A stretch of 64,000 nucleotides of DNA from Phycisphaerae bacterium (GTDB taxonomy: Bacteria > Planctomycetota > Phycisphaerae > Tepidisphaerales > Tepidisphaeraceae), in the NCBI GenBank assembly GCA_025924315.1, contig JAICIO010000007.1:1-64000 (forward strand). Reading direction: 5' to 3'. The notes under the pieces were generated by a model. That model saw nothing but the letters and a program-made list of their open reading frames with translations, was not told the DNA's origin and ran no database searches. Below, piece after piece: positions 1 through 64,000 of the stretch (position 1 is its first letter; each line of letters starts with the position of its first letter). Both the position numbers and the translations under genes were made by a program.

Positions 1-93
1 GGGGGGCTCTTTTTTTTATTTCCACGGGCCACACCGCCCCCCGGCTACACCAGCATCGATTTAATCTCCCATCGCGCCTAAAATTCGCCTCGC
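1..93. other. Window edge and recR leader
   Basis: A run of six G, then CTC and eight T, then about 70 bases up to the recR start. The G/T-run could be the tail of an intrinsic terminator of a gene outside the window, but only one arm is present. No gene is visible here and no strong Shine-Dalgarno site precedes recR. Confidence 0.3.
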
Positions 94-699
94 ATGACCA
101 GTTACACACAGAGTATTCAAAATCTCATCAACGAGCTTGCGAGCCTTCCCGGGATCGGCCTTCGATCCGCCGAGCGCATCGCGTTTCACCTGCTAAAAGC
201 GCGATCGGAAGACGCGATGAAACTCGCCGACGCCATTCGTGATGTGAAGACGCGGATCAAGCACTGCTCGATCTGTTACAATCTCACCGAACAGGATCCG
301 TGCAGCATCTGCACGAGTCCGACCCGCGATCAGGGTCTCGTGTGTGTGGTCGAGCAACCGAAGGATTTGCTCGCACTTGAATCCACCGGTTTATACAACG
401 GCGTGTATCACGTCTTGCTCGGCCGCATCGCGCCGCTCGAAGGCATCGAGCCCGGCGACGTCACCGTCGAGCCACTCATGGAGCGGCTCGCGAGCGGAAC
501 CATTCGCGAAGTGGTGATGGGAACCAATCCCAACCTGGAAGGCGACGGCACCGCGCTGCACATCCAGAGCCTGATCGCGACCCGGTTTCCGAATGTTCAG
601 ATCACGCGCCTCGCGCGAGGTTTGCCCGCGGGGAGCAATATCGAATACGCGAATCGGAACATCCTTGCAGACGCAATTGCCGGAAGGCAACGCATGTAG
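94..699 (+). CDS. recR: Recombination mediator RecR
   Basis: RecR acts with RecO (and RecF) to load RecA on gapped single-stranded DNA. The 201-residue product has the usual length and order: helix-hairpin-helix near residues 17-27 (LPGIGLRSAERIAF), a four-cysteine zinc finger with Cys58, Cys61, Cys70 and Cys73, and a Toprim domain from about residue 82 (VCVVEQPKDLLALE) that includes GRIAPLEG. The start gives the normal N-terminus for the family. It is the only gene of its operon visible; the dnaX and YbaB genes that often precede recR would lie outside the window. Confidence 0.97.
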   Translation: MTSYTQSIQNLINELASLPGIGLRSAERIAFHLLKARSEDAMKLADAIRDVKTRIKHCSICYNLTEQDPCSICTSPTRDQGLVCVVEQPKDLLALESTGLYNGVYHVLLGRIAPLEGIEPGDVTVEPLMERLASGTIREVVMGTNPNLEGDGTALHIQSLIATRFPNVQITRLARGLPAGSNIEYANRNILADAIAGRQRM

Positions 700-732
700 C
701 GCTGCGGCGCCGCCCGCTTAAGCGCGCAGCGC
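699..732. terminator. Hairpin between convergent genes
   Basis: Inverted arms GCGCTGCG and CGCAGCGC flank an 18-base loop between the recR stop and the end of the minus-strand gene at 742. There is no T-run on either side, so it could be a weak bidirectional terminator or simply a stable hairpin. Confidence 0.3.
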
Positions 733-741
733 CAATCGGGC

Positions 742-987
742 TCACTCGTTCGTATCAACGTCGACATCAATCGGACCACCGACGTCCGATTCGTCGCGCT
801 TCACCTTTACGCCCTCGGGATACAGCTCATCCGGATTCGTCTTCGATGCTGTGGCCTTCTCCTCTCCTTGCGTCTCTCTTCGCCCGATCTCGGCGTCTTT
901 GTCAGCAGCACCGGTTTCAAAGTTCGATGCGGGTGAAGTCGCGGCGTCGTCGGTTGTGTCGTGAATTTCGCTCTTCTGCGGATTCAT
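742..987 (-). CDS. Small acidic hypothetical protein
   Basis: An 81-residue, strongly hydrophilic protein rich in Asp, Glu, Thr and Lys, with no signal peptide or membrane segment. The start at 987 (MNPQKSEIH) was chosen over an upstream in-frame start because a GGAGG ribosome site lies five bases before it. The C-terminal half (ELYPEGVKVKRDESDVGGP) ends in an acidic tail. It lies 51 bp downstream of the sialate O-acetylesterase on the same strand and may be co-transcribed. I do not recognise the family; it is probably an intrinsically disordered protein. Confidence 0.6.
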   Translation of the reverse strand: MNPQKSEIHDTTDDAATSPASNFETGAADKDAEIGRRETQGEEKATASKTNPDELYPEGVKVKRDESDVGGPIDVDVDTNE

Positions 988-1038
988 CAGGCCTCCGTTG
1001 TTGGCTAACGAACCGAGGTGCAACTGACGTGCCACCGA

Positions 1039-3021
1039 TCAATGATCGGTGCGAAATGGGATCGCCGGCAGATTGGATTTGTTATACAAGTTGCCGTCCG
1101 GGTTGTCGGCCCAGTCGTATCGCACCGCTTCAGGCTCGCTCACGTCCGGACTGCTCACCACGACCGTCGATCCGTCGATCTTCGCGTCGCCCGCGTGCCA
1201 CTTCTTGTCCTTCCCCGCAATGGCGAAACCTTTCAGCGTGTCGCCCTTGACCTGCAGTCCGTCGCCGACGTTGTCGAAGCTGATGACGATTTTGTTTCCC
1301 TCGACCGTCATCGACCGATAGGTCGGCCCGGAATAGATGAGCGATTGGTGGTACGCGATCTTCATCGCCGCCAGTGCGAGTCTTCGCCCGACCTCCTGCT
1401 TGTTCGTCGGGTGAATGTTCTTCGCATCGCCGATGTCGACCGCGGTCGCGAGCCCGCAGTTTGGCACCTTCGCCGCGACCTCCGCCTGTGCCTCGCGCAG
1501 CGGCGCCCACGTGCTGTTCTCCTGCACCGGTTGCGTCGCCGGCGCCATCCAGTTGGCGAGCTGAACGATCAGGAACGGGAAATCGCCTTCACTCCACACC
1601 TTGCGCCAGCCGGCGATCATCGACGAGAGCAGGTGCTCGTATTCGCTCGCGTGATCCGCATTGGATTCGCCTTGGTACCAGATCACGCCCTTGATCCCGA
1701 TCGGAATGATCGGATGCACCATGCCGTTGTAGAGATTGGACGGCGCCCATGCCCAGTTCGGATGCGGCGGCTCTTTCGGTCCCGGCAGATTCGGCTTGGG
1801 CGTCGCCTCATACTCGACCGCGTAGCGCCAATCGCCGGCGAGCGGAATCGGCTTGAGCGACGAATGCTCATCGGCCGCTCTAAGCTCGATCTCTCCCGGC
1901 GTGCCGATGAACCCACCTTCGCCGCGATGATCGAACACGCGCACCGCGATCTCATTCTTCCCCGACTTCACGAGTTTTCCCGGCACGCGATATTTTCGGT
2001 GCACAAAGATCGCTAGATCCCCACCCGTGTCGCCGACCTGCTCGTTGTTGAAGTAAGCCGAGTCCGCGTCGTCGATCTGGCCGAGCGAAAGCTCCAGATC
2101 TTTCCCCGCGTACTCATCCGGCAGCGTCACTTCCTTTCGGAACCACACCGCCCCGTCGATGTTCAGCTTGAGCGACTTCTCCCACACGCTCGGCACGGGC
2201 ATCGTCTTCCAACTCGAATCATCGAAGTCCGCCTTCGCCCAACCTTCATCGTACTTTTTGTTGCCCGGGTCTTTCGTCTCGGTCTTCTCTTTCCAGTCGT
2301 GCAGCGCCACATCGAACTTCTTCCGCGCATCCGGATACGCCGCCATCGCTTTGCGGTGCTTCTCCATGATCGCAGCAAACGCGGGATCGCTCGTCAGTGT
2401 CTGCCGATCCGTCCACGACTCCGCCGGCGTGCCGCCCCAGTTCGTTTCAATGAGCCCGATCGGAACCTTCAGCTTCTCACGCAGATCGCGACCAAAGAAA
2501 TATCCGACCGCCGAGAACGTCCCGACGGTTCGCGGCGTGCACAGCTCCCACTTGCCTCCCACATCCTTCTGCGGAAGCTCAAACGCGGCGTTCTGCACGT
2601 GAAAGAGTCGCAGCTGCGGATCATTTGCCTTCGCGACTTCCTCATCGCCGTTCATGCTCGTGCGGGTCATGAACTCCATGTTTGACTGGCCCGAGCAGAC
2701 CCAAACATCGCCGATGAGCACGTCGGTCACCTTGATCGCATTCTTCCCATTAACGTCGATCTCAATCGCGCCGACCGAATCGATCGGCTGCAGTGTCACG
2801 CGCCAGTTCCCGTGCTCATCCGCGGTCGCGGACTGCTCCTGCTCCGACGCCTTCACCGTGACCTTCTCGCCTTGATCCGCCCAACCCCAGATCTGGATCG
2901 GCAGCCCGCGCTGCAGCACCATGTGATCGCCGATAATCGCGGGAAGTTTGACGTTTGCGTATGTGATCGAGCCGAAGACCAGAACGATGAGAACAGCGAG
3001 CAGACGCGTTCGGTTGTGCAT
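1039..3021 (-). CDS. Secreted sialate O-acetylesterase
   Basis: Removes O-acetyl groups from sialic acid or related acetylated sugars. The 660-residue product starts with a signal peptide (MHNRTRLLAVLIVLVFGS) at 3021, preceded by GAGGGA; a longer in-frame start would read through a palindromic repeat and was rejected. Family marks: GQSNM at residues 111-115 with the catalytic serine, GLIETNWGGTPAESW, a glycosidase-like beta-sandwich insertion in the middle, WYQGESN, and near the C-terminus NIHPTNK with the catalytic histidine. With the sulfatase and GH2 enzyme elsewhere in the window it fits a life on decorated glycans. It is divergent from the thioredoxin gene at 3143. Confidence 0.92.
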   Translation of the reverse strand: MHNRTRLLAVLIVLVFGSITYANVKLPAIIGDHMVLQRGLPIQIWGWADQGEKVTVKASEQEQSATADEHGNWRVTLQPIDSVGAIEIDVNGKNAIKVTDVLIGDVWVCSGQSNMEFMTRTSMNGDEEVAKANDPQLRLFHVQNAAFELPQKDVGGKWELCTPRTVGTFSAVGYFFGRDLREKLKVPIGLIETNWGGTPAESWTDRQTLTSDPAFAAIMEKHRKAMAAYPDARKKFDVALHDWKEKTETKDPGNKKYDEGWAKADFDDSSWKTMPVPSVWEKSLKLNIDGAVWFRKEVTLPDEYAGKDLELSLGQIDDADSAYFNNEQVGDTGGDLAIFVHRKYRVPGKLVKSGKNEIAVRVFDHRGEGGFIGTPGEIELRAADEHSSLKPIPLAGDWRYAVEYEATPKPNLPGPKEPPHPNWAWAPSNLYNGMVHPIIPIGIKGVIWYQGESNADHASEYEHLLSSMIAGWRKVWSEGDFPFLIVQLANWMAPATQPVQENSTWAPLREAQAEVAAKVPNCGLATAVDIGDAKNIHPTNKQEVGRRLALAAMKIAYHQSLIYSGPTYRSMTVEGNKIVISFDNVGDGLQVKGDTLKGFAIAGKDKKWHAGDAKIDGSTVVVSSPDVSEPEAVRYDWADNPDGNLYNKSNLPAIPFRTDH

Positions 3022-3083
3022 AGTCCCTCGTGCGAGATGGAATATCGCCAGAAAACCTACCGCGGCTCGCGCACGCACGCAAT

Positions 3084-3117
3084 CATGTGGCACAGCCGAG
3101 GGCGGCTGTGCCACATG
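3084..3117. repeat. Palindromic AQPPSAV-type repeat
   Basis: A near-perfect palindrome with arms CATGTGGCACAGCC and GGCTGTGCCACATG around GAGGG. Read on the minus strand it encodes VAQPPSAV. A shorter copy lies in frame inside the HEAT-repeat gene at 35743-35765. Here it occupies the space where a -35 box for the thioredoxin promoter would lie. Confidence 0.85.
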
Positions 3118-3124
3118 TGTGTTG

Positions 3125-3130
3125 TATAAT
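3125..3130 (+). promoter_or_regulatory. Candidate -10 box of thioredoxin gene
   Basis: A perfect TATAAT 13 bases before the start codon at 3143, directly next to the palindromic repeat. The predicted transcript start would leave only a few untranslated bases. No good -35 box is seen; the position falls inside the repeat. Confidence 0.45.
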
Positions 3131-3142
3131 TGAATCGTCTCG

Positions 3143-3655
3143 ATGAAGAAACGCGACGTCATCAATGCCCTGGTCGTCTGCACGCTACTCGCGCTGTTCA
3201 CTGGCGTGATCCCGCTGAGCTGCGCCTATCACGTCGGTGACAGACCGCAGCTCAAGTTCACTTCGAGCGACGGCGACGCGATCGATCTCGGCGCCTTCAA
3301 AGGCAAAATCGTCGTCGTCGATTTCTGGGCGACGTGGTGCGGACCGTGCATGCAGGAAGCGCCGCACATGGTCGCGCTGAACAATGAGTACGGGCCGAAG
3401 GGATTGCAGATCATCGGCATCAATCTCGACGAAGACCAAGCCCGCATGACGACCGTCACGAAGCAAATTGGCTTCGACTGGCCGCAGTATTTCGACGGCA
3501 AAGGCTGGGGAAACCAACTGCTCAAACCCTGGGGCGTCGATAGCATTCCGCGGACGTTCATCATCGGCCCGGATGGCAAAATCGTCTGGACCGGCCACCC
3601 CGCGGAGATGGATCAGCCGCTGAAGGACGCGTTCGCCAATCTCGCGCCAGATTGA
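3143..3655 (+). CDS. TlpA-like thioredoxin-fold oxidoreductase
   Basis: A 170-residue periplasmic thiol-disulfide oxidoreductase of the TlpA/ResA type. It has an N-terminal hydrophobic export segment (residues 8-25; Cys27 might be lipidated but PLSC is a poor lipobox). The active site WCGPC is at 65-69 after VVVDFWAT. A cis-proline loop (SIPRTF) and IIGPDGKIVWTGH follow. Likely role: keeping exported cysteines or cytochrome haem sites reduced. It is followed after 49 bp by a larger paralogue that has lost the cysteines, so the two probably work together. Confidence 0.93.
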   Translation: MKKRDVINALVVCTLLALFTGVIPLSCAYHVGDRPQLKFTSSDGDAIDLGAFKGKIVVVDFWATWCGPCMQEAPHMVALNNEYGPKGLQIIGINLDEDQARMTTVTKQIGFDWPQYFDGKGWGNQLLKPWGVDSIPRTFIIGPDGKIVWTGHPAEMDQPLKDAFANLAPD

Positions 3656-3704
3656 TCTTGATCTTGTTTTGCGCGATCGGGTAGCTTCATACCAGCGGGC
3701 GGCT

Positions 3705-4976
3705 ATGAGGCGATTTATTCCATCAGTGATTCTGCTGTTGTGCATCGCGCCGATTGCGCTTGGCGCGGCGCCCGCCAAGCCGAAGACTCCTCCGAAACCT
3801 GTTCAGAAAACTCCCGCGACGAAGTCGGTTTCCGGTGTGAACTCGCCCAACAGCAAAGCGAAGCTCAACCTCGAGCTCACCGACAAGACGAAGTTCACGA
3901 TCGACGACGCCAAGGGAAAGATCGTTCTTCTCTACTTCTGGATGAGCAGCGCAGAGAGCACGAGCGAGTTCTCGAAACTGCTCGAGCTGCAGGCGAAGCA
4001 CGCGGACGGGGGGCTTCTTCTGATCGGCATTAACGGCGATCGCGATCTCGCGACGATGCAGGCGACTGTGAAGGAGAAGCACATTTCCTGGCCGCAGAGT
4101 TGGAACGGCTTCTGGCGGCAGAATCCGGTGTTCAAGGACTGGGGTGTCATGCGCTTGCCTTGGTGCGCAGTGATCGGACCGGACAGCACCGTACTGTTCA
4201 TCGGCCCCGGCACGCGCGCGAGCGAGGAAGTTGAGAAGGCCTTCGCTCAACATCCGCCGCAAGCCAGCCCCGACGATCTCGCCGCCGCGATGCAGACGAT
4301 CAAATCCGGGACGAGCAACCTGAACGACGGCGACGTCCTCGCGGCGTTCAAGGCGTATGCATCCGTCTCACCTGATCTGAAAAAAGATCCCGATGTCGCC
4401 AAGGCCGCCGCGGATCTTCACGATCGACTCGTGAACTCGACGAACAAAGCATTCCTGGTCGTGAACGAGCTGAAGGGCAGCAACGACAACGTCGCCGCCG
4501 CCGTCGCGCTCAAGGCGATGGCCAAAACCCTCGCCGGCACCGACGCCGAATCCAAGGCGAAATCACAACTCGACGAGCTGCTCGCGAAACCCGAAGTGAA
4601 AGAACAACTCGAAGGCGCCGAGCGAAAAGCCAACGCCGCCGCGGCCCTCACAGTCGCCAAAAAGCTCCGCGATGCCGGCGCCGATGAATCCGCCTACCAC
4701 AAGTTCAAGTCGATCACGCTCGACTACCCCGAAACCCCCGCCGCCACCGAGGCCGCCGAGGTCGTCAAAACCTACGACGCCGACAGCAACTTCCAATTGA
4801 AGCTAAAGGACAACGCCGCCGCCTCCAAAGCCAAACCCGCCCTCAGCATGGCCGACAGCTACGCCAAGAACGGCATGACCGCGCAAGCCAAACAGAAGTA
4901 CCAGGAAATCATCGACGAATACCCGGGCACGACGTACGCGGACAATGCAAAGAAGGCCTTGGCGAATCTGAAGTAA
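3705..4976 (+). CDS. Thioredoxin-like protein lacking CxxC, with helical tail
   Basis: A 423-residue exported protein. Signal peptide at 1-22 (MRRFIPSVILLLCIAPIALG), then a Pro/Lys-rich linker, then a thioredoxin-like domain at about 55-175. The segment FWMSSAEST (78-86) aligns with FWATWCGPC of the upstream gene, so both redox cysteines are replaced (Ala83, Thr86), while GKIVLLYFW, LLIGINGDRDLATM, the tryptophan-rich stretch and a proline before the last strand are kept. The rest is alpha-helical and ends in a TPR-like unit (QKYQEIIDEYPGTTYADNA). Start at 3705 chosen because it begins the signal peptide; an upstream TTG would add 12 residues. Probably a binding or scaffold protein, not an enzyme. 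Confidence 0.85.
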   Translation: MRRFIPSVILLLCIAPIALGAAPAKPKTPPKPVQKTPATKSVSGVNSPNSKAKLNLELTDKTKFTIDDAKGKIVLLYFWMSSAESTSEFSKLLELQAKHADGGLLLIGINGDRDLATMQATVKEKHISWPQSWNGFWRQNPVFKDWGVMRLPWCAVIGPDSTVLFIGPGTRASEEVEKAFAQHPPQASPDDLAAAMQTIKSGTSNLNDGDVLAAFKAYASVSPDLKKDPDVAKAAADLHDRLVNSTNKAFLVVNELKGSNDNVAAAVALKAMAKTLAGTDAESKAKSQLDELLAKPEVKEQLEGAERKANAAAALTVAKKLRDAGADESAYHKFKSITLDYPETPAATEAAEVVKTYDADSNFQLKLKDNAAASKAKPALSMADSYAKNGMTAQAKQKYQEIIDEYPGTTYADNAKKALANLK

Positions 4977-5129
4977 TTCTCCGCTCCCCTCGCGGAAGAG
5001 GCAGGGTGAGGGAGAAGCGTGAGGTCTAAGGCCGCGCCGATCTCGCCGAAAACGTGAGTCGTCATTCTGAGCGAAGCGAAGAATCTCGATATCGCGTGCC
5101 GCGCTCGATCCCGAGATCCTTCGCTGCGC
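4977..5129. repeat. SEGS-type inverted repeat, copy 1
   Basis: The repeat proper runs 5053-5150. Left arm CATTCTGAGCGAAGCGAAG, right arm CTTCGCTGCGCTCAGGATG, and outer flanks CGTGAGTC / GACTCACG. Two more copies are at 34144-34224 and 37375-37455. When translated in one frame this family gives HPERSEGS. The first 75 bases after the gene (4977-5052) contain nothing I can name. Confidence 0.8.
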
Positions 5130-5339
5130 TCAGGATGACATTGACTCACGCTGTGAATCCTTCTTTCCATATGCATTACCACAGCAGTCTTCAGCCAACG
5201 GGATGTACCCACTCGCGGCGGCCGGATGAGGCTCGATCTTCCGGTTCAATGGCTCGATGGGGCCGTAGCACTCGTACGACGTGGGATGCGTGAACTCCAA
5301 TCCAATGATCGCGTCAATATCTGCTTGGGTAAGGGCCAT
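5130..5339 (-). CDS. Possible small protein, perhaps a gene remnant
   Basis: A 69-residue reading frame between the thioredoxin-like gene and xylulokinase, running toward the SEGS repeat. The N-terminus (MALTQADIDAIIGLEF) looks like real protein, and GYIPLAEDCCGNAYG resembles the middle of SMI1/KNR4 (SUKH) immunity-type domains. The last residues (RESMSS) and the TGA stop are encoded by the repeat. It may be a SUKH-like gene cut by repeat insertion, or not a gene at all. No convincing ribosome site was found. Confidence 0.35.
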   Translation of the reverse strand: MALTQADIDAIIGLEFTHPTSYECYGPIEPLNRKIEPHPAAASGYIPLAEDCCGNAYGKKDSQRESMSS

Positions 5340-5413
5340 AAGATCTCATCCTGCCAGCGGACCGCGCCAATTAACATGCCGAGGATTGTGCATCCCGTTT
5401 GCGCGAGCGCACA

Positions 5414-6946
5414 CTATCCCGGCAATGCCGACATCTCGCCGAAGCGGTCTTTCAGGTCGTCGTACAGCTTATCGAACGTCCCAAAATACCGCTGATACTG
5501 CTCCGCCCGCTTCTTGTTGGGTTTGATCTGTTTGACCTGCTTGATGCTCTTCTTACACGCTTCTTCGACGCTCTTCCACACGCCCGTGCCGACGCCCGCC
5601 AGTAAGGCGACGCCATACGCGGGGCCTTCCGTTGCATTCGTCAATACGATCGGCTGGTTGTAGATGTCCGCCTGCAGCTGCTGCCAGAATTCGCTTCTCG
5701 CCCCGCCACCACTCGCGCGCACCTGCGTGATCGCGACGTTCATCTGCTGCATGACTTCGAGCGCATCCCGCATGCCGTACGTCACGCCTTCGAGCAGGCT
5801 GCGGATCATCATCGGCCGCGTCGTACGGCTGGTGAGGCCGATCCATCCGCCGCGCGCGCACGGATCCGGATGCGGGCAGCGCTCGCCGGTGAGGTATGGG
5901 AGGAAGAAGAGGCCTTCCGATCCGAGCGGCGCTTCCCGGGCAGCGGCGACGAGCAGTTCGTACGGATCGACCTTCGCCTTTTTCGCCCGGGCGACCTCAT
6001 CGCCCGCGAATTGGTTGCGGAACCACTGGAACGACCCGCCGGCGGACAGCATGCAGCCGAAGACGCACCACTTGCCTGGCACCGCATGACACATCGTGTG
6101 CACGCGGCCTTTCGGATCGCGCGTGGGCTCGTCGGCATGCGCAAAGACCACACCGCTCGTGCCTAAAGTTGCCGACACAATGCCCGAAGCGACGATTCCG
6201 TTTCCGACTGCGCCGGCCGCTTGATCTCCTCCGCCTCCGACGACCGGAATGCCCGCGACAAGACCCAGGCTGCTAGCAGCCTGGGCGTGAAGCGTTCCGG
6301 TGATCTCCGGTGATTCGTAGAGTCGCGCCAAAAGCGACTTGTCGATTTGTAGTAAATCCAACAACCGATCCGACCACTTCCGATTCACGACATCCAGCAG
6401 CAGCATTCCGCTCGCATCCGACACCTCCGTCGCATACTCGCCCGTCATGCGATAGCGGATGTAATCCTTCGGCAGCAGGATGTGCTTCGTCTTCGCGTAA
6501 ACCTTCGGCTCGTGCTGGCGGACCCAGAGGATCTTGGGGGCGGTGAATCCGGTGAGGGCGGGATTGGCGACGAGCTCGATGAGCGCTTCGCGACCCCCCG
6601 CTTTCGATTCGATCTCGCTGCACTGCTCGGCGGTTCGCTGATCGTTCCACAGCAAGGCAGGTCGCAATGGCTTCTCGCCGTCACCGAGGAACACGCTGCC
6701 GTGCATCTGCCCGGACAGGCCGATCCCGGAGATGTCGTCCGCCTTCACCTTCGCCTTCTTCAGCACCGCCTTCGTCGCGGCGCAGGTCGAATCCCACCAG
6801 TCGATCGGATTCTGCTCCGACCACCCCGGCTTGGGTGAAGAGATCGGATGCTCCGCCATCGCCGTCGCAAGCACTTTGCCCGCGTCGTCGCAAATGAGTG
6901 TCTTCGTTCCGCTGGTTCCAATGTCGATGCCGAGAAGATGGGACAT
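5414..6946 (-). CDS. xylB: Xylulokinase
   Basis: Phosphorylates D-xylulose to xylulose 5-phosphate with ATP, feeding the pentose phosphate pathway. A FGGY kinase of 510 residues. The start at 6946 gives the typical MSHLLGIDIGTSGTK ATP-binding N-terminus; GLSGQMHGSVFLG (substrate site), WNDQRTAEQC, VVGGGGDQAAGAVGNG and GGGARSEFWQQLQADI follow in the family order. A 22-bp perfect palindrome lies in frame inside the gene and encodes AQAASSLG just before GLVAGIPVVGGGGD. No xylose isomerase is visible in the window. Divergent from the membrane-protein gene at 7010. Confidence 0.94.
   Translation of the reverse strand: MSHLLGIDIGTSGTKTLICDDAGKVLATAMAEHPISSPKPGWSEQNPIDWWDSTCAATKAVLKKAKVKADDISGIGLSGQMHGSVFLGDGEKPLRPALLWNDQRTAEQCSEIESKAGGREALIELVANPALTGFTAPKILWVRQHEPKVYAKTKHILLPKDYIRYRMTGEYATEVSDASGMLLLDVVNRKWSDRLLDLLQIDKSLLARLYESPEITGTLHAQAASSLGLVAGIPVVGGGGDQAAGAVGNGIVASGIVSATLGTSGVVFAHADEPTRDPKGRVHTMCHAVPGKWCVFGCMLSAGGSFQWFRNQFAGDEVARAKKAKVDPYELLVAAAREAPLGSEGLFFLPYLTGERCPHPDPCARGGWIGLTSRTTRPMMIRSLLEGVTYGMRDALEVMQQMNVAITQVRASGGGARSEFWQQLQADIYNQPIVLTNATEGPAYGVALLAGVGTGVWKSVEEACKKSIKQVKQIKPNKKRAEQYQRYFGTFDKLYDDLKDRFGEMSALPG
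6264..6285. repeat. Perfect palindrome inside xylB
   Basis: A 22-bp perfect palindrome centred on CTAG with core GGCTGCTAGCAGCC. The same 14-base core forms the hairpin of the terminator at 51832-51861. It is in frame in the kinase gene and does not disrupt it. Confidence 0.75.
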
Positions 6947-7009
6947 GGAATAGAGTATAAAAGACGGCTGGCGAGTTGCACGCTTGCCCAGACCCGACGA
7001 AAGGACGCG

Positions 7010-7597
7010 ATGCAAAGCGAAACCGTCAAACTTCTGCGTTACCTCTCGCCAAATCTGCTCGGCATCGTGCTATTTGTCATTGTCGCGGCACTCGATGCTC
7101 AACACCGACAGAGCCGGGATCCATACCAGGGTGGATTATTTCTGTTCCTTCCTCCTCGAGCAGAATGGATTGCTTATGGCTATCCGGTCGTGGTCGAATA
7201 CCGACACGTTGAACCGACACGATTTCCCGAAGCATTGCCGCCCGAAGCGACCGTCACAATTTATTGGGGACGACTCGCACTGCTCGCATCTGTTTTGTTC
7301 GTGATGACCGCGGCCATTGGTCACAGGCTTGCAGTACCGCATGGGAATGCCGCTTTCCTGTTGGGCGTCGCTGCCGCGGGCGTCGCCACGTACGGCGCCG
7401 CGTGCTGGCGATATGCGCACAATACTGATCCGTTCTATTGGGCTGGTATGTGGGGCGAGGTCAGGGCCTGGGCTTCTTTAAACGTCGGTGTGCCGATCGT
7501 TCTTGCGACACTCGTCGTCGTCGGCGTAATGAAATCGCGTCATCGCGCCGCCCTTCATGCACCAGGGTTTGAAGTGTTACGGCCAACCCGCATATAA
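7010..7597 (+). CDS. Membrane protein of unknown function
   Basis: A 195-residue protein with four predicted membrane helices: LLGIVLFVIVAALDA, LALLASVLFVMTAAIG, AAFLLGVAAAGVATYGAAC and VGVPIVLATLVVVGVM. The start at 7010 is supported by AAGGA seven bases upstream. Between helix 1 and 2 is a polar loop of about 50 residues. It is transcribed divergently from xylB and stands alone. I do not recognise a family. Confidence 0.75.
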   Translation: MQSETVKLLRYLSPNLLGIVLFVIVAALDAQHRQSRDPYQGGLFLFLPPRAEWIAYGYPVVVEYRHVEPTRFPEALPPEATVTIYWGRLALLASVLFVMTAAIGHRLAVPHGNAAFLLGVAAAGVATYGAACWRYAHNTDPFYWAGMWGEVRAWASLNVGVPIVLATLVVVGVMKSRHRAALHAPGFEVLRPTRI

Positions 7598-7602
7598 AGC
7601 TC

Positions 7603-7619
7603 GCGCGACATCGTCGCGC
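7603..7619. terminator. Hairpin between convergent genes
   Basis: Arms GCGCGAC and GTCGCGC around ATC, six bases after the stop of the membrane-protein gene. There is no T-run, so it is only a possible terminator. Confidence 0.3.
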
Positions 7620-7684
7620 ACTAGGGCACGGCCAGGTCGCGGCCACTCATCCGTGCCAGGTTGATGCTGCGCAAGTTGAGGATG

Positions 7685-8494
7685 CTACGCATGGAGGATC
7701 AAACGGATTTCCCCATCGCGTTCCTCCACGCGATAGGTCGTGATGGGTTCTTTGGCGGGGCCGGCGCGAACTTCACCTGAGCTGCAATCGAACTGCGAGC
7801 CGTGCCACAGGCATTGCACGCGGCCGCAGATGAGCACGCCATCCGCGAGCGATCCGCCGCGGTGCGTGCAGCGGTCGTCGAACGCGCGATAGCCCTGCTC
7901 CGTGCGCGCCAGTGCGATTCGCGTGCCGTCATCGAGGCGGATCAGCTTCATCTGATCCACCTTCAGCTCGTCCGCCTTCGCGACCGCGGCGCCCTCGGGT
8001 GACTGGGCCGCGCTTTGCGCAACGTGCACTTCTTTCCACTTGCCGGCATTCGCATAGCGATGATCGACGCTGATGAAGTTGCGATTGACGAGCGTCCCGC
8101 CGAGCCAGCCACCAAAGGTGAGCGCGCATGCGCCGATCACATCGAGTGCGAGGCCAATCGCGCTCGCCTCGCGCGGCGGCCAGCTTTTGAGCGCGATCGC
8201 GATGATGAAGATCACGACGGCGCTCACATTCACAATCGCGTGCTTTGTCGCGCGTTTCCGCCCGGAACTGTTCGGTGGAACGGTGACAAAATAATCCACC
8301 GCCCCCGGCACCGCGGCGAGCAGCGCCGTCACAACGCCCGCAATCAGCGGATAACTCGCTCCAATCGACCATCCCGGCCGATTCCCGATCGTTCCGACGA
8401 AATCGGCGACCGTTCCACCGATCAGGAACGCAATCGGAAACGGGATGAGCATCGGATGGATCGGATGGTTCTTGAATTGAGCAGCGCTTCGCAT
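7685..8494 (-). CDS. DUF2231 membrane domain fused to Rieske [2Fe-2S] domain
   Basis: A 269-residue fusion. Residues 1-145 form a DUF2231-type membrane domain with about four helices and the typical start (FKNHPIHPMLIPFPIAFLIGG). Residues about 165-269 form a Rieske ferredoxin domain with cluster ligands in CTHRGG and CLWHGSQFD, spaced 16 residues. The Rieske part is of the NirD/dioxygenase-ferredoxin kind (IRLDDGTRIALARTEQGYRAFDDRCTH begins it). Probable role: electron transfer at the membrane, with the iron-sulfur domain on one face; the partner is unknown. No neighbouring oxidoreductase is coupled to it. The family architecture is known in several phyla. Confidence 0.88.
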   Translation of the reverse strand: MRSAAQFKNHPIHPMLIPFPIAFLIGGTVADFVGTIGNRPGWSIGASYPLIAGVVTALLAAVPGAVDYFVTVPPNSSGRKRATKHAIVNVSAVVIFIIAIALKSWPPREASAIGLALDVIGACALTFGGWLGGTLVNRNFISVDHRYANAGKWKEVHVAQSAAQSPEGAAVAKADELKVDQMKLIRLDDGTRIALARTEQGYRAFDDRCTHRGGSLADGVLICGRVQCLWHGSQFDCSSGEVRAGPAKEPITTYRVEERDGEIRLILHA

Positions 8495-8564
8495 GAGATG
8501 CCTCGCGCGCTATTGTCCATCCGGACCGACCTGGTGAGAGCGCTTAAATGGGAATACGGCGGCC

Positions 8565-9587
8565 CTACTTCGGCTTCGTCGCGAGAATCAGCGGCGAGGG
8601 GCCGGGCGCATCAAGCTGACGCGTGTTTGTGAAGCCGACCGCTTCGAGCCATTTGCTGATCTCGGGGAAGGTGAACGTGTCGCCTTCGTCGGTATTGATG
8701 AGCATATTCAGCGCGAAGATCATCGCGATTGGCGGGCCGGAGCGGTCGTCATTCGCAAGAAACTCCTGGATCGCGATCACCCCGCCGGGCGCGAGCGCGT
8801 CGAACACGCGCTTCAAAAGCTTTTTGCTGCGCGCTTCGCCTTCGCTGTGCAGAATGTGACCAAGCGTCGCGAAGTCGTATCCGCTGCCGAGATTCACATC
8901 GTTGATGTCGCCTTCGATGTAGTTGAACTGATTCCCCACGCCATGCTTTTGCGTGACGCGCTTGGTCACAGGAATGACGCCCGCCCAGTCGACCGCGGTC
9001 ACCTGCACATTTTTCGACTTCTCCGCTAGCGCAATCCCCCACACGCCTGAGCCCGAGGCGATGTCGAGCACCTTCACCGGCTTCGTGCTGCCGGCAACCT
9101 TCAAATGATCCGCCAGCGCCTTCGCCGGCGCGTAGCTCATCGGGAAAATGTCGACGACCAGCTGCTCAAAAAACTTCGTGCCCTGGCTCTGATCGTTCAC
9201 CTCGATCGCCGGCTTGCCGGTCTTCACGACCTCGTGAAGCTTCAGCCACTTTGGAATGAACGCGCCACTCAGCTGCTTAAACAGCGCGCCTTGGAATGAC
9301 GGTTTACTGCTCACCAGAAACGCGTCGCTCTCGGGCGTATTCGAAAATTTTCCTTGATGATCCTTCGCGGCCAAATTAAACGCGACGAGCGCATTGAGAA
9401 TCATCCGCATCCCCCGCGCCGGCACTCCGCACGCCTTCGCAACCTCATCCGCGCTCTTCGCGCCGGTTGAAAGCAAATCGAAAACATTATTTCGAATTGC
9501 CGTCTCGAGGATCAAAGGCGCCGCGTATCCCCAGGCGAGTTGGTTGATTCGTTGAGGTGTAATCTGTTCTTTCGATTCTGAATTCAT
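8565..9587 (-). CDS. SAM-dependent O-methyltransferase-like protein
   Basis: A 340-residue class-I methyltransferase of the plant-type O-methyltransferase / acetylserotonin group. An N-terminal winged-helix dimerisation domain (QLAWGYAAPLILETAIRNN, then FDLLSTGAKSADEVAKACGV) is followed by the SAM-binding motif VLDIASGSGVWGIALAE and later GGVIAIQEFL. Start at 9587 has GAGGAG just upstream. The product substrate cannot be told from sequence; small phenolic or polyketide-like molecules are usual for the fold. It lies downstream of the aminotransferase-amidohydrolase operon on the same strand, separated by a palindromic repeat pair. Confidence 0.87.
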   Translation of the reverse strand: MNSESKEQITPQRINQLAWGYAAPLILETAIRNNVFDLLSTGAKSADEVAKACGVPARGMRMILNALVAFNLAAKDHQGKFSNTPESDAFLVSSKPSFQGALFKQLSGAFIPKWLKLHEVVKTGKPAIEVNDQSQGTKFFEQLVVDIFPMSYAPAKALADHLKVAGSTKPVKVLDIASGSGVWGIALAEKSKNVQVTAVDWAGVIPVTKRVTQKHGVGNQFNYIEGDINDVNLGSGYDFATLGHILHSEGEARSKKLLKRVFDALAPGGVIAIQEFLANDDRSGPPIAMIFALNMLINTDEGDTFTFPEISKWLEAVGFTNTRQLDAPGPSPLILATKPK

Positions 9588-9606
9588 GTGATCTCCTCGG
9601 TTTAAT

Positions 9607-9676
9607 GTAGCAAGGGTTACCAACCCGTGCACTTGTTTGTACAGGCGACGAATGCTCGGGTTGAAAACCCGTGCTA
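9607..9676. repeat. Inverted repeat pair (GTAGCACGGGTT family)
   Basis: Left arm GTAGCAAGGGTTACCAACCC, right arm GGGTTGAAAACCCGTGCTAC, about 70 bp overall. The right arm overlaps the end of the minus-strand amidohydrolase-like gene and contains its TAG stop codon. Confidence 0.75.
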
Positions 9677-10423
9677 CTTTAAAAGTGCGAGTGCATTCCC
9701 ACCGAGCAATTGCTGTTTCACGCTTTCATCAATCTTCGCACTCGTGATTTGCCAGAGAGTCGCCTCGATGATCTGCACGGGCCAGAGTGAACCGAAGACG
9801 AGTTTTTCGACGGGCAACGATTTCACCATCGCCTCGATCGCGAACTGAGGTCCGCGGATGCGACTTAGGTCCGCGTAGAAGTTCTTGTTTTGCTTCAGGC
9901 GACTTGCGAATGGCGCGATTGAATTCAGGCCGCTGAGCAGGATGGGCTGGTCGACGTGAACGGATGTGAGATAGTCGAGATCGTTCTGATCGACGGGTGG
10001 GACCTTCAAAAGATAGTGCCAGCGTTCGTCCGCAATGCGCTGGAAGACCTGAACGATCAGGTTCCGCGATTTGGCAAGATCGAGGACGTCGCGTGCGCGC
10101 GAATCCGATAGTTGGTAGCCATGATAATTCGGAAGTAATCGAATGCCACGCGGGCGAAAGCGGTCGAGGAGTTTTTCCAGTCCGGCGGTCGCGCCGGGAC
10201 GGACGACGGGCCAGACTTCGATCTTGTCGTCGTCGGCCAGTTGCATTGCGAATCGCTCGTATGCGTCGAGGTTGTTTTCCCAGAAGATCGCTTCGTACGG
10301 TGAAACGATCGCGCGCTCGATCTGAAGCTCGTTCATCTTCGCGCGAAGATCATCCAGCGAGCTGTTTGGGATTCCGCGGAAGGGATACGCGCCGATCCAG
10401 GCGCTGACGTCGATGACGCTCAT
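9674..10423 (-). CDS. Amidohydrolase-fold protein without metal ligands
   Basis: A 249-residue TIM-barrel protein of the amidohydrolase-2 superfamily. The usual first-strand HxH is replaced by VSAWIGAYPFR and the usual FGSDxP near the end by FGSLWPVQI, so the known metal site is not kept. GIRLLPNYHGYQLSD and FYADLSRI are typical of the fold. The start at 10423 overlaps the upstream gene stop by an ATGA, implying translational coupling. The TAG stop is provided by the adjacent repeat. Either a degenerate partner subunit of the intact enzyme upstream or an enzyme with other chemistry. Confidence 0.82.
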   Translation of the reverse strand: MSVIDVSAWIGAYPFRGIPNSSLDDLRAKMNELQIERAIVSPYEAIFWENNLDAYERFAMQLADDDKIEVWPVVRPGATAGLEKLLDRFRPRGIRLLPNYHGYQLSDSRARDVLDLAKSRNLIVQVFQRIADERWHYLLKVPPVDQNDLDYLTSVHVDQPILLSGLNSIAPFASRLKQNKNFYADLSRIRGPQFAIEAMVKSLPVEKLVFGSLWPVQIIEATLWQITSAKIDESVKQQLLGGNALALLK

Positions 10424-11196
10424 GTCCACCCCCAGAGCTTCTTCGCGTTCGTGGCGAGAATGTTGCGCTTGTCCTTGTCGCTGACGTCGGCGCACATCAC
10501 CTTCGCGAGGTTGTTGACGAAATCGGCGCCGGGGGCGTCGGAGCCGAAGAGGATTCTTTCCGCACCGAGCATTTTCACCGCGTGCTCGAGCATGCCGGTT
10601 TCGCAATATGTGCCGCTGGGATCGGTGTAGATGTTCGGACAGTCCGCGATGACGTCGCAGGTGTAGTAAAAGTTTCCGCCGATGTGCGGGAGGATGATCT
10701 TCGCCTGCGGATATTTCTTCGCGAGGCGCGCGATGTGCGTCGGGTCGGATTCGAGCGGAAGCTGGCCGACGGATTTGTGCATCGCGTGAATGAGCGTGGG
10801 TTTATCGAGCTCGATCATCCGCTCGATGAGCGGAAAGACGCATGGTTCGTCGGCGAAGCTCACCCAGATTTTCAGGGCGCAGAACTCCTCATGCTGCATC
10901 CAATGATTGATCTGCTGAAGCGCAAATTCACCGTGGCGCGGATAGACGGTGACCATCGGCTTGAAGCGCTTGTCGCGTTCCGCGAACGCGTGGGCGGCCT
11001 CGTTGCCCGCGGCGATTTCGTCCGGTGTCGGACACAATCCGCCGAAGAGTGGGATGAGCACGACCGTTTCGACGTTGAAGCGATTCGCCATCTCGATGAG
11101 CACATCCGAATTGGCCGCGGGCCGTAATCCCGTGGCGTCGCTCCAGAGGTGCGTGTGCATGTCGATGATCGGCCAATCAGGCGGGACGAAGTTCAT
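10420..11196 (-). CDS. Metal-dependent amidohydrolase
   Basis: A 258-residue TIM-barrel hydrolase or decarboxylase of the amidohydrolase-2 (ACMSD-like) type. Metal ligands visible: HTH in IIDMHTHLW (strand 1), His in LIHAMHK, His in ILPHIGGNF, and Asp in ILFGSDAPGADF. The start overlaps the end of the class-III aminotransferase by 20 bp and its stop overlaps the next gene by 4 bp, so the three form one coupled unit. The substrate is not known; the family opens C-N or C-C bonds in small carboxylates or lactones. Confidence 0.88.
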   Translation of the reverse strand: MNFVPPDWPIIDMHTHLWSDATGLRPAANSDVLIEMANRFNVETVVLIPLFGGLCPTPDEIAAGNEAAHAFAERDKRFKPMVTVYPRHGEFALQQINHWMQHEEFCALKIWVSFADEPCVFPLIERMIELDKPTLIHAMHKSVGQLPLESDPTHIARLAKKYPQAKIILPHIGGNFYYTCDVIADCPNIYTDPSGTYCETGMLEHAVKMLGAERILFGSDAPGADFVNNLAKVMCADVSDKDKRNILATNAKKLWGWT

Positions 11197-12406
11197 CGGC
11201 GACCTTCTCGAATCGTTTCAGCGCGTCTTCGACGTCGGTGTCTTTGTGGCTGAAGTTCACGTAGCTGACGTTGTAGAGCGAGAGGCCGTGTTTGTAGCAG
11301 GCGCGGAAGAATTGCTGTGCGTCGAGTCCTTCGAATGACCACATCGGGCACGGCCAGAATCCTTCGAGCTTTGCACCGACGTTGCGATCCTTCATGATCT
11401 GATTCGCGCGCGTCCAGAAACTTTCGCCTTGGGCCCAGAGAAAGTCGACAACGTTTTCGCGGTCGTAGGTTTGCAGCGTCGCTTTGGCGGCGGCGAGGCT
11501 GAGTGCTTCGCCGCCGTAGGTTGTGGAGATGACCGCGCGTTTGATCGTCTGCATGAGATCGCGCTTGCCGACGTATGCGGAGAGCGGCATGCCATTGGCC
11601 ATGCCCTTCGCGTACACGGCCATGTCCGGGGTGACTTCGAAATACTCCTGCGCGCCGGCGCACGCGATGCGAAAGCCGGTGACGATTTCATCGAAGATTA
11701 GCACGGCGCCGTGCTTCTGCGTCAGTGCGCGGATCGCGGGGTAATACGCTTCGCCCGCGGACATTTGGGCGTAATCGGCCGCGACGACCACCGCCGCGAT
11801 CTGGTTGTCGAATTGCTCGAACACGTTCTTCATCGCGACGACGTCATTCCACGCGCACGTGTGGTGTAACGCGCTGAGCGCTTCCGGCACGCCCGGCGGC
11901 GCGATGTTCGTCGCCGAGCTTTGCCCGGGAAGAACTCGTCCGCCCGCCGACAAACTATTCAGCCAACCGTTGTAACCGACTTGGATCACGTGTTCGCGAC
12001 CGGTGTAGGCCCGCGCGATTTTGATGCACGCCGCGAGCGCCTCGCCGCCGGTCTTCAAGAACCGCACCTGCTCCGCACACGGAATCACATCGCGCAACAT
12101 CTCCGCGACCTCGCATTCCAGCGGGTGCGGATGACCGTACACGCAACCCGAATCGAGTTGCTTCCGGATCGCCTCATTCACCGCGGGAAACGCGTAACCG
12201 AGCGTCACCGGCCCAAGGCCATTTCGAAAATCAATAAACTCCCGATCGCGATCGTCCCACACGCGGCAACCCTTTCCGCGAACGATGACCGACGGTTCTT
12301 CGGGTTCGAGCGACGGCGCTTTGGACGAGGTGCTGCTGCCGAAAGGCATGACGTCCTGGAGGCGCTGAGTCCAGGACGAAGTCGACGCGACGGATTCGGT
12401 ACTCAT
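11177..12406 (-). CDS. Class-III PLP aminotransferase, GSA aminomutase-like
   Basis: A 409-residue pyridoxal-phosphate enzyme like glutamate-1-semialdehyde aminomutase and related transaminases. Marks: GKGCRVWDDRDREFIDFRNG, cofactor-binding KTGGEALAACIKIARAYTGR, LIFDEIVTGFR with the aspartate that contacts the pyridine ring, and the lysine that binds PLP in YAKGMANGMPLSAYVG. Start at 12406 chosen for the normal length. It is probably not the haem-pathway enzyme, since hemL is usually more conserved around KIIGGGLP, and its operon with two amidohydrolase-fold proteins suggests a small catabolic or secondary pathway. Confidence 0.87.
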   Translation of the reverse strand: MSTESVASTSSWTQRLQDVMPFGSSTSSKAPSLEPEEPSVIVRGKGCRVWDDRDREFIDFRNGLGPVTLGYAFPAVNEAIRKQLDSGCVYGHPHPLECEVAEMLRDVIPCAEQVRFLKTGGEALAACIKIARAYTGREHVIQVGYNGWLNSLSAGGRVLPGQSSATNIAPPGVPEALSALHHTCAWNDVVAMKNVFEQFDNQIAAVVVAADYAQMSAGEAYYPAIRALTQKHGAVLIFDEIVTGFRIACAGAQEYFEVTPDMAVYAKGMANGMPLSAYVGKRDLMQTIKRAVISTTYGGEALSLAAAKATLQTYDRENVVDFLWAQGESFWTRANQIMKDRNVGAKLEGFWPCPMWSFEGLDAQQFFRACYKHGLSLYNVSYVNFSHKDTDVEDALKRFEKVADELRPA

Positions 12407-12466
12407 GGTTTGCGTATCGTGACATAAACGAAAAGAGCTTGCCACTGACCGTTGAACGCAGATGCC

Positions 12467-13231
12467 TCAGTCAATCCAGCTGAGCATCGTCGGTTCTCCG
12501 GGGAGGTCACGAATGACGCTGAATTCCGCTATCATTTGTCGCACCCAATCGTCCCAATCAGTCTCGTCGTGGTGCCGGTTGGATGGATCGAGAAACGTTG
12601 GACGCAACTCAAGCAGCGCATCGAACAGTTCGAGCAGCCTTCTCGCTTCGGCATGTGAGAACACGCCCATCCGGCAATCGCCGTCTTCGGCGGGCAGACA
12701 TGGGAAGCTGGTCGGCTCGGGTGGCGCGCCCGACGGGAGGGGATACCAGCACTGATACCCCCGAACAATTCGAGAGAGGAGTTGTTCCAATTCGAAAAGG
12801 GAGTGGCGCGGAAAAGCAGACAAGTGTGTTGCCGCCCATAGAAGGCTGCCAACCCAGAACGCTTTGAAGCCGCTCGTCAGTTCGCGAATGCCCTTGACCT
12901 GAGGGCAGAGTGAGAGCCCCCTGCACAGGAAGAGCAGATCGTACATGCTGCCCGCGCGAAGCCAGTCACCGACTGACTGCGAGAGAATTGGAACAGTGCG
13001 CGGACTGACCTCGGTGATTTCTCTCTTCGGCAAACCAATCGGAAGCGCAATGATTTTTCGCTCGGCAGTAACGCAATAGCGCGTGCGATTCTCGGGATCG
13101 TAAACGCTGGGGAACGACGTTTCTTCAAGGTGTTCGCGCGCGATGTACAGAAAGACGTCGGACAACGTCCGACCGAGCCAAGGTCGAAAATCGGAAACAT
13201 TTACCGCGAAAATCGAAATCCGAATGGCCAC
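12467..13231 (-). CDS. Hypothetical protein
   Basis: A 254-residue soluble protein beginning MAIRISIFAVNVSDFRPWLG with conserved-looking WVGSLLWAATHLSAFPRHSL and a C-terminal helical part (LLELFDALLELRPTFLDPS). There is no signal peptide. The pattern resembles uncharacterised DUF families of Actinobacteria and Planctomycetes (my recollection suggests the DUF7691 group, but this is not certain). It lies 7 bp after the nucleotidyltransferase on the same strand and is likely co-transcribed with it. Confidence 0.72.
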   Translation of the reverse strand: MAIRISIFAVNVSDFRPWLGRTLSDVFLYIAREHLEETSFPSVYDPENRTRYCVTAERKIIALPIGLPKREITEVSPRTVPILSQSVGDWLRAGSMYDLLFLCRGLSLCPQVKGIRELTSGFKAFWVGSLLWAATHLSAFPRHSLFELEQLLSRIVRGYQCWYPLPSGAPPEPTSFPCLPAEDGDCRMGVFSHAEARRLLELFDALLELRPTFLDPSNRHHDETDWDDWVRQMIAEFSVIRDLPGEPTMLSWID

Positions 13232-13237
13232 GACGCG

Positions 13238-13867
13238 TCATGCCCCCGCGAGGGAGTCCTGCCGTTTTTCGTACTCATCCTCGCGGCGCTTTTCTTCGAG
13301 GCATTCGATGAAGTCGTTGCGGACGGATTCGTGGAGTTGTGGCAAGTACGACTCGTCGAGATCGTTCGCGCGGATGAGATTCACGACGTCCGCGAAATCC
13401 TGATAGCGATGTGCGGCGAGCTTCAGCTCGATCAAAGTTTTCAAGTTCACGTACGAGAGGTTGTTGACTGTGTGTTGGACCGATGTTGGCTCAGGAAACG
13501 CGATCGGTCCAGGCTTTCCGCTGCCGGGATAGAGACCGGTGACAAGCACGTCGAAGGTTACTTGTGTCGTTGGCTCGATGAACCGGCGCGTGCGACCCGG
13601 GACCGCATCAAGCACACCCCTAGTCGCAAGCTCGCGAATAGCGGTGAGTCCGTCTGCTCGCACAAGAAAATCGACATCGCCGGTCGTTCGCGCGTGACGA
13701 TGCGCGTTCACGGCCATTCCGCCCATGATGGCGTATGCGATCCCGTGTTGTTCGAACAGCGCCGCGAGCGTGCGCATCGCCTGGTGTACGCGATCCGTCC
13801 CGTCGAAAAACATGCTGATCTCCCGCAGGCGATCGTCCATCGAAAATGGTGCAGCCGGTCGAACCAT
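13238..13867 (-). CDS. Nucleotidyltransferase-fold protein (AbiEii/MNT-like)
   Basis: A 209-residue protein with a DNA polymerase beta-type nucleotidyltransferase core: MGGMAVNAHRHARTTGDVDFLV holds the G[GS]-x-D-x-D catalytic pattern (two aspartates in DVDF), followed by TFDVLV as the third-acid strand. Such proteins are often toxin or antitoxin parts of AbiE-like pairs, or stand-alone transferases of unknown target. A clear partner toxin is not seen; the downstream gene is of unknown family. A TATAAT box lies about 12 bases before the start. Confidence 0.82.
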   Translation of the reverse strand: MVRPAAPFSMDDRLREISMFFDGTDRVHQAMRTLAALFEQHGIAYAIMGGMAVNAHRHARTTGDVDFLVRADGLTAIRELATRGVLDAVPGRTRRFIEPTTQVTFDVLVTGLYPGSGKPGPIAFPEPTSVQHTVNNLSYVNLKTLIELKLAAHRYQDFADVVNLIRANDLDESYLPQLHESVRNDFIECLEEKRREDEYEKRQDSLAGA

Positions 13868-13878
13868 ACAGCAGGTTT

Positions 13879-13884
13879 ATTATA
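13879..13884 (-). promoter_or_regulatory. Candidate -10 box of nucleotidyltransferase gene
   Basis: Minus-strand TATAAT just upstream of the start at 13867 and just after the rho terminator. The transcript would have a very short leader or the start could be the later in-frame methionine at 13840. No good -35 box was found. Confidence 0.4.
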
Positions 13885-13905
13885 CGAAATGTGCGTGTCG
13901 AAAAT

Positions 13906-13937
13906 AGAAAAAGCCCACGGTGCGAGCACCATGGGCC
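13906..13937 (-). terminator. Intrinsic terminator of rho
   Basis: About 30 bases after the rho stop, minus strand: GCCCATGGTGC, loop TC, GCACCGTGGGC, then TTTTTC. One G-U pair in an 11-bp stem. A factor-independent terminator at the end of the gene for the termination factor. Confidence 0.8.
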
Positions 13938-13966
13938 TTTCGCTGAATTCAATTGGGACTCAGCTC

Positions 13967-15466
13967 TTAGTCGAGATTCATCGACATCAGGAACTGGGCG
14001 TTGCTCGGGACTTTCTCTAGGCGGCCCTTGAGCAGCTCGACCGATTCCACCGGGTTCATGTCGCTCAGGACGCGACGCAGGCGGTAGACGAGTTCGAGTT
14101 CCTTCGGATCGAGCAGCAGCTCTTCGCGGCGGGTGCCGGAGGAGTTGATGTCGATCGCGGGGTAGGTGCGGCGATCCACCAGGCGGCGGTCCAGGTGCAG
14201 CTCGGCGTTGCCGGTGCCCTTGAACTCTTCGAAGATCACTTCGTCCATCTTCGAGCCGGTGTCGATCAGCGCGGTGGCAAGAATCGTCAGGCTGCCGCCT
14301 TCTTCGATGTTTCTTGCGGCGCCGAAGAAGCGCTTCGGCTTTTGCAACGCGTTCGCGTCCACACCGCCGGTGAGGATCTTGCCGGAGTGCGGCACTTCGG
14401 TGTTGTACGCGCGCGCCAGTCGCGTGATCGAGTCGAGCAGCACGACGACGTCCTTGCCGAACTCGACGTAACGCTTGGCCTTTTCGATCACCATTTCGGC
14501 GACCTGCACGTGACGCGATGCGGGCTCGTCGAAGGTCGAGCTAACGACTTCCGCCTGCGTGTTACGCTCCATGTCGGTGACTTCTTCCGGTCGTTCGTCG
14601 ATCAGCAGGATGATCAGCACGACATCCGGGTGGTTCTTCGAGATCGAGTTGGCGATCTTCTGCAAAAGAACCGTCTTACCGGTGCGCGGCGGAGCGACGA
14701 TGAGCATGCGCTGGCCCATGCCGATCGGCGTGACCAGGTCCACGATGCGCATGTTCAGGTCTTTGGGATCGGCTTCGAGGACCAGACGACGATTCGGGTG
14801 AAGCGGCGTGAGGTCTTCGAAATTGCTCGTGTCGGTGATCTTCTCGGGATCTTCGCCGTTGATCGCCTCGACGCGGAGGAGCGCGAAGTAGCGTTCGCTT
14901 TCCTTCGGCGGACGGATCTGGCCCTGGACGACGTGGCCGTTGCGCAGACCAAACCTGCGGATCTGGCTGGGGCTGATGTAGATGTCGTCGGGGCACGGCA
15001 GATAGTTGTATTCCGGGCTGCGGAGGAAGCCGAAGCCGTCAGGGAGGATCTCGAGAACGCCTTCGCCGTACATCAGGCCGTTCTGACGGATGCGCGAGCG
15101 GAGGATCTGGAAGATCAGGTCCTGCTTCTTCAGGCCGATGTAGTCCGGGATGCCTTCCTGGCGGGCGATCTCGTGCAGACCGACGACGTCCATCTGCTGA
15201 AGGTCTTTGATATAAAGCTTTCCGCCTTTGACCTGCTCGTATTTGGCATTGGTCTCGGCGTCGAGGCTGGCGACATCTTCGCCAGTCTTATTCTGCTCCG
15301 CTTCCGGCGCGGGCGGCGCTTCGACCGCGGTTGCGGCGGGCGCCTGTTGCTGGGTTTCCTGTTCGACATCGCGATCTCGGTCGCGGTCGCGGTCACGATC
15401 TCGGTCACGATCGCGCTCTTCGCGTTGGGGTCGAGGGCGGGATGACCTTGGGTTGGACTTAGCCAT
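13967..15466 (-). CDS. rho: Transcription termination factor Rho
   Basis: Hexameric RNA-dependent ATPase that ends transcription. The 499-residue product has an N-terminal extension of about 80 residues with eight Arg-Asp dipeptides (residues 18-33) and then a Gln/Ala/Glu-rich stretch. The core starts near [18 protein letters not shown], followed by the RNA-binding cold-shock-like domain ([20 protein letters not shown]), Walker [11 protein letters not shown], Walker B region [18 protein letters not shown], and the Q and R loops ([23 protein letters not shown]). Start has GGAGG ten bases upstream. It lies downstream of coaE with a 417-bp gap that holds a C-rich leader. Confidence 0.97.
15365..15420. 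repeat. Tandem hexamer-like repeat encoding Arg-Asp
   Basis: Imperfect tandem units of the type TCGCGG / TCACGA / TCTCGG in the 5' part of rho, encoding eight Arg-Asp dipeptides on the minus strand. Such tracts can change length by slippage without a frameshift if whole hexamers are gained or lost. Confidence 0.7.
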
Positions 15467-15883
15467 GTGGCTGGGCCTCCGAATGAACTAATGGGGTTGG
15501 TAAGTGAATGGTTGGTAAGTGGATGATCGAATCGATTCCGTCTTGCCGGGAGTGCTGTCAGGAGCGGGCGGTTCCATCGCCGCGATCACGTTTCACAGGT
15601 GCAGATCAAAGCTGAGATGGGTCTGGCCGCCGCACCCCCGAAGGCATCGTTGGTTGGATGCCGAGCTCCGCCTCCATAGCGGAACCGAGGTCGAATCAAA
15701 AAGGGGTTAAAGAATCATACGCCCGGCGCGCGCCGGTCGTTCAAGCAATCTTCTTGGAATTAATCAAAAGACCTTCACTCATCGAAGGGAAAAACGAGCG
15801 ACAAATCGGGCGAGAATCAAACTCGCAGCCCTATGTCTGCCCCACATTCGCAGATCCCGAAGGATCGATCCGTAGAAATACGG
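15467..15883 (-). promoter_or_regulatory. Long leader region between coaE and rho
   Basis: A 417-bp gap with no gene. On the minus strand the part 15482-15525 is C-rich with a single G and contains the 12-base direct repeat CACTTACCAACC twice (495-506 and 510-521 of the 15 kb coordinates), a rut-like composition. Further upstream are TTGAAC at 15739-15744 and TATGAT at 15714-15719 (19-base spacing, a poor match) around the perfect palindrome CCGGCGCGCGCCGG (15723-15736). The first 100 bases after coaE hold a T-arm-like hairpin but no tRNA. Confidence 0.45.
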
Positions 15884-16525
15884 TCAAGTAGAACCGCCGG
15901 CGACCGGCTTCTTCATGGCTCCTGCGAGAACTTGGGAAAGTACCTCTCGGACTTGGCCGCGGGCAAATTCCGCGTCTGCGGTGTTGACCACCACATAATC
16001 TGCGATTTCTTTCTTTTTGTCCAGTGCCATCTGTAAATTTTCTCGCCGGCCCAGTTCAGCCTCGTCCCAACCGCGAGTCTCGGCAACACGTTGCAACCGC
16101 GTTTCCATCGGCGCATCGACGAAAACCACCGTGTCGCAATGCTCATTCAGATGCGTTTCAAACAGGAGCGGCGTGTCCCACACATACGCCCGGACATCAG
16201 GATTTTCGGCAGCGAGCTTCATCGTCCGCTCGCGCGCCTTGTCCACGATCGGATGCAGCAGGTTTTCAAGCTTTTGTTTTTCGGATGGGTATTGGAACAC
16301 CTTTCGCGCGACCGCCGACCGATCGATTTCACCGTTGGGATCGAACACCAGCTTCCCCCACCACTTCTTGATTTCAGCCTTCACGACCGTGTCTTTGTAC
16401 GTCTGGCGAACCAGATCATCCGAGTTGATCACGAGACACCCAAGCTCGCCGAATAGCTTGGCGATAAAGCTCTTTCCGCTCCCCACGCCGCCCGCAATTC
16501 CGATGATGGGTTTACCGTCGAACAT
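15884..16525 (-). CDS. coaE: Dephospho-CoA kinase
   Basis: Last step of coenzyme A synthesis: phosphorylates the 3'-hydroxyl of dephospho-CoA. 213 residues with the P-loop GIAGGVGSGKSFIAK at the N-terminus, NSDDLVRQTY (adenosine/CoA site), and the lid region around RLQRVAETRGWDEAELGRRENLQM. Length and layout match the family. It follows the class-IV aminotransferase by 134 bp on the same strand and precedes rho. Confidence 0.95.
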   Translation of the reverse strand: MFDGKPIIGIAGGVGSGKSFIAKLFGELGCLVINSDDLVRQTYKDTVVKAEIKKWWGKLVFDPNGEIDRSAVARKVFQYPSEKQKLENLLHPIVDKARERTMKLAAENPDVRAYVWDTPLLFETHLNEHCDTVVFVDAPMETRLQRVAETRGWDEAELGRRENLQMALDKKKEIADYVVVNTADAEFARGQVREVLSQVLAGAMKKPVAGGST

Positions 16526-16626
16526 GATATCAGCGAGATTCGATACGATTCACCATAACGCTAAACGGCAAACTTACGCAATCATTACTTCACGAGTTCG
16601 GAAATCTCTTTGCGAGCCCGACTGGG

Positions 16627-16646
16627 AGTGGCACTTGAGTGCCACT
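16627..16646 (-). terminator. Hairpin after the class-IV aminotransferase
   Basis: Arms AGTGGCACT and AGTGCCACT around TG, 14 bases past the stop at 16660. There is no clear T-run; it may stabilise the 3' end or be a small repeat. Confidence 0.35.
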
Positions 16647-16659
16647 GTTCGTTAACGGT

Positions 16660-17493
16660 TTATTCGAGTTCTCTTTGAAGCACCCGAGAGAGGACTCGTG
16701 ACAATTCCGAGGCAACCGCGCCTGCTTGACCTCTCCCGACTTCCATCCCATCAATGGCCACGACCCGCAGAATGTTCTTCGTCGTGCTCGTCATGAACAC
16801 TTCCTTGGCAGTCCGCAGATCGTCGAGCGTCACGTCGCGCTCGATCGGCTCGATGATTGGATGCGCGAGCTGCAGGATTTTCTCGCGAATCACGCCGCGC
16901 AGCACATTTCGACCAGGCGTCAGCAACTGATCATCCTTGCTGACGACGAAGATGTTCGACCGCGGGCACTCGGAGAGAATGCCCGCGTTGTGATAGAGCA
17001 CATCGTCCGCTTTCTTCTCGCGGAGCATCGGCTGCAGCCAGATCGGCATTAGATAATCGATCGACTTCGCCTCCGGAATCTGCCGCTGATGCGCGTAGGT
17101 CATCAGCCGAACACCGCGCTCGGCGAGCGCTTCGTTATCCGGAAGCGGGCGTTGCTGGATCAGCAACACCGGCTCGCCGATCGTGTACGCGTCGCGCGAA
17201 ATCCCGCCGGTGAGCGTGATGCGCACGCCGGAGTTCGCCATGTCGTTTCGACGAAGCAGGTCTCGCAGAATCGATTTGAGTTCATCGCGCGATTGTTTCA
17301 CGGGCAGTCGCAAGAGGTCCGCCGAGCGATAAAAGCGGTCGAGGTGATCGTCGAGAAACACGGGCCGACCATTCAGCGTCTTGAAGAAGTCGAAAATCCC
17401 ATACCCGCGCTGGATCGAAAGATCCGCGATGGAGATCCTCGCGAGCTCAGCGGGAACGATCTCGCCGTTGATCACTGAAAAAGAAGCGCTCAT
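16660..17493 (-). CDS. Class-IV PLP aminotransferase (BCAT/D-amino acid/ADC lyase-like)
   Basis: A 277-residue fold-type IV enzyme. It begins with INGEIVPAELARISIADLSIQRGYGIFDFF, has the catalytic lysine in EAKSIDYLMPIW, a tyrosine/asparagine helix (YHNAGILSECPRSNIFVV) and PGRNVLRGVIREKIL, and TSTTKNILRVVAIDG at the end. The KSIDYL variant of the common KSLNYL does not fix the substrate, so branched-chain aminotransferase, D-alanine aminotransferase and aminodeoxychorismate lyase are all possible. Its start overlaps the stop of the P1 peptidase by 4 bp. Confidence 0.87.
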   Translation of the reverse strand: MSASFSVINGEIVPAELARISIADLSIQRGYGIFDFFKTLNGRPVFLDDHLDRFYRSADLLRLPVKQSRDELKSILRDLLRRNDMANSGVRITLTGGISRDAYTIGEPVLLIQQRPLPDNEALAERGVRLMTYAHQRQIPEAKSIDYLMPIWLQPMLREKKADDVLYHNAGILSECPRSNIFVVSKDDQLLTPGRNVLRGVIREKILQLAHPIIEPIERDVTLDDLRTAKEVFMTSTTKNILRVVAIDGMEVGRGQAGAVASELSRVLSRVLQRELE

Positions 17494-18596
17494 GGTTGGA
17501 TGCGATTGTACTTCTGAAGAATCGGAATGACGCGATCGAGCGGCAGGGACTCGATTCGTTTGCCCTTGTGGCCCGTCATCGACACGGCGGCGAACAGCGA
17601 ATTCAGAATCGCCTCCTCCGTCGCTTCCACCGCCGCCTGAAACAGTGGCGAGACGAAATCGTTGTGCAGCACGTTCTGCAATTGAATCGGCGTCTCCGCC
17701 CGATGCGGCATGCGCAATTCATCGGTCGTCGAAAACGCGATCACAAAATCCCCGCTCCCATTGGACGCATATCCGCCTGTCTTCCCCAATCCCAGAAACG
17801 CACGCTTTGCAAGGCGCTTCAAATTCCGCGCACAAAGCGGCGCATCCGTCGCCACCACAATCATGCACGACCCATCGACATCGTCCTTCGATTCGCGCGC
17901 CAGCACTGTACCGACTGGTGCTCCATCAATCTGCAAAACACCCCCGAAGTTCGTTTGCACGAGAACCCCAACCGTGAAACCACCTTCACGGCCGCCCAGA
18001 GCGAAGTGCCGGGCGGCATCGCCTTGGACACCGACCACGCGAGATGAACTCCCAATCCCACCCTTAAATCCAAAACAAACCGTGCCCGTCCCCGCGCCAA
18101 CAGCTCCTTCCTCAACAGCACCCGAAGCCGCGCGCCCGATCGCTTCCAACACATCCCCGCGCGTCACCCGACGCGCCCGAATATCATTGAGCACCCCATC
18201 GTTCGTCTCCCCCACCACTGCGTTCACCGACTGCACGTTCTCGTTCCCCGCCAGCCCCAGCGTATACTCAACCACCGCATCAATAGCAGTTCCAACCGCC
18301 AGCGTATTCGTCAGCACAATCGGCGTCTCAAGATTCCCAAGCTCCTCGACCTGACACGACCCCGCCAGCTTCCCAAACCCATTCCCCACATAAACCGCCG
18401 CCGGCACCTTCCGCTGAAACAAATTCCCCTCCGCCGGCACAATCGCGGTCACCCCCGTGCGGATGTTCTCACCCTCGACGAGTGTCACATGCCCCACCCG
18501 CACGCCCGCGACGTCGGTGATCGCATTCAGCGGCCCGGGCGCGAGCACGCCCGGCTTCACGCCAAAATCCCGGCATCGTTTTCCACTCGTCGGCAT
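17490..18596 (-). CDS. P1 family (DmpA-type) aminopeptidase
   Basis: A 368-residue N-terminal nucleophile-type peptidase that cleaves itself before a serine and acts on N-terminal residues such as L- or D-Ala peptides. Marks: NAITDVAGVRVGHVTL, NGFGKLAGSCQVEELG, ETPIVLTNTLAVGTAIDAV, and the self-cleavage region GTGTVCFGFKGGIGSSSRVV (G-S bond). DFVIAFSTT is near the C-terminus. It lacks a signal peptide. Coupled to the downstream class-IV aminotransferase by a 4-bp overlap, which suggests a joint role in amino acid or peptide turnover. Confidence 0.92.
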   Translation of the reverse strand: MPTSGKRCRDFGVKPGVLAPGPLNAITDVAGVRVGHVTLVEGENIRTGVTAIVPAEGNLFQRKVPAAVYVGNGFGKLAGSCQVEELGNLETPIVLTNTLAVGTAIDAVVEYTLGLAGNENVQSVNAVVGETNDGVLNDIRARRVTRGDVLEAIGRAASGAVEEGAVGAGTGTVCFGFKGGIGSSSRVVGVQGDAARHFALGGREGGFTVGVLVQTNFGGVLQIDGAPVGTVLARESKDDVDGSCMIVVATDAPLCARNLKRLAKRAFLGLGKTGGYASNGSGDFVIAFSTTDELRMPHRAETPIQLQNVLHNDFVSPLFQAAVEATEEAILNSLFAAVSMTGHKGKRIESLPLDRVIPILQKYNRIQP

Positions 18597-18660
18597 CGCA
18601 ACTTGTTACTGGACGCAACATTCTTCCACAAGCACCCGCACGATTTCATAGACTATTCGC

Positions 18661-19338
18661 ATGCGCACCCGAACCCGCCATCGGATCACGCTCGCCATCT
18701 GCATCGCGCTTCTCGCGGTCGTAGCGCGCGAGGCAAAGTCCCTGCTGGAAACAGACACAGAAGGTGATTGGCCCTCAACGTGGCCTAAGGAACTTGAACC
18801 GCTCCGCAAGACGTCCTGGACCGTCGGCATCGCCACCGGCAATCACGAAATCGAATACGGCATTCCATTCACGGACCGCCAAACTTTCGAATCGACGTGG
18901 CCGTCCATTCTGTCGGTGCGATCCCCGGGCGCGACGCTCAAACTCGTTGGTGCCGCCGATCAACCCAAGGGAGCGAATCATCCAACCGTGATCATCCGCA
19001 CTCCGTCGACTGCTGGTTATCAGAACTGGAAAGAGGTGGAGGCGGATCTGAATAAGGTTCGAACGCTTGGCGTCGGCGGACCGTGGCCCAACGAAATACC
19101 GTTGCTGAACGGACAGTTGCCGGAATACGTCATCCAAAAAGAAATCGACGGCAAGCCAACGTGGGTCGCTCCAACAACGCAGGAGTCCAAGGAGCCAGAC
19201 TTCTTCTTCCGCGCCCGAACCGACATCGAACTTGTCGTTGATGGCGAGATCATCGACCTCAACCGCATCAAACCCCCCGACCACACGAACATTGTCGATC
19301 TGCGTTTTCCTGCACCGACCTCGCAGCCATCGAAATAG
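18661..19338 (+). CDS. Secreted hypothetical protein
   Basis: A 225-residue protein with a probable N-terminal anchor or signal (RITLAICIALLAVVAREA) and a beta-rich body (WTVGIATGNHEIEYGIPF, TVIIRTPSTAGYQNWKEVEADL, IELVVDGEIIDLNRI). No known motif was found. It is divergent from the P1 peptidase and convergent with the HEAT-repeat lipoprotein. I do not recognise it. Confidence 0.72.
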   Translation: MRTRTRHRITLAICIALLAVVAREAKSLLETDTEGDWPSTWPKELEPLRKTSWTVGIATGNHEIEYGIPFTDRQTFESTWPSILSVRSPGATLKLVGAADQPKGANHPTVIIRTPSTAGYQNWKEVEADLNKVRTLGVGGPWPNEIPLLNGQLPEYVIQKEIDGKPTWVAPTTQESKEPDFFFRARTDIELVVDGEIIDLNRIKPPDHTNIVDLRFPAPTSQPSK

Positions 19339-19367
19339 CGACAAAAAAGGGGGGCCACGCAGACCAG

Positions 19368-20477
19368 TCAGTGCGTTCTATCGTTCACATACCGCAGAGC
19401 GGCTTCCGCCGCCTTGACCACTCGCGGATCGGGGTCATGGAGCGCTTGAAGCACCACAGGACGACATCGCTCCGACCACACACGATCCGCGGCGAGCAAG
19501 TAAATCCCGGCCGCCCGAACTTCCGGGTCTTGCGAGCGCGAAGCATCCAGAATCGGAGCAACACTCGCATTCCCATAGAACGACACGGTCTGAAAAAAGG
19601 TCATTCCGGCCAGACCAACCTTGTCGCCCTGTTCATGGATCGCTCGGGCCATAACATGAACTGTCGCGGGCACTGCGTCTTCCGCCTTGCATCCGACGAT
19701 CGGAAGAAGATGCACGGCGTACATCGCGTTATGGAGATCGGACGTACCCTTTTCGATGGCGAGAGTCTTCGATGCAAACCGCTTGCCGTTCAACTGCGAT
19801 TTGTCGATCGACTCGACTGTGGTTGCCAGGTCGATGAATTCGCCGGGATCGTCGGTATTCGAGAGCCGCTTGAGCAAGATCGGCACCGCGCGCGAACCCG
19901 AAGCGCCCATCAGTCCGAGCGCCGAAGCCGCGGCGCTCGCCTCTTTGGGATCTAGCGATTGCAGCATCTTCTCCAGTGCAGGCACTGCCGGACGACCGAT
20001 GCCGATCAACGCACTCAGACCCGCGGATTTCCACCACTGCCCAGGTTTGAGACCCGGTTCTATGGCTTGGAGCGTGGCTGCGACATACGCTCGGTCTTTG
20101 TCGTTCAGCGGCATCTCGCGGCGCCCGCTTGCGATCTCCGCGAGACGAGGAACAGCAGGACTCGCGGGTTCTCCCAATGCACCCAAAGCTTTGATCGCGA
20201 TTAATCGCTTGGTGTGATCGCGCGACGGATCTTCGATGACCACGAGTATCTCCGACACCAGGGTCGGTCGCGATGCATATAGCGCCCGAATCCGATCGCA
20301 AGTGATCCGACTGAACGGCGGATCATCCAGAATCGTCATTCTCTCGGCGATGGCATCCAGCACGTCCGTCGGATTCGAGGTCGGAGTCCGCGCCTGTTGG
20401 ATGTGCGAATGCACACATCCCGCCACAATGCACATCGCCACCGTGAGAAAGAACCGCGTAAACCGTCGATCGACCAT
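19368..20477 (-). CDS. HEAT-repeat lipoprotein
   Basis: A 369-residue lipoprotein: the signal ends at lipobox IVAGC (Cys about 20), with start at 20477. The body consists of HEAT/armadillo-type helical repeats (TKRLIAIKALGALGEPASPAVPRLAEIA; LSALIGIGRPAVPALEKML; AAASALGLMGASGSRAVPILL; DPRVVKAAEAALRYV). It is probably a scaffold on the outer membrane. No neighbour suggests a partner. Confidence 0.82.
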   Translation of the reverse strand: MVDRRFTRFFLTVAMCIVAGCVHSHIQQARTPTSNPTDVLDAIAERMTILDDPPFSRITCDRIRALYASRPTLVSEILVVIEDPSRDHTKRLIAIKALGALGEPASPAVPRLAEIASGRREMPLNDKDRAYVAATLQAIEPGLKPGQWWKSAGLSALIGIGRPAVPALEKMLQSLDPKEASAAASALGLMGASGSRAVPILLKRLSNTDDPGEFIDLATTVESIDKSQLNGKRFASKTLAIEKGTSDLHNAMYAVHLLPIVGCKAEDAVPATVHVMARAIHEQGDKVGLAGMTFFQTVSFYGNASVAPILDASRSQDPEVRAAGIYLLAADRVWSERCRPVVLQALHDPDPRVVKAAEAALRYVNDRTH

Positions 20478-20508
20478 GCGCACCCCTTTTCGGAAATGAG
20501 ACTTCTGC

Positions 20509-20940
20509 TTAGACCACCCGCTTCGCCTCAACAATCGCCACCCAATTCCCCGCGGGATCCAAGAGCAGCAGGCTCTTTTCGCTCGCGAGCAATCCGCGTT
20601 GCGGCGTGTACTCGAGCTCGCGCTCGATCAGCTTTTCCTCCGCCGCCTGCAACGACTGCACCTCGATCCCGATCGGCCGCATGTCATCGCGCGGCGGTGG
20701 GTTTTCGACGATCGTGAAACGCAAATTGAAGTTGTCCGCCCGGTACGTGAGCCCCTCACCCGGCTCGCGCTCGAACTGCAACATCTGCACATAAAACGCG
20801 TCGAGTTTTTCCTCTAAACCGGCGGTCGCGATCGCGAGAACATCGTCGATGGCCACCAGCCGCACAGGCAATGGCGGCGGGATGATCGGACGCTTGTCCT
20901 GGACCGGCTTGAACGGCGTCGTCGTTTGCTCCAGCTCCAT
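20509..20940 (-). CDS. VOC-fold (glyoxalase-like) protein
   Basis: A 143-residue single-domain protein of the vicinal-oxygen-chelate fold: LEEKLDAFYVQMLQFEREPGE starts a beta-alpha-beta unit and ends with LLLLDPAGNWVAIVEAKRVV, which resembles the last strand of bleomycin-resistance/glyoxalase proteins. Metal-binding His/Glu positions are mostly not kept, so catalytic activity is doubtful. Upstream in-frame methionines at 20949 and 20943 are alternatives. Confidence 0.7.
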   Translation of the reverse strand: MELEQTTTPFKPVQDKRPIIPPPLPVRLVAIDDVLAIATAGLEEKLDAFYVQMLQFEREPGEGLTYRADNFNLRFTIVENPPPRDDMRPIGIEVQSLQAAEEKLIERELEYTPQRGLLASEKSLLLLDPAGNWVAIVEAKRVV

Positions 20941-21069
20941 CATGAACAAGTGTATCGGTGTTTTTCACGCGCAGCCACCGGGCGGCTCCGGTCGCAATTA
21001 TCCCGCTTTCTCTTTACAAACCCGCGCGAGCTTCTACGATTTCTTTCGTCAATCCAGATTGGGAGGGCT

Positions 21070-21231
21070 ATGAACTGCGTTTACATGGTGACATCCAGTC
21101 CGCCGGGGTGCGAATACACCACCGGCCAGATCGTGTATCTCGATTGCGAAGACCCCTGCAGCGATATTGTCATCACCGACGGCGCGTGCAAGGAAGCTTA
21201 TTTATCGGCGATGAGCTGCGACTGCGCCTAG
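21070..21231 (+). CDS. Small cysteine-rich peptide
   Basis: A 53-residue peptide with seven cysteines (positions 3, 14, 26, 30, 40, 50, 52) and no signal peptide. It is acidic (CEDPCSDIVITDGACKE) and ends CDCA. The start at 21070 has GGGAGG three bases upstream; a longer in-frame start has no such site. It is 10 bp ahead of a 300-residue gene of unknown function on the same strand. Cys spacing suggests metal binding, a disulfide knot or a modified peptide precursor. I do not know the family. Confidence 0.6.
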   Translation: MNCVYMVTSSPPGCEYTTGQIVYLDCEDPCSDIVITDGACKEAYLSAMSCDCA

Positions 21232-21241
21232 GGGAGCGATC

Positions 21242-22144
21242 ATGGCAGCGCGAACAGATGGATTCGGCATCCAGGTGTATGAAGCTTTACGGATCGCCGG
21301 GAAGTCCACCACATTTTTAGTCGAGCTCGAAGCGAGTTTGGCTTCGCCGACGGATGACGCCGCGCTGGATCGGCTCGCCGTCGCGCTGAGCCAATCTCCT
21401 CAGCCGGAGGCGCTGTCGAACCTCATCCATGCCGTTTCACCCCTGCTCGGTTTTTACAAACACCAGCGCGACGATCCGAATTGGAAGCTGGGAACCTACA
21501 TTGCCCGCCGGCAGCTGGTCGATCGACTGTGGAAGCGAGCGATGGCACGCAGCGTTGAACGTCCAGAAGCGTCCCGAACCGATGCGCGTGCCGCCCTGCT
21601 GCTCGCGGCGCAGGAGGCGTTTCAATACGCGCCCGCGACCGTTGACTTCCTGCTTCAGCAAACGAACTTTGACTCGCTCGCGCAATGGCCAGCGGAGCAA
21701 CTCGCGGGCGTGCGCGCATTACTCGCGCGTGAGAAGACCATCGCCTCGACGTTCATCGACCATCTCACGACGGTCTCGCCCATCCTTCAGTCACTTCTCG
21801 ACGATGCTTCGCCCGCGATGGATCAGGCGAAGCTTGACGCATTGCTCGCGAAGCTCGACGAACTCGCACCGTTGGCCATCGGCCGGCCGCACATTCAGTG
21901 GCGGATCGCCAATCTCGCCTGGCGCACGATGAACCTTTGCCTCGCAAAGTCGGACGCCCAGGCGCGGCAAAAGGTTCATTCATCGGTAGCGCAGTGGAAG
22001 GCAGCGCTTGCTGATCCGCAGTTCGACCGCTGGCTGGACGAAGCCTTTTCAACCCCCGCCCCGGTGTCGAAAGGCGTCGGCATCAAATTTCAATCGGCCG
22101 ACGACGTCAAAAAAAGGCTTCGCCCGGCGCCTGTCGAACCGTGA
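21242..22144 (+). CDS. Hypothetical helical protein
   Basis: A 300-residue, mostly alpha-helical soluble protein (LEASLASPTDDAALDRLAVALSQ; LIHAVSPLLGFYKHQRD; KLDALLAKLDELAPLA) with a conserved-looking basic/aromatic part (WKLGTYIARRQLVDRLWKRAM). No signal peptide and no known catalytic motif. It starts 10 bp after the cysteine-rich peptide and is probably made with it. Ends with a proline-rich tail. Confidence 0.7.
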   Translation: MAARTDGFGIQVYEALRIAGKSTTFLVELEASLASPTDDAALDRLAVALSQSPQPEALSNLIHAVSPLLGFYKHQRDDPNWKLGTYIARRQLVDRLWKRAMARSVERPEASRTDARAALLLAAQEAFQYAPATVDFLLQQTNFDSLAQWPAEQLAGVRALLAREKTIASTFIDHLTTVSPILQSLLDDASPAMDQAKLDALLAKLDELAPLAIGRPHIQWRIANLAWRTMNLCLAKSDAQARQKVHSSVAQWKAALADPQFDRWLDEAFSTPAPVSKGVGIKFQSADDVKKRLRPAPVEP

Positions 22145-22249
22145 ATCACAAGCCTCAAACCGTGAAAAAATCTATGCCTGCGGGCGCCGCAAACGAAGAC
22201 GCCCGCGGAATCTGCCGATAAAATAGAGGTACCTTTTGCGGGAGGACGC

Positions 22250-22546
22250 ATGAAATACGCCTTCATCGTGCTTTCGATCGCCGTGACCGGTTGCGCCACG
22301 CATCGCGCGAGCACCGAGCAGGCGCTCACGCCTGCAAGATCGAACGACCCGGTCATCGTGAAGCTCGTCTCTCGGAACAGCGCCCTCGTCGCGCGTGCGG
22401 GGCGAAATGGAACGACTTATTCCATCGAGTCGAATGCCGGCGAAGTGGTCGTTCCGCCGCAAACGCTTGAGACGTTGCGCGTCCAGGCGCCGCAACTCGC
22501 GCGTGAAGTTCAGACCATGCAGGCAAATGCCTGGGCCGGCATGTAA
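22250..22546 (+). CDS. Small lipoprotein
   Basis: A 98-residue lipoprotein with signal MKYAFIVLSIAVTGC, lipobox VTGC (Cys15), and GGAGG seven bases upstream of the start. The mature part has the beta-like segment VIVKLVSRNSALVARAGRNG and a helical end. Unknown family. Followed after 40 bp by a small membrane protein on the same strand. Confidence 0.75.
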   Translation: MKYAFIVLSIAVTGCATHRASTEQALTPARSNDPVIVKLVSRNSALVARAGRNGTTYSIESNAGEVVVPPQTLETLRVQAPQLAREVQTMQANAWAGM

Positions 22547-22586
22547 AATGTGTGAGTCGATTTTGTAACGTCGGGAAGTGCGTCCG

Positions 22587-22796
22587 ATGCGTGTGTTCGC
22601 TGTGCTGTTGATCCTGCTCGCCATCGCCCTCGCGGCGTACGCCGCGTGGCAGATGCTCGCCAGCACCAACAAAGACCCCGACCGCCCGCCGGTCAATCTC
22701 CGCTATCCGATGTACGCCGGCATCGCGTCCGTGCTCCTTGCCATCATCGCGGTGATCATGATCGCGATGCAGTCGTGGCACGCGATCCGGCAGTGA
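22587..22796 (+). CDS. Small membrane protein
   Basis: A 69-residue protein with two membrane helices (VFAVLLILLAIALAAYAAW and YAGIASVLLAIIAVIMIAM) joined by a polar loop. An in-frame GTG nine bases upstream is an alternative start. Unknown function; it may be co-transcribed with the lipoprotein gene before it. Confidence 0.65.
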   Translation: MRVFAVLLILLAIALAAYAAWQMLASTNKDPDRPPVNLRYPMYAGIASVLLAIIAVIMIAMQSWHAIRQ

Positions 22797-22802
22797 CGAG
22801 AT

Positions 22803-23354
22803 TTACGGCCACTTAAAGATTCGATCGACTTCAAGCGTGAAGCCAGGCAGTACCCGCTCGTCGGTTAGTTTCTCCCCCCGCGAAAAGACCGCTGGCTTTT
22901 CCCCCGAATGATGCACGACAACCGTCTGCGTATCCGGGTCGGCAATCCAAACAGACGTCGCACCATGCGCAAGCCACGCGTTCTTCGTGTCCGCAACTTC
23001 ACGCTTTGTGTCATCCGGTGACATGACTTCAACCGCCAAATCCGGCGCGCCGTCAAAGAATTTCTTCGTCAGCTTCCCTTTCACGCGCTGACGTCGAACG
23101 TAACTAGCGTCTGGCCCCCGCACGGTGTCGGGATCGGATGAAAGCTTGAATCCAGTTTCCGCGCCAAATGCAAATCCGAGCTTGCGTTCTTCAACGAACT
23201 CACTGAGGTATCGATTGAATCGCGCAACCACCATCCCATGTTCCGCCCCCGCCGGACTCATCATGACGAGTTCTCCATAGATTAGTTCGCAGCGCCCGAT
23301 GTCGCCCATCTTGAGCAGCTCGTCAGCGGTAATGAGCTTGTTCGACGTCGTCAT
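22803..23354 (-). CDS. Uma2 family PD-(D/E)XK protein, copy 1
   Basis: A 183-residue protein of the Uma2 family, a restriction endonuclease-like fold whose members are abundant in cyanobacteria and planctomycetes. Marks: CELIYGELVMMSPAGAEHGMV, GAETGFKL, DASYVRR, DLAVEVMSPDDTKREVADTK (the D...E-x-x region) and VWIADPDTQTVVVH. The cellular role of the family is not established. A second copy is at 27656-28243. Confidence 0.88.
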   Translation of the reverse strand: MTTSNKLITADELLKMGDIGRCELIYGELVMMSPAGAEHGMVVARFNRYLSEFVEERKLGFAFGAETGFKLSSDPDTVRGPDASYVRRQRVKGKLTKKFFDGAPDLAVEVMSPDDTKREVADTKNAWLAHGATSVWIADPDTQTVVVHHSGEKPAVFSRGEKLTDERVLPGFTLEVDRIFKWP

Positions 23355-23400
23355 CGCAGTTCAGTTTACCACGAAATCACTTCCCCTCGTCCCGGTATTC

Positions 23401-23736
23401 TCATTTGTGGACGATCAGATTGAGGATGTCGATCGCCTTCTCGATGATGGGCGCCGGCGCGCGCCCGAGGCGATGCTTGAATCGGCTTCGTGCGGCGGCA
23501 CGAATGTGAAGCGGAAGAATCGACGAATCGTTGGACAAACCTGTCATTGAATTTGCGAAGATGCGAACCGTACTCGCGCCCGGCGGATAGCTGGTGATCG
23601 GCATCACGAGCGGAACCGAAGTTCGATCGTTATAGGCGTTATCGGAGACAATGACGCACGGGCGAATCTTGCCAAGCTCCGAAGGTCGAATAGGATCTAG
23701 ATCGACAAGCCAGATCTCCCCGCGGCGCAATTTCAT
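23401..23736 (-). CDS. MazF/PemK-type toxin
   Basis: A 111-residue mRNA-interferase-like protein: MKLRRGEIWLVDLDP at the start, GKIRPCVIVSDN, PLVMPITS and LSNDSSILPLHIRAA, in the PemK/MazF order with the conserved Arg and Ser/Thr of the active site region (RPCVIVS, ITS). It overlaps the upstream antitoxin gene by 4 bp, the usual toxin-antitoxin arrangement. Confidence 0.9.
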   Translation of the reverse strand: MKLRRGEIWLVDLDPIRPSELGKIRPCVIVSDNAYNDRTSVPLVMPITSYPPGASTVRIFANSMTGLSNDSSILPLHIRAAARSRFKHRLGRAPAPIIEKAIDILNLIVHK

Positions 23737-23966
23737 CGCTTGCTCGCCTTTCGACGGCGACGCTCAGGAAGCGGCGCCGTCGCAGGCTCCCACTCATTCA
23801 CAATTTCCAAATCTCGCTCGGCGTTCTCCGCTGCTGCCGCGGCAATGGCCTCGATCCGATCGCGGCGCAGTTGCTCTCTCATCGCGCGAATCGCCCACGC
23901 CGACCGAGCTGATTTCGGCAATGCTTTCTCAAGATCCCTTGGCAATCGCACACTCAGAGTGGACAT
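23733..23966 (-). CDS. Ribbon-helix-helix antitoxin
   Basis: A 77-residue DNA-binding antitoxin: STLSVRLPRDLEKALPKSARSAWAIRAMREQL matches a MazE/CopG-like ribbon-helix-helix, followed by an Ala/Glu helix and a basic tail (ERRRRKASKR). It would bind its own promoter and neutralise the MazF-like toxin made from the overlapping gene. Confidence 0.85.
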   Translation of the reverse strand: MSTLSVRLPRDLEKALPKSARSAWAIRAMREQLRRDRIEAIAAAAAENAERDLEIVNEWEPATAPLPERRRRKASKR

Positions 23967-24022
23967 CGTGCACCCGTGTCGTACATTCTGTCATACACGC
24001 GGTAGAAACGCAACGGATTACG

Positions 24023-24790
24023 TCAGTCTCCGGCGCACCGGAGAACAACCCATCCGTGCGCGATTGGGTCTGCAAAGCCGAGCGAGTTCGCGACGGCGCA
24101 GGCCGCCAGGTTTCTCTCATCGGTGGTGTAGTGTGGTGTGACGTCGCGCAGCATGCACTCTTCGATCAACCGGCTCGCCAAGCCCTTTGCCAATCCGCGG
24201 CCACGGTGCTTTGGCATTGTGCCGACCGCGATCTCGCCCCACTTCGCGAAGGATGAACTCCACGCGCAGGCAACGATACGATCTTCTTGAATCGCAACGA
24301 AACCAAATCCGCCCGTGCGGTGGAAGTGGGCAACGTCGAAGTCGAAGTCCCCTTCTGCAAGCGCGCCGAGATGAGCTTGCGACAATAACTCCACGCGATA
24401 GCTATTGGGAACCAAATGCCTCGCGAACCGGAGCCGGTTGAACTTGTAATCGACCCGCGGGATGCACCAATTCGACGGCAACTTCCGCAGTGCATCGTTC
24501 CATGCATTCGGACAGGCGGAAACGATGAGCATCGACGGATCTCGGCGCATCGCGCGCAGCTCTGCCAGCGCTTCGAGCACGGCATCGGACGACCTCAGGT
24601 CGCCGTCAACAAAATAGAACGGAGCGCCCTCGCCGGCGAGGATTGCCGCGTGAGGCGCGTCAACATCATCCGCGTAAACCGCGGCGGTCGGATCCGCTAG
24701 AACGAGAAGCAGAAACCCGGGATCAAAGGGAAAATCCGCGAACCAATTCCATCGCTCGACGAATGATTTTGCGTCGACGCGATAAAACAT
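24023..24790 (-). CDS. GNAT-family acetyltransferase
   Basis: A 255-residue N-acetyltransferase-like protein. The N-terminal half is unusual, while the C-terminal half has the acetyl-CoA site in GTMPKHRGRGLAKGLASRLIEE and ERNLAACAVANSLGFADP. This is the layout of the GNAT_acetyltran (two-domain) group. It starts immediately before the polA stop (adjacent TGA/ATG), so it is probably read with polA. Substrate unknown. Confidence 0.82.
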   Translation of the reverse strand: MFYRVDAKSFVERWNWFADFPFDPGFLLLVLADPTAAVYADDVDAPHAAILAGEGAPFYFVDGDLRSSDAVLEALAELRAMRRDPSMLIVSACPNAWNDALRKLPSNWCIPRVDYKFNRLRFARHLVPNSYRVELLSQAHLGALAEGDFDFDVAHFHRTGGFGFVAIQEDRIVACAWSSSFAKWGEIAVGTMPKHRGRGLAKGLASRLIEECMLRDVTPHYTTDERNLAACAVANSLGFADPIAHGWVVLRCAGD

Positions 24791-27586
24791 TCATTTCCCC
24801 TCGCCCCAATTCTTGCCCCAGCCGATTTCGACTTTGAGCGGAACTTTCAGCTTCATCGCGTTGGTCATCTCTTCGCGGATGAGTTTGGCGTCGGCTTCGA
24901 CGGCGCTCGCGGGGGTTTCGAAGACGAGTTCGTCGTGGACTTGCAGGAGCATTTTGCTCGGGCGGTTTTCTTTCTTCAATCGCCGGTGCACATTGTTCAT
25001 CGCGATTTTGATGAGGTCGGCGGCGGAGCCCTGGACGACGCTGTTGATCGCCATGCGCTCGGCGGCGTTGCGGATCGCGATCACACCGCTTTGGATGTCG
25101 AAGATCGGCCGGCGGCGGCCGAGGATCGTTTCGACGTAGCCCTGACCCTGCGCTTCCATCACGCATTTTTGCAGGAAACGCGAGATCGATGGGAAACGCT
25201 CGTTGTAACGCTTGATGAGATCGGCGGCGGATTGAACGGTTAAACCTTCGATGCGCCGCGCCAAGCCGAACGCGCTTACGCCGTAGATGATGCCGAAGTT
25301 GATGGTTTTTGCATAATTGCGCTGCTCGCGCGTGACCTCTTCGAGCTTGGCGGAGAACACCTCCGCCGCCACAGCACGGTGAATGTCCTCATCCGCTTCG
25401 AACGCCTTCATCAGCGCCGGCTCTTCAGTGAAATGCGCGAGAACGCGAAGCTCGATCTGCGAATAGTCCGCCGACAGCAGCACGTTGTTCTGCCGATCGC
25501 CCGGCACGAACGCGAGTCGAATCCGCCGGCCTTCATCGGTGCGAATCGGAATGTTCTGCAGGTTCGGATCCGACATCGACAAACGCCCGGTGCTCGCGCC
25601 CGTCTGGTTGAAGCTCCCGTGAATGCGCTGATCCTTGGGATTGAGATACTCGGTCAGGTTGTCGAGATACGTGTTCTTCAGCTTCACCAGACTGCGATAC
25701 TCGAGGATCAGCCGCGGGCAGTCGTGCACGTCTGCAAGCTTTTCGAGCACTTCGACATCCGTGCTCGGCCCCGTCTTCGTTCGCTTCACGACCTTCAGCC
25801 CCAGCTTCGTGAACAGCACGTCCGCCAATTGTTTGGGCGAATCGATGTTGAATTCGCAGCAGGCCGACGCATAGATTTGCTTGCGCAGTTCGTCGACGCG
25901 CTCGCCGAGCACGACGCTTTGTTCCTTCAGAATCTGCGGATCGACGGCGACGCCGTTCGCTTCCATTTCGACGAGCACATCGATCAGCGGTGTTTCGACT
26001 TCATCGTTCAGTTTGCGCAGGGCCGGCACTTCATCGATCTTTTTGTCGACGAGATCCGCCAGCCGCAGGCAGACATCCGCATCCTCCGCGGCGTAGCGGG
26101 CGATGAGATTGAGCTCGACGCGGTCCATCGTGAGCTGCTTCTTGCCTTTGCCGATCAGATCCTCCGTCGGCACCTTCTTGAAGTTCAGCAGATCCATCGC
26201 CAGGCGATCGATGCCGTACTGCATCCGGCTGGCATCGAGCAGAAATGTTCCGACCATCGTGTCCAGCGACACGCCGCGAACGTTGATCCCGTAACGGCGC
26301 ATCACGAGCAGGTCGTACTTGATGTTGTGGCCGACCTTTTTAATGGTTGGATCTTCAAGAATCGGCTTAAGGCGCGCGAGCACGGTGTTGCATTCGAGAT
26401 GTTCACATCCGATCGGTCCGCGCACCGGCACATAAAACCCGGTGTTGTGCTTCCAGGAGAAGCTGAGCCCCACCAGATCTGCGCTCATCGACCCGAGCTG
26501 ATCCGTCTCGGTATCAAACGCAAAGCGCTTTCGCTTCTTGAGCTCTTTCAGGAACGCGTCGAACTTCTCTTCCGTATCCACGAGCTGATAATCGCACCCC
26601 GCGCTCGTGCACGGGCCTGCTTCGGTCGAAGCGGCTGCAGGATCGCCGAACAAACTTTCCGAAAACAACGTCTGCTGCGTCTTCTGTCTGGCCGCTTGCG
26701 GCTTAGCGGGCGCGAGCTCGCCGTCCCCGATCCCAAGCCGCTTCATCAGCGCCCAGAAACCCAGGGTCTGGAAATGCGTTTTCAATCCTTCCGGGTTCAA
26801 CCCTTTGTATTCGCACTTGGCCGGATCGAAATCGAATTCGACATCGTTCTTCAGCGTCACGAGCCGGCGGGCGAGCGGCAACTGCCCCCCGTGCTTCTCA
26901 AAATTCTCGCGCATCTTCGGGGTGAGCTCATCGAGATGCTCCATCACCGCGTCGGCCGTCCCATACTTCTTGATCAGCTTCGCCGCCGTCTTCTCACCGA
27001 CGCCGGGAATCCCCGGGATGTTATCGATGTTGTCCCCCATCAGCGTCTGAATCTCGACCGCCTCTTTCGGCGTGTACCCGACTTTCGCTTCGAGCTTCGC
27101 CTCGTCGATCACCTCATCGCCCTGCACGTCGTACATGTACGTGCACGCGTTGAGAATCTGCCGCAGATCCTTGTCCTTCGAGACGAGGAAAATCTCATAC
27201 CCCTTGTCGCACAACTGCTTCGCCATCGTGGCGATGAGATCGTCCGCCTCGAAGCCGGGCTTCGCGAAGATCGGCACGCCGGCGTCGCGAACGATCTCGA
27301 GGATGCGCTTCTCCTGCGGATGGAAATCGTCCGGCGGCGAGGTTCGATTCGCCTTGTACTCCGGATAAAATTCCTTGCGAAAGACGCTCTCATCCCCGCT
27401 GTCGATCACCATCGCGAGGTAATCCGGCTTGCGCTGCTCGATGAGACTGAGCAGCATCTGCGAAAAGACGTAGGTCGCCTTCGTCGGCTCGCCCGAAGGG
27501 CTCTGCAGATCGCGAAAGGGAGCGAAATACGCACGGTAAATGTGCGCGTGCCCGTCGATGATATAGAACGATTTTTTGTCGGCCAT
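24791..27586 (-). CDS. polA: DNA polymerase I
   Basis: Replaces Okazaki primers and fills repair gaps. 931 residues with three domains: 5' nuclease (MADKKSFYIIDGHAHIYRAY to about 290, with SKDKDLRQIL and GVGEKTAAKLIKKYG), a 3'-5' exonuclease with all motifs (FDTETD, GHNIKYDLL, YAAEDADV), so proofreading should be active, and the polymerase domain with motif A SADYSQIELR, motif B RNYAKTINFGIIYG, and motif C QVHDELVFE. The start at 27586 was chosen over one four residues upstream because MADKKS is the typical beginning. It is divergent from the second Uma2 gene. Confidence 0.97.
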   Translation of the reverse strand: MADKKSFYIIDGHAHIYRAYFAPFRDLQSPSGEPTKATYVFSQMLLSLIEQRKPDYLAMVIDSGDESVFRKEFYPEYKANRTSPPDDFHPQEKRILEIVRDAGVPIFAKPGFEADDLIATMAKQLCDKGYEIFLVSKDKDLRQILNACTYMYDVQGDEVIDEAKLEAKVGYTPKEAVEIQTLMGDNIDNIPGIPGVGEKTAAKLIKKYGTADAVMEHLDELTPKMRENFEKHGGQLPLARRLVTLKNDVEFDFDPAKCEYKGLNPEGLKTHFQTLGFWALMKRLGIGDGELAPAKPQAARQKTQQTLFSESLFGDPAAASTEAGPCTSAGCDYQLVDTEEKFDAFLKELKKRKRFAFDTETDQLGSMSADLVGLSFSWKHNTGFYVPVRGPIGCEHLECNTVLARLKPILEDPTIKKVGHNIKYDLLVMRRYGINVRGVSLDTMVGTFLLDASRMQYGIDRLAMDLLNFKKVPTEDLIGKGKKQLTMDRVELNLIARYAAEDADVCLRLADLVDKKIDEVPALRKLNDEVETPLIDVLVEMEANGVAVDPQILKEQSVVLGERVDELRKQIYASACCEFNIDSPKQLADVLFTKLGLKVVKRTKTGPSTDVEVLEKLADVHDCPRLILEYRSLVKLKNTYLDNLTEYLNPKDQRIHGSFNQTGASTGRLSMSDPNLQNIPIRTDEGRRIRLAFVPGDRQNNVLLSADYSQIELRVLAHFTEEPALMKAFEADEDIHRAVAAEVFSAKLEEVTREQRNYAKTINFGIIYGVSAFGLARRIEGLTVQSAADLIKRYNERFPSISRFLQKCVMEAQGQGYVETILGRRRPIFDIQSGVIAIRNAAERMAINSVVQGSAADLIKIAMNNVHRRLKKENRPSKMLLQVHDELVFETPASAVEADAKLIREEMTNAMKLKVPLKVEIGWGKNWGEGK

Positions 27587-27655
27587 TCGTGGTGACAATT
27601 CTATGCCGGAAAAGGCTTGCCGACATCCATGCCGCTTGCATTACAATGATGAACC

Positions 27656-28243
27656 ATGCATGCGCCCCCCACGCAACCTCGCCGAAAGACGCGCTGGAGC
27701 TATGCCGAGTACTACCGAATGGCGGAGATGGGGTTCTTTCGCGATCAGCGGGTTGAACTCATTGACGGAGAGATCATCGAGATGCCACCGCAGGGAGAAG
27801 AACACGGCGTGGGCATATTGCTGTTGACCAAAGCGCTCAACGTCGCCTTTGGGGAAGGCCATGTCGTTCGAGTGCAACTTCCCCTGCACACGGGCGCGAA
27901 CGAAGAGCCCGAACCGGACATTGCTATCGTCGCAGGCGATATTCGAGATTCGATGCGATACGGAAGACCGAGCAGTGCAACGCTCGTCGTTGAAGTCGCG
28001 GGAACGACGCTCGCGTATGATCTCGGAGAGAAGGCGGAGATCTATGCCGCTGCTGGCATCGCCGAGTATTGGGTGCTGGATCTCGAAGCGCGATGCCTCG
28101 TGGTGCATCGTCGACCCGAAAAGATCTCGACCGCGTCGCGCGGCACGCGCTACGCGGAAATCACTACACTCAAAAGTCACGAATCGGTCTTTCCCCTGGC
28201 CGCCGCAAATCGGGCGTTGCGAATCGCGGATGTGTTGCCATGA
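27656..28243 (+). CDS. Uma2 family PD-(D/E)XK protein, copy 2
   Basis: A 195-residue Uma2-family protein: SYAEYYRMAEMGFFRDQRVELIDGEIIEM, VQLPLHTGANEEPEPDIAIV, ATLVVEVAGTTLAYDLGEKAEIYAAAG and YWVLDLEARCLVVHR. It is only distantly similar to the copy at 22803-23354. The stop overlaps the start of the oxidoreductase gene by ATGA, so the two are translated together, although there is no obvious functional link. Confidence 0.88.
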   Translation: MHAPPTQPRRKTRWSYAEYYRMAEMGFFRDQRVELIDGEIIEMPPQGEEHGVGILLLTKALNVAFGEGHVVRVQLPLHTGANEEPEPDIAIVAGDIRDSMRYGRPSSATLVVEVAGTTLAYDLGEKAEIYAAAGIAEYWVLDLEARCLVVHRRPEKISTASRGTRYAEITTLKSHESVFPLAAANRALRIADVLP

Positions 28244-29220
28244 AGGCTTGGCTGCTCGACAAAATCGGCGACTTCGATTCGATGCATCTCACCGACGTGC
28301 CCGATCCGACACCCGGCGAAGGCGAAGCGATCCTTGAGCTGGATTACGCAGCGCTCAATCCTGCGGACAAATACCTCGCGATTGGCCAATATCCCGCCAA
28401 GCCTCGCACACCGCACATCCTCGGCCGCGACGGAATCGGGACGATCGTTCAAATACATGGATCTGATCATGGTTGGAAAGTCGCCGACCGCGCCGCGATT
28501 TTGCGTGGCGATGTCGGCGTTTCGCGATGGGGAACTTTCGCCCAGCGCGTTTCGGTCCCGATCGAAAACCTCATACGCATCCCCAAAGGCTGGACTGATC
28601 AGCAGGCGAGCTGCGCGAGTCTCGTCTACATGACGTCGTACCAGGCTTACACGACGTGGGGCGAGCTTCCGCCGTCGCTCGTGCTCGTGACGGGCGCTTC
28701 CGGCGGTGTCGGCGTCGCGAGCATCCAATTGGGCGACGCGATGGGTCACCGCGTGATCGGTTTATCACGCGATCAGAAGAAATGGGACGAGCTGATCGAG
28801 CACGGCGCTGACGCCATTTTCGACCCCAACGACAAAGAGTGGCGAAAGAAGCTCAAGGAGCGCGTCGGCGAAAAGAAAGTCGATCTCGCCATCGACAACA
28901 TCGGCGGATCGCTTTTCAACGACGTCCTCGCGGTGATGGGCAACCACGGCAAGATCAGCTGCGTCGGACGATTGGCCGGCCCTGTTCCCGAATTCAACAC
29001 CGCCAGCCTCTTCTTCCGCCGCCTGAAAATCGGTGGCGTCGCAGTCGGTGAATACACGAACGACGAAGCGCACGCCGCGTGGGACGCGGTCGTGAATCTC
29101 CTCAACAAAACCGGCGAGCGGCCGCTGATCGATCAGGTGTTTGCGTTTGAGGAATTGCCCAAAGCGTTCGAGCGACTGGCGCACGGTCCACTCGGCAAAG
29201 TTCTCGTGAAGATCAAGTGA
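28240..29220 (+). CDS. Zinc-free MDR-type quinone reductase-like enzyme
   Basis: A 326-residue medium-chain dehydrogenase/reductase. The N-terminal GroES-like half (MKAWLLDKIGDFDSMHLTDV, ALNPADKYLAIGQYP, ILGRDGIGTIVQI) lacks zinc ligands; the NADPH-binding half has LVLVTGASGGVGVASIQLGDAMG, followed by GADAIFDPND. It is a quinone reductase or enoyl-reductase-like enzyme; the substrate is unclear. Start overlaps the Uma2 stop. The downstream repeat follows the stop by 7 bp. Confidence 0.9.
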   Translation: MKAWLLDKIGDFDSMHLTDVPDPTPGEGEAILELDYAALNPADKYLAIGQYPAKPRTPHILGRDGIGTIVQIHGSDHGWKVADRAAILRGDVGVSRWGTFAQRVSVPIENLIRIPKGWTDQQASCASLVYMTSYQAYTTWGELPPSLVLVTGASGGVGVASIQLGDAMGHRVIGLSRDQKKWDELIEHGADAIFDPNDKEWRKKLKERVGEKKVDLAIDNIGGSLFNDVLAVMGNHGKISCVGRLAGPVPEFNTASLFFRRLKIGGVAVGEYTNDEAHAAWDAVVNLLNKTGERPLIDQVFAFEELPKAFERLAHGPLGKVLVKIK

Positions 29221-29227
29221 CGGTTTC

Positions 29228-29303
29228 GTAGGGTGCGCTTTAGCGCACCGGTTATTCGCGCCTTCGAAATACGAATAACCGGTGCGCTGAAGCGCACCCT
29301 ACA
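29228..29303. repeat. REP-type inverted pair A, copy 1 (GTGCGC subtype)
   Basis: Left arm TAGGGTGCGCTTTAGCGCAC followed by CGGTTATTCG; right arm GAATAACCGGTGCGCTGAAG then CGCACCCTACA. Four such pairs occur here (29228, 33589, 36274, 60084). The right arm supplies the TAG stop of the minus-strand gene ending at 29299. Confidence 0.9.
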
Positions 29304-30252
29304 GGCGCCCCGCCGCTCGGAGAACGTACATCGCATCGCAGGTCAGAATCGGGTGAATGCCGTCGATGCTTGCGGCCGACCAATTCACGAGCGTCGTTGC
29401 GCGCTCGCGATCTTTGCTGGAAATGTAATATTTCGCCTCGGCTCGCCAACCGCCGTTTGGTCGCCGCTTCTGCTCGAGCAGACCGAGTGCATCGTTGCAG
29501 CGCTTGTCGCGAATCAAGCCGGCTTCGGCCATTGCCTTCAGCGCGTGAATGAACGTGTAGCGCCAATCGTACGGGTAATTCAGCTTCACGAAGCGCGAAC
29601 GGATAACCGCGCCGTTGCTCTTGCGACGGAACAGCCGGCGCTCGAGGAAGAACTCCGCGGCGCGTTGGGCTGCGGCCAAGGCCTTTTTGTTTTTCGTGTG
29701 ATCTGCGTAGTGAAAGAGCGCGCGCATCGGCAGGTGCGATTCATCGAACGAGCTGCAGTGTGCGTTGGGATCCCGATCACAATTCCAGCCACCGTCCGGC
29801 CATTGCCAGCCGATCAGGCGCTTGGCGAGCTCATCGCAACGATGGTCGCAGCCGCTGAGCTTCATGAGATACAGCAGCGCGTAACCCTGCTGTGATGCGC
29901 AACGGCGCCATCGGCCATTCACCAGCGTGCCGCTGATAGCCAGCGCCCACTCGGCGTTGCGATCCAGCATCCGACGCAGCGATGCATCTCCCGGCGGATA
30001 CCCGAGCTCCGCGAGGAACGCCATCACCCAATGGGGCCCGCGCCATTTGTTGTAAACCTCCTGGGGAATGTTTCCGTTGCGGTTCATCTCGCCGAGCAGA
30101 TGGCGAACGATCGGCGAATGCGGGATGTGGTCTCGATCGCGCTTCGCCGCGGCGCTCGACGGCTTCTCGCCGAGGATCCCGATGCGCGCGTTATAGCGAA
30201 TTACCGGATCATCCGATTCAAGCAGCCGATCCGCAATGGAGATCGTTTTCAT
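29299..30252 (-). CDS. Alpha/alpha-toroid protein (squalene cyclase-like)
   Basis: A 317-residue protein with a prenyltransferase/squalene-cyclase-like alpha/alpha barrel: WVMAFLAELGYPPGDASLRR, GWQWPDGGWNCDRDPNAHCS, and LLEQKRRPNGGWRAEAKYY carry the QW-like motifs (PDGGW, PNGGW). It has no signal peptide and no haem motif. The cyclase DXDD acid motif is not visible, so it is probably not an active cyclase. The last codon and TAG stop come from the adjacent REP-type repeat. Function unknown. Confidence 0.82.
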   Translation of the reverse strand: MKTISIADRLLESDDPVIRYNARIGILGEKPSSAAAKRDRDHIPHSPIVRHLLGEMNRNGNIPQEVYNKWRGPHWVMAFLAELGYPPGDASLRRMLDRNAEWALAISGTLVNGRWRRCASQQGYALLYLMKLSGCDHRCDELAKRLIGWQWPDGGWNCDRDPNAHCSSFDESHLPMRALFHYADHTKNKKALAAAQRAAEFFLERRLFRRKSNGAVIRSRFVKLNYPYDWRYTFIHALKAMAEAGLIRDKRCNDALGLLEQKRRPNGGWRAEAKYYISSKDRERATTLVNWSAASIDGIHPILTCDAMYVLRAAGRL

Positions 30253-30302
30253 CGATCCACCGTTTGATCGATTTTACACAGGGCGGCGCAGGCCGCATAA
30301 CA

Positions 30303-30384
30303 AACCCGCGGAGCTTCGCTCCGCCGCTAAATAGTTGGGAGGCGCCTCCCGGATAGTTAGCGGCGGAGCGCAGCTCCGCGGGTT
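30303..30384. repeat. Inverted repeat pair (AACCCGCGGAGC family), copy 1
   Basis: Left arm AACCCGCGGAGCTTCGCTCC, right arm GGAGCGCAGCTCCGCGGGTT with CCGCCGCTAA / TTAGCGGCGG inside each. A second copy is at 44332-44416. It lies between the toroid-protein gene and the acetyltransferase gene. Confidence 0.9.
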
Positions 30385-30399
30385 CCGTGCCATTCACGG

Positions 30400-30951
30400 T
30401 CAATCATCAATGGCCTTCGCGAACAACGGATCCCCACTGCGGTGCGGGACGAAGGTGTTGTCACACAGCGCGAGCAATGAGAATCCCTGCTTGAAGTAAA
30501 ACTCCACCGCGGAGGCGGTCTCGTTCGAGGAGAGCCAGAGGGTTTTCACGGCGCGTGTTCGCGCGATAGCCTCTACCCGTCGCAGCATCTGTCCGCCGAT
30601 GCCTCGGCGACGATGTTGCGCGTTCACAAAGACCGCGGAGATCTGCGCGCTGCTGTCTTCCTCGGCGTTTTTCAGAATGATGAAGCCGACGAGTTGTTCG
30701 CCGTCGAAGGCGCCGATCAGCGCCCCACCGTCTGCGATCTGCTCTTTCCAGCTCGCGAGCCGCGCCGGAAAGTGCTCAGCCCGAAACGTCGGAATCGTGA
30801 TCGGTTCGGCCAGTTCGACTTTGCTCAACGCCAGCGTCCGCCGATCGTTTTGATATCGCGCGACGTATTTCGCGTAAACCGTTTCCGTGCGATCGACCTG
30901 GGCGGCGAGTGAAATGTCATCGGCACTCAACTCTCGAATGGTGATTTGCAT
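30400..30951 (-). CDS. GNAT-family acetyltransferase
   Basis: A 183-residue single-domain N-acetyltransferase. It has a normal length and the acetyl-CoA motif region VFVNAQHRRRGIGGQMLRRVEA, preceded by GFIILKNAEEDSSAQISAVFVN, and ends with WLSSNETASAVEFYFKQGFSLLALCDN. The substrate cannot be told. Confidence 0.9.
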   Translation of the reverse strand: MQITIRELSADDISLAAQVDRTETVYAKYVARYQNDRRTLALSKVELAEPITIPTFRAEHFPARLASWKEQIADGGALIGAFDGEQLVGFIILKNAEEDSSAQISAVFVNAQHRRRGIGGQMLRRVEAIARTRAVKTLWLSSNETASAVEFYFKQGFSLLALCDNTFVPHRSGDPLFAKAIDD

Positions 30952-31175
30952 GAAGTGGCAATTCCGCGCCGGCGCAGCGGAATACGCTGCGCAAGCGCAT
31001 GAAAGTTTGTGAAAAGGGAATGCCGCTGGCGTGAAACGCGGGTCAGATCAAACGCGCGAATTCAGAAGCCACCGGCGATGCGAGTTGAGCTGTGCGGGCA
31101 TGGCGGCTCCTTTTGTTGCGATGACGATGGCAGCTTACCGGTCCCTCTTGTGCGACTCAAGGGAAGAAGAGATTC

Positions 31176-31278
31176 GCGCAAAGACTACAAAGCTCGCAGA
31201 GAGCACAAAAGGATGAAACAGAGCGTTGTCTTTGCCTGCTTTGTTAACTTTGAGGGCTTTTGTGCTCTTCTTGTGGTC
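31176..31278. repeat. Degenerate inverted repeat (CAAAGCTCGCAGAGAGCACAAAAG family)
   Basis: Left arm ACAAAGCTCGCAGAGAGCAC and AAAAG; right arm CTTTGAGGGCTTTTGTGCTC. The 335-bp gap 30952-31286 holds nothing else recognisable apart from this pair and the start of a few short open frames. Confidence 0.6.
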
Positions 31279-31286
31279 GTGAGACG

Positions 31287-31661
31287 CTACGCGGCGTCGG
31301 GGAGCTTCGTGTACCAGCGGTCCATGAAGCGGGCACCCACGTTATACACGTCTTCCGCGACGCGTTGGCAGTGGGCGGCCGTGCAGGGGATTTCGATCGG
31401 GCCGGCGGCGCTTTGCATCTGGATCGCGAAGGCCTGGCCGGAATTCATCGAGACGGAGGTCGCCATGCCCAGGCCTGTGCTGGAAAAATCACGAAGCCAG
31501 GCGCGGTGGACCTTGTTCGCCGCGGGGCCGGGGACTTTCAGCATGATGCGGTACCGCACGCCGCTGCGCTGCTCGGAGCGGTTCTCGCGCGAGCGTTCGA
31601 TGATCCGCCGGGCGTTCATCGAAAGGATCAGCTGAGCAAATCGTTCGGCGGTGAGGTCCAT
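31287..31661 (-). CDS. PilZ-like domain protein
   Basis: A 124-residue protein with a PilZ-like c-di-GMP receptor domain: RSGVRYRIMLKVPGP (R-x-x-x-R), then LRDFSSTGLGMAT (D-x-S-x-x-G). It may bind c-di-GMP and control motility or exopolysaccharide. It is convergent with no close neighbour. Confidence 0.75.
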   Translation of the reverse strand: MDLTAERFAQLILSMNARRIIERSRENRSEQRSGVRYRIMLKVPGPAANKVHRAWLRDFSSTGLGMATSVSMNSGQAFAIQMQSAAGPIEIPCTAAHCQRVAEDVYNVGARFMDRWYTKLPDAA

Positions 31662-31704
31662 AAGAAGTAGGCGAATCTCCCATCAGATATCGGCTAATCC
31701 GGAG

Positions 31705-31779
31705 GAAGCCAGTAGCCAGAAGCCAGAAGCCAGACATCGCGCGTTTCTTCTGGCTTCTGGCCTCTGGCTTCTGGCTTCT
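31705..31779. repeat. Inverted repeat of AGCCAGAAGCCAG units, copy 1
   Basis: Left arm AGCCAGAAGCCAGAAGCCAG, right arm TGGCTTCTGGCCTCTGGCTT. A second pair is at 34100-34279, where it surrounds a SEGS repeat. These 9- or 8-base units are imperfect and may change in number. Confidence 0.8.
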
Positions 31780-32052
31780 CTCCCCGCCTATACTGTTATC
31801 GGTCCGGGAAGGCGGGGTCCCGGCGCAGCACTTGCGCCGGACTGGCGTTGCAAACGTAGAGATTTCTTGACCATATGTGCCGCGGACCGGTAGATTTACC
31901 GTTCGCGGCCGCAGGTCGTTGGACCTGCCCTTTACGCACGGTCGGTGAGGATTCTGGCGTCAACCTAATCCTCGGCCAGCGCCTGCTTTGATGAACACCC
32001 GTTCCCGCTCGCATGCGGGACTGTCTCCACAGCTGAGTTTGGAGGTCTGTAT
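31780..32052 (+). promoter_or_regulatory. Leader of the coiled-coil gene
   Basis: A possible sigma-70 promoter: TTGACC at 31867-31872 and TAGATT at 31891-31896 (18-base spacing). The rest of the 270-bp stretch includes a few short inverted segments (CCGGCGCAGCACTTGCGCCGG) but no recognisable RNA family. GGAGG lies seven bases before the start at 32053. Confidence 0.35.
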
Positions 32053-33513
32053 ATGCCCCCCGTCAACCAAGGATCGCGAACAGCGCTGATCACCTGGACC
32101 GTGGCGATGTCGATCGCCTGCGTCGTCGCCGTGATCCTCTGCTTCTACTTCTACATCGACTCCTCGCACGCCCGTGAAGCACTGGCCACCGCGCAAACGA
32201 AATACAAAGACATCATCGCCGAAGGCGCGCTCAACAGCTCGGACGTCGCCGATGCGAAGGCCGCGAAGGACAAGGTCGGCCTGCCGGCCAGCGCCAGCGT
32301 GGTTGACGTCCTGCTCAAGGAGCGCGACGACCTCGCGAAGCTCGCCGCTGGAAGCGACTATGCCGGCGCGGTGAGTTCCGCGCCGACAACGATGAAGAAC
32401 GCCCTCGACCGTGCCAAGAAGGCCGGCGGGACGATGCCCTCGGCTGCGAATCTTTCCGATACGGTGAACGCGCTCTCGAATGCCTTGGGCGCGCGTCAGA
32501 CCGAGGTTGAGAACCTCAAGGCGCAGCTCGGCGATGCGAACAAAAAGCTGCAGGCCGACGCCGGCGAAATGCAGGCGATGCGGCAGGCGATGGACCAGCA
32601 GCTGGCGAAGGTCCGAGCCGATGCCGACGCTGCGACCGCTTCGGCCTCGACGGATCGCACCAGCAAGGATGAGCAGCTCAAGAAGATCTCGTCCGACTTT
32701 GATGCCCAGCTGAAGGCCGCCACCGAAAACATCAACCAGCAGCAGGTGCAGATCGGCGATCTGAACAAGCAGATCAACGAAAAGAACATCATGATCGCCC
32801 AGTTGCAGCAGCGTCTGGGTGACATCCGCCCGAACGTTGCGAACCAGACGGTTCGCCAGGCCGATGGCAAGATCACCAGCCTGCCGGGCAATGGCATCGC
32901 GTATATCGATCTGGGCAACGGCGATCACGTCGTGCCGGGCATGACCTTTGAAGTGTACGATCGCGCCCAGGGCGTTCCGCCGCCGGGTGATCCCGCGACG
33001 ATCGAAAACCTGCCGGCCGGCAAAGGCTCGATCGAAGTGCTCAGCGTCGGCCCGACCAGCAGCGAATGCCGCGTGGTCAAGACGCAGCTCGGGCAGAACA
33101 TCAACGATGGCGACATCATCGCCAACGTGGTGTACGACAAGAATCACAAGAACGCGTTCTTCGTCTACGGCAACTTCGATCTGACCAAGGACGGCCCGCC
33201 GGGCCCGAACGATCAGCCGCGCCCGCAGGACGCGGAGGTCATCAAGCGCCTCATCACCCAATGGGGCGGCACGATCGTCGATAAGATCAACGTCAACACC
33301 GACTTCGTTGTCCTGGGCAAGGAGCCGGTTGTTCCGGAGTACACCAAGGAACAGCTGAACGACCCGCTCATGGTCGCCGCCTACAACAAGGCGCAGGATG
33401 AGCTGCAGAAGTACGACTCGATCGTGGATCAGGCCAAAGCCCTGCACATCCCGATCCTGAACCAACCGCGGTTCCTGTACATGACCGGTTACTACGACAT
33501 GTCGAAGCGGTAA
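32053..33513 (+). CDS. Membrane-anchored coiled-coil protein with BRCT-like C-terminus
   Basis: A 486-residue protein: one N-terminal membrane helix (LITWTVAMSIACVVAVILCFYFYI, about 12-35), then long coiled coil (about 120-275, rich in Lys/Gln/Asp/Ala), then a beta domain (LPGNGIAYIDLGNGDHVVPG to about 360), and a C-terminal segment of about 88 residues resembling a BRCT domain: WGGTIVDKINVNTDFVVLGK (403-422), AKALHIPILNQPRFLYMTGY (461-480). BRCT domains bind phosphopeptides or DNA ends and are known mainly in ligases. A perfect terminator follows the gene. Function unknown; a cell-envelope or division-related structural role is possible. Confidence 0.82.
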   Translation: MPPVNQGSRTALITWTVAMSIACVVAVILCFYFYIDSSHAREALATAQTKYKDIIAEGALNSSDVADAKAAKDKVGLPASASVVDVLLKERDDLAKLAAGSDYAGAVSSAPTTMKNALDRAKKAGGTMPSAANLSDTVNALSNALGARQTEVENLKAQLGDANKKLQADAGEMQAMRQAMDQQLAKVRADADAATASASTDRTSKDEQLKKISSDFDAQLKAATENINQQQVQIGDLNKQINEKNIMIAQLQQRLGDIRPNVANQTVRQADGKITSLPGNGIAYIDLGNGDHVVPGMTFEVYDRAQGVPPPGDPATIENLPAGKGSIEVLSVGPTSSECRVVKTQLGQNINDGDIIANVVYDKNHKNAFFVYGNFDLTKDGPPGPNDQPRPQDAEVIKRLITQWGGTIVDKINVNTDFVVLGKEPVVPEYTKEQLNDPLMVAAYNKAQDELQKYDSIVDQAKALHIPILNQPRFLYMTGYYDMSKR

Positions 33514-33540
33514 TCGCTTTGGATAAGTCGATCAAACGAA

Positions 33541-33574
33541 AAAACTTGAGGCCGCGAGGCCTCAAGTTTTTTTA
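33541..33574 (+). terminator. Intrinsic terminator of the coiled-coil gene
   Basis: AAAACTTGAGGCC, loop GCGA, GGCCTCAAGTTTTTTT: a 13-bp perfect stem with a T-run, 27 bases after the stop. By its symmetry (A-run at the left) it could work in both directions. Confidence 0.9.
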
Positions 33575-33588
33575 TTGTTGCCGACTCT

Positions 33589-33665
33589 TGCAGGGTCCGC
33601 TTCAGCGGACCGGTTATTCCGTTCGAAAACGGCAGGATAGTCGGTCCGCTGAAGCGGGCCCTACA
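33589..33665. repeat. REP-type inverted pair A, copy 2 (GTCCGC subtype)
   Basis: Left arm CAGGGTCCGCTTCAGCGGAC then CGGTTATTCC; right arm GTCGGTCCGCTGAAGCGGGC then CCTACAG. The bases that differ from copy 1 are matched on the other strand of each hairpin, which keeps the stem. Confidence 0.9.
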
Positions 33666-33687
33666 GCGTTTCCGGGCATCGGGTCTA

Positions 33688-34149
33688 TTAACTCGTGCGG
33701 CTGGTCATCTTGCGGGCCACTTGAGCGATCACCCGCGCGTCCACCTTCCCGCTCTGGTGCTTCACTGCCTTGGCCAGCACAGACGGGCACAGCAAAAGCG
33801 TAAGCGGGCTCGAAACCGATTGCTCCTCCGCGAGCGTCTTAAGCTGCCGCACTTCCGACGGCTTGAGGTTGATCCGCTTCATCACTTCCTTCAGCAGCTT
33901 CCCCTGATGATTGAGCGAGCGCGGCGACAGATCGCGCTTGCGCCGATGGCTGAAGAGCACCAGGAGAATGACGATCCCCGCCGCGCCAAAGAGAAGCGCG
34001 ACAAACTTACTTGGATCCGCCGGCTCATTCAGGTTCTGATTGAGGCTTTTTAAGACTTCTTCTGGGGTGGGATTGGCGTAGACCGGGAGAGAGAGGAAAG
34101 AAGCCAGGAGCCAGAAGCCAGGAGCCAGAAGAGATCGAGCGACGCTCAT
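33688..34149 (-). CDS. Small exported membrane protein with repeat-derived signal region
   Basis: A 153-residue protein with a signal peptide (MSVARSLLAPGFWLLASFLS...VYA), a membrane helix (FVALLFGAAGIVILLVLF), a basic stretch, and a C-terminal helical domain (LKEVMKRINLKPSEVRQLK). The start region lies on a SEGS repeat and the hydrophobic core LLAPGFWLLAS is encoded by the arm of another repeat. The frame is open further upstream to an ATGA overlap with the HEAT-repeat gene at 34287, which would add 46 repeat-encoded residues. I favour 34149 because it gives a normal signal peptide, but the other start is possible. Confidence 0.6.
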   Translation of the reverse strand: MSVARSLLAPGFWLLASFLSLPVYANPTPEEVLKSLNQNLNEPADPSKFVALLFGAAGIVILLVLFSHRRKRDLSPRSLNHQGKLLKEVMKRINLKPSEVRQLKTLAEEQSVSSPLTLLLCPSVLAKAVKHQSGKVDARVIAQVARKMTSRTS

Positions 34150-34279
34150 TCTGAGCGAAGCGAAGAATCTCGAAATCGGGCGCAACTTGCGATACGGAGA
34201 TCCTTCGCTTCGCTCAGGATGACATGCGCGCGCCTTCTCCCGCGCGTCTGGCTCCTGGCTCGTGGCTTCTGGCTTCTGG
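34100..34279. repeat. Nested inverted repeats: AGCCAGAAGCCAG pair around SEGS copy 2
   Basis: Outer arms 34100-34131 (AGCCAGGAGCCAGAAGCCAG) and 34248-34279 (CTGGCTCCTGGCTCGTGGCT). Inside is a full SEGS repeat at 34144-34224. The whole block lies in the 5' region of the small membrane-protein gene and remains an open reading frame through it. Confidence 0.85.
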
Positions 34280-34283
34280 TCCG

Positions 34284-36212
34284 TCATCCCGCCACCTGCT
34301 TCTGCTTCGCCGCCTGCACGGCTTCGACCACCTGCTTGATCACGCCAAGCGCATATCTCCGAACCCGCAGGTTCTCATCCTGCTTCGCGATGCGTCCCAC
34401 TTCGTTGATCAGCTGCCAGATGCCCGTCTGCCGCAGCGCCCACATCGCACTGATGCGATGCTCCGGCCGCTGGTCGCGCAGCATGCCGAGCAACTGCTGG
34501 CTCGCGGTGCCGACGCGCATGCGATGCATCGCCTTGATCGCGTTCGCGCGCTCCCGGTTGTGCGACGATCGCGCCCGCTGCGCGAGCATCGGAAGGAACT
34601 GCACTTCCTTTTTCGATTCGAGCACTTCGATGGCGTTGGCCCGCACGCGCGCGTCGGTGTCGGTGAGCACGCGCTCGAGGATCGCATCGGATGCGAGCGC
34701 CGGCATTTCGCCGAGCAGACCGACCGCCTTGCTGCGCACCTTCGCATGCGGATGCTGACACATCGGGATCAGCACGGTCTTGAGCACTTCAGTCAAGCCG
34801 AGCTCCTGCACGATCTGCATCGCCTTGATCGCCTGATCGACCGGGCCGGTTTGCAGGCGCTTGGTCAGCCGCTGCAGCGCATCGGGAAGGAGCTTGAGCA
34901 TCGCCCGGCCGGCTTGCTTGCGCGTCGCCTTGTCCATCCGATCGAACCGCGTCCAGAATTGATCGAAACCGGATTGCCCGATCGCACGGCTGATGACCTT
35001 GCGCACCGATTCGGGCGCGTTCGTCATCAGCTGGAGGAGCATGTTCTCGAAGTCCATCGGGCGCCTGCGCACGATCTCGCGCGCGGCCATGCGCATGAGC
35101 CGCTCGTCCGGATCATTCAGAAACGATCGCAGCAATTGCACGGAAGATCCGCGACGCCGACGCATCGCGACGCGCACCAGACGCAGGCGCGCATCAAAGT
35201 CGTCCTTCGCGTGCTCGCGCAGGCGCTCGAGCCGCTCGTCCTGCATCACGTCGTGCATGCCGGAAACTGCGATCCATTCCGCGACCTTCGAGCTATCCCC
35301 CGGCGGACGACGCTCGATGTCGTGCATCAGTTCCGCCTCGCCCCACCACGTGCCGCGAGTTACCTGATGAATGCACAGCTGCAGTTGGTGATCCTTGAGC
35401 CAATGTGTCTTGCGCAGCAGCGCATCGAGCACCGGCGCTTCGTCGATGTGTGAAAACGCGATGCCAAAGTGCGAGCGAAGCTGACCGTGCGACGCGCCCA
35501 GCAGAAATGCTTCGACGTGCTCGGCCGAGGGAGGTTGCTGCAATCGCCGAACCATCGGCGATTGCCCGCCGTGCTTGACCGTCGAAAGAATCGCCAGCGT
35601 CTTGCTGCCCGGCCAATCGCACAAAAGCAGCGCCGCCCGGAGCAGATCCTGACCATGCTTCCCGCGATGCACGTCCATCGCCCGCGCGACGGCGGCTTCG
35701 ATCTCCGGACGTTGCTCCATTAGAAGCTGGTAAGACGAAGACACAGCCGAGGGCGGCTGTGCCACACGCGGATCCCCTTTCTGCAACGCCCGCGTTTCGA
35801 TCGCCGCCCAGCGCGCCAGCGCCACCATCGCTTCGGTCGCGGACTTCGACAGCGCTTCGTCCGTATCGTGCAGGTTTTCCGAAAGAACGTACGCGAGCTT
35901 ACCTTGCCGGCCCAGCGCGATCAGCTTCATCGCCGCCATGCGCAGCTCGTGGTTGTCGCTCCGCCCTGACTCACGCAGCGCGTGATAGAAAAGTTTGATC
36001 TGCGAAAGGATCTCGCGCTGCAGCGACTCGGGAAGCTTGTCGTATTGCTCGACAATCCCACTCAGCCCGCGGACGGTTTCACGCTTGAGCAGCGCGTTCA
36101 TCGCGAGCGTCTTTTCCTGCGGATTCCCCAGGCGCAGCGCCTCGAGCAGCAGCTCGTCGGCCGCCCCGTTCGAAGTTTCCACCAGCGCAGCAATCAACTG
36201 ATCGAGAAGCAC
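34284..36212 (-). CDS. HEAT-repeat protein
   Basis: A 642-residue soluble scaffold made of HEAT-type helical repeats (for example LIALGRQGKLAYVLSENLHD; MCQHPHAKVRSKAVGLLGEM; VLTDTDARVRANAIEVLESK; LRVRRYALGVIKQVV). Between repeats there are two in-frame palindromes: 35743-35765 (VAQPPSAV) and 35540-35565 (QSPMVRRLQ). It has no signal peptide. The stop overlaps the possible upstream start of the next gene. Its role is unknown; the neighbours are membrane and LRR proteins. Confidence 0.85.
   Translation of the reverse strand: MLLDQLIAALVETSNGAADELLLEALRLGNPQEKTLAMNALLKRETVRGLSGIVEQYDKLPESLQREILSQIKLFYHALRESGRSDNHELRMAAMKLIALGRQGKLAYVLSENLHDTDEALSKSATEAMVALARWAAIETRALQKGDPRVAQPPSAVSSSYQLLMEQRPEIEAAVARAMDVHRGKHGQDLLRAALLLCDWPGSKTLAILSTVKHGGQSPMVRRLQQPPSAEHVEAFLLGASHGQLRSHFGIAFSHIDEAPVLDALLRKTHWLKDHQLQLCIHQVTRGTWWGEAELMHDIERRPPGDSSKVAEWIAVSGMHDVMQDERLERLREHAKDDFDARLRLVRVAMRRRRGSSVQLLRSFLNDPDERLMRMAAREIVRRRPMDFENMLLQLMTNAPESVRKVISRAIGQSGFDQFWTRFDRMDKATRKQAGRAMLKLLPDALQRLTKRLQTGPVDQAIKAMQIVQELGLTEVLKTVLIPMCQHPHAKVRSKAVGLLGEMPALASDAILERVLTDTDARVRANAIEVLESKKEVQFLPMLAQRARSSHNRERANAIKAMHRMRVGTASQQLLGMLRDQRPEHRISAMWALRQTGIWQLINEVGRIAKQDENLRVRRYALGVIKQVVEAVQAAKQKQVAG
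35540..35565. repeat. Palindrome inside the HEAT-repeat gene
   Basis: Arms GCAATCGCCGA and TCGGCGATTGC around ACCA. In frame with the gene. I saw no second copy in the window, so its membership in a repeat family is only inferred from the resemblance to the other in-gene palindromes. Confidence 0.55.
35743..35765. repeat. AQPPSAV-type palindrome inside the HEAT-repeat gene
   Basis: ACAGCCGAGGGCGGCTGTGC plus CACA; the same sequence core as the repeat at 3084-3117 and encoding VAQPPSAV on the minus strand in frame. The left outer arm (GTGG) is missing here. Confidence 0.85.
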
Positions 36213-36273
36213 ATCATCTTTATCGGACGTTGGATGCGTCAGACTTGAGGCGCAGTTCGCGTTCGTCTTCTCT

Positions 36274-36347
36274 TGTAGGGTGCGCTTCAGCGCACCAGTT
36301 ATTCATCGGGAAAGGCAATAACCGGTGCGCTGAAGCGCACCCTACAA
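36274..36347. repeat. REP-type inverted pair A, copy 3 (GTGCGC subtype)
   Basis: Left arm GTAGGGTGCGCTTCAGCGCA then CCAGTTATTC; right arm AATAACCGGTGCGCTGAAGC then GCACCCTACAA. Between the LRR-like gene and the HEAT-repeat gene. Confidence 0.9.
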
Positions 36348-36358
36348 CAGCGCGTTGT

Positions 36359-37336
36359 TTAGGTCGGCAGCAAGTCGATCGTGTTGTAGAAATCATTCGG
36401 ATCGATCTTTTTCCCCTGGTAGTAGCACGCGTTGTGCGTCGTGACGAGCAGCTTGTTGTTCCCCGCGGACATCTGGACGACCGCGTCGTCGCGGACCTGG
36501 CCGTGGATGGAGATACGTTTGAGTGACCCCGATCGCACGATCGGCCCGACATCAGTCGCGTTCACCGGCGTATCGGAGATGAACAGTTCTTCCAGTGTCT
36601 TACACTTTTCGACGAAGCTCAGGTCGTCGATCGGATGATGGAGCCGAAGATGCAGCGAGACGAGGCCTTCGACCGCCGCGAATGTGAGATCATTCACTTT
36701 CTTGCATGCCTCGACATCGATCGCGGGCACCTTCAGCGCGCTCATGTCCACCAGCGAGCGGCAGTTCAGGCAGAAGACGACCGACAGCGTCTTGCAGTTG
36801 ATCCCCTTGAACGATTCGAGGGCACCACGACGGACCGTGAGATTTTCGAGCGAGAGGGATTCGAGTCCGGCCAGATCTTTGTTGGGCCAATTCGCCAGAT
36901 CGAGGCGCTTTACCGATGAAGCCGCGCCGATGAACGGAATGTCCTGCGGCTGCGCGTTTTCGATTTCGAGCTGCCGCAACTTGAGCTTCGGCAGGGGCGC
37001 GAGGGAGCGCTTCGACAGCAGATCCGTCGCGACCCGGAGCGTGCGGAGGCCTTGGGCGCCGAGCAGATCTTCGATGCTCGACACGCGCGGTCCGCGGATC
37101 TCGACGTATTCGAGGTTCGGAAAGAGCGCGCTAACCGCCAGCGACTGCTGCTGCGAAGTCGTGTCGATGACGAGCGAGTTGACTTCCTGCCGTAGCCGCT
37201 GCGGTTCGAGCGCCGCCATCAGCGCCCGCACCTGCACGGCGCGTCGGCCGGGGTTTTGAAAATGCACCTGCGTCGTTTCAGGCTCGATGACGCAAGCCTC
37301 CGGCCGCGATTCATCGAGAAATACTTGTCGTGCCAT
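36359..37336 (-). CDS. Leucine-rich-repeat-like protein
   Basis: A 325-residue soluble protein with irregular leucine-rich repeats (LFPNLEYVEIRGPRVSSIED; LPKLKLRQLEIENAQPQDIP; LESLSLENLTVRRGALESF; CKTLEELFISDTPVNATDVG). No signal peptide. Probably a protein-interaction scaffold. Downstream on the same strand is the HEAT-repeat protein, separated by a REP pair. Confidence 0.78.
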   Translation of the reverse strand: MARQVFLDESRPEACVIEPETTQVHFQNPGRRAVQVRALMAALEPQRLRQEVNSLVIDTTSQQQSLAVSALFPNLEYVEIRGPRVSSIEDLLGAQGLRTLRVATDLLSKRSLAPLPKLKLRQLEIENAQPQDIPFIGAASSVKRLDLANWPNKDLAGLESLSLENLTVRRGALESFKGINCKTLSVVFCLNCRSLVDMSALKVPAIDVEACKKVNDLTFAAVEGLVSLHLRLHHPIDDLSFVEKCKTLEELFISDTPVNATDVGPIVRSGSLKRISIHGQVRDDAVVQMSAGNNKLLVTTHNACYYQGKKIDPNDFYNTIDLLPT

Positions 37337-37374
37337 GACGTCCTCAAATCCAGTTGCGTGCCTTATCGAGCGCG

Positions 37375-37455
37375 TGTCATTCTGAGCGAAGCGAAGAATC
37401 TCGATATCGGATGCCGCTCGCGATCCCGAGATCCTTCGCTTCGCTCAGGATGACA
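37375..37455. repeat. SEGS-type inverted repeat, copy 3
   Basis: Left arm CATTCTGAGCGAAGCGAAG, right arm CTTCGCTTCGCTCAGGATG. Located between the FHA-GAF-PP2C gene and the LRR-like gene. Confidence 0.85.
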
Positions 37456-37478
37456 GAGCCCTCCAGATGACGGAGCAT

Positions 37479-39191
37479 TCACTCCCACTTCACCAACACC
37501 GCCGTCGCATCATCCGCCAGGTGATCCGTTCCGGCGTGCTCGATCAAATCGGTGAACAGGTTCGCAACGTAATCGTCATCACCGCTGCTCGCGCTCATCG
37601 ATCGCCGCAGGCCGTCCATCTGGAACTGCGCTTTGCTCGTCGATCCGTCCGCCGCGTGCACGACGCCGAACTCTTCGATGATGCCGTCGCTCACCACCAT
37701 GGCGCATCCGCCGGGCGGAAGTGTCACCGTCTCGGCAGCGTACACGCCGTCTTCCGTAATCCCTATCGGCAAACCCCCGCCCGCATCGAGCGACGTAAAA
37801 CTGCCGTCCGCATTTTTGATCGTCGCATAGCTGTGGCCGGCATCGACGTAGCTCAGGGTTCGCTCGTTCATGTCGTACACGCCGACCCACATCGTGACGA
37901 ACTTGTTCTCCGGTCGCCGCGGGTTCACGAAGCGATTGACCGCGGTCACTGCTTTTCCCGGATCGCGCGACTCCTTCAGCGCCGCGTGCAGATACCCCTG
38001 TGTCGCGGTCATGAGAACCGAAGCGGCCACGCCTTTGCCCGACACATCGCCCACCGCGACCGCGAGCTTCCCGTCTCCCAGATCGATGATATCGAAGAAG
38101 TCCCCGCCCACATACTGACCGGGCCGCGACTCGCCGATGCAGTGAAACCCACTGAACTCGTTGAGCCGCTTCGGCAGGATCCACTTCTGCGCCGCGGCCG
38201 CGGCTTTCAGGTCCGATTCGATGGTCGCCTGCCTGCGCTCCATGTCGATCCGTTTCAGGTTCGCCAGCGCCAAACTCGAAATGCGCCCCAGCGCCACCGC
38301 GAACGCGCTCGCATTGCGCCTGAGTTGCTGCCCCGCCGCGCCCCCGCGCGAATCGAGATACAAATACGCCGCCACCGTGTTCCCCAGCATCAGCGGAACA
38401 CACAGCGCCGCGGTGATGTTCATCTGCACGATGCTCTGCGAGATATTGTCGGTCGATCCCGGCCCGCTCAATTCCGCGACCACGCCGGTCGACGCCATGT
38501 TGATCAGCGACCGGCTGAACGTCGGCGGCGCGCTGGCGCTGGCAACGCCGTTCATTTTCGAGGAAACGATTTCGACCCCGCCCGACGCATCGGTCGGCTT
38601 GAGCATCACCGCATTGGTCAGCCCGGTTCCCGCGAGGGCGGTATCGAGCAGGAGCTGCGCCAGTTGCTGCTCGTTCTTCGCGCCATGAATCCCCGAAGCG
38701 CTTTCGAGCAACAGCGAAAGCATGTCGTCGGCGAGTCGCGCCTGGTCGACCTGCACGCTTCGCACCAGCGTGCGGCCGGCGTCTTCCGACGTGGTCATCC
38801 CGCGCTTTTTCGGATGCGAGCTGAAGCTGAACGTCCACGGAACGATGCGCACGAGATCGCCCTCGGTCAGCGGAACATCCGGCCCCTCCTCGAGCTTCAC
38901 GCCATTGACGAACGTCCCCCATCGGCTCTTCAGATCCGCGATGCGCCACGATTTTCCATCATGTGCAAACCGCGCATGAAACCGCGAAACCTTTTCCGCG
39001 TCGGCGGGCAGCCGCAGATCGCACTGCTCATGCCGCCCCAGCGTCAGCCCGCCGGCCTTGGGCGCCAGCGTGATCGAATCAATCGGCGAACCGATGATCG
39101 GCACCAGATAAGCCACATTGGACGGAGCTGCCTCGCCCATATGCGTCAAGGATAGTTGAAGAACGGGCAACTCGGAAGGATGAAGGATCAT
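37479..39191 (-). CDS. FHA-GAF-PP2C (SpoIIE-type) phosphatase
   Basis: A 570-residue signalling protein. FHA domain at about 40-125 (GGLTLGRHEQCDLRLPAD, EKVSRFHARF, SRWGTFVNG), a GAF domain at about 165-310 (LLDTALAGTGLTNAVMLKP, AALCVPLMLGNTVAAYLYL), then a SpoIIE/RsbU-type PP2C phosphatase (VGGDFFDIIDLGDGKLAVAVGDVSGKG, MWVGVYDMNERTLSYVDAGH, VVSDGIIEEF). Such phosphatases usually dephosphorylate an anti-anti-sigma factor; none is visible here. Start at 39191. Divergent from the haem-c toroid gene with about 50 bp between them. Confidence 0.93.
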   Translation of the reverse strand: MILHPSELPVLQLSLTHMGEAAPSNVAYLVPIIGSPIDSITLAPKAGGLTLGRHEQCDLRLPADAEKVSRFHARFAHDGKSWRIADLKSRWGTFVNGVKLEEGPDVPLTEGDLVRIVPWTFSFSSHPKKRGMTTSEDAGRTLVRSVQVDQARLADDMLSLLLESASGIHGAKNEQQLAQLLLDTALAGTGLTNAVMLKPTDASGGVEIVSSKMNGVASASAPPTFSRSLINMASTGVVAELSGPGSTDNISQSIVQMNITAALCVPLMLGNTVAAYLYLDSRGGAAGQQLRRNASAFAVALGRISSLALANLKRIDMERRQATIESDLKAAAAAQKWILPKRLNEFSGFHCIGESRPGQYVGGDFFDIIDLGDGKLAVAVGDVSGKGVAASVLMTATQGYLHAALKESRDPGKAVTAVNRFVNPRRPENKFVTMWVGVYDMNERTLSYVDAGHSYATIKNADGSFTSLDAGGGLPIGITEDGVYAAETVTLPPGGCAMVVSDGIIEEFGVVHAADGSTSKAQFQMDGLRRSMSASSGDDDYVANLFTDLIEHAGTDHLADDATAVLVKWE

Positions 39192-39241
39192 CTCGATAGA
39201 GGAAAACGCTTTGTCGACACGCAGATGCAGATGATAATGAA

Positions 39242-40420
39242 ATGATGCGAACGTGGAGCCTCGTGATTCTCGTCGCCGTCCTCGCCTCGAATGTTTCGGC
39301 AGCCCCACCTGCGCCGGCACCGGAGCAAGTCCGCGGGGCTGTCGAAAAGAGCCTGCCTTACATCGAGACGGTTTCCACTGCGTGGATGCGCGAGCGAAAT
39401 TGCAACTCGTGCCACAACGTGACGTTCCTGATCTGGTCGGAGAACGAGGCGGCCGCACGGGGGTTCAATGTCGATCGGGCAAAGTTATCCGAGTGGACGA
39501 AGTGGTCGCTCGCCGACGCGCTGTCCGATCGATACTGGTTCAAGCTTCGCCCGCGGGCGATCGCCTCGCTCAAATCCGACGGACTGTCCCAAACGCTGCT
39601 CGATAAGCTTACGCCGCTGGTGGGAAAGACCTATCTCTCTCAAAAGGACTATCTGCTCGCGGTTGAGAAGGCTGTAGGCAAGGAAGCTCTCGAAGTGAAC
39701 AAAGATCGCTTGCTCAAAGCGGGCGCACTTCCCAACAACGGCGGCGGCCCGGATACGCTCAGCCAGATCCTGCTGGGACGAGACAGTTCGAGTCAGGACG
39801 CGAGCGAGAATGAATCCTACAAAGCGGTGCGCGCGCTGCTGCTCCAGTGGCAGGAGCCAGACGGTTCATGGCAGGCGCAGGGGCAATTGCCGGGACTGAA
39901 GTGGGCGAACGCGAGCGAGATGCACGCGTGCACGACGATGTGGTGCCTTCTGGCAGTTGGCGCGGATAAGACGAACGATCCAGCGCTCGCCGGCGCGAAA
40001 CAGCGGGCGTTGGCATCGCTGAAAGATCCCGCACCGAGCATCACCATTCAATCGCTGGCCCTGCGGCTCATCGTCGCTGACAAGTTCGCCGAGCCGGCGC
40101 AGCGGGATGCGCCGCGGAAGGATCTGCTCAACCGGCAAAATGCGGACGGCGGGTGGAGTTGGGTGAAGGAGAACAAGACCAGCGACGCCTTCGCCACCGG
40201 TCAGGTCTTGTACGCTCTGTACATCGACGGCCACGGTCCGAACGACCCGAGCCTTACTCGAGCGGTCGAGTTTCTCATGCAAACGCAGCAGAAAGATGGC
40301 AGCTGGCAAGTGCCGCAAGAGGCGATCAACACGCGCCACCGGAATCTGAACGTTTACAACTACTGGGGCACGGCCTGGGCGACGATCGGGCTGCTTCAAA
40401 CCCTGCCTCAGTCCAAGTGA
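39242..40420 (+). CDS. Secreted alpha/alpha-toroid protein with haem-c motif
   Basis: A 392-residue exported protein: signal MMRTWSLVILVAVLASNVSA, then a CxxCH motif in RNCNSCHNVTFL near residues 53-60 that should bind haem c, then an alpha/alpha-toroid of the squalene-cyclase type with QW-like units (WQEPDGSWQAQG, RQNADGGWSWVKE, TQQKDGSWQVPQE). This architecture recurs in planctomycetes and related phyla; the function is unknown. The last residues (YNYWGTAWATIGLLQTL) resemble the end of the family. It starts with two adjacent ATGs. Confidence 0.85.
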   Translation: MMRTWSLVILVAVLASNVSAAPPAPAPEQVRGAVEKSLPYIETVSTAWMRERNCNSCHNVTFLIWSENEAAARGFNVDRAKLSEWTKWSLADALSDRYWFKLRPRAIASLKSDGLSQTLLDKLTPLVGKTYLSQKDYLLAVEKAVGKEALEVNKDRLLKAGALPNNGGGPDTLSQILLGRDSSSQDASENESYKAVRALLLQWQEPDGSWQAQGQLPGLKWANASEMHACTTMWCLLAVGADKTNDPALAGAKQRALASLKDPAPSITIQSLALRLIVADKFAEPAQRDAPRKDLLNRQNADGGWSWVKENKTSDAFATGQVLYALYIDGHGPNDPSLTRAVEFLMQTQQKDGSWQVPQEAINTRHRNLNVYNYWGTAWATIGLLQTLPQSK

Positions 40421-40440
40421 GTCAGGACCTCCAGCAGGAT

Positions 40441-40834
40441 TCACTTCCGATACTGCTTTTCGCTCACGTGCTCCATCCACGTTACCGGGCTGCCGTTGAG
40501 CTTTTCCTGAATCGCGATGTGCGTCATCGCCGTGGTGGGCGTGGCGCCGTGCCAGTGTTTTTCATTCGGCGCGAACCAAACGACGTCGCCGGGGCGAATC
40601 TCTTCGATCGGTCCGCCGTCGCGGCACCCATCCGCAGCCGCTGGTGACGATCAGCGTCTGTCCGAGCGGATGCGTATGCCACGCGGTTCGCGCGCCTGGC
40701 TCAAACGTCACGTGCGCACCGGCGACGCGGGCGGGCTCGGGCGCGTCGAAGAGCGGATCGATGTGGACCGTCCCCGTAAACCAATCCGCCGGGCCCTTTG
40801 CAGAAGGGCGAGAGCCAACGCGTTTGATTTCCAT
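40441..40834 (-). pseudogene. Frameshifted cupin (mandelonitrile-lyase-like)
   Basis: Starts [19 protein letters not shown] at 40834 and codes for a normal single-domain cupin through [20 protein letters not shown], with metal ligands in HTH and a glutamine. After that, at about 40620, the frame changes by one base; in the next frame it continues with [40 protein letters not shown] and ends normally at 40441. The total length is not divisible by three. The whole family domain is present, so the damage is one indel: a real pseudogene or a sequencing error. Confidence 0.85.
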
Positions 40835-40965
40835 TTGTCTCTCAGTCGAATCAGGCGACACTACGCCAGCGGCCGAAATCCCGATATGGGCAATTCCCAA
40901 ACCTTCATCGCATTCGCACGTCCGCTTCGCGCGGGCTTCGGACATAGAAGAGAAGCAAACGCATC

Positions 40966-41304
40966 ATGATCGTCGTCCGCTACATCCTCTCCTCGATCCT
41001 CCTGCTCGCGGCCGTGTATATCGTCGTGCTGAACTGGGGTTGCGTGATCGTCAGCATCAGAAATGCGCGACGCGGAATCGATCGGCATCATTCGACCGTT
41101 CCGCTGGTCTCCTTCTTTCTGACAATCTTCGGAATCGTCTTCTTTCCGCAGCCAAACAAGGTGGCGTGGATGATTGCGGTGCCGATCCTCGACATTGCGC
41201 ACCTCAACATTGTGTTCGCCATCTTCTGGCTGCCGGTGATGCTGGTACGCACCCTGCGCAAGAAGAAAAACCATCCGCCGTCCAATGCCCAAGAATCTTC
41301 TTGA
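40966..41304 (+). CDS. Small membrane protein
   Basis: A 112-residue protein with three membrane helices (YILSSILLLAAVYIVVLNWGCVI; VPLVSFFLTIFGIVFF; AVPILDIAHLNIVFAIFWLPVML). It ends in a basic tail. Unknown; it lies just upstream of the GntR operon but before its promoter. Confidence 0.72.
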   Translation: MIVVRYILSSILLLAAVYIVVLNWGCVIVSIRNARRGIDRHHSTVPLVSFFLTIFGIVFFPQPNKVAWMIAVPILDIAHLNIVFAIFWLPVMLVRTLRKKKNHPPSNAQESS

Positions 41305-41329
41305 CATTGTATTAATGCATTAATACAAA
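41301..41329 (+). promoter_or_regulatory. Promoter with palindromic operator for GntR-ABC operon
   Basis: A -35 box TTGACA (41301-41306) and -10 box TACAAA (41324-41329) with 17-base spacing. The spacer and the -10 box are covered by a 22-bp perfect palindrome, 41307-41328, half-site TTGTATTAATG. The gene for the YtrA-type GntR regulator starts at 41340, so transcription would begin only a few bases before it. The layout fits autorepression by the regulator. Confidence 0.8.
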
Positions 41330-41339
41330 TGGCGCTGGC

Positions 41340-41732
41340 ATGCAGATTCACATTTCCCCATCTGACGGTGTGCCGATCTACCTGCAGATCGTGAATCAGG
41401 TGAAGTATCTGGTCTCCTCGGGGCGCCTCGGCGCGGGAGAAGAGCTTCCGCCGATTCGAGTACTTGCGGAAAAGCTCGTCGTCAATCCCAACACCGTGGC
41501 TCGCGCGTATCGCGAGCTTGAAATCGCGGGCGTCGTCGTGAAGCGCCGCACCAATGGAACTTATGTTTCCGACACGCGCCTTCGACTGCCGCGACATGAA
41601 CGCATCAAAATCGTCACCCAGCGCGCCGACACCCTCGTCACCGAGTCGCGGCAGATGAACATCCCCATCGATGAAGTGATCGAAATCGTCCGCGAACGCG
41701 ACGATGCGATGAAACCCAGCGAAGTGGAGTAG
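41340..41732 (+). CDS. GntR family regulator, YtrA type
   Basis: A 130-residue repressor: a winged helix-turn-helix (VPIYLQIVNQVKYLVSSG, LPPIRVLAEKLVVNPNTVARAYRELE, GVVVKRRTNGTYV) and a short C-terminal helical part (ERIKIVTQRADTLVTESRQMNI). The short effector domain is typical of YtrA, which controls ABC transporter operons. It is directly followed by an ABC ATPase gene (3 bp gap) and preceded by its likely operator. Confidence 0.92.
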   Translation: MQIHISPSDGVPIYLQIVNQVKYLVSSGRLGAGEELPPIRVLAEKLVVNPNTVARAYRELEIAGVVVKRRTNGTYVSDTRLRLPRHERIKIVTQRADTLVTESRQMNIPIDEVIEIVRERDDAMKPSEVE

Positions 41733-41735
41733 CCG

Positions 41736-42701
41736 ATGGTCGCCATGAATGACCGCGCGATGGAATTCGACGACGAACCGCCGCTCGCGCCGAACGTGGT
41801 TGAAATCGAACACCTCTCGCGGCGATTCGGAAAGAAGCTCGCCCTGGACGATGTTTCACTCACGGTTCCCGCGGGCACCGTGCTCGGTCTCGTCGGCGAA
41901 AACGGCGCCGGCAAAACCACGCTCATCAAGCATCTGCTCGGTCTTCTCAAAGCGCAATCGGGCCGAGTGAGCGTGCTCGGACTCGATCCGGTGGCCAAGC
42001 CCATGCAGGTTCTCTCGCAGATCGGTTACCTCTCGGAAGAGCCTGATTTACCGGGCTGGATGCGCGTTCACGAGCTGATCCGCTACGTCTCCGCGTTCTA
42101 TGCCGGCTGGGATTCTGCGTACGCAGAAGAACTGCGCCGCGAGTTCGCGCTCGATCCGATGGCGAAGGTCAAATTGCTTTCAAAAGGACAGCGCGCGCGG
42201 GTGGGATTGCTCGTCGCTCTCGCCTATCGTCCCCCGCTGCTGCTTCTCGATGAACCATCGAGTGGGCTTGATCCAATCGTCCGCCGTGACATCCTCGGGG
42301 CGATCGTGCGCACGATCGCGGACGAAGGTCGCACGGTCATCTTCTCGTCGCATCTGCTCACCGAAGTCGAGCGCGTCTCTGATCGCGTCGCGATGATCCG
42401 CTCTGGCCGCATCGAGTTCTGCGATTCGATCGAGCGCGTGAAGGAGTCGCACGCGCGACTGACGCTTCGGTTCGACGAATCGCGCACGGGCCCTCCCCAA
42501 CTCGACGGCGCGCTCGCGTGGGAAGGTTCGGGCCGCGAATGGACGGCGATTTATGCCGGATCCAAAGCCGATCTCCTTGCGCAGGCGCAATCGCTCGGCG
42601 GGGAGATCGTCGATGAGCACGCGCTGTCGCTCGACGAGATCTTTCTGGCGCGAACCGGTCATCGCCCGCCGGCGCTTGCGCTCAGCGAGGTGGACGAATG
42701 A
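41736..42701 (+). CDS. ABC transporter ATP-binding protein
   Basis: A 321-residue ATPase. Walker A GENGAGKTTLIKHLLG, a Q-loop around QIGYLSEEPDLPGWM, the signature LLSKGQRARVGLLVALAYR (LSKGQ variant of LSGGQ), Walker B LLLLDEPSSGLDP, and a switch-histidine in SSHLLTEVER. It has a C-terminal extension of about 90 residues. Co-transcribed with the regulator and overlapping the permease by 4 bp. Confidence 0.94.
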   Translation: MVAMNDRAMEFDDEPPLAPNVVEIEHLSRRFGKKLALDDVSLTVPAGTVLGLVGENGAGKTTLIKHLLGLLKAQSGRVSVLGLDPVAKPMQVLSQIGYLSEEPDLPGWMRVHELIRYVSAFYAGWDSAYAEELRREFALDPMAKVKLLSKGQRARVGLLVALAYRPPLLLLDEPSSGLDPIVRRDILGAIVRTIADEGRTVIFSSHLLTEVERVSDRVAMIRSGRIEFCDSIERVKESHARLTLRFDESRTGPPQLDGALAWEGSGREWTAIYAGSKADLLAQAQSLGGEIVDEHALSLDEIFLARTGHRPPALALSEVDE

Positions 42702-44314
42702 AGCATTCGCCGGCGATGGGTGTGGGCTATTTCTTCTGGCGGCGCGCGCGCTGGGCGCTCATGGCGCTACTCGCGAACATCGCGTTGCTCGCGATCGTTT
42801 CGCGCGTGTTCGCGAACGCCGAATACCGGCCGTTCCTCGTGATCTGCACGCTCCTTCCACTCGTCATCGGCTCGATCCATCTGCTGGGCGTGTTTACCTA
42901 CGGCCCCACCGATTTCGGCGCGTCGAACACTGGCTTTCCGCGATACATGCTCGTGCAGCCGATGTCGGCGCGAAGCATGGTCGGCTGGCCGATGCTCTAC
43001 GGCGCGCTCACGGTCGCGTTTCTTTGCCTGCTGACCTTCCGGGCAGCGCTCTTTCCACCGGATGCCAAGATCCCGATCGGCATTTTCGCCGGCTTTTTCA
43101 TCGCCAGCCTCGCGTGGTTTCAGGTTTCTGCGTGGATCCCATTCCCGTTCCCGGTGCTGCGCGCGGTTTTTGTCGTCCTGATGGTTACTCTGCTTTGCGG
43201 CGGCGGAGCGTGGGCGATCGGTCGCCAGCGGTCGGAGGCGCTCGTCACGGCGGGTTATTTCGCGATGACGCTGCTCGCGTACGCCGTCGCGGTCGTCGGC
43301 CTTTCGCGAGCGCGATGCGGAGGAGGGCAAACCTGGAGTCTCGCGCCCTTGTGGGAACGCTGGGTGGCGTCGCTTTCGAAGCGTTCATCCTTTCGCTCCC
43401 CGCTTCGCGCGCAGTTGTGGCTCGAGCTGCGGCGCAACACCTATCAATTGCCCCTGCTCACGCTCTTCATGTGCCTGCCGATGGCGCTGCCGCTAATCGG
43501 GAAGCAACGCAACGACATCTACATCGCCGGGATGAGCATCAGCGCGCGCATGATGGCGGTCGCAATCGTGATCGCGTTCCCGATCTTCTGCTCCGGCGCA
43601 TTCTCTGCGGCGATGGGAAAGTTCGATTTCTGGTCGAACAAGGTGCCCACGTTCAACTCGTTCTACTCCACGCGCGCCTTCTCGACGACGAGCTTCATCG
43701 TCACGAAATGGCTCGCCGCCGCCGTCAGTACGCTTCTCGTCTGGGCAATGCTGCTCGCGCTGCTCGTGCTGTTTTTCCTGACATCAACGACGGCGGAGCA
43801 GGCGAAGATTCTTCAGGTTTTCGGCCCATCAACCGTTATCGCGGCCGGTCGAATCGCGCTCATCGTGCTGCTCTTGATGTTCATCACGTGGCGTAATCAG
43901 GTGACGGGTTTTTACATTCCGATGCTCGGCCGCGCGTGGTTCACGAACACGCTGACCGCCGTGAGCTGGCTGCAGGTAATGGTCCTCGGGGGGCTTGGCC
44001 TGTGGGCGGTGAAAGTGCCCGAAGTGCGCGAAAGGATTACGTCGTGTCTGCCCGCGGTCGTTTGGGCGATCGCCGTCGTCAAAGTTGTAATAGCGATCGC
44101 CGTCGTACGAATGCTTAGACAAAGATCGATCGTGCCCGCGTCGCAATGGAAGAAACTGTCAACCATCTGGATTGGAAGCGCCCTTGCGCTCCTCGCGATT
44201 CTGTGGGGAATCACTGGACCTCACGCGATGCTGATCCCAGCGGCGATCCTTATGCTGCCGATGGTTCGAATTGCCCTCGCGCCGCTGACGCTCAGCCTCA
44301 ACCGCCATCGATAA
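42698..44314 (+). CDS. ABC transporter permease
   Basis: A 538-residue membrane protein with about 12 predicted helices (for example LLANIALLAIVSRVFA; YPFLVICTLLPLVIGSIHLLG; LLILVLFFLTSTTA; MLIPAAILMLPMVRIALAPLTL). It overlaps the ATPase gene by ATGA and completes a three-gene YtrA-type operon. Exports something toxic or cell-wall-related, as YtrA/BcrA-like transporters do; the substrate is not known. Confidence 0.9.
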   Translation: MKHSPAMGVGYFFWRRARWALMALLANIALLAIVSRVFANAEYRPFLVICTLLPLVIGSIHLLGVFTYGPTDFGASNTGFPRYMLVQPMSARSMVGWPMLYGALTVAFLCLLTFRAALFPPDAKIPIGIFAGFFIASLAWFQVSAWIPFPFPVLRAVFVVLMVTLLCGGGAWAIGRQRSEALVTAGYFAMTLLAYAVAVVGLSRARCGGGQTWSLAPLWERWVASLSKRSSFRSPLRAQLWLELRRNTYQLPLLTLFMCLPMALPLIGKQRNDIYIAGMSISARMMAVAIVIAFPIFCSGAFSAAMGKFDFWSNKVPTFNSFYSTRAFSTTSFIVTKWLAAAVSTLLVWAMLLALLVLFFLTSTTAEQAKILQVFGPSTVIAAGRIALIVLLLMFITWRNQVTGFYIPMLGRAWFTNTLTAVSWLQVMVLGGLGLWAVKVPEVRERITSCLPAVVWAIAVVKVVIAIAVVRMLRQRSIVPASQWKKLSTIWIGSALALLAILWGITGPHAMLIPAAILMLPMVRIALAPLTLSLNRHR

Positions 44315-44331
44315 GCTCGGAGGGCGAGAAT

Positions 44332-44416
44332 AAACCCGCGGAGCTGCGCTCCGCCGCTAAATATGGCAACGGACGTGCTCGCCATAGTTAGCGGCGGAGC
44401 CCAGCTCCGCGGGTTT
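44332..44416. repeat. Inverted repeat pair (AACCCGCGGAGC family), copy 2
   Basis: Left arm AAACCCGCGGAGCTGCGCTC, right arm GAGCCCAGCTCCGCGGGTTT, with CCGCCGCTAA / TTAGCGGCGG inside. Same family as 30303-30384. Between the permease gene and murQ. Confidence 0.9.
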
Positions 44417-44455
44417 GAGCCCGTGCGAAAGGTCCTCGTGCAACGGATGGTTCTT

Positions 44456-45349
44456 CTACCCAATCGCCTTTCGCATGTTTCCGCCGGCGTCGTCGAGCCG
44501 CTTCTTCGCCGCCGTTGCGTCGATCCCGCGCTTGTGCATCACGATCGCCAGTTTCACATGACCGTCCGCGCGCTTGAGCAACTCCATCGACTGTTCCTTC
44601 GGCAACCCGAGGATCGTCGAGATGATTCGCGCCCCGCGGTCCCAGAGCTTGGTGTTCGAGGCGCGGAGATCGACCATCAGGTTTTCGTAGCACTTGCCGA
44701 TCTGCACCATCGAGAGCGTCGTGATCTGATTCAGCACGAGCTTCTGGGCGGTGCCGGCTTTCAGTCGCGTCGAGCCGGTGAGCACTTCGGGACCGGTCAG
44801 CGGACGAATCACGACATCGACCTTCGGCTCGTTCTGCACGGGTTGGACGCAAGAGAGGAAAACGGTCTTCGCCCCCAGTTCGGCGGCGCGACGCAGCGCG
44901 CCGTGAACGAACGGCGTCGTCCCACCCGCGGCGATGCCGATCACCGTGTCGTTCGCACCGATCTTCTTCTCATCAACGAGCTGCGCCCCGTGCTCGGGCG
45001 AATCCTCGGCCCCTTCTTTGGCCTTGAAGATCGCTTCGATTCCGCCGGCAATCACGCCCTGCACCATCTCCGGGTCGGTGCGAAACGTCGGTGGGCACTC
45101 CGAGGCGTCGAGAATCCCCAGCCGGCCGCTCGTTCCGGCGCCGAAGTAGAAGAGCCTTCCACCGTTCTCGAACGAATTCACAACCAGCGCGATCGCGTTC
45201 GCAACCTCGCCGCGCACCTTCGCGACGGCCTCCACCGCCTTCGCATCCTGCGCATTCATCACCGCCACCGCATCTTCAATGCTCATAGCATCGAGGTTCA
45301 TGGATTCCGGGAGTCGTTGCTCGGTCAGGAGGTTCGATCGGTCTTGCAT
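44456..45349 (-). CDS. murQ: N-acetylmuramic acid 6-phosphate etherase
   Basis: Cleaves the lactyl ether of MurNAc 6-phosphate to GlcNAc 6-phosphate during peptidoglycan recycling. 297 residues with a SIS domain: RLFYFGAGTSGRLGILDASECPPTF, GVIAGGIEAIFKAKEGAEDSP, VIGIAAGGTTPFVHGALRRA and GPEVLTGSTRLKAGTAQKLVLN, in the family order. The start at 45349 gives MQDRSNLLTEQRLPES. No transport or kinase gene is coupled. Confidence 0.95.
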   Translation of the reverse strand: MQDRSNLLTEQRLPESMNLDAMSIEDAVAVMNAQDAKAVEAVAKVRGEVANAIALVVNSFENGGRLFYFGAGTSGRLGILDASECPPTFRTDPEMVQGVIAGGIEAIFKAKEGAEDSPEHGAQLVDEKKIGANDTVIGIAAGGTTPFVHGALRRAAELGAKTVFLSCVQPVQNEPKVDVVIRPLTGPEVLTGSTRLKAGTAQKLVLNQITTLSMVQIGKCYENLMVDLRASNTKLWDRGARIISTILGLPKEQSMELLKRADGHVKLAIVMHKRGIDATAAKKRLDDAGGNMRKAIG

Positions 45350-45395
45350 AGTCGAACCATAATACGGGCAAATAAGCGCCCTTTCACGCGACCCC

Positions 45396-45501
45396 ACGTG
45401 GTGGCACCGACATTCCTGTCGGTGATCGCACGTGGTACACCACGGGCGAATCGGGTCGAGGAATACCTCGCCCCGTCACAGGCAAGAATGTCTGTGCCAC
45501 C
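45396..45501. repeat. Inverted repeat pair (GTGGCACAGACATTC family)
   Basis: Left arm GTGGCACCGACATTCCTGTC then GGTG; right arm CACAGGCAAGAATGTCTGTG then CCACC. The 263-bp gap upstream of the MacA-like gene holds this pair and nothing else that I can name. Confidence 0.75.
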
Positions 45502-45612
45502 CAGGATGTCCGCACGGCGCGCGGGGCGTCCATATACCCAGAAGACGCATCATTTCCGATATGATGCGGCTCGGGCCCGGGCCGTTTGCTCCCCCACGCG
45601 AAGGTTTCACCG

Positions 45613-46998
45613 GTGAAAATTTTCCTCTGGATCATCGTTTCGCTCGCCGTCGTGATTGGCCTGGTCACGCTGGTCGGGATGCGCATGGCCAGGAGCGTCA
45701 GCCCTGAAGCCATGTCGCTGAGCGTGCGCGCCGAGCCCATGAAGCGCGGCGACCTGACCGAATTCGTCAGCGCCCCCGGCCAAGTCCAACCGCGAACGAA
45801 AGTATCCATTAGTGCCCGTGTGGCGGCGCGCATTAATTCTCTTCCCTACGACGAGGGACAGACCGTCCAGAAGGACAAATCCGTTCTCGTAAAGCTCGAC
45901 TCGACGGATCTCGAAGCGCAGCTGAAAGCCACTGAAGCCCGCGCCGATGCGCAGAAGGCGGAGCTTGTCGAAGCCAGGGCCCGAATCTCCGCCACGGTTG
46001 CTCAAATCGCTGCGTCGCAGGTCATGTATGAAGACGCCAAACGCGATTACGAACGGCAGAAGAAATTGCTTGGACCCGGCGATGTGAGCCAGTCGGCGGT
46101 TGATCAGGCCCAGGCGAAGGCCGACCAACTCGCCAAGCAGATCGAATCGGCGCAGAAGTCGATGGAGGCCGACGAGCAGAATCTGCTCGTGCTTCAACAC
46201 CAGATCGATGCGGCACAGGCAGATATTGCACGCGATAGGGACAACCTCAGTTACACCACCATCCTTTCGCCCATCGACGGCGTCGTCACGCGCGTGAATG
46301 CGAAGGAAGGTGAGGTTGTCGTCACCGGCACGATGAACAATCCCGGCACGGTGATCCTGGAAGTGGCGGACCTGTCGGAGATGCAAGTCGATGCGCAGGT
46401 GGATGAGAGTAACATCGCCTCGGTGCATGAAGGACAGAACGCGAAGGTGCGGATCAGCGCGTATCCAGATGAAACGTTCGATGGAAAGGTGAAGCTCGTC
46501 GGGCTTGATGTGGTCGATCCACGCATGGGCGGATCGATGGGCAACAGCCCCGCCGCCCAGGGGCGATGGTATCGGGCGCGGATCGTCGTCGACACAAAGG
46601 GCAAGCGCATCCCCGCCGGCCTCAGTGCCGACGCGGACATCGAAACGAATCTGCACAAGAACGTGCTGAAGGTCCCGACGCAGGCGGTGATGGGCCGGCC
46701 GATCGACGAGCTGCCCGCCGGGGTGAAGTCTCGCCCGGAAGTCGACAGGAACAAAACGCTCGCAACGGTGGTCTTCAAAGTCGACGGCGGGAAAGCGGTC
46801 ATCACGCCCGTGACGATCGGCGCGAGCGACATGACGCACACGGTGATTGAATCAGGGCTGAGGGAAGGCGACCAGATCGTCGTCGGGCCGTACAAGATTC
46901 TTCCCACGCTGAGAGACGGCGCGATTGTGAAGACGGACACCGGTACGACGAAACCGGCAACCGCTGCAACGGCATCAACTGCTGCTTCGAAGCCATGA
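45613..46998 (+). CDS. MacA-like periplasmic adaptor
   Basis: A 461-residue membrane-fusion protein for a MacB-type efflux pump. N-terminal anchor ([20 protein letters not shown]), a lipoyl-like half ([22 protein letters not shown]), a coiled-coil hairpin of about 130 residues, then [21 protein letters not shown] and a C-terminal beta-barrel ([20 protein letters not shown]). The GTG at 45613 was chosen for AAGG nine bases upstream; an upstream in-frame TTG is less likely. The stop is followed at once by a repeat. Operon with the ATPase, permease and TolC-like genes. Confidence 0.92.
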
Positions 46999-47067
46999 GT
47001 GGCGAGGGCACCTTGCCCTCGCGGCGGCGGCTATAGCCGCAAACCGAGGGCGGGACGCCCTCGCCAC
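46999..47067. repeat. Inverted repeat pair (GTGGCGAGGGC family)
   Basis: Left arm GTGGCGAGGGCACCTTGCCC then TCG; right arm CGAGGGCGGGACGCCCTCGC then CAC. Inserted between the adaptor gene (its TGA is the base before the repeat) and the ATPase gene. Confidence 0.85.
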
Positions 47068-47074
47068 GTTTTAT

Positions 47075-47773
47075 ATGCTGATTCGGCTGCGCCACATGTT
47101 CAAGCATTACACCGTCGGTGTCGAACAGATCCGCGCGCTCGACGGCGTGGATCTCGATATCGCCGCGAACGAGTACGTCGCGATTATGGGATCATCCGGC
47201 TCGGGGAAATCGACGCTGATGAACATCCTCGGATGTCTCGACCGACCGACCGCCGGCTCGTATGAGCTCGATGGCCACCTCGTGTCGAACATGTCTGCCG
47301 GCCGGCTGTCACGCGTGCGGAATGAACGCATCGGCTTCGTCTTTCAATCATTTGAGCTGCTGCCGCGCGCGACGGCGGCGAAGAACGTCGAGCTTCCGTT
47401 GATCTACTCGCGCGACGGCTGGTTCGCCCGGCGCACGCGCGCTCGAAGCGCACTAAAAACCGTCGGCCTTGCCGATCGCATGCGCCATCGCCCGAACCAG
47501 CTTTCCGGCGGACAAAAGCAACGCGTCGCGATCGCTCGCGCGCTCGTCAATCGACCAGCGATCCTGCTCGCAGACGAACCCACCGGAAATCTCGACTCTG
47601 CGACCAGCGAAGAAATCCTCGCCCTCTTCGCCAAGCTGCATCACGACGGCCAGACCATCATCATGGTCACGCACGAGGCGGACGTCGCGCGTCACGCCCG
47701 GCGCATCATCCGCATGAAAGATGGCAAAGTGCTCAGCGACCTGCCGGTCGAGAAAGATCCGGTGGCCGCATGA
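47075..47773 (+). CDS. MacB-type ABC ATPase
   Basis: A 232-residue ATPase with Walker [17 protein letters not shown], the family's characteristic LDRPTAGSY, signature [19 protein letters not shown], Walker [14 protein letters not shown] and switch-His in [10 protein letters not shown]. It powers the permease encoded next, which overlaps its stop by 4 bp; in E. coli these are fused in MacB. Confidence 0.95.
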
Positions 47774-49071
47774 TGACGCTCTTGCGCATCCTCGTGGCAC
47801 CGGTCGTCTTGCTCTACCAGAGCATCGTGCTCGCCCTTTCGCAGATCTGGGCGAACAAGGTGCGTGGGATCCTCACGACGATCGGCATCATGATCGGCGT
47901 CGCGGCGGTGTCCGCCGTCATCGCGCTCATTACCGGCATGAAAGATCGCGTGCTGAACGAGTTTGAAGCGTTCGGCACGAACAAGATCTTCGTCGAGCCG
48001 CACTGGCCGGAGAAATACCGCACCGTTTCGTGGCGGCAGATCATGTTTCGGCTGAACGATTTCGACGAGATGCTCGAGCACTGCCCGTCCGTCGCGAAGT
48101 TCACGCATCTGAACCAGGACCGTGGCACCGCCATCTTCGGCTCGAAGGTCGAGGATTCGAACGTCAACATCTACGGCGTCGATCCGGACTGGCACGACAT
48201 CGAGCGGCGCTATGTGATCTACGGCCGGCCACTTTCACTTCTCGACAACCAGCAGCGGCGGCCGGTCTGCCTGATCAACGAAGTATTGCGCGACAAACTC
48301 GCGCTCGATCGCGACCCGGTCGGGCAATACATCCAGTTGAACAACGATCGCCTGCTGGTGATCGGACTGCTCGAACCGCCGGCGGCGTTCATGGGGATGA
48401 TGGGCGAGCAGCGCGAGGTTGTCATTCCGTTCAACTATGCGGTCGAGCGCGACCGGTGGCCGTGGTATGCGGTGATGGCGGCGAGCAAATCGCCCGAGCT
48501 CGCGGACGACGCGAAAGCGGAGATCGAGTTCTACATGCGGCAAAAGCGCCGCATCAAACCGGGGCAGGAAGATACGTTTGAAGTGCAGACGGCACAGCGC
48601 GTGGTCGAACAATTCTCTCGCGTCGCATCGATGGTGACGCTGATCGCGACGGCGATCGTCGGCGTATCGCTTCTCGTCGGCGGGGTTGGCATCATGAACA
48701 TCATGCTCGTGAGCGTCTCGGAGCGCACGCGCGAGATCGGTTTGCGAAAAGCGGTCGGCGCGCGGCCGAGCGCGATCCTGCTGCAATTCCTCGTCGAAGC
48801 AGTCGTCCTATGCCTGATCGGCGGAGCGCTCGGCCTCGCGATGGGACAGGCGATTACCACGACGGTCGCGTCGTTCATACCCGACGTGACTTCGATGCGC
48901 ATGGAAGGCGAGACGATGGCGCCGGGCGCGTCGATGAAAGGAATCATCGTTCCACCCTCGGCGATCGCGCTGGCGTTCGGTTTCTCCGCGACGGTCGGGC
49001 TGATTTTCGGCATGTTTCCCGCGATCAAGGCGGCCCGCCTCGATCCGATTGAGGCGCTGCGGCATGAATGA
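47770..49071 (+). CDS. MacB-type ABC permease
   Basis: A 433-residue membrane protein: N-terminal helix, a large periplasmic domain (MacB_PCD type, about 60-300; [20 protein letters not shown]), and a C-terminal FtsX-like domain with three helices ([45 protein letters not shown]). It would assemble with the ATPase, adaptor and outer membrane channel. Overlaps the ATPase gene by 4 bp and the TolC-like gene by 8 bp. Confidence 0.95.
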
Positions 49072-50776
49072 TTCAACCGAGGTGGAAACGCGCGCGCGAT
49101 ATCGGTTATTTAGCCGCGGGGCTCGCCCCGCGCGGGCGCCGCGGAGCCGGTTTGCGTTTCGCGCGGGGCAAGCCCGCGCGGCTAAATGGGCGCTCCTCGC
49201 ATTGACGCTCATTGGTTGCACGAGCGAGATGCCAACTCTGCCGCGCGAAGTGCTGCGCGATGTCGAGCCGCTTCATCTCGAGCAGGCGACGACCGCGCCG
49301 ACGATCAGCATCACCACCGCTCCCACGACTGCCGCGACGCAAGGCACGAGCACCGTCGAGATGTCGATCGAACGCGCCCGCGAACTGGCGATGGAGAACA
49401 ATCTCGACCTGAAAGTTGAGTTGCTCAATCCGACCATCGCGAAAGAAACGGTGAACGCGGAAGAAGCGCGTTTCGAAGCGCTCTTCACCACCGATTCGCG
49501 GTTCTCCGTGACGGACACGCCCACCGCGTCCGAGCTCGAAGGCTCGGAGGTGAAGGACTTTTCCGTTTCGCCCGGCATCACGCTTCCGCTCCGCACCGGT
49601 GGAACGATCCAGCTGCAGGTGCCGATGGACCGGTTCGAGACGAACAACCAGTTCTCGACGCTGAATCCATCGTACACATCCGATGTGCAGGCGACGTTCA
49701 CTCAACCGCTGCTGCGCGGCGCCGGCGCGTATTACAACGAACAGCCGATTCGCGTCGCGAAATACAATTACCTCCAGTCGCAGGCGAACACCAAGCTGGA
49801 AGTCATTCGCGTGCTGACGGACGTCGATCGGATCTATTGGCGGCTCTATGCGGCGCGACAGGAGCTTCGCGTGCGGAAGCAGGAGTATGACCTGGCGGTC
49901 GCGCAGTATGAGCGCGCGCAGCGGCAGGTCGAAGCCGGCGCCGCGGCCAGCGTTGACGTCACGCGCGCCGAATCCGGCGTCGCGGACAAGCGCGAGGCGA
50001 TCATCATCGCAGAAAACACCGTGCGCGATCGCGAGCGCGATCTGAAGCGGATCTTGAATGATCCGGATCTGCCGATGGAGTCCGACATCGTCATCGTGCC
50101 GACGACCGAGCCGAAAACGCTTTACTACAAGCTGCGTCCAACCGACCTGATGAACCGCGCCATGAACGACCGCATGGAGTTGCTCGATCTGGAACTGCAG
50201 ATCGCGATCGAAACGTCGAATGTTAACATCGCGAAGAATGACATGCTGCCGCTGGTGTCGCTCGCGTACACGTACGGCGTGAATGGCCTGGGCGGAGATT
50301 TCAACGAATCGTTCAGCATGGTGAGCGACCGGAATTTCCAGGATCACAGCGTCGGCATCCATCTGGAAGTTCCGATCGGCAACGAGGCAGCGCGAAGCCG
50401 GCTCCGGCGGGCGCTGGCGGTTCGCTTGCAGGCGCTGGCGACGAAAGAACAGCGGGAGATTCAGATTCGCCAGGACCTCGCGGGCGCCATCGATCAGCTC
50501 AACACAAACTGGTTCCGCATCCTCGCCGCGAAGAAGCGCACTGAGCTGGCGGCGCGCGTGGTGGAGCTTGAGATTCGGCAGTTCAACCAGGGTTTGCAGA
50601 CGAGCACGGATGTGATCGATGCGCAGACTCGCCTGGCGAGCGCTGCGTCGGCTGAGATCAGCGCCGTGACCGATTATCAGATCTCGCAGGTCGACATTGC
50701 GTTCGCGACGGGCACGGTTCTCGGTGCATCGCGCGTGATCTGGGAGCCGACGCAGGCGCCGAAGATTGATTGGTAG
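49064..50776 (+). CDS. TolC-like outer membrane efflux lipoprotein
   Basis: A 570-residue outer-membrane factor. The start at 49064 overlaps the permease gene. The N-terminal 40 residues (RYRLFSRGARPARAPRSRF and AFRAGQARAA) are encoded by a palindromic repeat (49108-49187); the signal helix KWALLALTLIG follows, with lipobox LIGC at Cys52. The mature protein has the paired outer-membrane-factor repeats with coiled coils (ARELAMENNLDLKVELLN; YLQSQANTKLEVIRVLTDVDRIY; RQFNQGLQTSTDVIDAQTRLA). It completes a MacAB-TolC-like pump. A shorter start near the signal helix cannot be excluded. Confidence 0.88.
   Translation: MNDSTEVETRARYRLFSRGARPARAPRSRFAFRAGQARAAKWALLALTLIGCTSEMPTLPREVLRDVEPLHLEQATTAPTISITTAPTTAATQGTSTVEMSIERARELAMENNLDLKVELLNPTIAKETVNAEEARFEALFTTDSRFSVTDTPTASELEGSEVKDFSVSPGITLPLRTGGTIQLQVPMDRFETNNQFSTLNPSYTSDVQATFTQPLLRGAGAYYNEQPIRVAKYNYLQSQANTKLEVIRVLTDVDRIYWRLYAARQELRVRKQEYDLAVAQYERAQRQVEAGAAASVDVTRAESGVADKREAIIIAENTVRDRERDLKRILNDPDLPMESDIVIVPTTEPKTLYYKLRPTDLMNRAMNDRMELLDLELQIAIETSNVNIAKNDMLPLVSLAYTYGVNGLGGDFNESFSMVSDRNFQDHSVGIHLEVPIGNEAARSRLRRALAVRLQALATKEQREIQIRQDLAGAIDQLNTNWFRILAAKKRTELAARVVELEIRQFNQGLQTSTDVIDAQTRLASAASAEISAVTDYQISQVDIAFATGTVLGASRVIWEPTQAPKIDW
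49108..49187. repeat. Inverted repeat pair inside the TolC-like gene 5' end
   Basis: Left arm ATTTAGCCGCGGGGCTCGCC then CCGCGCGGG; right arm CGCGCGGGGCAAGCCCGCGC then GGCTAAAT. It lies inside the coding region, just before the lipoprotein signal. Confidence 0.85.
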
Positions 50777-50788
50777 CAGCGAAAAAGA

Positions 50789-50873
50789 GTGAACCACGAA
50801 TGGACACGAATGAACACGAATGGAGAAAAGCCAGTTCTCTATTCGTGAGAATTCGTGTTCATTCGTGGTTCAC
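50789..50873. repeat. Inverted repeat pair (GAACCACGAATG family)
   Basis: Left arm GTGAACCACGAATGGACACG then AATGAACACGAATGG; right arm ATTCGTGAGAATTCGTGTTC then ATTCGTGGTTCAC. Between the converging TolC-like gene and the 50891 gene. Confidence 0.85.
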
Positions 50874-50890
50874 CTCTTTCCGCTCCGTTG

Positions 50891-51361
50891 TCAATGCGAC
50901 TGATGCGCTGCAGTTCGTGCGGCGAGATCTTCGCGCAGGAATTCTTTAAATGTCGGCAGGTGATCGCGGGTCCACGCCGCTTCTATCGCTTCCGCCACCT
51001 TCAGGTTGTTCTCGGTCAGTTCGCAGAAGAGGCGATATTCGCGCGACTCCGGCGCGGGACGACAATGGCGGTCGTGTGTGTCGACGCGGAAGAGATAGCC
51101 GTTCCCGCCGGGCTTGGCTTCGACCACCATCTTCATGTGCGGGTAACTTGGGTTGCCGAGGCGAAGGCTGAGGCGCTTGGGTGATTGTGGATCGTCGCGC
51201 GCGAACACCGGGCTCGCGTACAGATCGCCATTCCCCGTCGCGCGCAGAGTTTCGATGCGCTTCTGAGCCGCCCCCGGGACGCGCGCTTCGCCGTATGCGA
51301 TGCGCAGGTACGTCTCGACCGCGGACCAGAACTGCTCGATAGGCGGTTTATTCCAGCTCAC
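50891..51361 (-). CDS. Hypothetical protein with HDRHC motif, copy 1
   Basis: A 156-residue soluble protein similar along its whole length to the product of 51876-52331. Shared segments: RLGNPSYPHMKMVVE, FRVDTHDRHCRP, and the tail LPTFKEFLREDLA. The cysteine/histidine motif HDRHC may bind a metal. Family unknown to me. Divergent from the response-regulator gene, which lies between the two copies. Confidence 0.75.
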   Translation of the reverse strand: MSWNKPPIEQFWSAVETYLRIAYGEARVPGAAQKRIETLRATGNGDLYASPVFARDDPQSPKRLSLRLGNPSYPHMKMVVEAKPGGNGYLFRVDTHDRHCRPAPESREYRLFCELTENNLKVAEAIEAAWTRDHLPTFKEFLREDLAARTAAHQSH

Positions 51362-51400
51362 GTGGAAAACCTCCGCTTGGGCGCGTTAGTATATCGAAGG

Positions 51401-51811
51401 ATGACGGAGACAGCACCCGACCAAATTTCCAATGGGACGAAGTCCGTTCTGGTGGTTGAGGACGACCCGGAAATCAATGCGATGGTGGGCGCGTATGCCG
51501 AACTTTGCGGATTTCAGTATCGCCCAGCATTGAATGGCGCCCGCGCAATGCAGCAGGTCCGCGAAGGCACACCGACCGTGGTCATTCTGGACCTCATGCT
51601 TCCCGATGCGGATGGCTTTGAGATCTGCAAGACGATGCGGAAGGATCAATCGATGCAGCGGGTGCCGATCATTATCCTGACGGCCCTCGGTGGCGAAAAG
51701 AATCGCCAAAAGGGAATGGCGTGCGGGGCGACGGATTATATGACGAAGCCCTTCGATCCGGATCAGCTGATGAAGGCAATCGAAAAGCATGCGAACGGGC
51801 AAGCGAAGTGA
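51401..51811 (+). CDS. Single-domain response regulator
   Basis: A 136-residue receiver: acidic pocket VLVVEDDPEINA, phosphorylation site in VVILDLMLPDADGF, Thr in IIILTALGG, and the lysine in MTKPFDPDQL. No output domain. It starts with GAAGG and is flanked by the two HDRHC genes. It may receive phosphate from the histidine kinases encoded nearby. Confidence 0.93.
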   Translation: MTETAPDQISNGTKSVLVVEDDPEINAMVGAYAELCGFQYRPALNGARAMQQVREGTPTVVILDLMLPDADGFEICKTMRKDQSMQRVPIIILTALGGEKNRQKGMACGATDYMTKPFDPDQLMKAIEKHANGQAK

Positions 51812-51831
51812 TCATCAAATGAAACCAAACG

Positions 51832-51861
51832 AAAGCCCCGGCTGCTAGCAGCCGGGGCTTT
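51832..51861. terminator. Bidirectional intrinsic terminator
   Basis: A 30-bp perfect palindrome with arms AAAGCCCCGGCTGCT and AGCAGCCGGGGCTTT, 20 bases after the response-regulator stop and 14 before the end of the converging gene. The A/T ends serve as U-runs on each strand. The core GGCTGCTAGCAGCC also occurs in xylB (6264-6285). Confidence 0.88.
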
Positions 51862-51875
51862 GTGTTTCGATCGGG

Positions 51876-52331
51876 TCAATTCAGTTTTGCTTCGCCCTTT
51901 CTGCGGGCGAGGTCTTCACGCAGATAGGTCTTGAAAGTGGGCAATCCCTGATCGGCCCACGCGGTTTCGATTTTTTCTGACACCCGCTGGTTGCGTTCCA
52001 TCAGCTTGCAGAACTCGGTGTATTCCGGCGCTTCAGGCGGCGGGCAGCAGTGGCGATCGTGCGTGTCGGCGCGGAAGAGCCACTGCTTCTGATCCGGGCT
52101 GGGCTCCATCACCAGCTTCATGTGCGGGTAATACTTGTTGCCCAGCCGCATGCTATATCGGCCGGGCAATTTCGCGAACACGGGCGCCGCCAGAAAGGCG
52201 CCTTTCCACGCATTCAATGTCGCGAGCTGCGACTGCACCACCAGCGGCGGATGCGCGCCTTCGTAGGCGATTTCCAGAAAGGTGTCGATCGCTTTTCGGA
52301 TCTGCTCGGGCGCAGGTTCGACCGCCGCCAT
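51876..52331 (-). CDS. Hypothetical protein with HDRHC motif, copy 2
   Basis: A 151-residue paralogue of the 50891-51361 product: RLGNKYYPHMKLVME, FRADTHDRHCCP, and LPTFKTYLREDLARRK. The start at 52331 has GGAGG five bases upstream. It converges with the response regulator at the shared terminator. Unknown family. Confidence 0.78.
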   Translation of the reverse strand: MAAVEPAPEQIRKAIDTFLEIAYEGAHPPLVVQSQLATLNAWKGAFLAAPVFAKLPGRYSMRLGNKYYPHMKLVMEPSPDQKQWLFRADTHDRHCCPPPEAPEYTEFCKLMERNQRVSEKIETAWADQGLPTFKTYLREDLARRKGEAKLN

Positions 52332-52407
52332 AACGCCTCCCGGAAACAGAAGTGAGTGATGCCGAGATAATACCATGAGCGGGCAATCCTCGATTAAAAA
52401 AGTGACG

Positions 52408-52494
52408 GTCGGGATTCGGGGCTCGGGATTCGCGGTGCGGGTGAAGACATAATTCCCTGCTGCCGAATCCCTAATCCCGAGTCCCGAGTCCCGA
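52408..52494. repeat. Inverted repeat pair (CGGGATTCGGGACTCGGG family)
   Basis: Left arm GTCGGGATTCGGGGCTCGGG then ATTCG; right arm CGAATCCCTAATCCCGAGTC then CCGAGTCCCGA. The right arm encodes the last residues (SGLGTRD) and the TAG stop of the histidine kinase. Confidence 0.85.
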
Positions 52495-54648
52495 TTTTCC
52501 CTTCAGCACTGGCTTCGTGGGAACGGTGAATTCGAACCGCGAGCCTTCGCCGGGCTCGGAATCGACTTTAATCGTCCCCTGATGGTCCTGAATAATGCCA
52601 TAGCTGATGCTTAAACCCAAGCCCGTGCCCTGTCCCGGCGGTTTTGTGGTGAAGAACGGATCGAAAATCCGCTGGCGAATCTCGGGTGGAATGCCGCTGC
52701 CGTTGTCGCTCACCGCAACGGTCACGCGATCGCCATTCGCATGGCTTTCCACTTTTACCGCCCCGCCTTCGTTGCAGGCGTCGATCGCGTTCGAGATGAG
52801 GTTCATGATCACCTGATTGAGCTTCGCGGGGAAACAGGTCACCGGCGGAAGCGGCTTGAGATCCGTTTGTAAATCCACTCGCTTACCCTTCGCCTTGCCA
52901 CGAATGATGTTCACGGTCGATTCGATCCCTGCATTGAGATCGATCTCATGCAGATCGCTTTCATCCAGCCGCGCGAAATCGCGGAGGTCTTTCACAATCT
53001 GCTGAATGCGACGCAAACCTTCCTTTGAGCGCTTCAGCAAATCGTCGAGGCTCGACATCGTGTACGGCAGATCGATCTGTTCGCAAAACTCTTTGATCTC
53101 CGCCGACAGCTCGGGCTTCGCCTCCGCGAGCATCGGCTCGGCTTGTTGGTACATCTCGAGCAACCGCTTGATCGCCGCGAGGTCGCGCGCGAGCACCGCG
53201 ACGTTGTTGCTCACGAACGACAGCGGATTGTTGATCTCGTGCGCCACGCCCGCGACCATCTGCCCAAGCCCCGCGAGCTTCTCCGCCTGCACCAGACCGC
53301 TCTGCGCCTGCTTGAGCGCGCCCATCGCTTCTCGCTCGGATGCAACCAGATGCTCGAGTAGCAGGTTTTTCTCCTGCAATTCTTCTTCCGCCGCTTTGCG
53401 CGAGGTGATGTCGCGCGTGATGCCGACCAGCCCGCTGATTTTGCCGTGCGCGTCGGTGTACGGAACCTTTGTCGTCGCGGCCCATCCAACGTGTCCTTGC
53501 GAATCCCGCAAGCGCTCTTCGCGGTTGAGAAGCACCTTCCCGGAGTGCATGACGTCCTGTTCGTCTTTGGAGAACAGGTCGGCCATTTCCTTTGGATAAA
53601 AGTCGTAGACGGTTTTGCCTTTCAATTCCTCGGCGGTGCGATTGAGAAATTGCTGATGCGCCTTGTTGTTCAGAATGTTTCGGCCCTGCAGATCCTTCAC
53701 GTAGATCAGATCCGGCAGGCTGTTGATGACGGTGCGAAAGAGGTTGCGTTCGTCGCCGAGCGCCGCTTCAGCAGCATTTCGTCTGCGGTCGCTGGTGTAG
53801 AGCATCGCGGCGCTCCACCAGACGAGGGCGAGAAAAATTGCGATGTTGGTGATGACCGAGAACGCAGTGCCGGTTTCGGTTGAGAAGTACCCTACCCGCT
53901 CGAAGATCAGTCGAAACCATCCGACCATCGACGGCAGCAGGATGGCCGTCGGAATGAGCCGTCGCACGAGAAGCCCGGCGGTCGTGTCGCTTGTCACGAC
54001 CGCCATGAAGCCTTCGTTCGGCCGCACGAAGAGTAGGGAAACCGACAAAATGAGAAATGCCAGCGCCGTGTGCAGCGCCATTGGAATGTAGCTGGTCACG
54101 CCATACAGCGTGGCCACGCTGTATGCATATCCGAGCAGCGCGAGCCACGATAGCATTCCGCAGATCATGACGAAGATCTGCGCGGGACGGCGGACCCATC
54201 GGGTTTCAAAATCCAGCGTCAGGAGCGATACGCTGATCTGCGCGAATCCGACGGCGGTATTCGGCGCAATTCTGTTTGGAATAATGTCGCGCTCGATGCG
54301 GTAGCGAAACAGCAACTTGTCGATCCCGGTTTCCAGGTTGAACGCGTAGTCGATCAATTTGAAGATCGCGACCAGCAGCACGATGAATGCGAGGATCTCG
54401 GCGGCGTGTTTCGCGCGACGGCTCGGTTGCTCAGGGTAGAGGAAGATCAGCGACGCGCCGCAAAGGATGAAGCACACGGCGGTCACCGGGTTCATCGCGA
54501 TGAGATGGGGAAAGATCCGCTTGAGGGCCTCGATCCGCAGTTCCCAGCCGATCAGGACGGCGATACCGAGGGCGATCACCAGCCCCGAGCCGACGCGCGA
54601 CAGGTAGCGCATCCACGTCGCCAGCCGCGCGTGCGTCTGGAAGATCAT
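52471..54648 (-). CDS. Membrane histidine kinase with PAS domain
   Basis: A 725-residue sensor kinase: about eight membrane helices in residues 1-275, a PAS domain at about 305-420 ([56 protein letters not shown]), a coiled coil, HisKA with [18 protein letters not shown] (phospho-His in AHE), and an ATP-binding domain with [36 protein letters not shown]. The membrane region resembles MASE-type sensor domains. Its start overlaps the stop of the receiver-kinase gene by 4 bp. The C-terminus is read through a repeat. Confidence 0.95.
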
Positions 54649-55856
54649 GCGGGCGCTCCGGTGGCCGCCGGCGCCTGGGTGGGCAAGGTGATCGTGAAGG
54701 TCGTGCCCTTGCCCGGCTCGCTTTGCACGGTGATCTCTCCGCCATGACGATGCACGAACGCTTTCACGACGGAGAGCCCAAGTCCGATCCCGCGGCGGTT
54801 GAACTCGAAATGGCCGGAGGAATGTCGCGAAACGTCGAAGCCCGTGAAGAACGGCTGAAACAGCTTCGCGGTTTCGGATTCGTTCATGCCGACGCCGCTG
54901 TCGCCGATGTGGATCTGCACCGCGTCGTCATGGCGTGCTGCGCCAATCGTGATGCGACCTTCGTCCGGTGTGAACTTCACAGCGTTCAGCAAGAGATGGT
55001 CGACGCAATCGCGGATCATTTCGGGATCGATTTCAACGTGATTCAATCCGGGCGCAACGTTGTGCTCGAGCTTTTGCCGCCGAAGCTCGACAAAGGGCAT
55101 CACATCATCAGCGGCGTGTTGGAGCAGCTGTTGCAGATCGGTCGGCTGGCGATGCATCGGCTGATCGAACGTATTGACCGCGAGCATCGAGACAATCTGA
55201 TCGACAAGCCGCTGCAATCGCCTCGCGGCGGTATCGATGCGACCGAGCCATTCCTTCAGCGGCCCCTGGAGATTCGGTGCGCGACTGGCGAGGTTGGTCA
55301 GGCCGATCAGGATCGTCAACGGCGTGCGCAGCTCGTGGCTGGCGACTTGGATAAATGCGCTCTTCAGCTCGTTCGCTTCGTGCAGCTCTTTATTCGCATT
55401 CGTGAGCTGCTCGTTGGCAACTTTCAGATCCGCCATGAGTTGCTCGCGCTCGATGATCAGATCGTACCGATCGATCGCTTCGCGAATGATGGCCTGCAGC
55501 TCGTCCGGATCCCACGGTTTGTTGATGTAACGATAAACTTTGCCGTGGTTGATCGCGTCGATGACGGCGCGGATGTCGGCATAACCCGTGAAGAGCAGTC
55601 GAATCGCCTCCGGATGCTTCGAGCGCACCTTGCTGAGAAACTCCACGCCGCTCGTGCCGGGCATACGCTGGTCGGTCATGACGACATGGATGTCGTGCTC
55701 GTCCATGATCTTCATGGCCTCTTCGACACTCGTCGCGCCGAGGACCTTGTAGTCGAGGCGCAAGAGATCCTGCACGCTGCGGACCACGTCCGGCTCGTCA
55801 TCCAAAACTAAAATGGTGTGTTTCGCCTTCTTCGGATCTGCCATGAGCGACACCAT
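54645..55856 (-). CDS. Receiver domain fused to histidine kinase
   Basis: A 403-residue protein: an N-terminal receiver (HTILVLDDEPDVVRSVQDLL, phospho-Asp in VVMTDQRMPGTSGVEF, NKPWDPDELQAII), a short coiled coil, then HisKA with ASHELRTPLTILIGLT and an ATP-binding domain (GDSGVGMNE, RRGIGLGLSVVKAF). No membrane helix. Starts at 55856 (MVSLMADPKK) or 55844; both lack a good Shine-Dalgarno site. It overlaps the membrane kinase gene by 4 bp, so the two likely form a cascade. Divergent from the sulfatase gene. Confidence 0.92.
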   Translation of the reverse strand: MVSLMADPKKAKHTILVLDDEPDVVRSVQDLLRLDYKVLGATSVEEAMKIMDEHDIHVVMTDQRMPGTSGVEFLSKVRSKHPEAIRLLFTGYADIRAVIDAINHGKVYRYINKPWDPDELQAIIREAIDRYDLIIEREQLMADLKVANEQLTNANKELHEANELKSAFIQVASHELRTPLTILIGLTNLASRAPNLQGPLKEWLGRIDTAARRLQRLVDQIVSMLAVNTFDQPMHRQPTDLQQLLQHAADDVMPFVELRRQKLEHNVAPGLNHVEIDPEMIRDCVDHLLLNAVKFTPDEGRITIGAARHDDAVQIHIGDSGVGMNESETAKLFQPFFTGFDVSRHSSGHFEFNRRGIGLGLSVVKAFVHRHGGEITVQSEPGKGTTFTITLPTQAPAATGAPA

Positions 55857-55936
55857 TATGCCGCGAGTGAAGCCGATCCGCGAAGAAATTTCTCGGCAGC
55901 GTTGAAACTTCACAGCATCTTGTAGAATCTTCGCCC

Positions 55937-57337
55937 ATGCGACATTGGATGCTTGTGCTTTGGTGCGCCGTCTTCGCGTTTTCGGCGTGGGCGCAGCGCG
56001 GCCCGAATGTGGTCATCATTCTGACGGACGATCAGGGGTATAACGACCTCGGCTGCTACGGTTCGCCGGACATCAAAACGCCGCGAATCGACAAGCTTGC
56101 GTCGGAGGGGATGCGGTTCACTGATTTTTATGCGTCGGCGCAAGTGTGCAGCCCGTCGCGCGCAGGACTCTTGACCGGTTGCTATCCGCAGCGCGTCGGG
56201 CTCGGTCGCATCCCCGCCGAGCGAACCAAGCATCCGTTTGAACATGTCTTCTATTCCAGATCGAAATACGGGCTGAACACGAACGAAGTGACGATCGCGC
56301 AGATTTTGAAAACCAAAGGCTACGCCACGGGCTGTATCGGCAAATGGCATCTCGGCGACGCGACCGAGTTCCTTCCGACGCATCGCGGGTTTGATGAGTA
56401 TTACGGTATGCCGTACAGCAACGACAGCAAGCCCGACTGCATCATCCGCGGGGACAAGGTCATCGAACAGCACACGGATCAGGACACGCTCGTCGAGCGC
56501 TACACGGATGAGGCGACGAAGTTCATCCGCGCGCACAAGGATGGTCCGTTCTTTCTGTATTTCGCGCACAACGCGCCGCACACGCCGCTGCACATCTCGA
56601 AGAAATTTCAAGGCAAATCGGATCGTGGGTTGTATGGAGACGTGGTCCAGGCGATCGACTGGAGCGTCGGCCAAGTGCTGGACACACTTTCCGATTTGAA
56701 ACTGGAGAACGATACGCTGGTGATCTTCACCAGCGACAACGGCCCCTGGCTGATCCGTGGCGAAAATGGTGGCATCGCCACGCCACTTCGATCGGGCAAG
56801 GGAACCACGTACGAAGGCGGGATGCGCGTGCCCTGCATCATGCGCTGGCCGGGACATATCCCCGCCGGGAGCGTGTGCCATGAGATCGCGGTGAATTTCG
56901 ATTTCGCGCCGACGATTGCGGGGCTTGCCGGCGCGCAGATGCCGACCGATCGCATTATTGATGGCACGGACATCCTCGCGTTGATGGAAGCAAAGGCGGA
57001 CGCGAAATCGCCGCACGAAGAATTCTTCTACTTCGCCGATGGTCGCCTCATGGCGGTGCGCAGCGGAAAATGGAAGCTTCGCTTTCCGAGCAAGCTCGAA
57101 GATGAATACCACTACACGAAGTTCGAACAGCCGGATGCACCGATTCCGCAGGCGCTGTATAACCTGTCGAACGACCCCGGCGAACAGAAGAATCTCGCCG
57201 CCGACCACCCCGACATTGTCGAGCGATTGACCAAGCTCGCGCAAGCGGCCCGTGAAGATCTCGGCGACGAAAACACCGGCACCAAGGGAAAAAACGTTCG
57301 ACCGCTCGGCGTCTCGTCACATCCTCCGGAGAATTGA
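55937..57337 (+). CDS. Secreted sulfatase
   Basis: A 466-residue arylsulfatase-type enzyme that removes sulfate from carbohydrates. Signal peptide MRHWMLVLWCAVFAFSAWA, metal-binding PNVVIILTDDQGYNDLGCYG, and the catalytic site AQVCSPSRAGLLTGCYPQR, whose cysteine must be turned into formylglycine; the maturing enzyme is not seen in the window. IGKWHLGD and FTSDNGPW are kept. Its stop is directly followed by the GH2 start. Confidence 0.95.
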   Translation: MRHWMLVLWCAVFAFSAWAQRGPNVVIILTDDQGYNDLGCYGSPDIKTPRIDKLASEGMRFTDFYASAQVCSPSRAGLLTGCYPQRVGLGRIPAERTKHPFEHVFYSRSKYGLNTNEVTIAQILKTKGYATGCIGKWHLGDATEFLPTHRGFDEYYGMPYSNDSKPDCIIRGDKVIEQHTDQDTLVERYTDEATKFIRAHKDGPFFLYFAHNAPHTPLHISKKFQGKSDRGLYGDVVQAIDWSVGQVLDTLSDLKLENDTLVIFTSDNGPWLIRGENGGIATPLRSGKGTTYEGGMRVPCIMRWPGHIPAGSVCHEIAVNFDFAPTIAGLAGAQMPTDRIIDGTDILALMEAKADAKSPHEEFFYFADGRLMAVRSGKWKLRFPSKLEDEYHYTKFEQPDAPIPQALYNLSNDPGEQKNLAADHPDIVERLTKLAQAAREDLGDENTGTKGKNVRPLGVSSHPPEN

Positions 57338-60067
57338 ATGAACAGTGGACATTGGATCGTTGCGATGCTGGTGTGTTTCCTCGCGCTCAAGTCGTCGGCC
57401 ATTCCGATTCCGACCGACAAGGATCACACCATCTCGCTCGACGGCACGTGGCGGTTCAAGCTCGAGCAGTCGAAAGACCAGCGGCCCAAGGGCGAAGGCT
57501 GGCAGAACGTTGTGCCGGTCGATTATCCGAAAGACTTCGAGCCGTTTTACAAAACGGATTACACGGAAGATTCGAAGTGGTCCGACCTGAAAGTTCCCGG
57601 CAACTGGGAAATGGCCGGCTTTTCCCCCGCGACATACAACGAGGCGGATAATTCTTCCGGGTTTTATCGCGTGCAGTTCGAAGTGCCGAAGGCCTGGGAA
57701 GGCGGGCTCGTGAAGCTGAACTTCGACGGCGTGCAGAACGGCTGCGAAGTGTGGCTGAACGGTCAGCCTGTCGATGTGGATGAAGCGAGCTGGGGTCGGA
57801 AGAACTATCACGAAGGCGGATGGGTTGCGTTTCAGGCGGACCTCACGCCGGCCGTAAAGTTTGGTGAAAAAAATCTACTCGCGCTGCGCGTGACGAAGAA
57901 TACGAAGAGCTCGCAGCTGGATACCGGCGATTACTTTTTCCTCGGTGGAGTCCACCGCCCGGTAACTTTGTTCAGCGTGCCGAAGGCGCATCTCGAAGAT
58001 CTCACGATTCAAACTCGTTTGCTCGAGGGTGATAAAGCCGAAGTGAAGGTCACCACGAAAACGAGCGGCGACGCGAAAGTGCGTGTGACGATCGACGGCG
58101 TGGAGAACGCGAGTGAGACCACCGTCGTCGATCATCCCAATCTCTGGTCGGCGGAGTTTCCGAATCTTTACACGATGCACGTCGAAGTGCTCGATGGCGA
58201 CAAGGTCACCGAAACCGTGACGAAGCGTTTCGGCATCCGCGAAGTGACGATCAAGGACGGCGTTTTCCTCCTCAACGGCAGGCCGATCAAGATGGCGGGC
58301 ATTTGCCGGCACGATGTGTCGGCACAGGATGGAACGGCGGTCGGTCCGGATCTCTGGCGAAAAGACATCGAGCTGATGAAGGCGTGCAACATCAACGCCA
58401 TTCGCACCTCGCACTATCCGTATGGCAGCGGGTTTTATGATCTGTGTGACGAGCTTGGCATATATGTCTGCGACGAGCTCCCCTACTGCTGGACGCCCAC
58501 CAACGATAAAGCGATGGAGCCCGCGTTCACGCAGCGCGCCCGCGAAACGATTCGGCGGGATAAGAATCATCCCTCGGTGGTGGTGTGGACGGTCGGCAAC
58601 GAAAACAAGGAAGGCCAGAACCTGCAGACCGTCGCCGACCTCGTGAAGGAACTGGATCCGACGCGCCCGCGCGACGTGTCGTGCATGGGAGCCAAACAGT
58701 ACAAGACGGAAATGTCGGACTCCCACTATTGGAAGCCGGAGCAGATGGTCGAAGGCGCCAAGCGCGATGTCGAAGTGAAGCACCCGCACATCTACCTGGA
58801 GAACCCGAACAACTGGGATGTGCGACTCGGCGCCGACGCCGGCTGCTGGGAAGCGTGGACGCCGATCCTTCAGAAGACGTGGGATGTCGCCTATCGCGAG
58901 GCATGCATTCCGGGAAACTTCCTCTGGGAATGGCAGGATCGCGCCATCGCCGACAAGTGCCCGACCAAGCTCTACTACTATGACGAGCGCACGGGGATCA
59001 ACTTCTTGAAGATCAAGGGCATCGTCGATGCCTTCCGCAATCCGCGGCCGTGGTATTACACGATCAAGAATGTCTACTCGCCGATTTACTTTGGTGAGAA
59101 GGCGAATGTCAGCAATTCGGACGTCAGCTTTGAAGTCGAGAATCGCTACTCATTCACGGATCTGTCGAATCTGAAAGCGAAGTGGACCGCGATCGACGAG
59201 AACGGCAAGGCGGGCGAGAGCGGAACGTTCGACGCCAGGCTCGCGCCGCTGACGAAAAGCACGATGAAAGTGACACTGCCGAAAATCTCCGCAGCGGTGC
59301 GCATCGATTTCGACGACGCTTCCGGGAACAACGTCATCTCGCATCAGTATGAGCTTCGTCCCACGAAGCCCAAGAGCGAGCTCGCGAAGGAGATGCCGGA
59401 AGGCTTTAAGTTCCCGCAGCTGAATCTCGTGATGCGCGACAACAAGCGGCAGCTCGATTGGCGGCACATGGACCGCCATCCGGTGCAGGTGATCAACGAG
59501 AAGGCGAGCGACAAGTCGCTCGATGGCGATCTGGCGCTCGATTCGAATGCGTCCAAGGTTGTTGGACACGTGCATGCGGCACTGAGCGGGAACAAGTTTA
59601 CCTATCGCATCGATTGGAAAGGCAACGAAGGCGACGTGCTTGAGGCGGGCTGGGCGTTTGCGCTGCCGAAGCAGTTCGATCAGTTCAGCTGGAATCGGAA
59701 GGCGAATTGGACGGTCTATCCCGACACACACATCGGCCGACCGATCGGCACCGCCAAGCCCGACTCCGCCGACGTTTCGTACCTGAAAATGGATCGGCCG
59801 GACGCGTTCGACTTCAACTCGACAAAGTACGACTGCAATTCCGCGTCGCTCACCGATTCGAGCGGCAAAGGCTTGCGCGTCGAGTTCACCGAAAACGATC
59901 GCCACCAGTGTAAAGCTGGGATTTCGGAGAACGGTTACACACTGTTCGTGAACAAGCGCGTCTGCTCGCCGGAAGATCTGAGCAGCAACGTCGTGCCGGA
60001 GCAGAATCTGAAGCTGAAGAAAGGCGACTCGATCGAGGGCAGCTTTATGGTCGGATCGACGAAGTAG
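57338..60067 (+). CDS. Secreted GH2-family glycosidase (beta-galactosidase-like)
   Basis: A 909-residue glycoside hydrolase. Signal peptide (MNSGHWIVAMLVCFLALKSSA), sugar-binding jelly-roll (VPGNWEMAGFSPATYNEADN, FYRVQFEVPKAWEGG), immunoglobulin-like domain, TIM barrel with NINAIRTSHYPYGSGFYDLCDELG and the acid/base glutamate in VVVWTVGNENKEG; the nucleophile is probably the Glu in HIYLENPNNWD. The C-terminal 300 residues are two beta-domains. Starts immediately after the sulfatase stop, so both should be made together to act on a sulfated galactan or similar glycan. Confidence 0.94.
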   Translation: MNSGHWIVAMLVCFLALKSSAIPIPTDKDHTISLDGTWRFKLEQSKDQRPKGEGWQNVVPVDYPKDFEPFYKTDYTEDSKWSDLKVPGNWEMAGFSPATYNEADNSSGFYRVQFEVPKAWEGGLVKLNFDGVQNGCEVWLNGQPVDVDEASWGRKNYHEGGWVAFQADLTPAVKFGEKNLLALRVTKNTKSSQLDTGDYFFLGGVHRPVTLFSVPKAHLEDLTIQTRLLEGDKAEVKVTTKTSGDAKVRVTIDGVENASETTVVDHPNLWSAEFPNLYTMHVEVLDGDKVTETVTKRFGIREVTIKDGVFLLNGRPIKMAGICRHDVSAQDGTAVGPDLWRKDIELMKACNINAIRTSHYPYGSGFYDLCDELGIYVCDELPYCWTPTNDKAMEPAFTQRARETIRRDKNHPSVVVWTVGNENKEGQNLQTVADLVKELDPTRPRDVSCMGAKQYKTEMSDSHYWKPEQMVEGAKRDVEVKHPHIYLENPNNWDVRLGADAGCWEAWTPILQKTWDVAYREACIPGNFLWEWQDRAIADKCPTKLYYYDERTGINFLKIKGIVDAFRNPRPWYYTIKNVYSPIYFGEKANVSNSDVSFEVENRYSFTDLSNLKAKWTAIDENGKAGESGTFDARLAPLTKSTMKVTLPKISAAVRIDFDDASGNNVISHQYELRPTKPKSELAKEMPEGFKFPQLNLVMRDNKRQLDWRHMDRHPVQVINEKASDKSLDGDLALDSNASKVVGHVHAALSGNKFTYRIDWKGNEGDVLEAGWAFALPKQFDQFSWNRKANWTVYPDTHIGRPIGTAKPDSADVSYLKMDRPDAFDFNSTKYDCNSASLTDSSGKGLRVEFTENDRHQCKAGISENGYTLFVNKRVCSPEDLSSNVVPEQNLKLKKGDSIEGSFMVGSTK

Positions 60068-60083
60068 TAGCACAAATCGGCTC

Positions 60084-60162
60084 TTGTAGGGTCCGCTTCA
60101 GCGGACCGGTTATTTCTCCCCCTAAACGGCGAATAACCGGTCCGCTGAAGCGGACCCTACAA
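60084..60162. repeat. REP-type inverted pair A, copy 4 (GTCCGC subtype)
   Basis: Left arm TTGTAGGGTCCGCTTCAGCG then GACCGGTTATTT; right arm AATAACCGGTCCGCTGAAGC then GGACCCTACAA. Located between the GH2 gene and the converging lipoprotein gene. Confidence 0.92.
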
Positions 60163-60181
60163 AGATCAGAGCGACACGCTG

Positions 60182-60664
60182 CTACTGCATGTGCATCGGA
60201 ATCACTTGATTCGGCACGGCCACGACCTTCGCGACCGGGGCGACGCCGGGTTCGGCTTCAACCAGGCCGATTCCCCAGCGGATGCCGGAATGCGCGGGCG
60301 CTGCGTCGTAGATGACGATGCGGACCTTCGGATCGTTTCCGCGAAGGCCTTCGCGGTTATAGATGTACGGCAAGCGTGAGACGGGACAGGTGAGATCGCC
60401 GACGTCGTATTCGTCGGCCAGTTCCTTCAAATCGTTCGGCAGCCGATGGTGCGTGCTGTAAAAAAGCAGCAGCGGGCCGCACAGATCCTGCAAGCGCGTG
60501 GCGCAGGCGTCGTCCGGTGTGATCGGCGCCGTGCGCGCCGCGTTCGCCTGCGGGAAATCTTTCGCGGCCTGGCTCGCCGACGTCTGCTTCTTCGGCGTCG
60601 ACGTACAGCCGGCCAGCGCGATCCCCGCGCATCCGATCACCATCCACATAACGATTCGATTCAT
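60182..60664 (-). CDS. Lipoprotein coupled to GspD (possible pilotin-like)
   Basis: A 160-residue lipoprotein with signal MNRIVMWMVIGCAGIALAGC and lipobox LAGC (Cys20). The mature part has a helix with two cysteines (ACATRLQDLC), LLLFYSTHHRLPNDLKELAD and CPVSRLPYIYNREG. It overlaps the GspD stop by 4 bp. Its position and lipid anchor make it a candidate pilotin for the secretin, but the family is not one I can name; the LLLFYSTHHRLPNDL segment is also reminiscent of pseudopilin-like planctomycete proteins. Confidence 0.78.
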   Translation of the reverse strand: MNRIVMWMVIGCAGIALAGCTSTPKKQTSASQAAKDFPQANAARTAPITPDDACATRLQDLCGPLLLFYSTHHRLPNDLKELADEYDVGDLTCPVSRLPYIYNREGLRGNDPKVRIVIYDAAPAHSGIRWGIGLVEAEPGVAPVAKVVAVPNQVIPMHMQ

Positions 60665-63084
60665 TGCGATTGATCCTGCGTGGTCGGACGGCTCGCGGCG
60701 CCGCGCTGCATTCCGCGGAGGTGATCCTGGAAGGCGCCGGGGGCGACCGAGTTCGGCGTCAGCTTCGTGCCGTTCATTTCGTCCTGCGACATTTCCTTGA
60801 GCAGTTCGGGCTTCGCGGCCACATGCGGCGTGAGGAAGATCAGCAGTTCGGTCTTCGTCTTATCGTCGATCTTGCGGCGGAAAAGATTGCCGAGCAGTGG
60901 AATATCGCCCAGCAGAGGCACCTTGCTTTCGTTGACGGTCTTCTTGTCTTCCATCAAACCCCCGATAACGATCGTCTGGCCATCGACCACACCGACGCGC
61001 GATTGGGCCGACCGCTTGTTGAAGATGGGCGCCGATACCGATTCGGAAACCTGGATGCTGCTGCTGGTGAGCGCCGAAATTTCCGGCGCCACATCGAGGA
61101 TCACCAGTCCGTCGGGATTGATGTGCGGAACGACGTCCAGCAGGATACCGATGTCGTCATACTCGATCGTGTTGTTCGTCTGGCCGGTGTCGCTGATCTG
61201 CGAGCGCGTGACCCGCGGCACTTCCTGGCCAACCGTGATGCTCGCCAGCTGGTTGTCGGATGCGAGGATATACGGCCGCGAAAGGACGTCGAGTTTTCCG
61301 GTGGTTTCGAGCGCTCGCAACGTCGCGGTGAAGTTGTCTTCGAGCACCTGCACGATCGCGCCGGTGCCGGTCGGAGGCTTGGGAAGTCCAAAGTTCGTTC
61401 CGACCTGCGAACCATTTCCGCTGGCGCGAAGGTTCAGCGCGGAGAACTCGGCGCCGAGATCGGTGGAGTTGTCGTGCGTGACTTCGGCGATCAGCACCTT
61501 GATCAACACCTGCGCGACTGGGCGGTCGAGCTCCTGGAGGATCAGTTGCACGCGCTCGTAGTTCTTCGGCGACGTGCGAACGAGCATCGAGTTGGTGTCG
61601 GGATCGGCGATGATGGTGACCTGGCCGGAGAGATCCGCACCGGACTGCTGGGCGCTGGATGAGAGACCGCCAAATCCGCCGAAGCCCGTCGAGCCGAATC
61701 GGCTTCCGCCGAAGCTGCTCGAACCAAACGAACTGCCGGAGCCAAAGCTGCTGCCGGACGAGCCGAGCCCGGTTCGACCGGAGCTGGAGCCGAGCCCGCC
61801 GCCGCCGGTGCGGTTACCGCTGCTGAGCGTGTTGCGATTGCTGTTGAGCTGGTTGCTGCTGCGCGAGCTGCCCGACGATCCGCGGCTTGGCACGGCGTTG
61901 CCGAAGAGACTATTCACGACCTGTTCGACGTTGAGCGCGTCGGCATTCTTCAGCCGATAAACGAATTCGGTTTCGTCCGAAGCTGGATTCGCATCGAGCT
62001 CCTTGATCACCTTCTCGATAATTTCGAGTGTGTCGGGCGGACCCGTCACGACAACGGTGTTCGTGCGATCGTCGGATGACGCATTCACGTGCACTTGTTC
62101 ACGACCGCTCTGCTGATTCGCCTGACTACTGCCGCCACGTTCGCGACTACTGAATCCCCCGGGAAATCCGCCGCCGAAGAACCCGAAACGCGGTTGATTC
62201 TCCTGCTGATTTCGTCCGGTGCGTGCCTGCTCGCCAAACAGATCATTCACCAGCTTCGCGGCGCCGGAGGCGCTCGCGTATTCGAGATGAATCACGCGCA
62301 CGTCGGTTGAGCCGGCGAGGCTCGTATCCAGCGCGCTGACGATCTTCGCGAGACGCTTGATGTTGGCTGACGTATCCGTAATCACCAGCGCATTGGCGGA
62401 CGCATTCGCGGTGAAGTCGACATCCCCGACGATCGGCGCGAGGTCCTGCTTCAACTGCACCGCATCGACGGACTTCAGCGGAATCACCTGGGTGATGAGC
62501 TCATCGGTCTCGGCGATTTTGTCCGGATCCGAACCGATGCGGACGGGAATCGCCATGTGGCGAGCGTCGTCGCGCAGCACGATCTTCAATATCCGATCCT
62601 GCGTGATGGCGGCATAAGCGGGTTTGTTTTCCTTCAGTACGGTGTTGAGCAGCGCAATCGCATCGTCTTTGCTGATCGGTTGCTTGCTCTGGACGGTCAC
62701 GCGTCCCTGCGGTTGGACCTGCTTTACGATGATGAACCCGGCACTGCTCGAGAGCTCGTCGAGCACCGTGTTGATGTCAGCGTTGACGAAATTAATCAGG
62801 AACTTTCCGCCCGGCTGGCTGGTGATGCCGTGCACGCCGTTGCCGTTGTGCGTCGTCGGGCTCGTCGCAGGCGTGCCGGGCGCTGCGTTGTTGAACGGCG
62901 ATGTCGACTGCGCCTCTTGAGCGCGCCGCAATCGCATGCGCTCTTCGACTGTCAGATTTTGATCGTTCGGATTCGTCGGCTGCGTTGTCTGCGCCGCCAG
63001 CGGAGAGGCTGCTGCGATCGCAAGCGACAGCGCAAAGGCTCGCCGGGACCAGATGCTGGAAATTCGTTCGGAGGAGTTCGTCAT
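60661..63084 (-). CDS. gspD: Type II secretion secretin GspD
   Basis: Outer-membrane channel of the type II secretion system. 807 residues: signal peptide (to about 31), a short conserved segment NPNDQNLTVEERMRLRRAQ (38-56), N0 (ADINTVLDELSSSAGFIIVK), N1 and N2 domains with KH-like folds (VIPLKSVDAVQLKQDLAPIV; RVIHLEYASASGAAKLVNDL; FVYRLKNADALNVEQVVNSL), with a Gly/Ser/Arg/Phe-rich insert of about 90 residues, and the secretin domain ending with VPLLGDIPLLGNLFRRK. Operon with the GspC-like gene (14 bp gap) and a lipoprotein. Confidence 0.95.
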   Translation of the reverse strand: MTNSSERISSIWSRRAFALSLAIAAASPLAAQTTQPTNPNDQNLTVEERMRLRRAQEAQSTSPFNNAAPGTPATSPTTHNGNGVHGITSQPGGKFLINFVNADINTVLDELSSSAGFIIVKQVQPQGRVTVQSKQPISKDDAIALLNTVLKENKPAYAAITQDRILKIVLRDDARHMAIPVRIGSDPDKIAETDELITQVIPLKSVDAVQLKQDLAPIVGDVDFTANASANALVITDTSANIKRLAKIVSALDTSLAGSTDVRVIHLEYASASGAAKLVNDLFGEQARTGRNQQENQPRFGFFGGGFPGGFSSRERGGSSQANQQSGREQVHVNASSDDRTNTVVVTGPPDTLEIIEKVIKELDANPASDETEFVYRLKNADALNVEQVVNSLFGNAVPSRGSSGSSRSSNQLNSNRNTLSSGNRTGGGGLGSSSGRTGLGSSGSSFGSGSSFGSSSFGGSRFGSTGFGGFGGLSSSAQQSGADLSGQVTIIADPDTNSMLVRTSPKNYERVQLILQELDRPVAQVLIKVLIAEVTHDNSTDLGAEFSALNLRASGNGSQVGTNFGLPKPPTGTGAIVQVLEDNFTATLRALETTGKLDVLSRPYILASDNQLASITVGQEVPRVTRSQISDTGQTNNTIEYDDIGILLDVVPHINPDGLVILDVAPEISALTSSSIQVSESVSAPIFNKRSAQSRVGVVDGQTIVIGGLMEDKKTVNESKVPLLGDIPLLGNLFRRKIDDKTKTELLIFLTPHVAAKPELLKEMSQDEMNGTKLTPNSVAPGAFQDHLRGMQRGAASRPTTQDQSQ

Positions 63085-63098
63085 AAAGAAGCTCTCGC

Positions 63099-63743
63099 TT
63101 ATCGGCGGCCGCCACGTTGTGACTGTTGTTGCTGGGCGCGCAGGCGCATTTTTTGTTCAACGCTCAGGTTCGGATCATTTGGGTTGATCGCCGGCTGGCT
63201 CGAAGCGCCGGTCGCCGGAGTGCTCGACGATGACGACGATGAGCCTGAGGAACTGCCGCTCGCATAACTCGAATCGGAAAATCCGCTGTATGCATGGCCG
63301 GTGAAATCGCTGCCGATGTCAATCCACTGCGGCGCTTTACCGGCCGCCATGTATTGCACCGCATCGATTTCGATCTGCGTGATCTTTCCGTGCGCGACGT
63401 CGTCACCGCCGGCGAGGCGCAGAATCTTGTCGGCTGACGTGTCTTCGACGTACGCGTGGTATTCGCCGTCCTCGAACACGATACCCGTGAGCACCAGTTG
63501 TTCTTCAAGTGACTTAGTGAAATGCTGCGTCGACTGTGTAGAGAGCGGGCGGCTGCTCGGGTTGTAGAGCGTCCGCGAACGGTCCCGCATGAAGATGTTT
63601 TTCTCCACGATGACGCCGAACTCATCCCTGTAATTCGACGACCGCTTCGTCGTCGGCGAGGAATTCGACAAGCTCGCCGCGAAGGCGAAGACCGCGCCAA
63701 AAACCACCGTCGAACCGATCGCGATGAGGGCCGGGATTTTCAT
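63099..63743 (-). CDS. GspC/PilP-like periplasmic T2SS protein
   Basis: A 214-residue protein: N-terminal anchor (IPALIAIGSTVVFGAVFAFAA), a periplasmic domain with FGVIVEKNIFMRDRSR and LTGIVFEDGEYHAYVEDTSADKILRL, which resembles the HR domain of GspC, then a Ser-rich linker (about 160-180) and the tail NPNDPNLSVEQKMRLRAQQ (187-205), very similar to the start of GspD. It links the inner-membrane platform to the secretin in other systems. It overlaps the upstream gene by 4 bp. Confidence 0.82.
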   Translation of the reverse strand: MKIPALIAIGSTVVFGAVFAFAASLSNSSPTTKRSSNYRDEFGVIVEKNIFMRDRSRTLYNPSSRPLSTQSTQHFTKSLEEQLVLTGIVFEDGEYHAYVEDTSADKILRLAGGDDVAHGKITQIEIDAVQYMAAGKAPQWIDIGSDFTGHAYSGFSDSSYASGSSSGSSSSSSSTPATGASSQPAINPNDPNLSVEQKMRLRAQQQQSQRGGRR

Positions 63744-64000
63744 TGATCCACCTCACTCGCGTGAGCGACGGGCGTCGCGATCGGCTGCTGCTGCTTGCTC
63801 TTGTCGGTGTCCGGCGGGAGATAAATTGTCGACAGCGTGATTGTCATCTTCAAATCGTCCGTGTTTTCCTTGTTGCTCGTGATCTGCAACTCATTGATCT
63901 GCACAGGCGCGGAGGAAGTCTTGACCCGATACAGGAATTCAGAGATCTGCTGCATCGTCCCGCCGCCCTGCACGCGGAAGGTCAGCTTGTAGAAATCTTT
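63740..64000 (-). CDS. PilO/GspM-like protein, 5' end missing
   Basis: The last 86 codons of a gene that continues beyond the window edge. FYKLTFRVQGGGTMQQISEFLYRVKTS, then VQINELQITSNKE and LKMTITLSTIYLPPD, have the beta-alpha-beta pattern of PilO/GspM-like assembly proteins of type II secretion and type IV pili. It overlaps the GspC-like start by ATGA. Confidence 0.72.
   Translation of the reverse strand, partial: KDFYKLTFRVQGGGTMQQISEFLYRVKTSSAPVQINELQITSNKENTDDLKMTITLSTIYLPPDTDKSKQQQPIATPVAHASEVDQ

Follow-up and report, generated by a model that had tools for sequence, protein, structure and literature searches.

The junction between a HEAT-repeat gene and a membrane-protein gene, within the 64,000-nucleotide stretch of DNA that we analysed (hereafter the window), contains two nested inverted repeats, and we think it probable that a gene-less relative of an IVP cassette entered this junction, that a REPIN-like element (SEGS) followed it, and that the composite has been kept as a readable source of leader peptide. 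What the sequences show is the anatomy and dispersion of the repeats, their absence from orthologues, the open frames, the recurrence in other genes and the association with IVP genes; the translation, export, mobility and order of insertion that this account involves are inferred. An inverted palindrome of AGCCAGR heptad arrays, best placed with the arrays that flank IVP genes, would have inserted at the operon junction just downstream of an ancestral ATGA coupling start, and SEGS would later have inserted into its loop. The leader would then consist of the GFWLLAS reading of the outward arm continued by what is left of the native one, FLSLPVYA, with translation most likely starting at 34287 by coupling to the HEAT gene and possibly at 34149 too. 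The composite would have been retained for two reasons: it is open in the frame of the gene, and its outward heptad arm encodes a hydrophobic segment in every case. The features are as follows.

34284-36212, minus strand: upstream HEAT-repeat gene (PF13646, E 7e-18); gene order kept in orthologues
33688-34287, minus strand: membrane-protein gene, longest form, 199 aa; ATG at 34287 overlaps the HEAT stop
33688-34149, minus strand: membrane-protein gene read from an internal ATG at the SEGS edge, 153 aa; MSVARSLLAPGFWLLASFLSLPVYA followed by NPTPEEV
34247-34281, no strand assigned: heptad palindrome, left arm on the gene strand; AGCCAGR units, coding for the hydrophilic part QKPEATSQEPDA
34145-34223, no strand assigned: SEGS element, 79 bp, two inverted arms at fixed spacing, in the heptad loop; contains the ATG at 34147-34149
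34099-34131, minus strand: heptad palindrome, right arm; codons 34131-34099 are exactly LLAPGFWLLAS, the predicted hydrophobic core of the leader
34075-34098, minus strand: putative remnant of the native leader, FLSLPVYA, with a V-Y-A cleavage-type motif at its end
31705-31779, no strand assigned: second, simpler heptad palindrome in the window, with a 13-nt loop, outside any coding leader

The repeat block occupies positions 34097-34287, between the HEAT stop and the conserved body of the membrane-protein gene, a gene for which profile searches gave no Pfam or NCBIfam match. Its parts run along the gene strand in the order ATGACG, AGCCAGR array (34281-34247), SEGS loop (34223-34145), inverted array (34131-34099) and FLSLPVYA-NPTPEEV. 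The heptad arms (34099-34129 and 34247-34277) are 90% complementary and the SEGS arms (34146-34178 and 34190-34222) are 85% complementary, in agreement with the preliminary description of an inverted pair enclosing a SEGS inverted repeat; the exact 13-mer reported there for the pair is present only in the arm at 34109, its counterpart in the partner arm (34262-34274) having one mismatch. The same description's open frame from the ATGA overlap to the gene body is confirmed by the uninterrupted frame 34287-33688 on the minus strand, and the coincidence of codons 34131-34099 with the heptad arm likewise upholds its assignment of LLAPGFWLLAS to the repeat. As RNA, the block is predicted to form a single long nested stem (-127.7 kcal/mol, z -9.7), and a search for known structured RNAs returned no Rfam match across 31000-38000.

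Both repeats belong to families that are dispersed in this genome, a draft assembly of 262 contigs. There are 15 near-matches to AGCCAGRAGCCAG in the window against 2.0 expected, and the exact 13-mer AGCCAGAAGCCAG has 98 matches in the 6.57-Mb genome compared with 0 for its reversed control; these genome-wide counts, together with shuffles, rule out a chance origin of the repeats. We examined about 0.68 Mb of sequence around repeat loci and read approximately 37 heptad loci. In 26 of these, an AGCCAG arm on the left faces a CTGGCT arm on the right as an inverted pair, and in the remainder the AGCCAG/CTGGCT pattern identifies one arm. The palindrome loops are short and different in every copy, and most palindromes occupy short gaps between co-oriented genes whose own start is past the arm. 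The sequence comparisons thus support the proposal that the heptad and SEGS repeats invaded an existing gene start at the HEAT/membrane-protein junction, since both families are dispersed and the orthologues examined outside one genus (g2, see below) have no repeats there.

The SEGS 14-mer has 195 matches (arms) in this genome, and the arms lie 50 nt apart in those loci read where both exact arms are present. An 18-mer from the element has 179 matches here and none in 11 relatives, so SEGS is lineage-specific. SEGS elements are found in three heptad loops (the window, L066 and L078), and taking approximately 100 elements, about 1 kb of loop and 6.6 Mb of genome we estimate that far fewer than one such nesting would be expected, which argues that the nesting is not due to chance; the position of SEGS inside the heptad loop suggests that it is probably the later arrival. 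With short palindromic arms arranged as inverted pairs at a fixed spacing in about 100 copies, SEGS resembles the REP/REPIN elements (PMC3116915), for which GTAG/CGTC superfamilies and occurrences of REPs inside coding regions are on record (PMC3733652). It differs in being nested in the loop of another repeat and in that none lies beside the sampled Y1 (RAYT-like) genes, and it may lack the GTAG tag (the consensus starts GTCAT, and the preceding base is variable, being C in a minority of copies). A profile search gave ten Y1_Tnp matches in the genome; the exact SEGS core is absent from five of the six of these regions that we read and lies about 4 kb away in the sixth, such that in none of the six is a RAYT (Y1 transposase) gene flanked by the repeat. 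A Y1/RAYT transposase was also considered as the mover of SEGS or the heptads and rejected, since the transposase genes that we read have neither an exact SEGS core nor an exact heptad core next to them. Two further SEGS elements are present in the window (5069-5131 and 37384-37446), both with 50-nt arm spacing and outside coding leaders.

The heptad palindrome reads GFWLLAS outward on both strands, and because 7 and 3 have no common factor the same outward heptapeptide appears whichever frame is used; 154 of 156 frames through outward arms are open. The inward reading is SQKPEAR, which is hydrophilic and net basic. By inspection, the membrane-protein leader matches the layout of a Sec signal peptide, with a basic MSVARS, a core LLAPGFWLLASFLSLPV and a VYA cleavage-type end (predicted, signal peptidase I), and we consider it supported by the sequence that the heptad arm constitutes the hydrophobic core of a leader that would be translated and exported. 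The hydrophobicity of the core is only moderate, its best 11-mer having a mean KD value of 1.81, at the weak end of the range of the orthologue leaders (0.97-3.0). Encoding the same hydrophobic peptide in every frame would give the palindromes a simple reason for survival at the 5' ends of exported genes.

Heptad-coded leaders recur in several other genes, consistent with the earlier suggestion that the repeats were kept as coding material. Four genes have usable starts only in or before the element: an LpoB-like lipoprotein gene (PF13036; leader FYWLLASGFWLLPMSC followed by K, with one extra ATG that precedes the lipobox Cys by just two codons), a PA14 protein gene (SWLLATGFWLLSFPAYA followed by GLTG, with the PF07691 domain from residue 41, directly after AYA), an ABC permease gene and the membrane-protein gene of the window. 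LpoB relatives in other genomes have lipobox leaders, and arrays of other units are present in the LpoB leader region of four genomes, with period 7 in G003, G004 and G010 and period 8 in G005, against a period-7 background of 3%. In G001, the lipoprotein gene next in the LpoB operon has a heptad-coded leader in both of two diverged operon copies (83% DNA identity). The two indels between these leaders measure 3 and 12 nt, not every one of the indels immediately upstream is divisible by three in length, and the 43 codons have 11, 10 and 16 differences by codon position, a weak third-position bias. These two copies (L132 on C180 and L155 on C128) are in one draft genome, which is possibly a strain mixture. 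All the leader cases are exported or membrane proteins; as numbers are small and about 41% of all genes called in heptad loci have a comparably hydrophobic N-terminus, this is suggestive and no proof. The arms at L084, L067, L070, L078, L066, L133, L146 and L147 were rejected as leader cases, since past the arm the downstream gene has (or at L084 may have) a start of its own. In several cases the inward arm encodes RSQKPEARSQ-like C-terminal tails on upstream genes; gene ends of this kind are seen at L068 3431-3510, L073 13213-13316, L075 5643-5770, and L080 5251-5270 and 5744-5770.

A search of 40 other genomes with the 153-aa product recovered relatives in 21, of which 20 belong to the same family. 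The closest orthologue shares about 50% identity, and the empty-site comparison is made with orthologues this distant, all from other genera. The HEAT gene precedes the membrane-protein gene in the orthologues examined, and outside genus g2 the 260 nt that precede the body are free of period-7 and period-8 arrays. In most orthologues the leader has a hydrophobic core and finishes in an A-x-A-like motif (e.g. MTRGLKFILAACLIWCINTQMALA followed by KPTSEE), and some have a short hydrophobic start only (e.g. MFSLPSLLAATT in L025), similar to the residual FLSLPVYA. With most orthologues having leaders and no block, the leader is evidently old, its DNA having been replaced or extended. The preliminary description had called for such a comparison and would have counted the same leader encoded by unrelated DNA against its proposal; the leaders of the relatives are indeed unrelated DNA, and we interpret this as an old leader function whose DNA has been replaced, which is no argument against invasion. 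Genus g2 (G001 and G022) has different arrays at the same junction, GTTTCAC heptads together with GGACGCGG octads, and here too the frame runs uninterrupted to the body, starting at a GTGA or ATGA overlap, although G001 and G022 differ in length by 23 codons. These arrays would have been acquired independently.

Which start codon is used, and whether the block is translated at all, can be weighed together. An AAGGNGG-like stretch is present immediately before the HEAT stop in many genomes, and in the window a Shine-Dalgarno-like AGGTG lies 5 nt upstream of the ATG at 34287; we therefore favour 34287 as the ancestral, coupled start, and the insertion probably left the start codon unmoved. The preliminary description instead proposed that the repeats had perhaps moved the start codon, with 34149 as the likely start. 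The position of that ATG stands, at the edge of the element at 34145-34223, and it would give a compact and tidy 25-residue signal peptide (MSVARS-LLAPGFWLLASFLSLPVYA); crude codon-usage gene calling also picks it. We nonetheless regard a moved start as rather doubtful, since there is no Shine-Dalgarno-like sequence upstream of 34149 and the g2 orthologues begin with GTGA or ATGA at the same junction, their frames open through their own repeats; the coupling start, next to the conserved AAGGNGG-like stretch, looks ancestral. Less likely still is that the block is an untranslated spacer with an accidentally open frame, the protein starting downstream or being poorly made. An open frame is cheap when outward arms are so rarely interrupted, and at most palindromes the adjoining gene does begin beyond the arm. 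Here, however, there is no ATG, GTG or TTG between the arm and the conserved body, and the gene would be startless without the repeats; the PA14 and ABC permease genes are startless in the same way, the only other ATG of the LpoB-like gene is the one next to its lipobox, and the exported or membrane nature of the leader cases and the lipoprotein leaders of LpoB orthologues also argue against a spacer. We thus retain, as the most likely interpretation, a translated leader read from 34287.

One AGCCAG pair in this genome (C4:116322-116769) connects the heptad palindromes with IVP genes, as it encloses a gene of the 23S-rRNA-IVP/four-helix-bundle family (PF05635, E 7.5e-35; TIGR02436, E 4e-32). 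At this locus (L061 9298-9795) the C-terminus of the IVP gene continues into the right arm (FWLLAPGFWLL). The junction has inverted short-unit (7-11 nt) arrays like those of IVP/S23 cassettes and shares its unit with the C4 cassette; there is no IVP gene between its arms, and since the loop contains SEGS alone the junction copy is at most a gene-less relative of the cassette. Across ten genomes of the same family, flanking inverted repeats are present at 25 of 30 IVP genes and at 2 of 25 control genes, and the arrays have period 7 most often and period 8 second, with other periods nearly absent. We also examined 75 named IVP loci from Acidobacteria, Bacteroidota, Cyanobacteria, Chloroflexi, Planctomycetes, Proteobacteria, CPR and one archaeon. 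Flanking inverted repeats are found at 54 of the 75 and at none of 142 controls shifted within the same contigs, and period-7 arrays at 38 of the 75 compared with 3 of the 142; the Bacteroidales arrays have periods of 8-11. Of these 54 loci, 47 have a purine-rich upstream arm, and in 49 that arm has more G than C. Genomes with a given cassette also contain dispersed copies of its array unit: GAGGACT is found in genus g2 only, AGTANGC mainly in G013 (95 matches, many as inverted pairs), and AGTTGYY mainly in G001, G003 and G022. The loops of gene-less palindromes share nothing with the IVP cassette except a few bases, and a simple internal deletion therefore lacks support. Our literature search, with subscription journals outside its scope, found no description of a general association between inverted heptad arrays and IVP genes beyond the case of Coxiella.

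A broader hypothesis, which we hold about as readily as its contrary, is that the genes of the IVP/four-helix-bundle family belong to a widespread mobile element, bounded at its ends by inverted arrays whose short tandem units are usually of 7 nt and purine-rich on the upstream side, and that the heptad palindromes dispersed through many genomes derive from this element and lack its gene. The polarity of the AGCCAG unit (hydrophilic inward and hydrophobic outward in every frame) would allow these palindromes to survive at the ends of genes, where they would serve as C-terminal tails and ready-made signal peptides. Alternatively, the palindromes could be unrelated to IVP genes, with polymerase slippage generating tandem heptads, template switching generating palindromes, and IVP genes merely being nearby. 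In many bacteria no other short repeat is as common as the heptad, according to PMC4679880, and the loops are unrelated from copy to copy; both points favour this alternative. We consider it unlikely in view of the inverted arrays at most IVP loci of many phyla and at no shifted position, the purine-rich and G-rich upstream arm, and the Coxiella IVS, where the S23 ORF likewise adjoins an inverted-repeat stem together with tandem heptamers (PMC4990558). The hypothesis of a mobile element with an IVP gene would bring two long-standing puzzles into a single testable proposal: that of heptad repeats, and that of the unexplained IVP genes (a widespread and poorly understood four-helix-bundle family).

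The junction block can be compared with three other systems. Rickettsia palindromic elements are described as dispersed palindromes of about 100-150 bp in ORFs, with the frame intact (PMC3767692, citing Ogata et al. 2000); as judged from that description, the block is similar in being a dispersed palindromic repeat that leaves ORF 34287-33688 unbroken. It differs in its make-up, tandem heptads that enclose a second repeat, in its location at gene starts, and in supplying putative leader peptides. Selfish palindromes within genes are thus already known, and what is added here is that a repeat arm appears functional, as the leader core of several proteins. The 23S rRNA IVS with its S23/IVP gene, exemplified by Coxiella burnetii (a 28-bp inverted-repeat stem with tandem GACAGAT heptamers beside the S23 ORF, in strain-variable number; PMC4990558), likewise combines an inverted-repeat stem with tandem heptamers next to an ORF, and an AGCCAG IVP cassette is present in the same genome as the junction. 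The junction copy, in contrast, has no gene and lies between two protein genes and not in 23S rRNA. The heptanucleotide repeats of Beggiatoaceae, such as TAACTGA, are also many, dispersed, intergenic and tandem, sometimes at ORF ends; unlike the AGCCAG palindromes they are direct repeats that contain stops and lie upstream of start codons, and we found no link to IVP in that report (PMC4679880).

Several additional repeats were noted in the loci read. At L064 1703-1729 (C18 of this genome) an AGCCAG array is in frame within a predicted 700-aa protein, at about residue 564, and resembles the in-ORF palindromes of Rickettsia. At L075 5618-5795 the loop of an AGCCAG palindrome encloses a second palindrome, made of another heptad (GGTGATT). 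A further dispersed-looking repeat is located in the window between two genes (approximately 36230-36330), with VGCASAH.../CAEAHPT readings on both strands.
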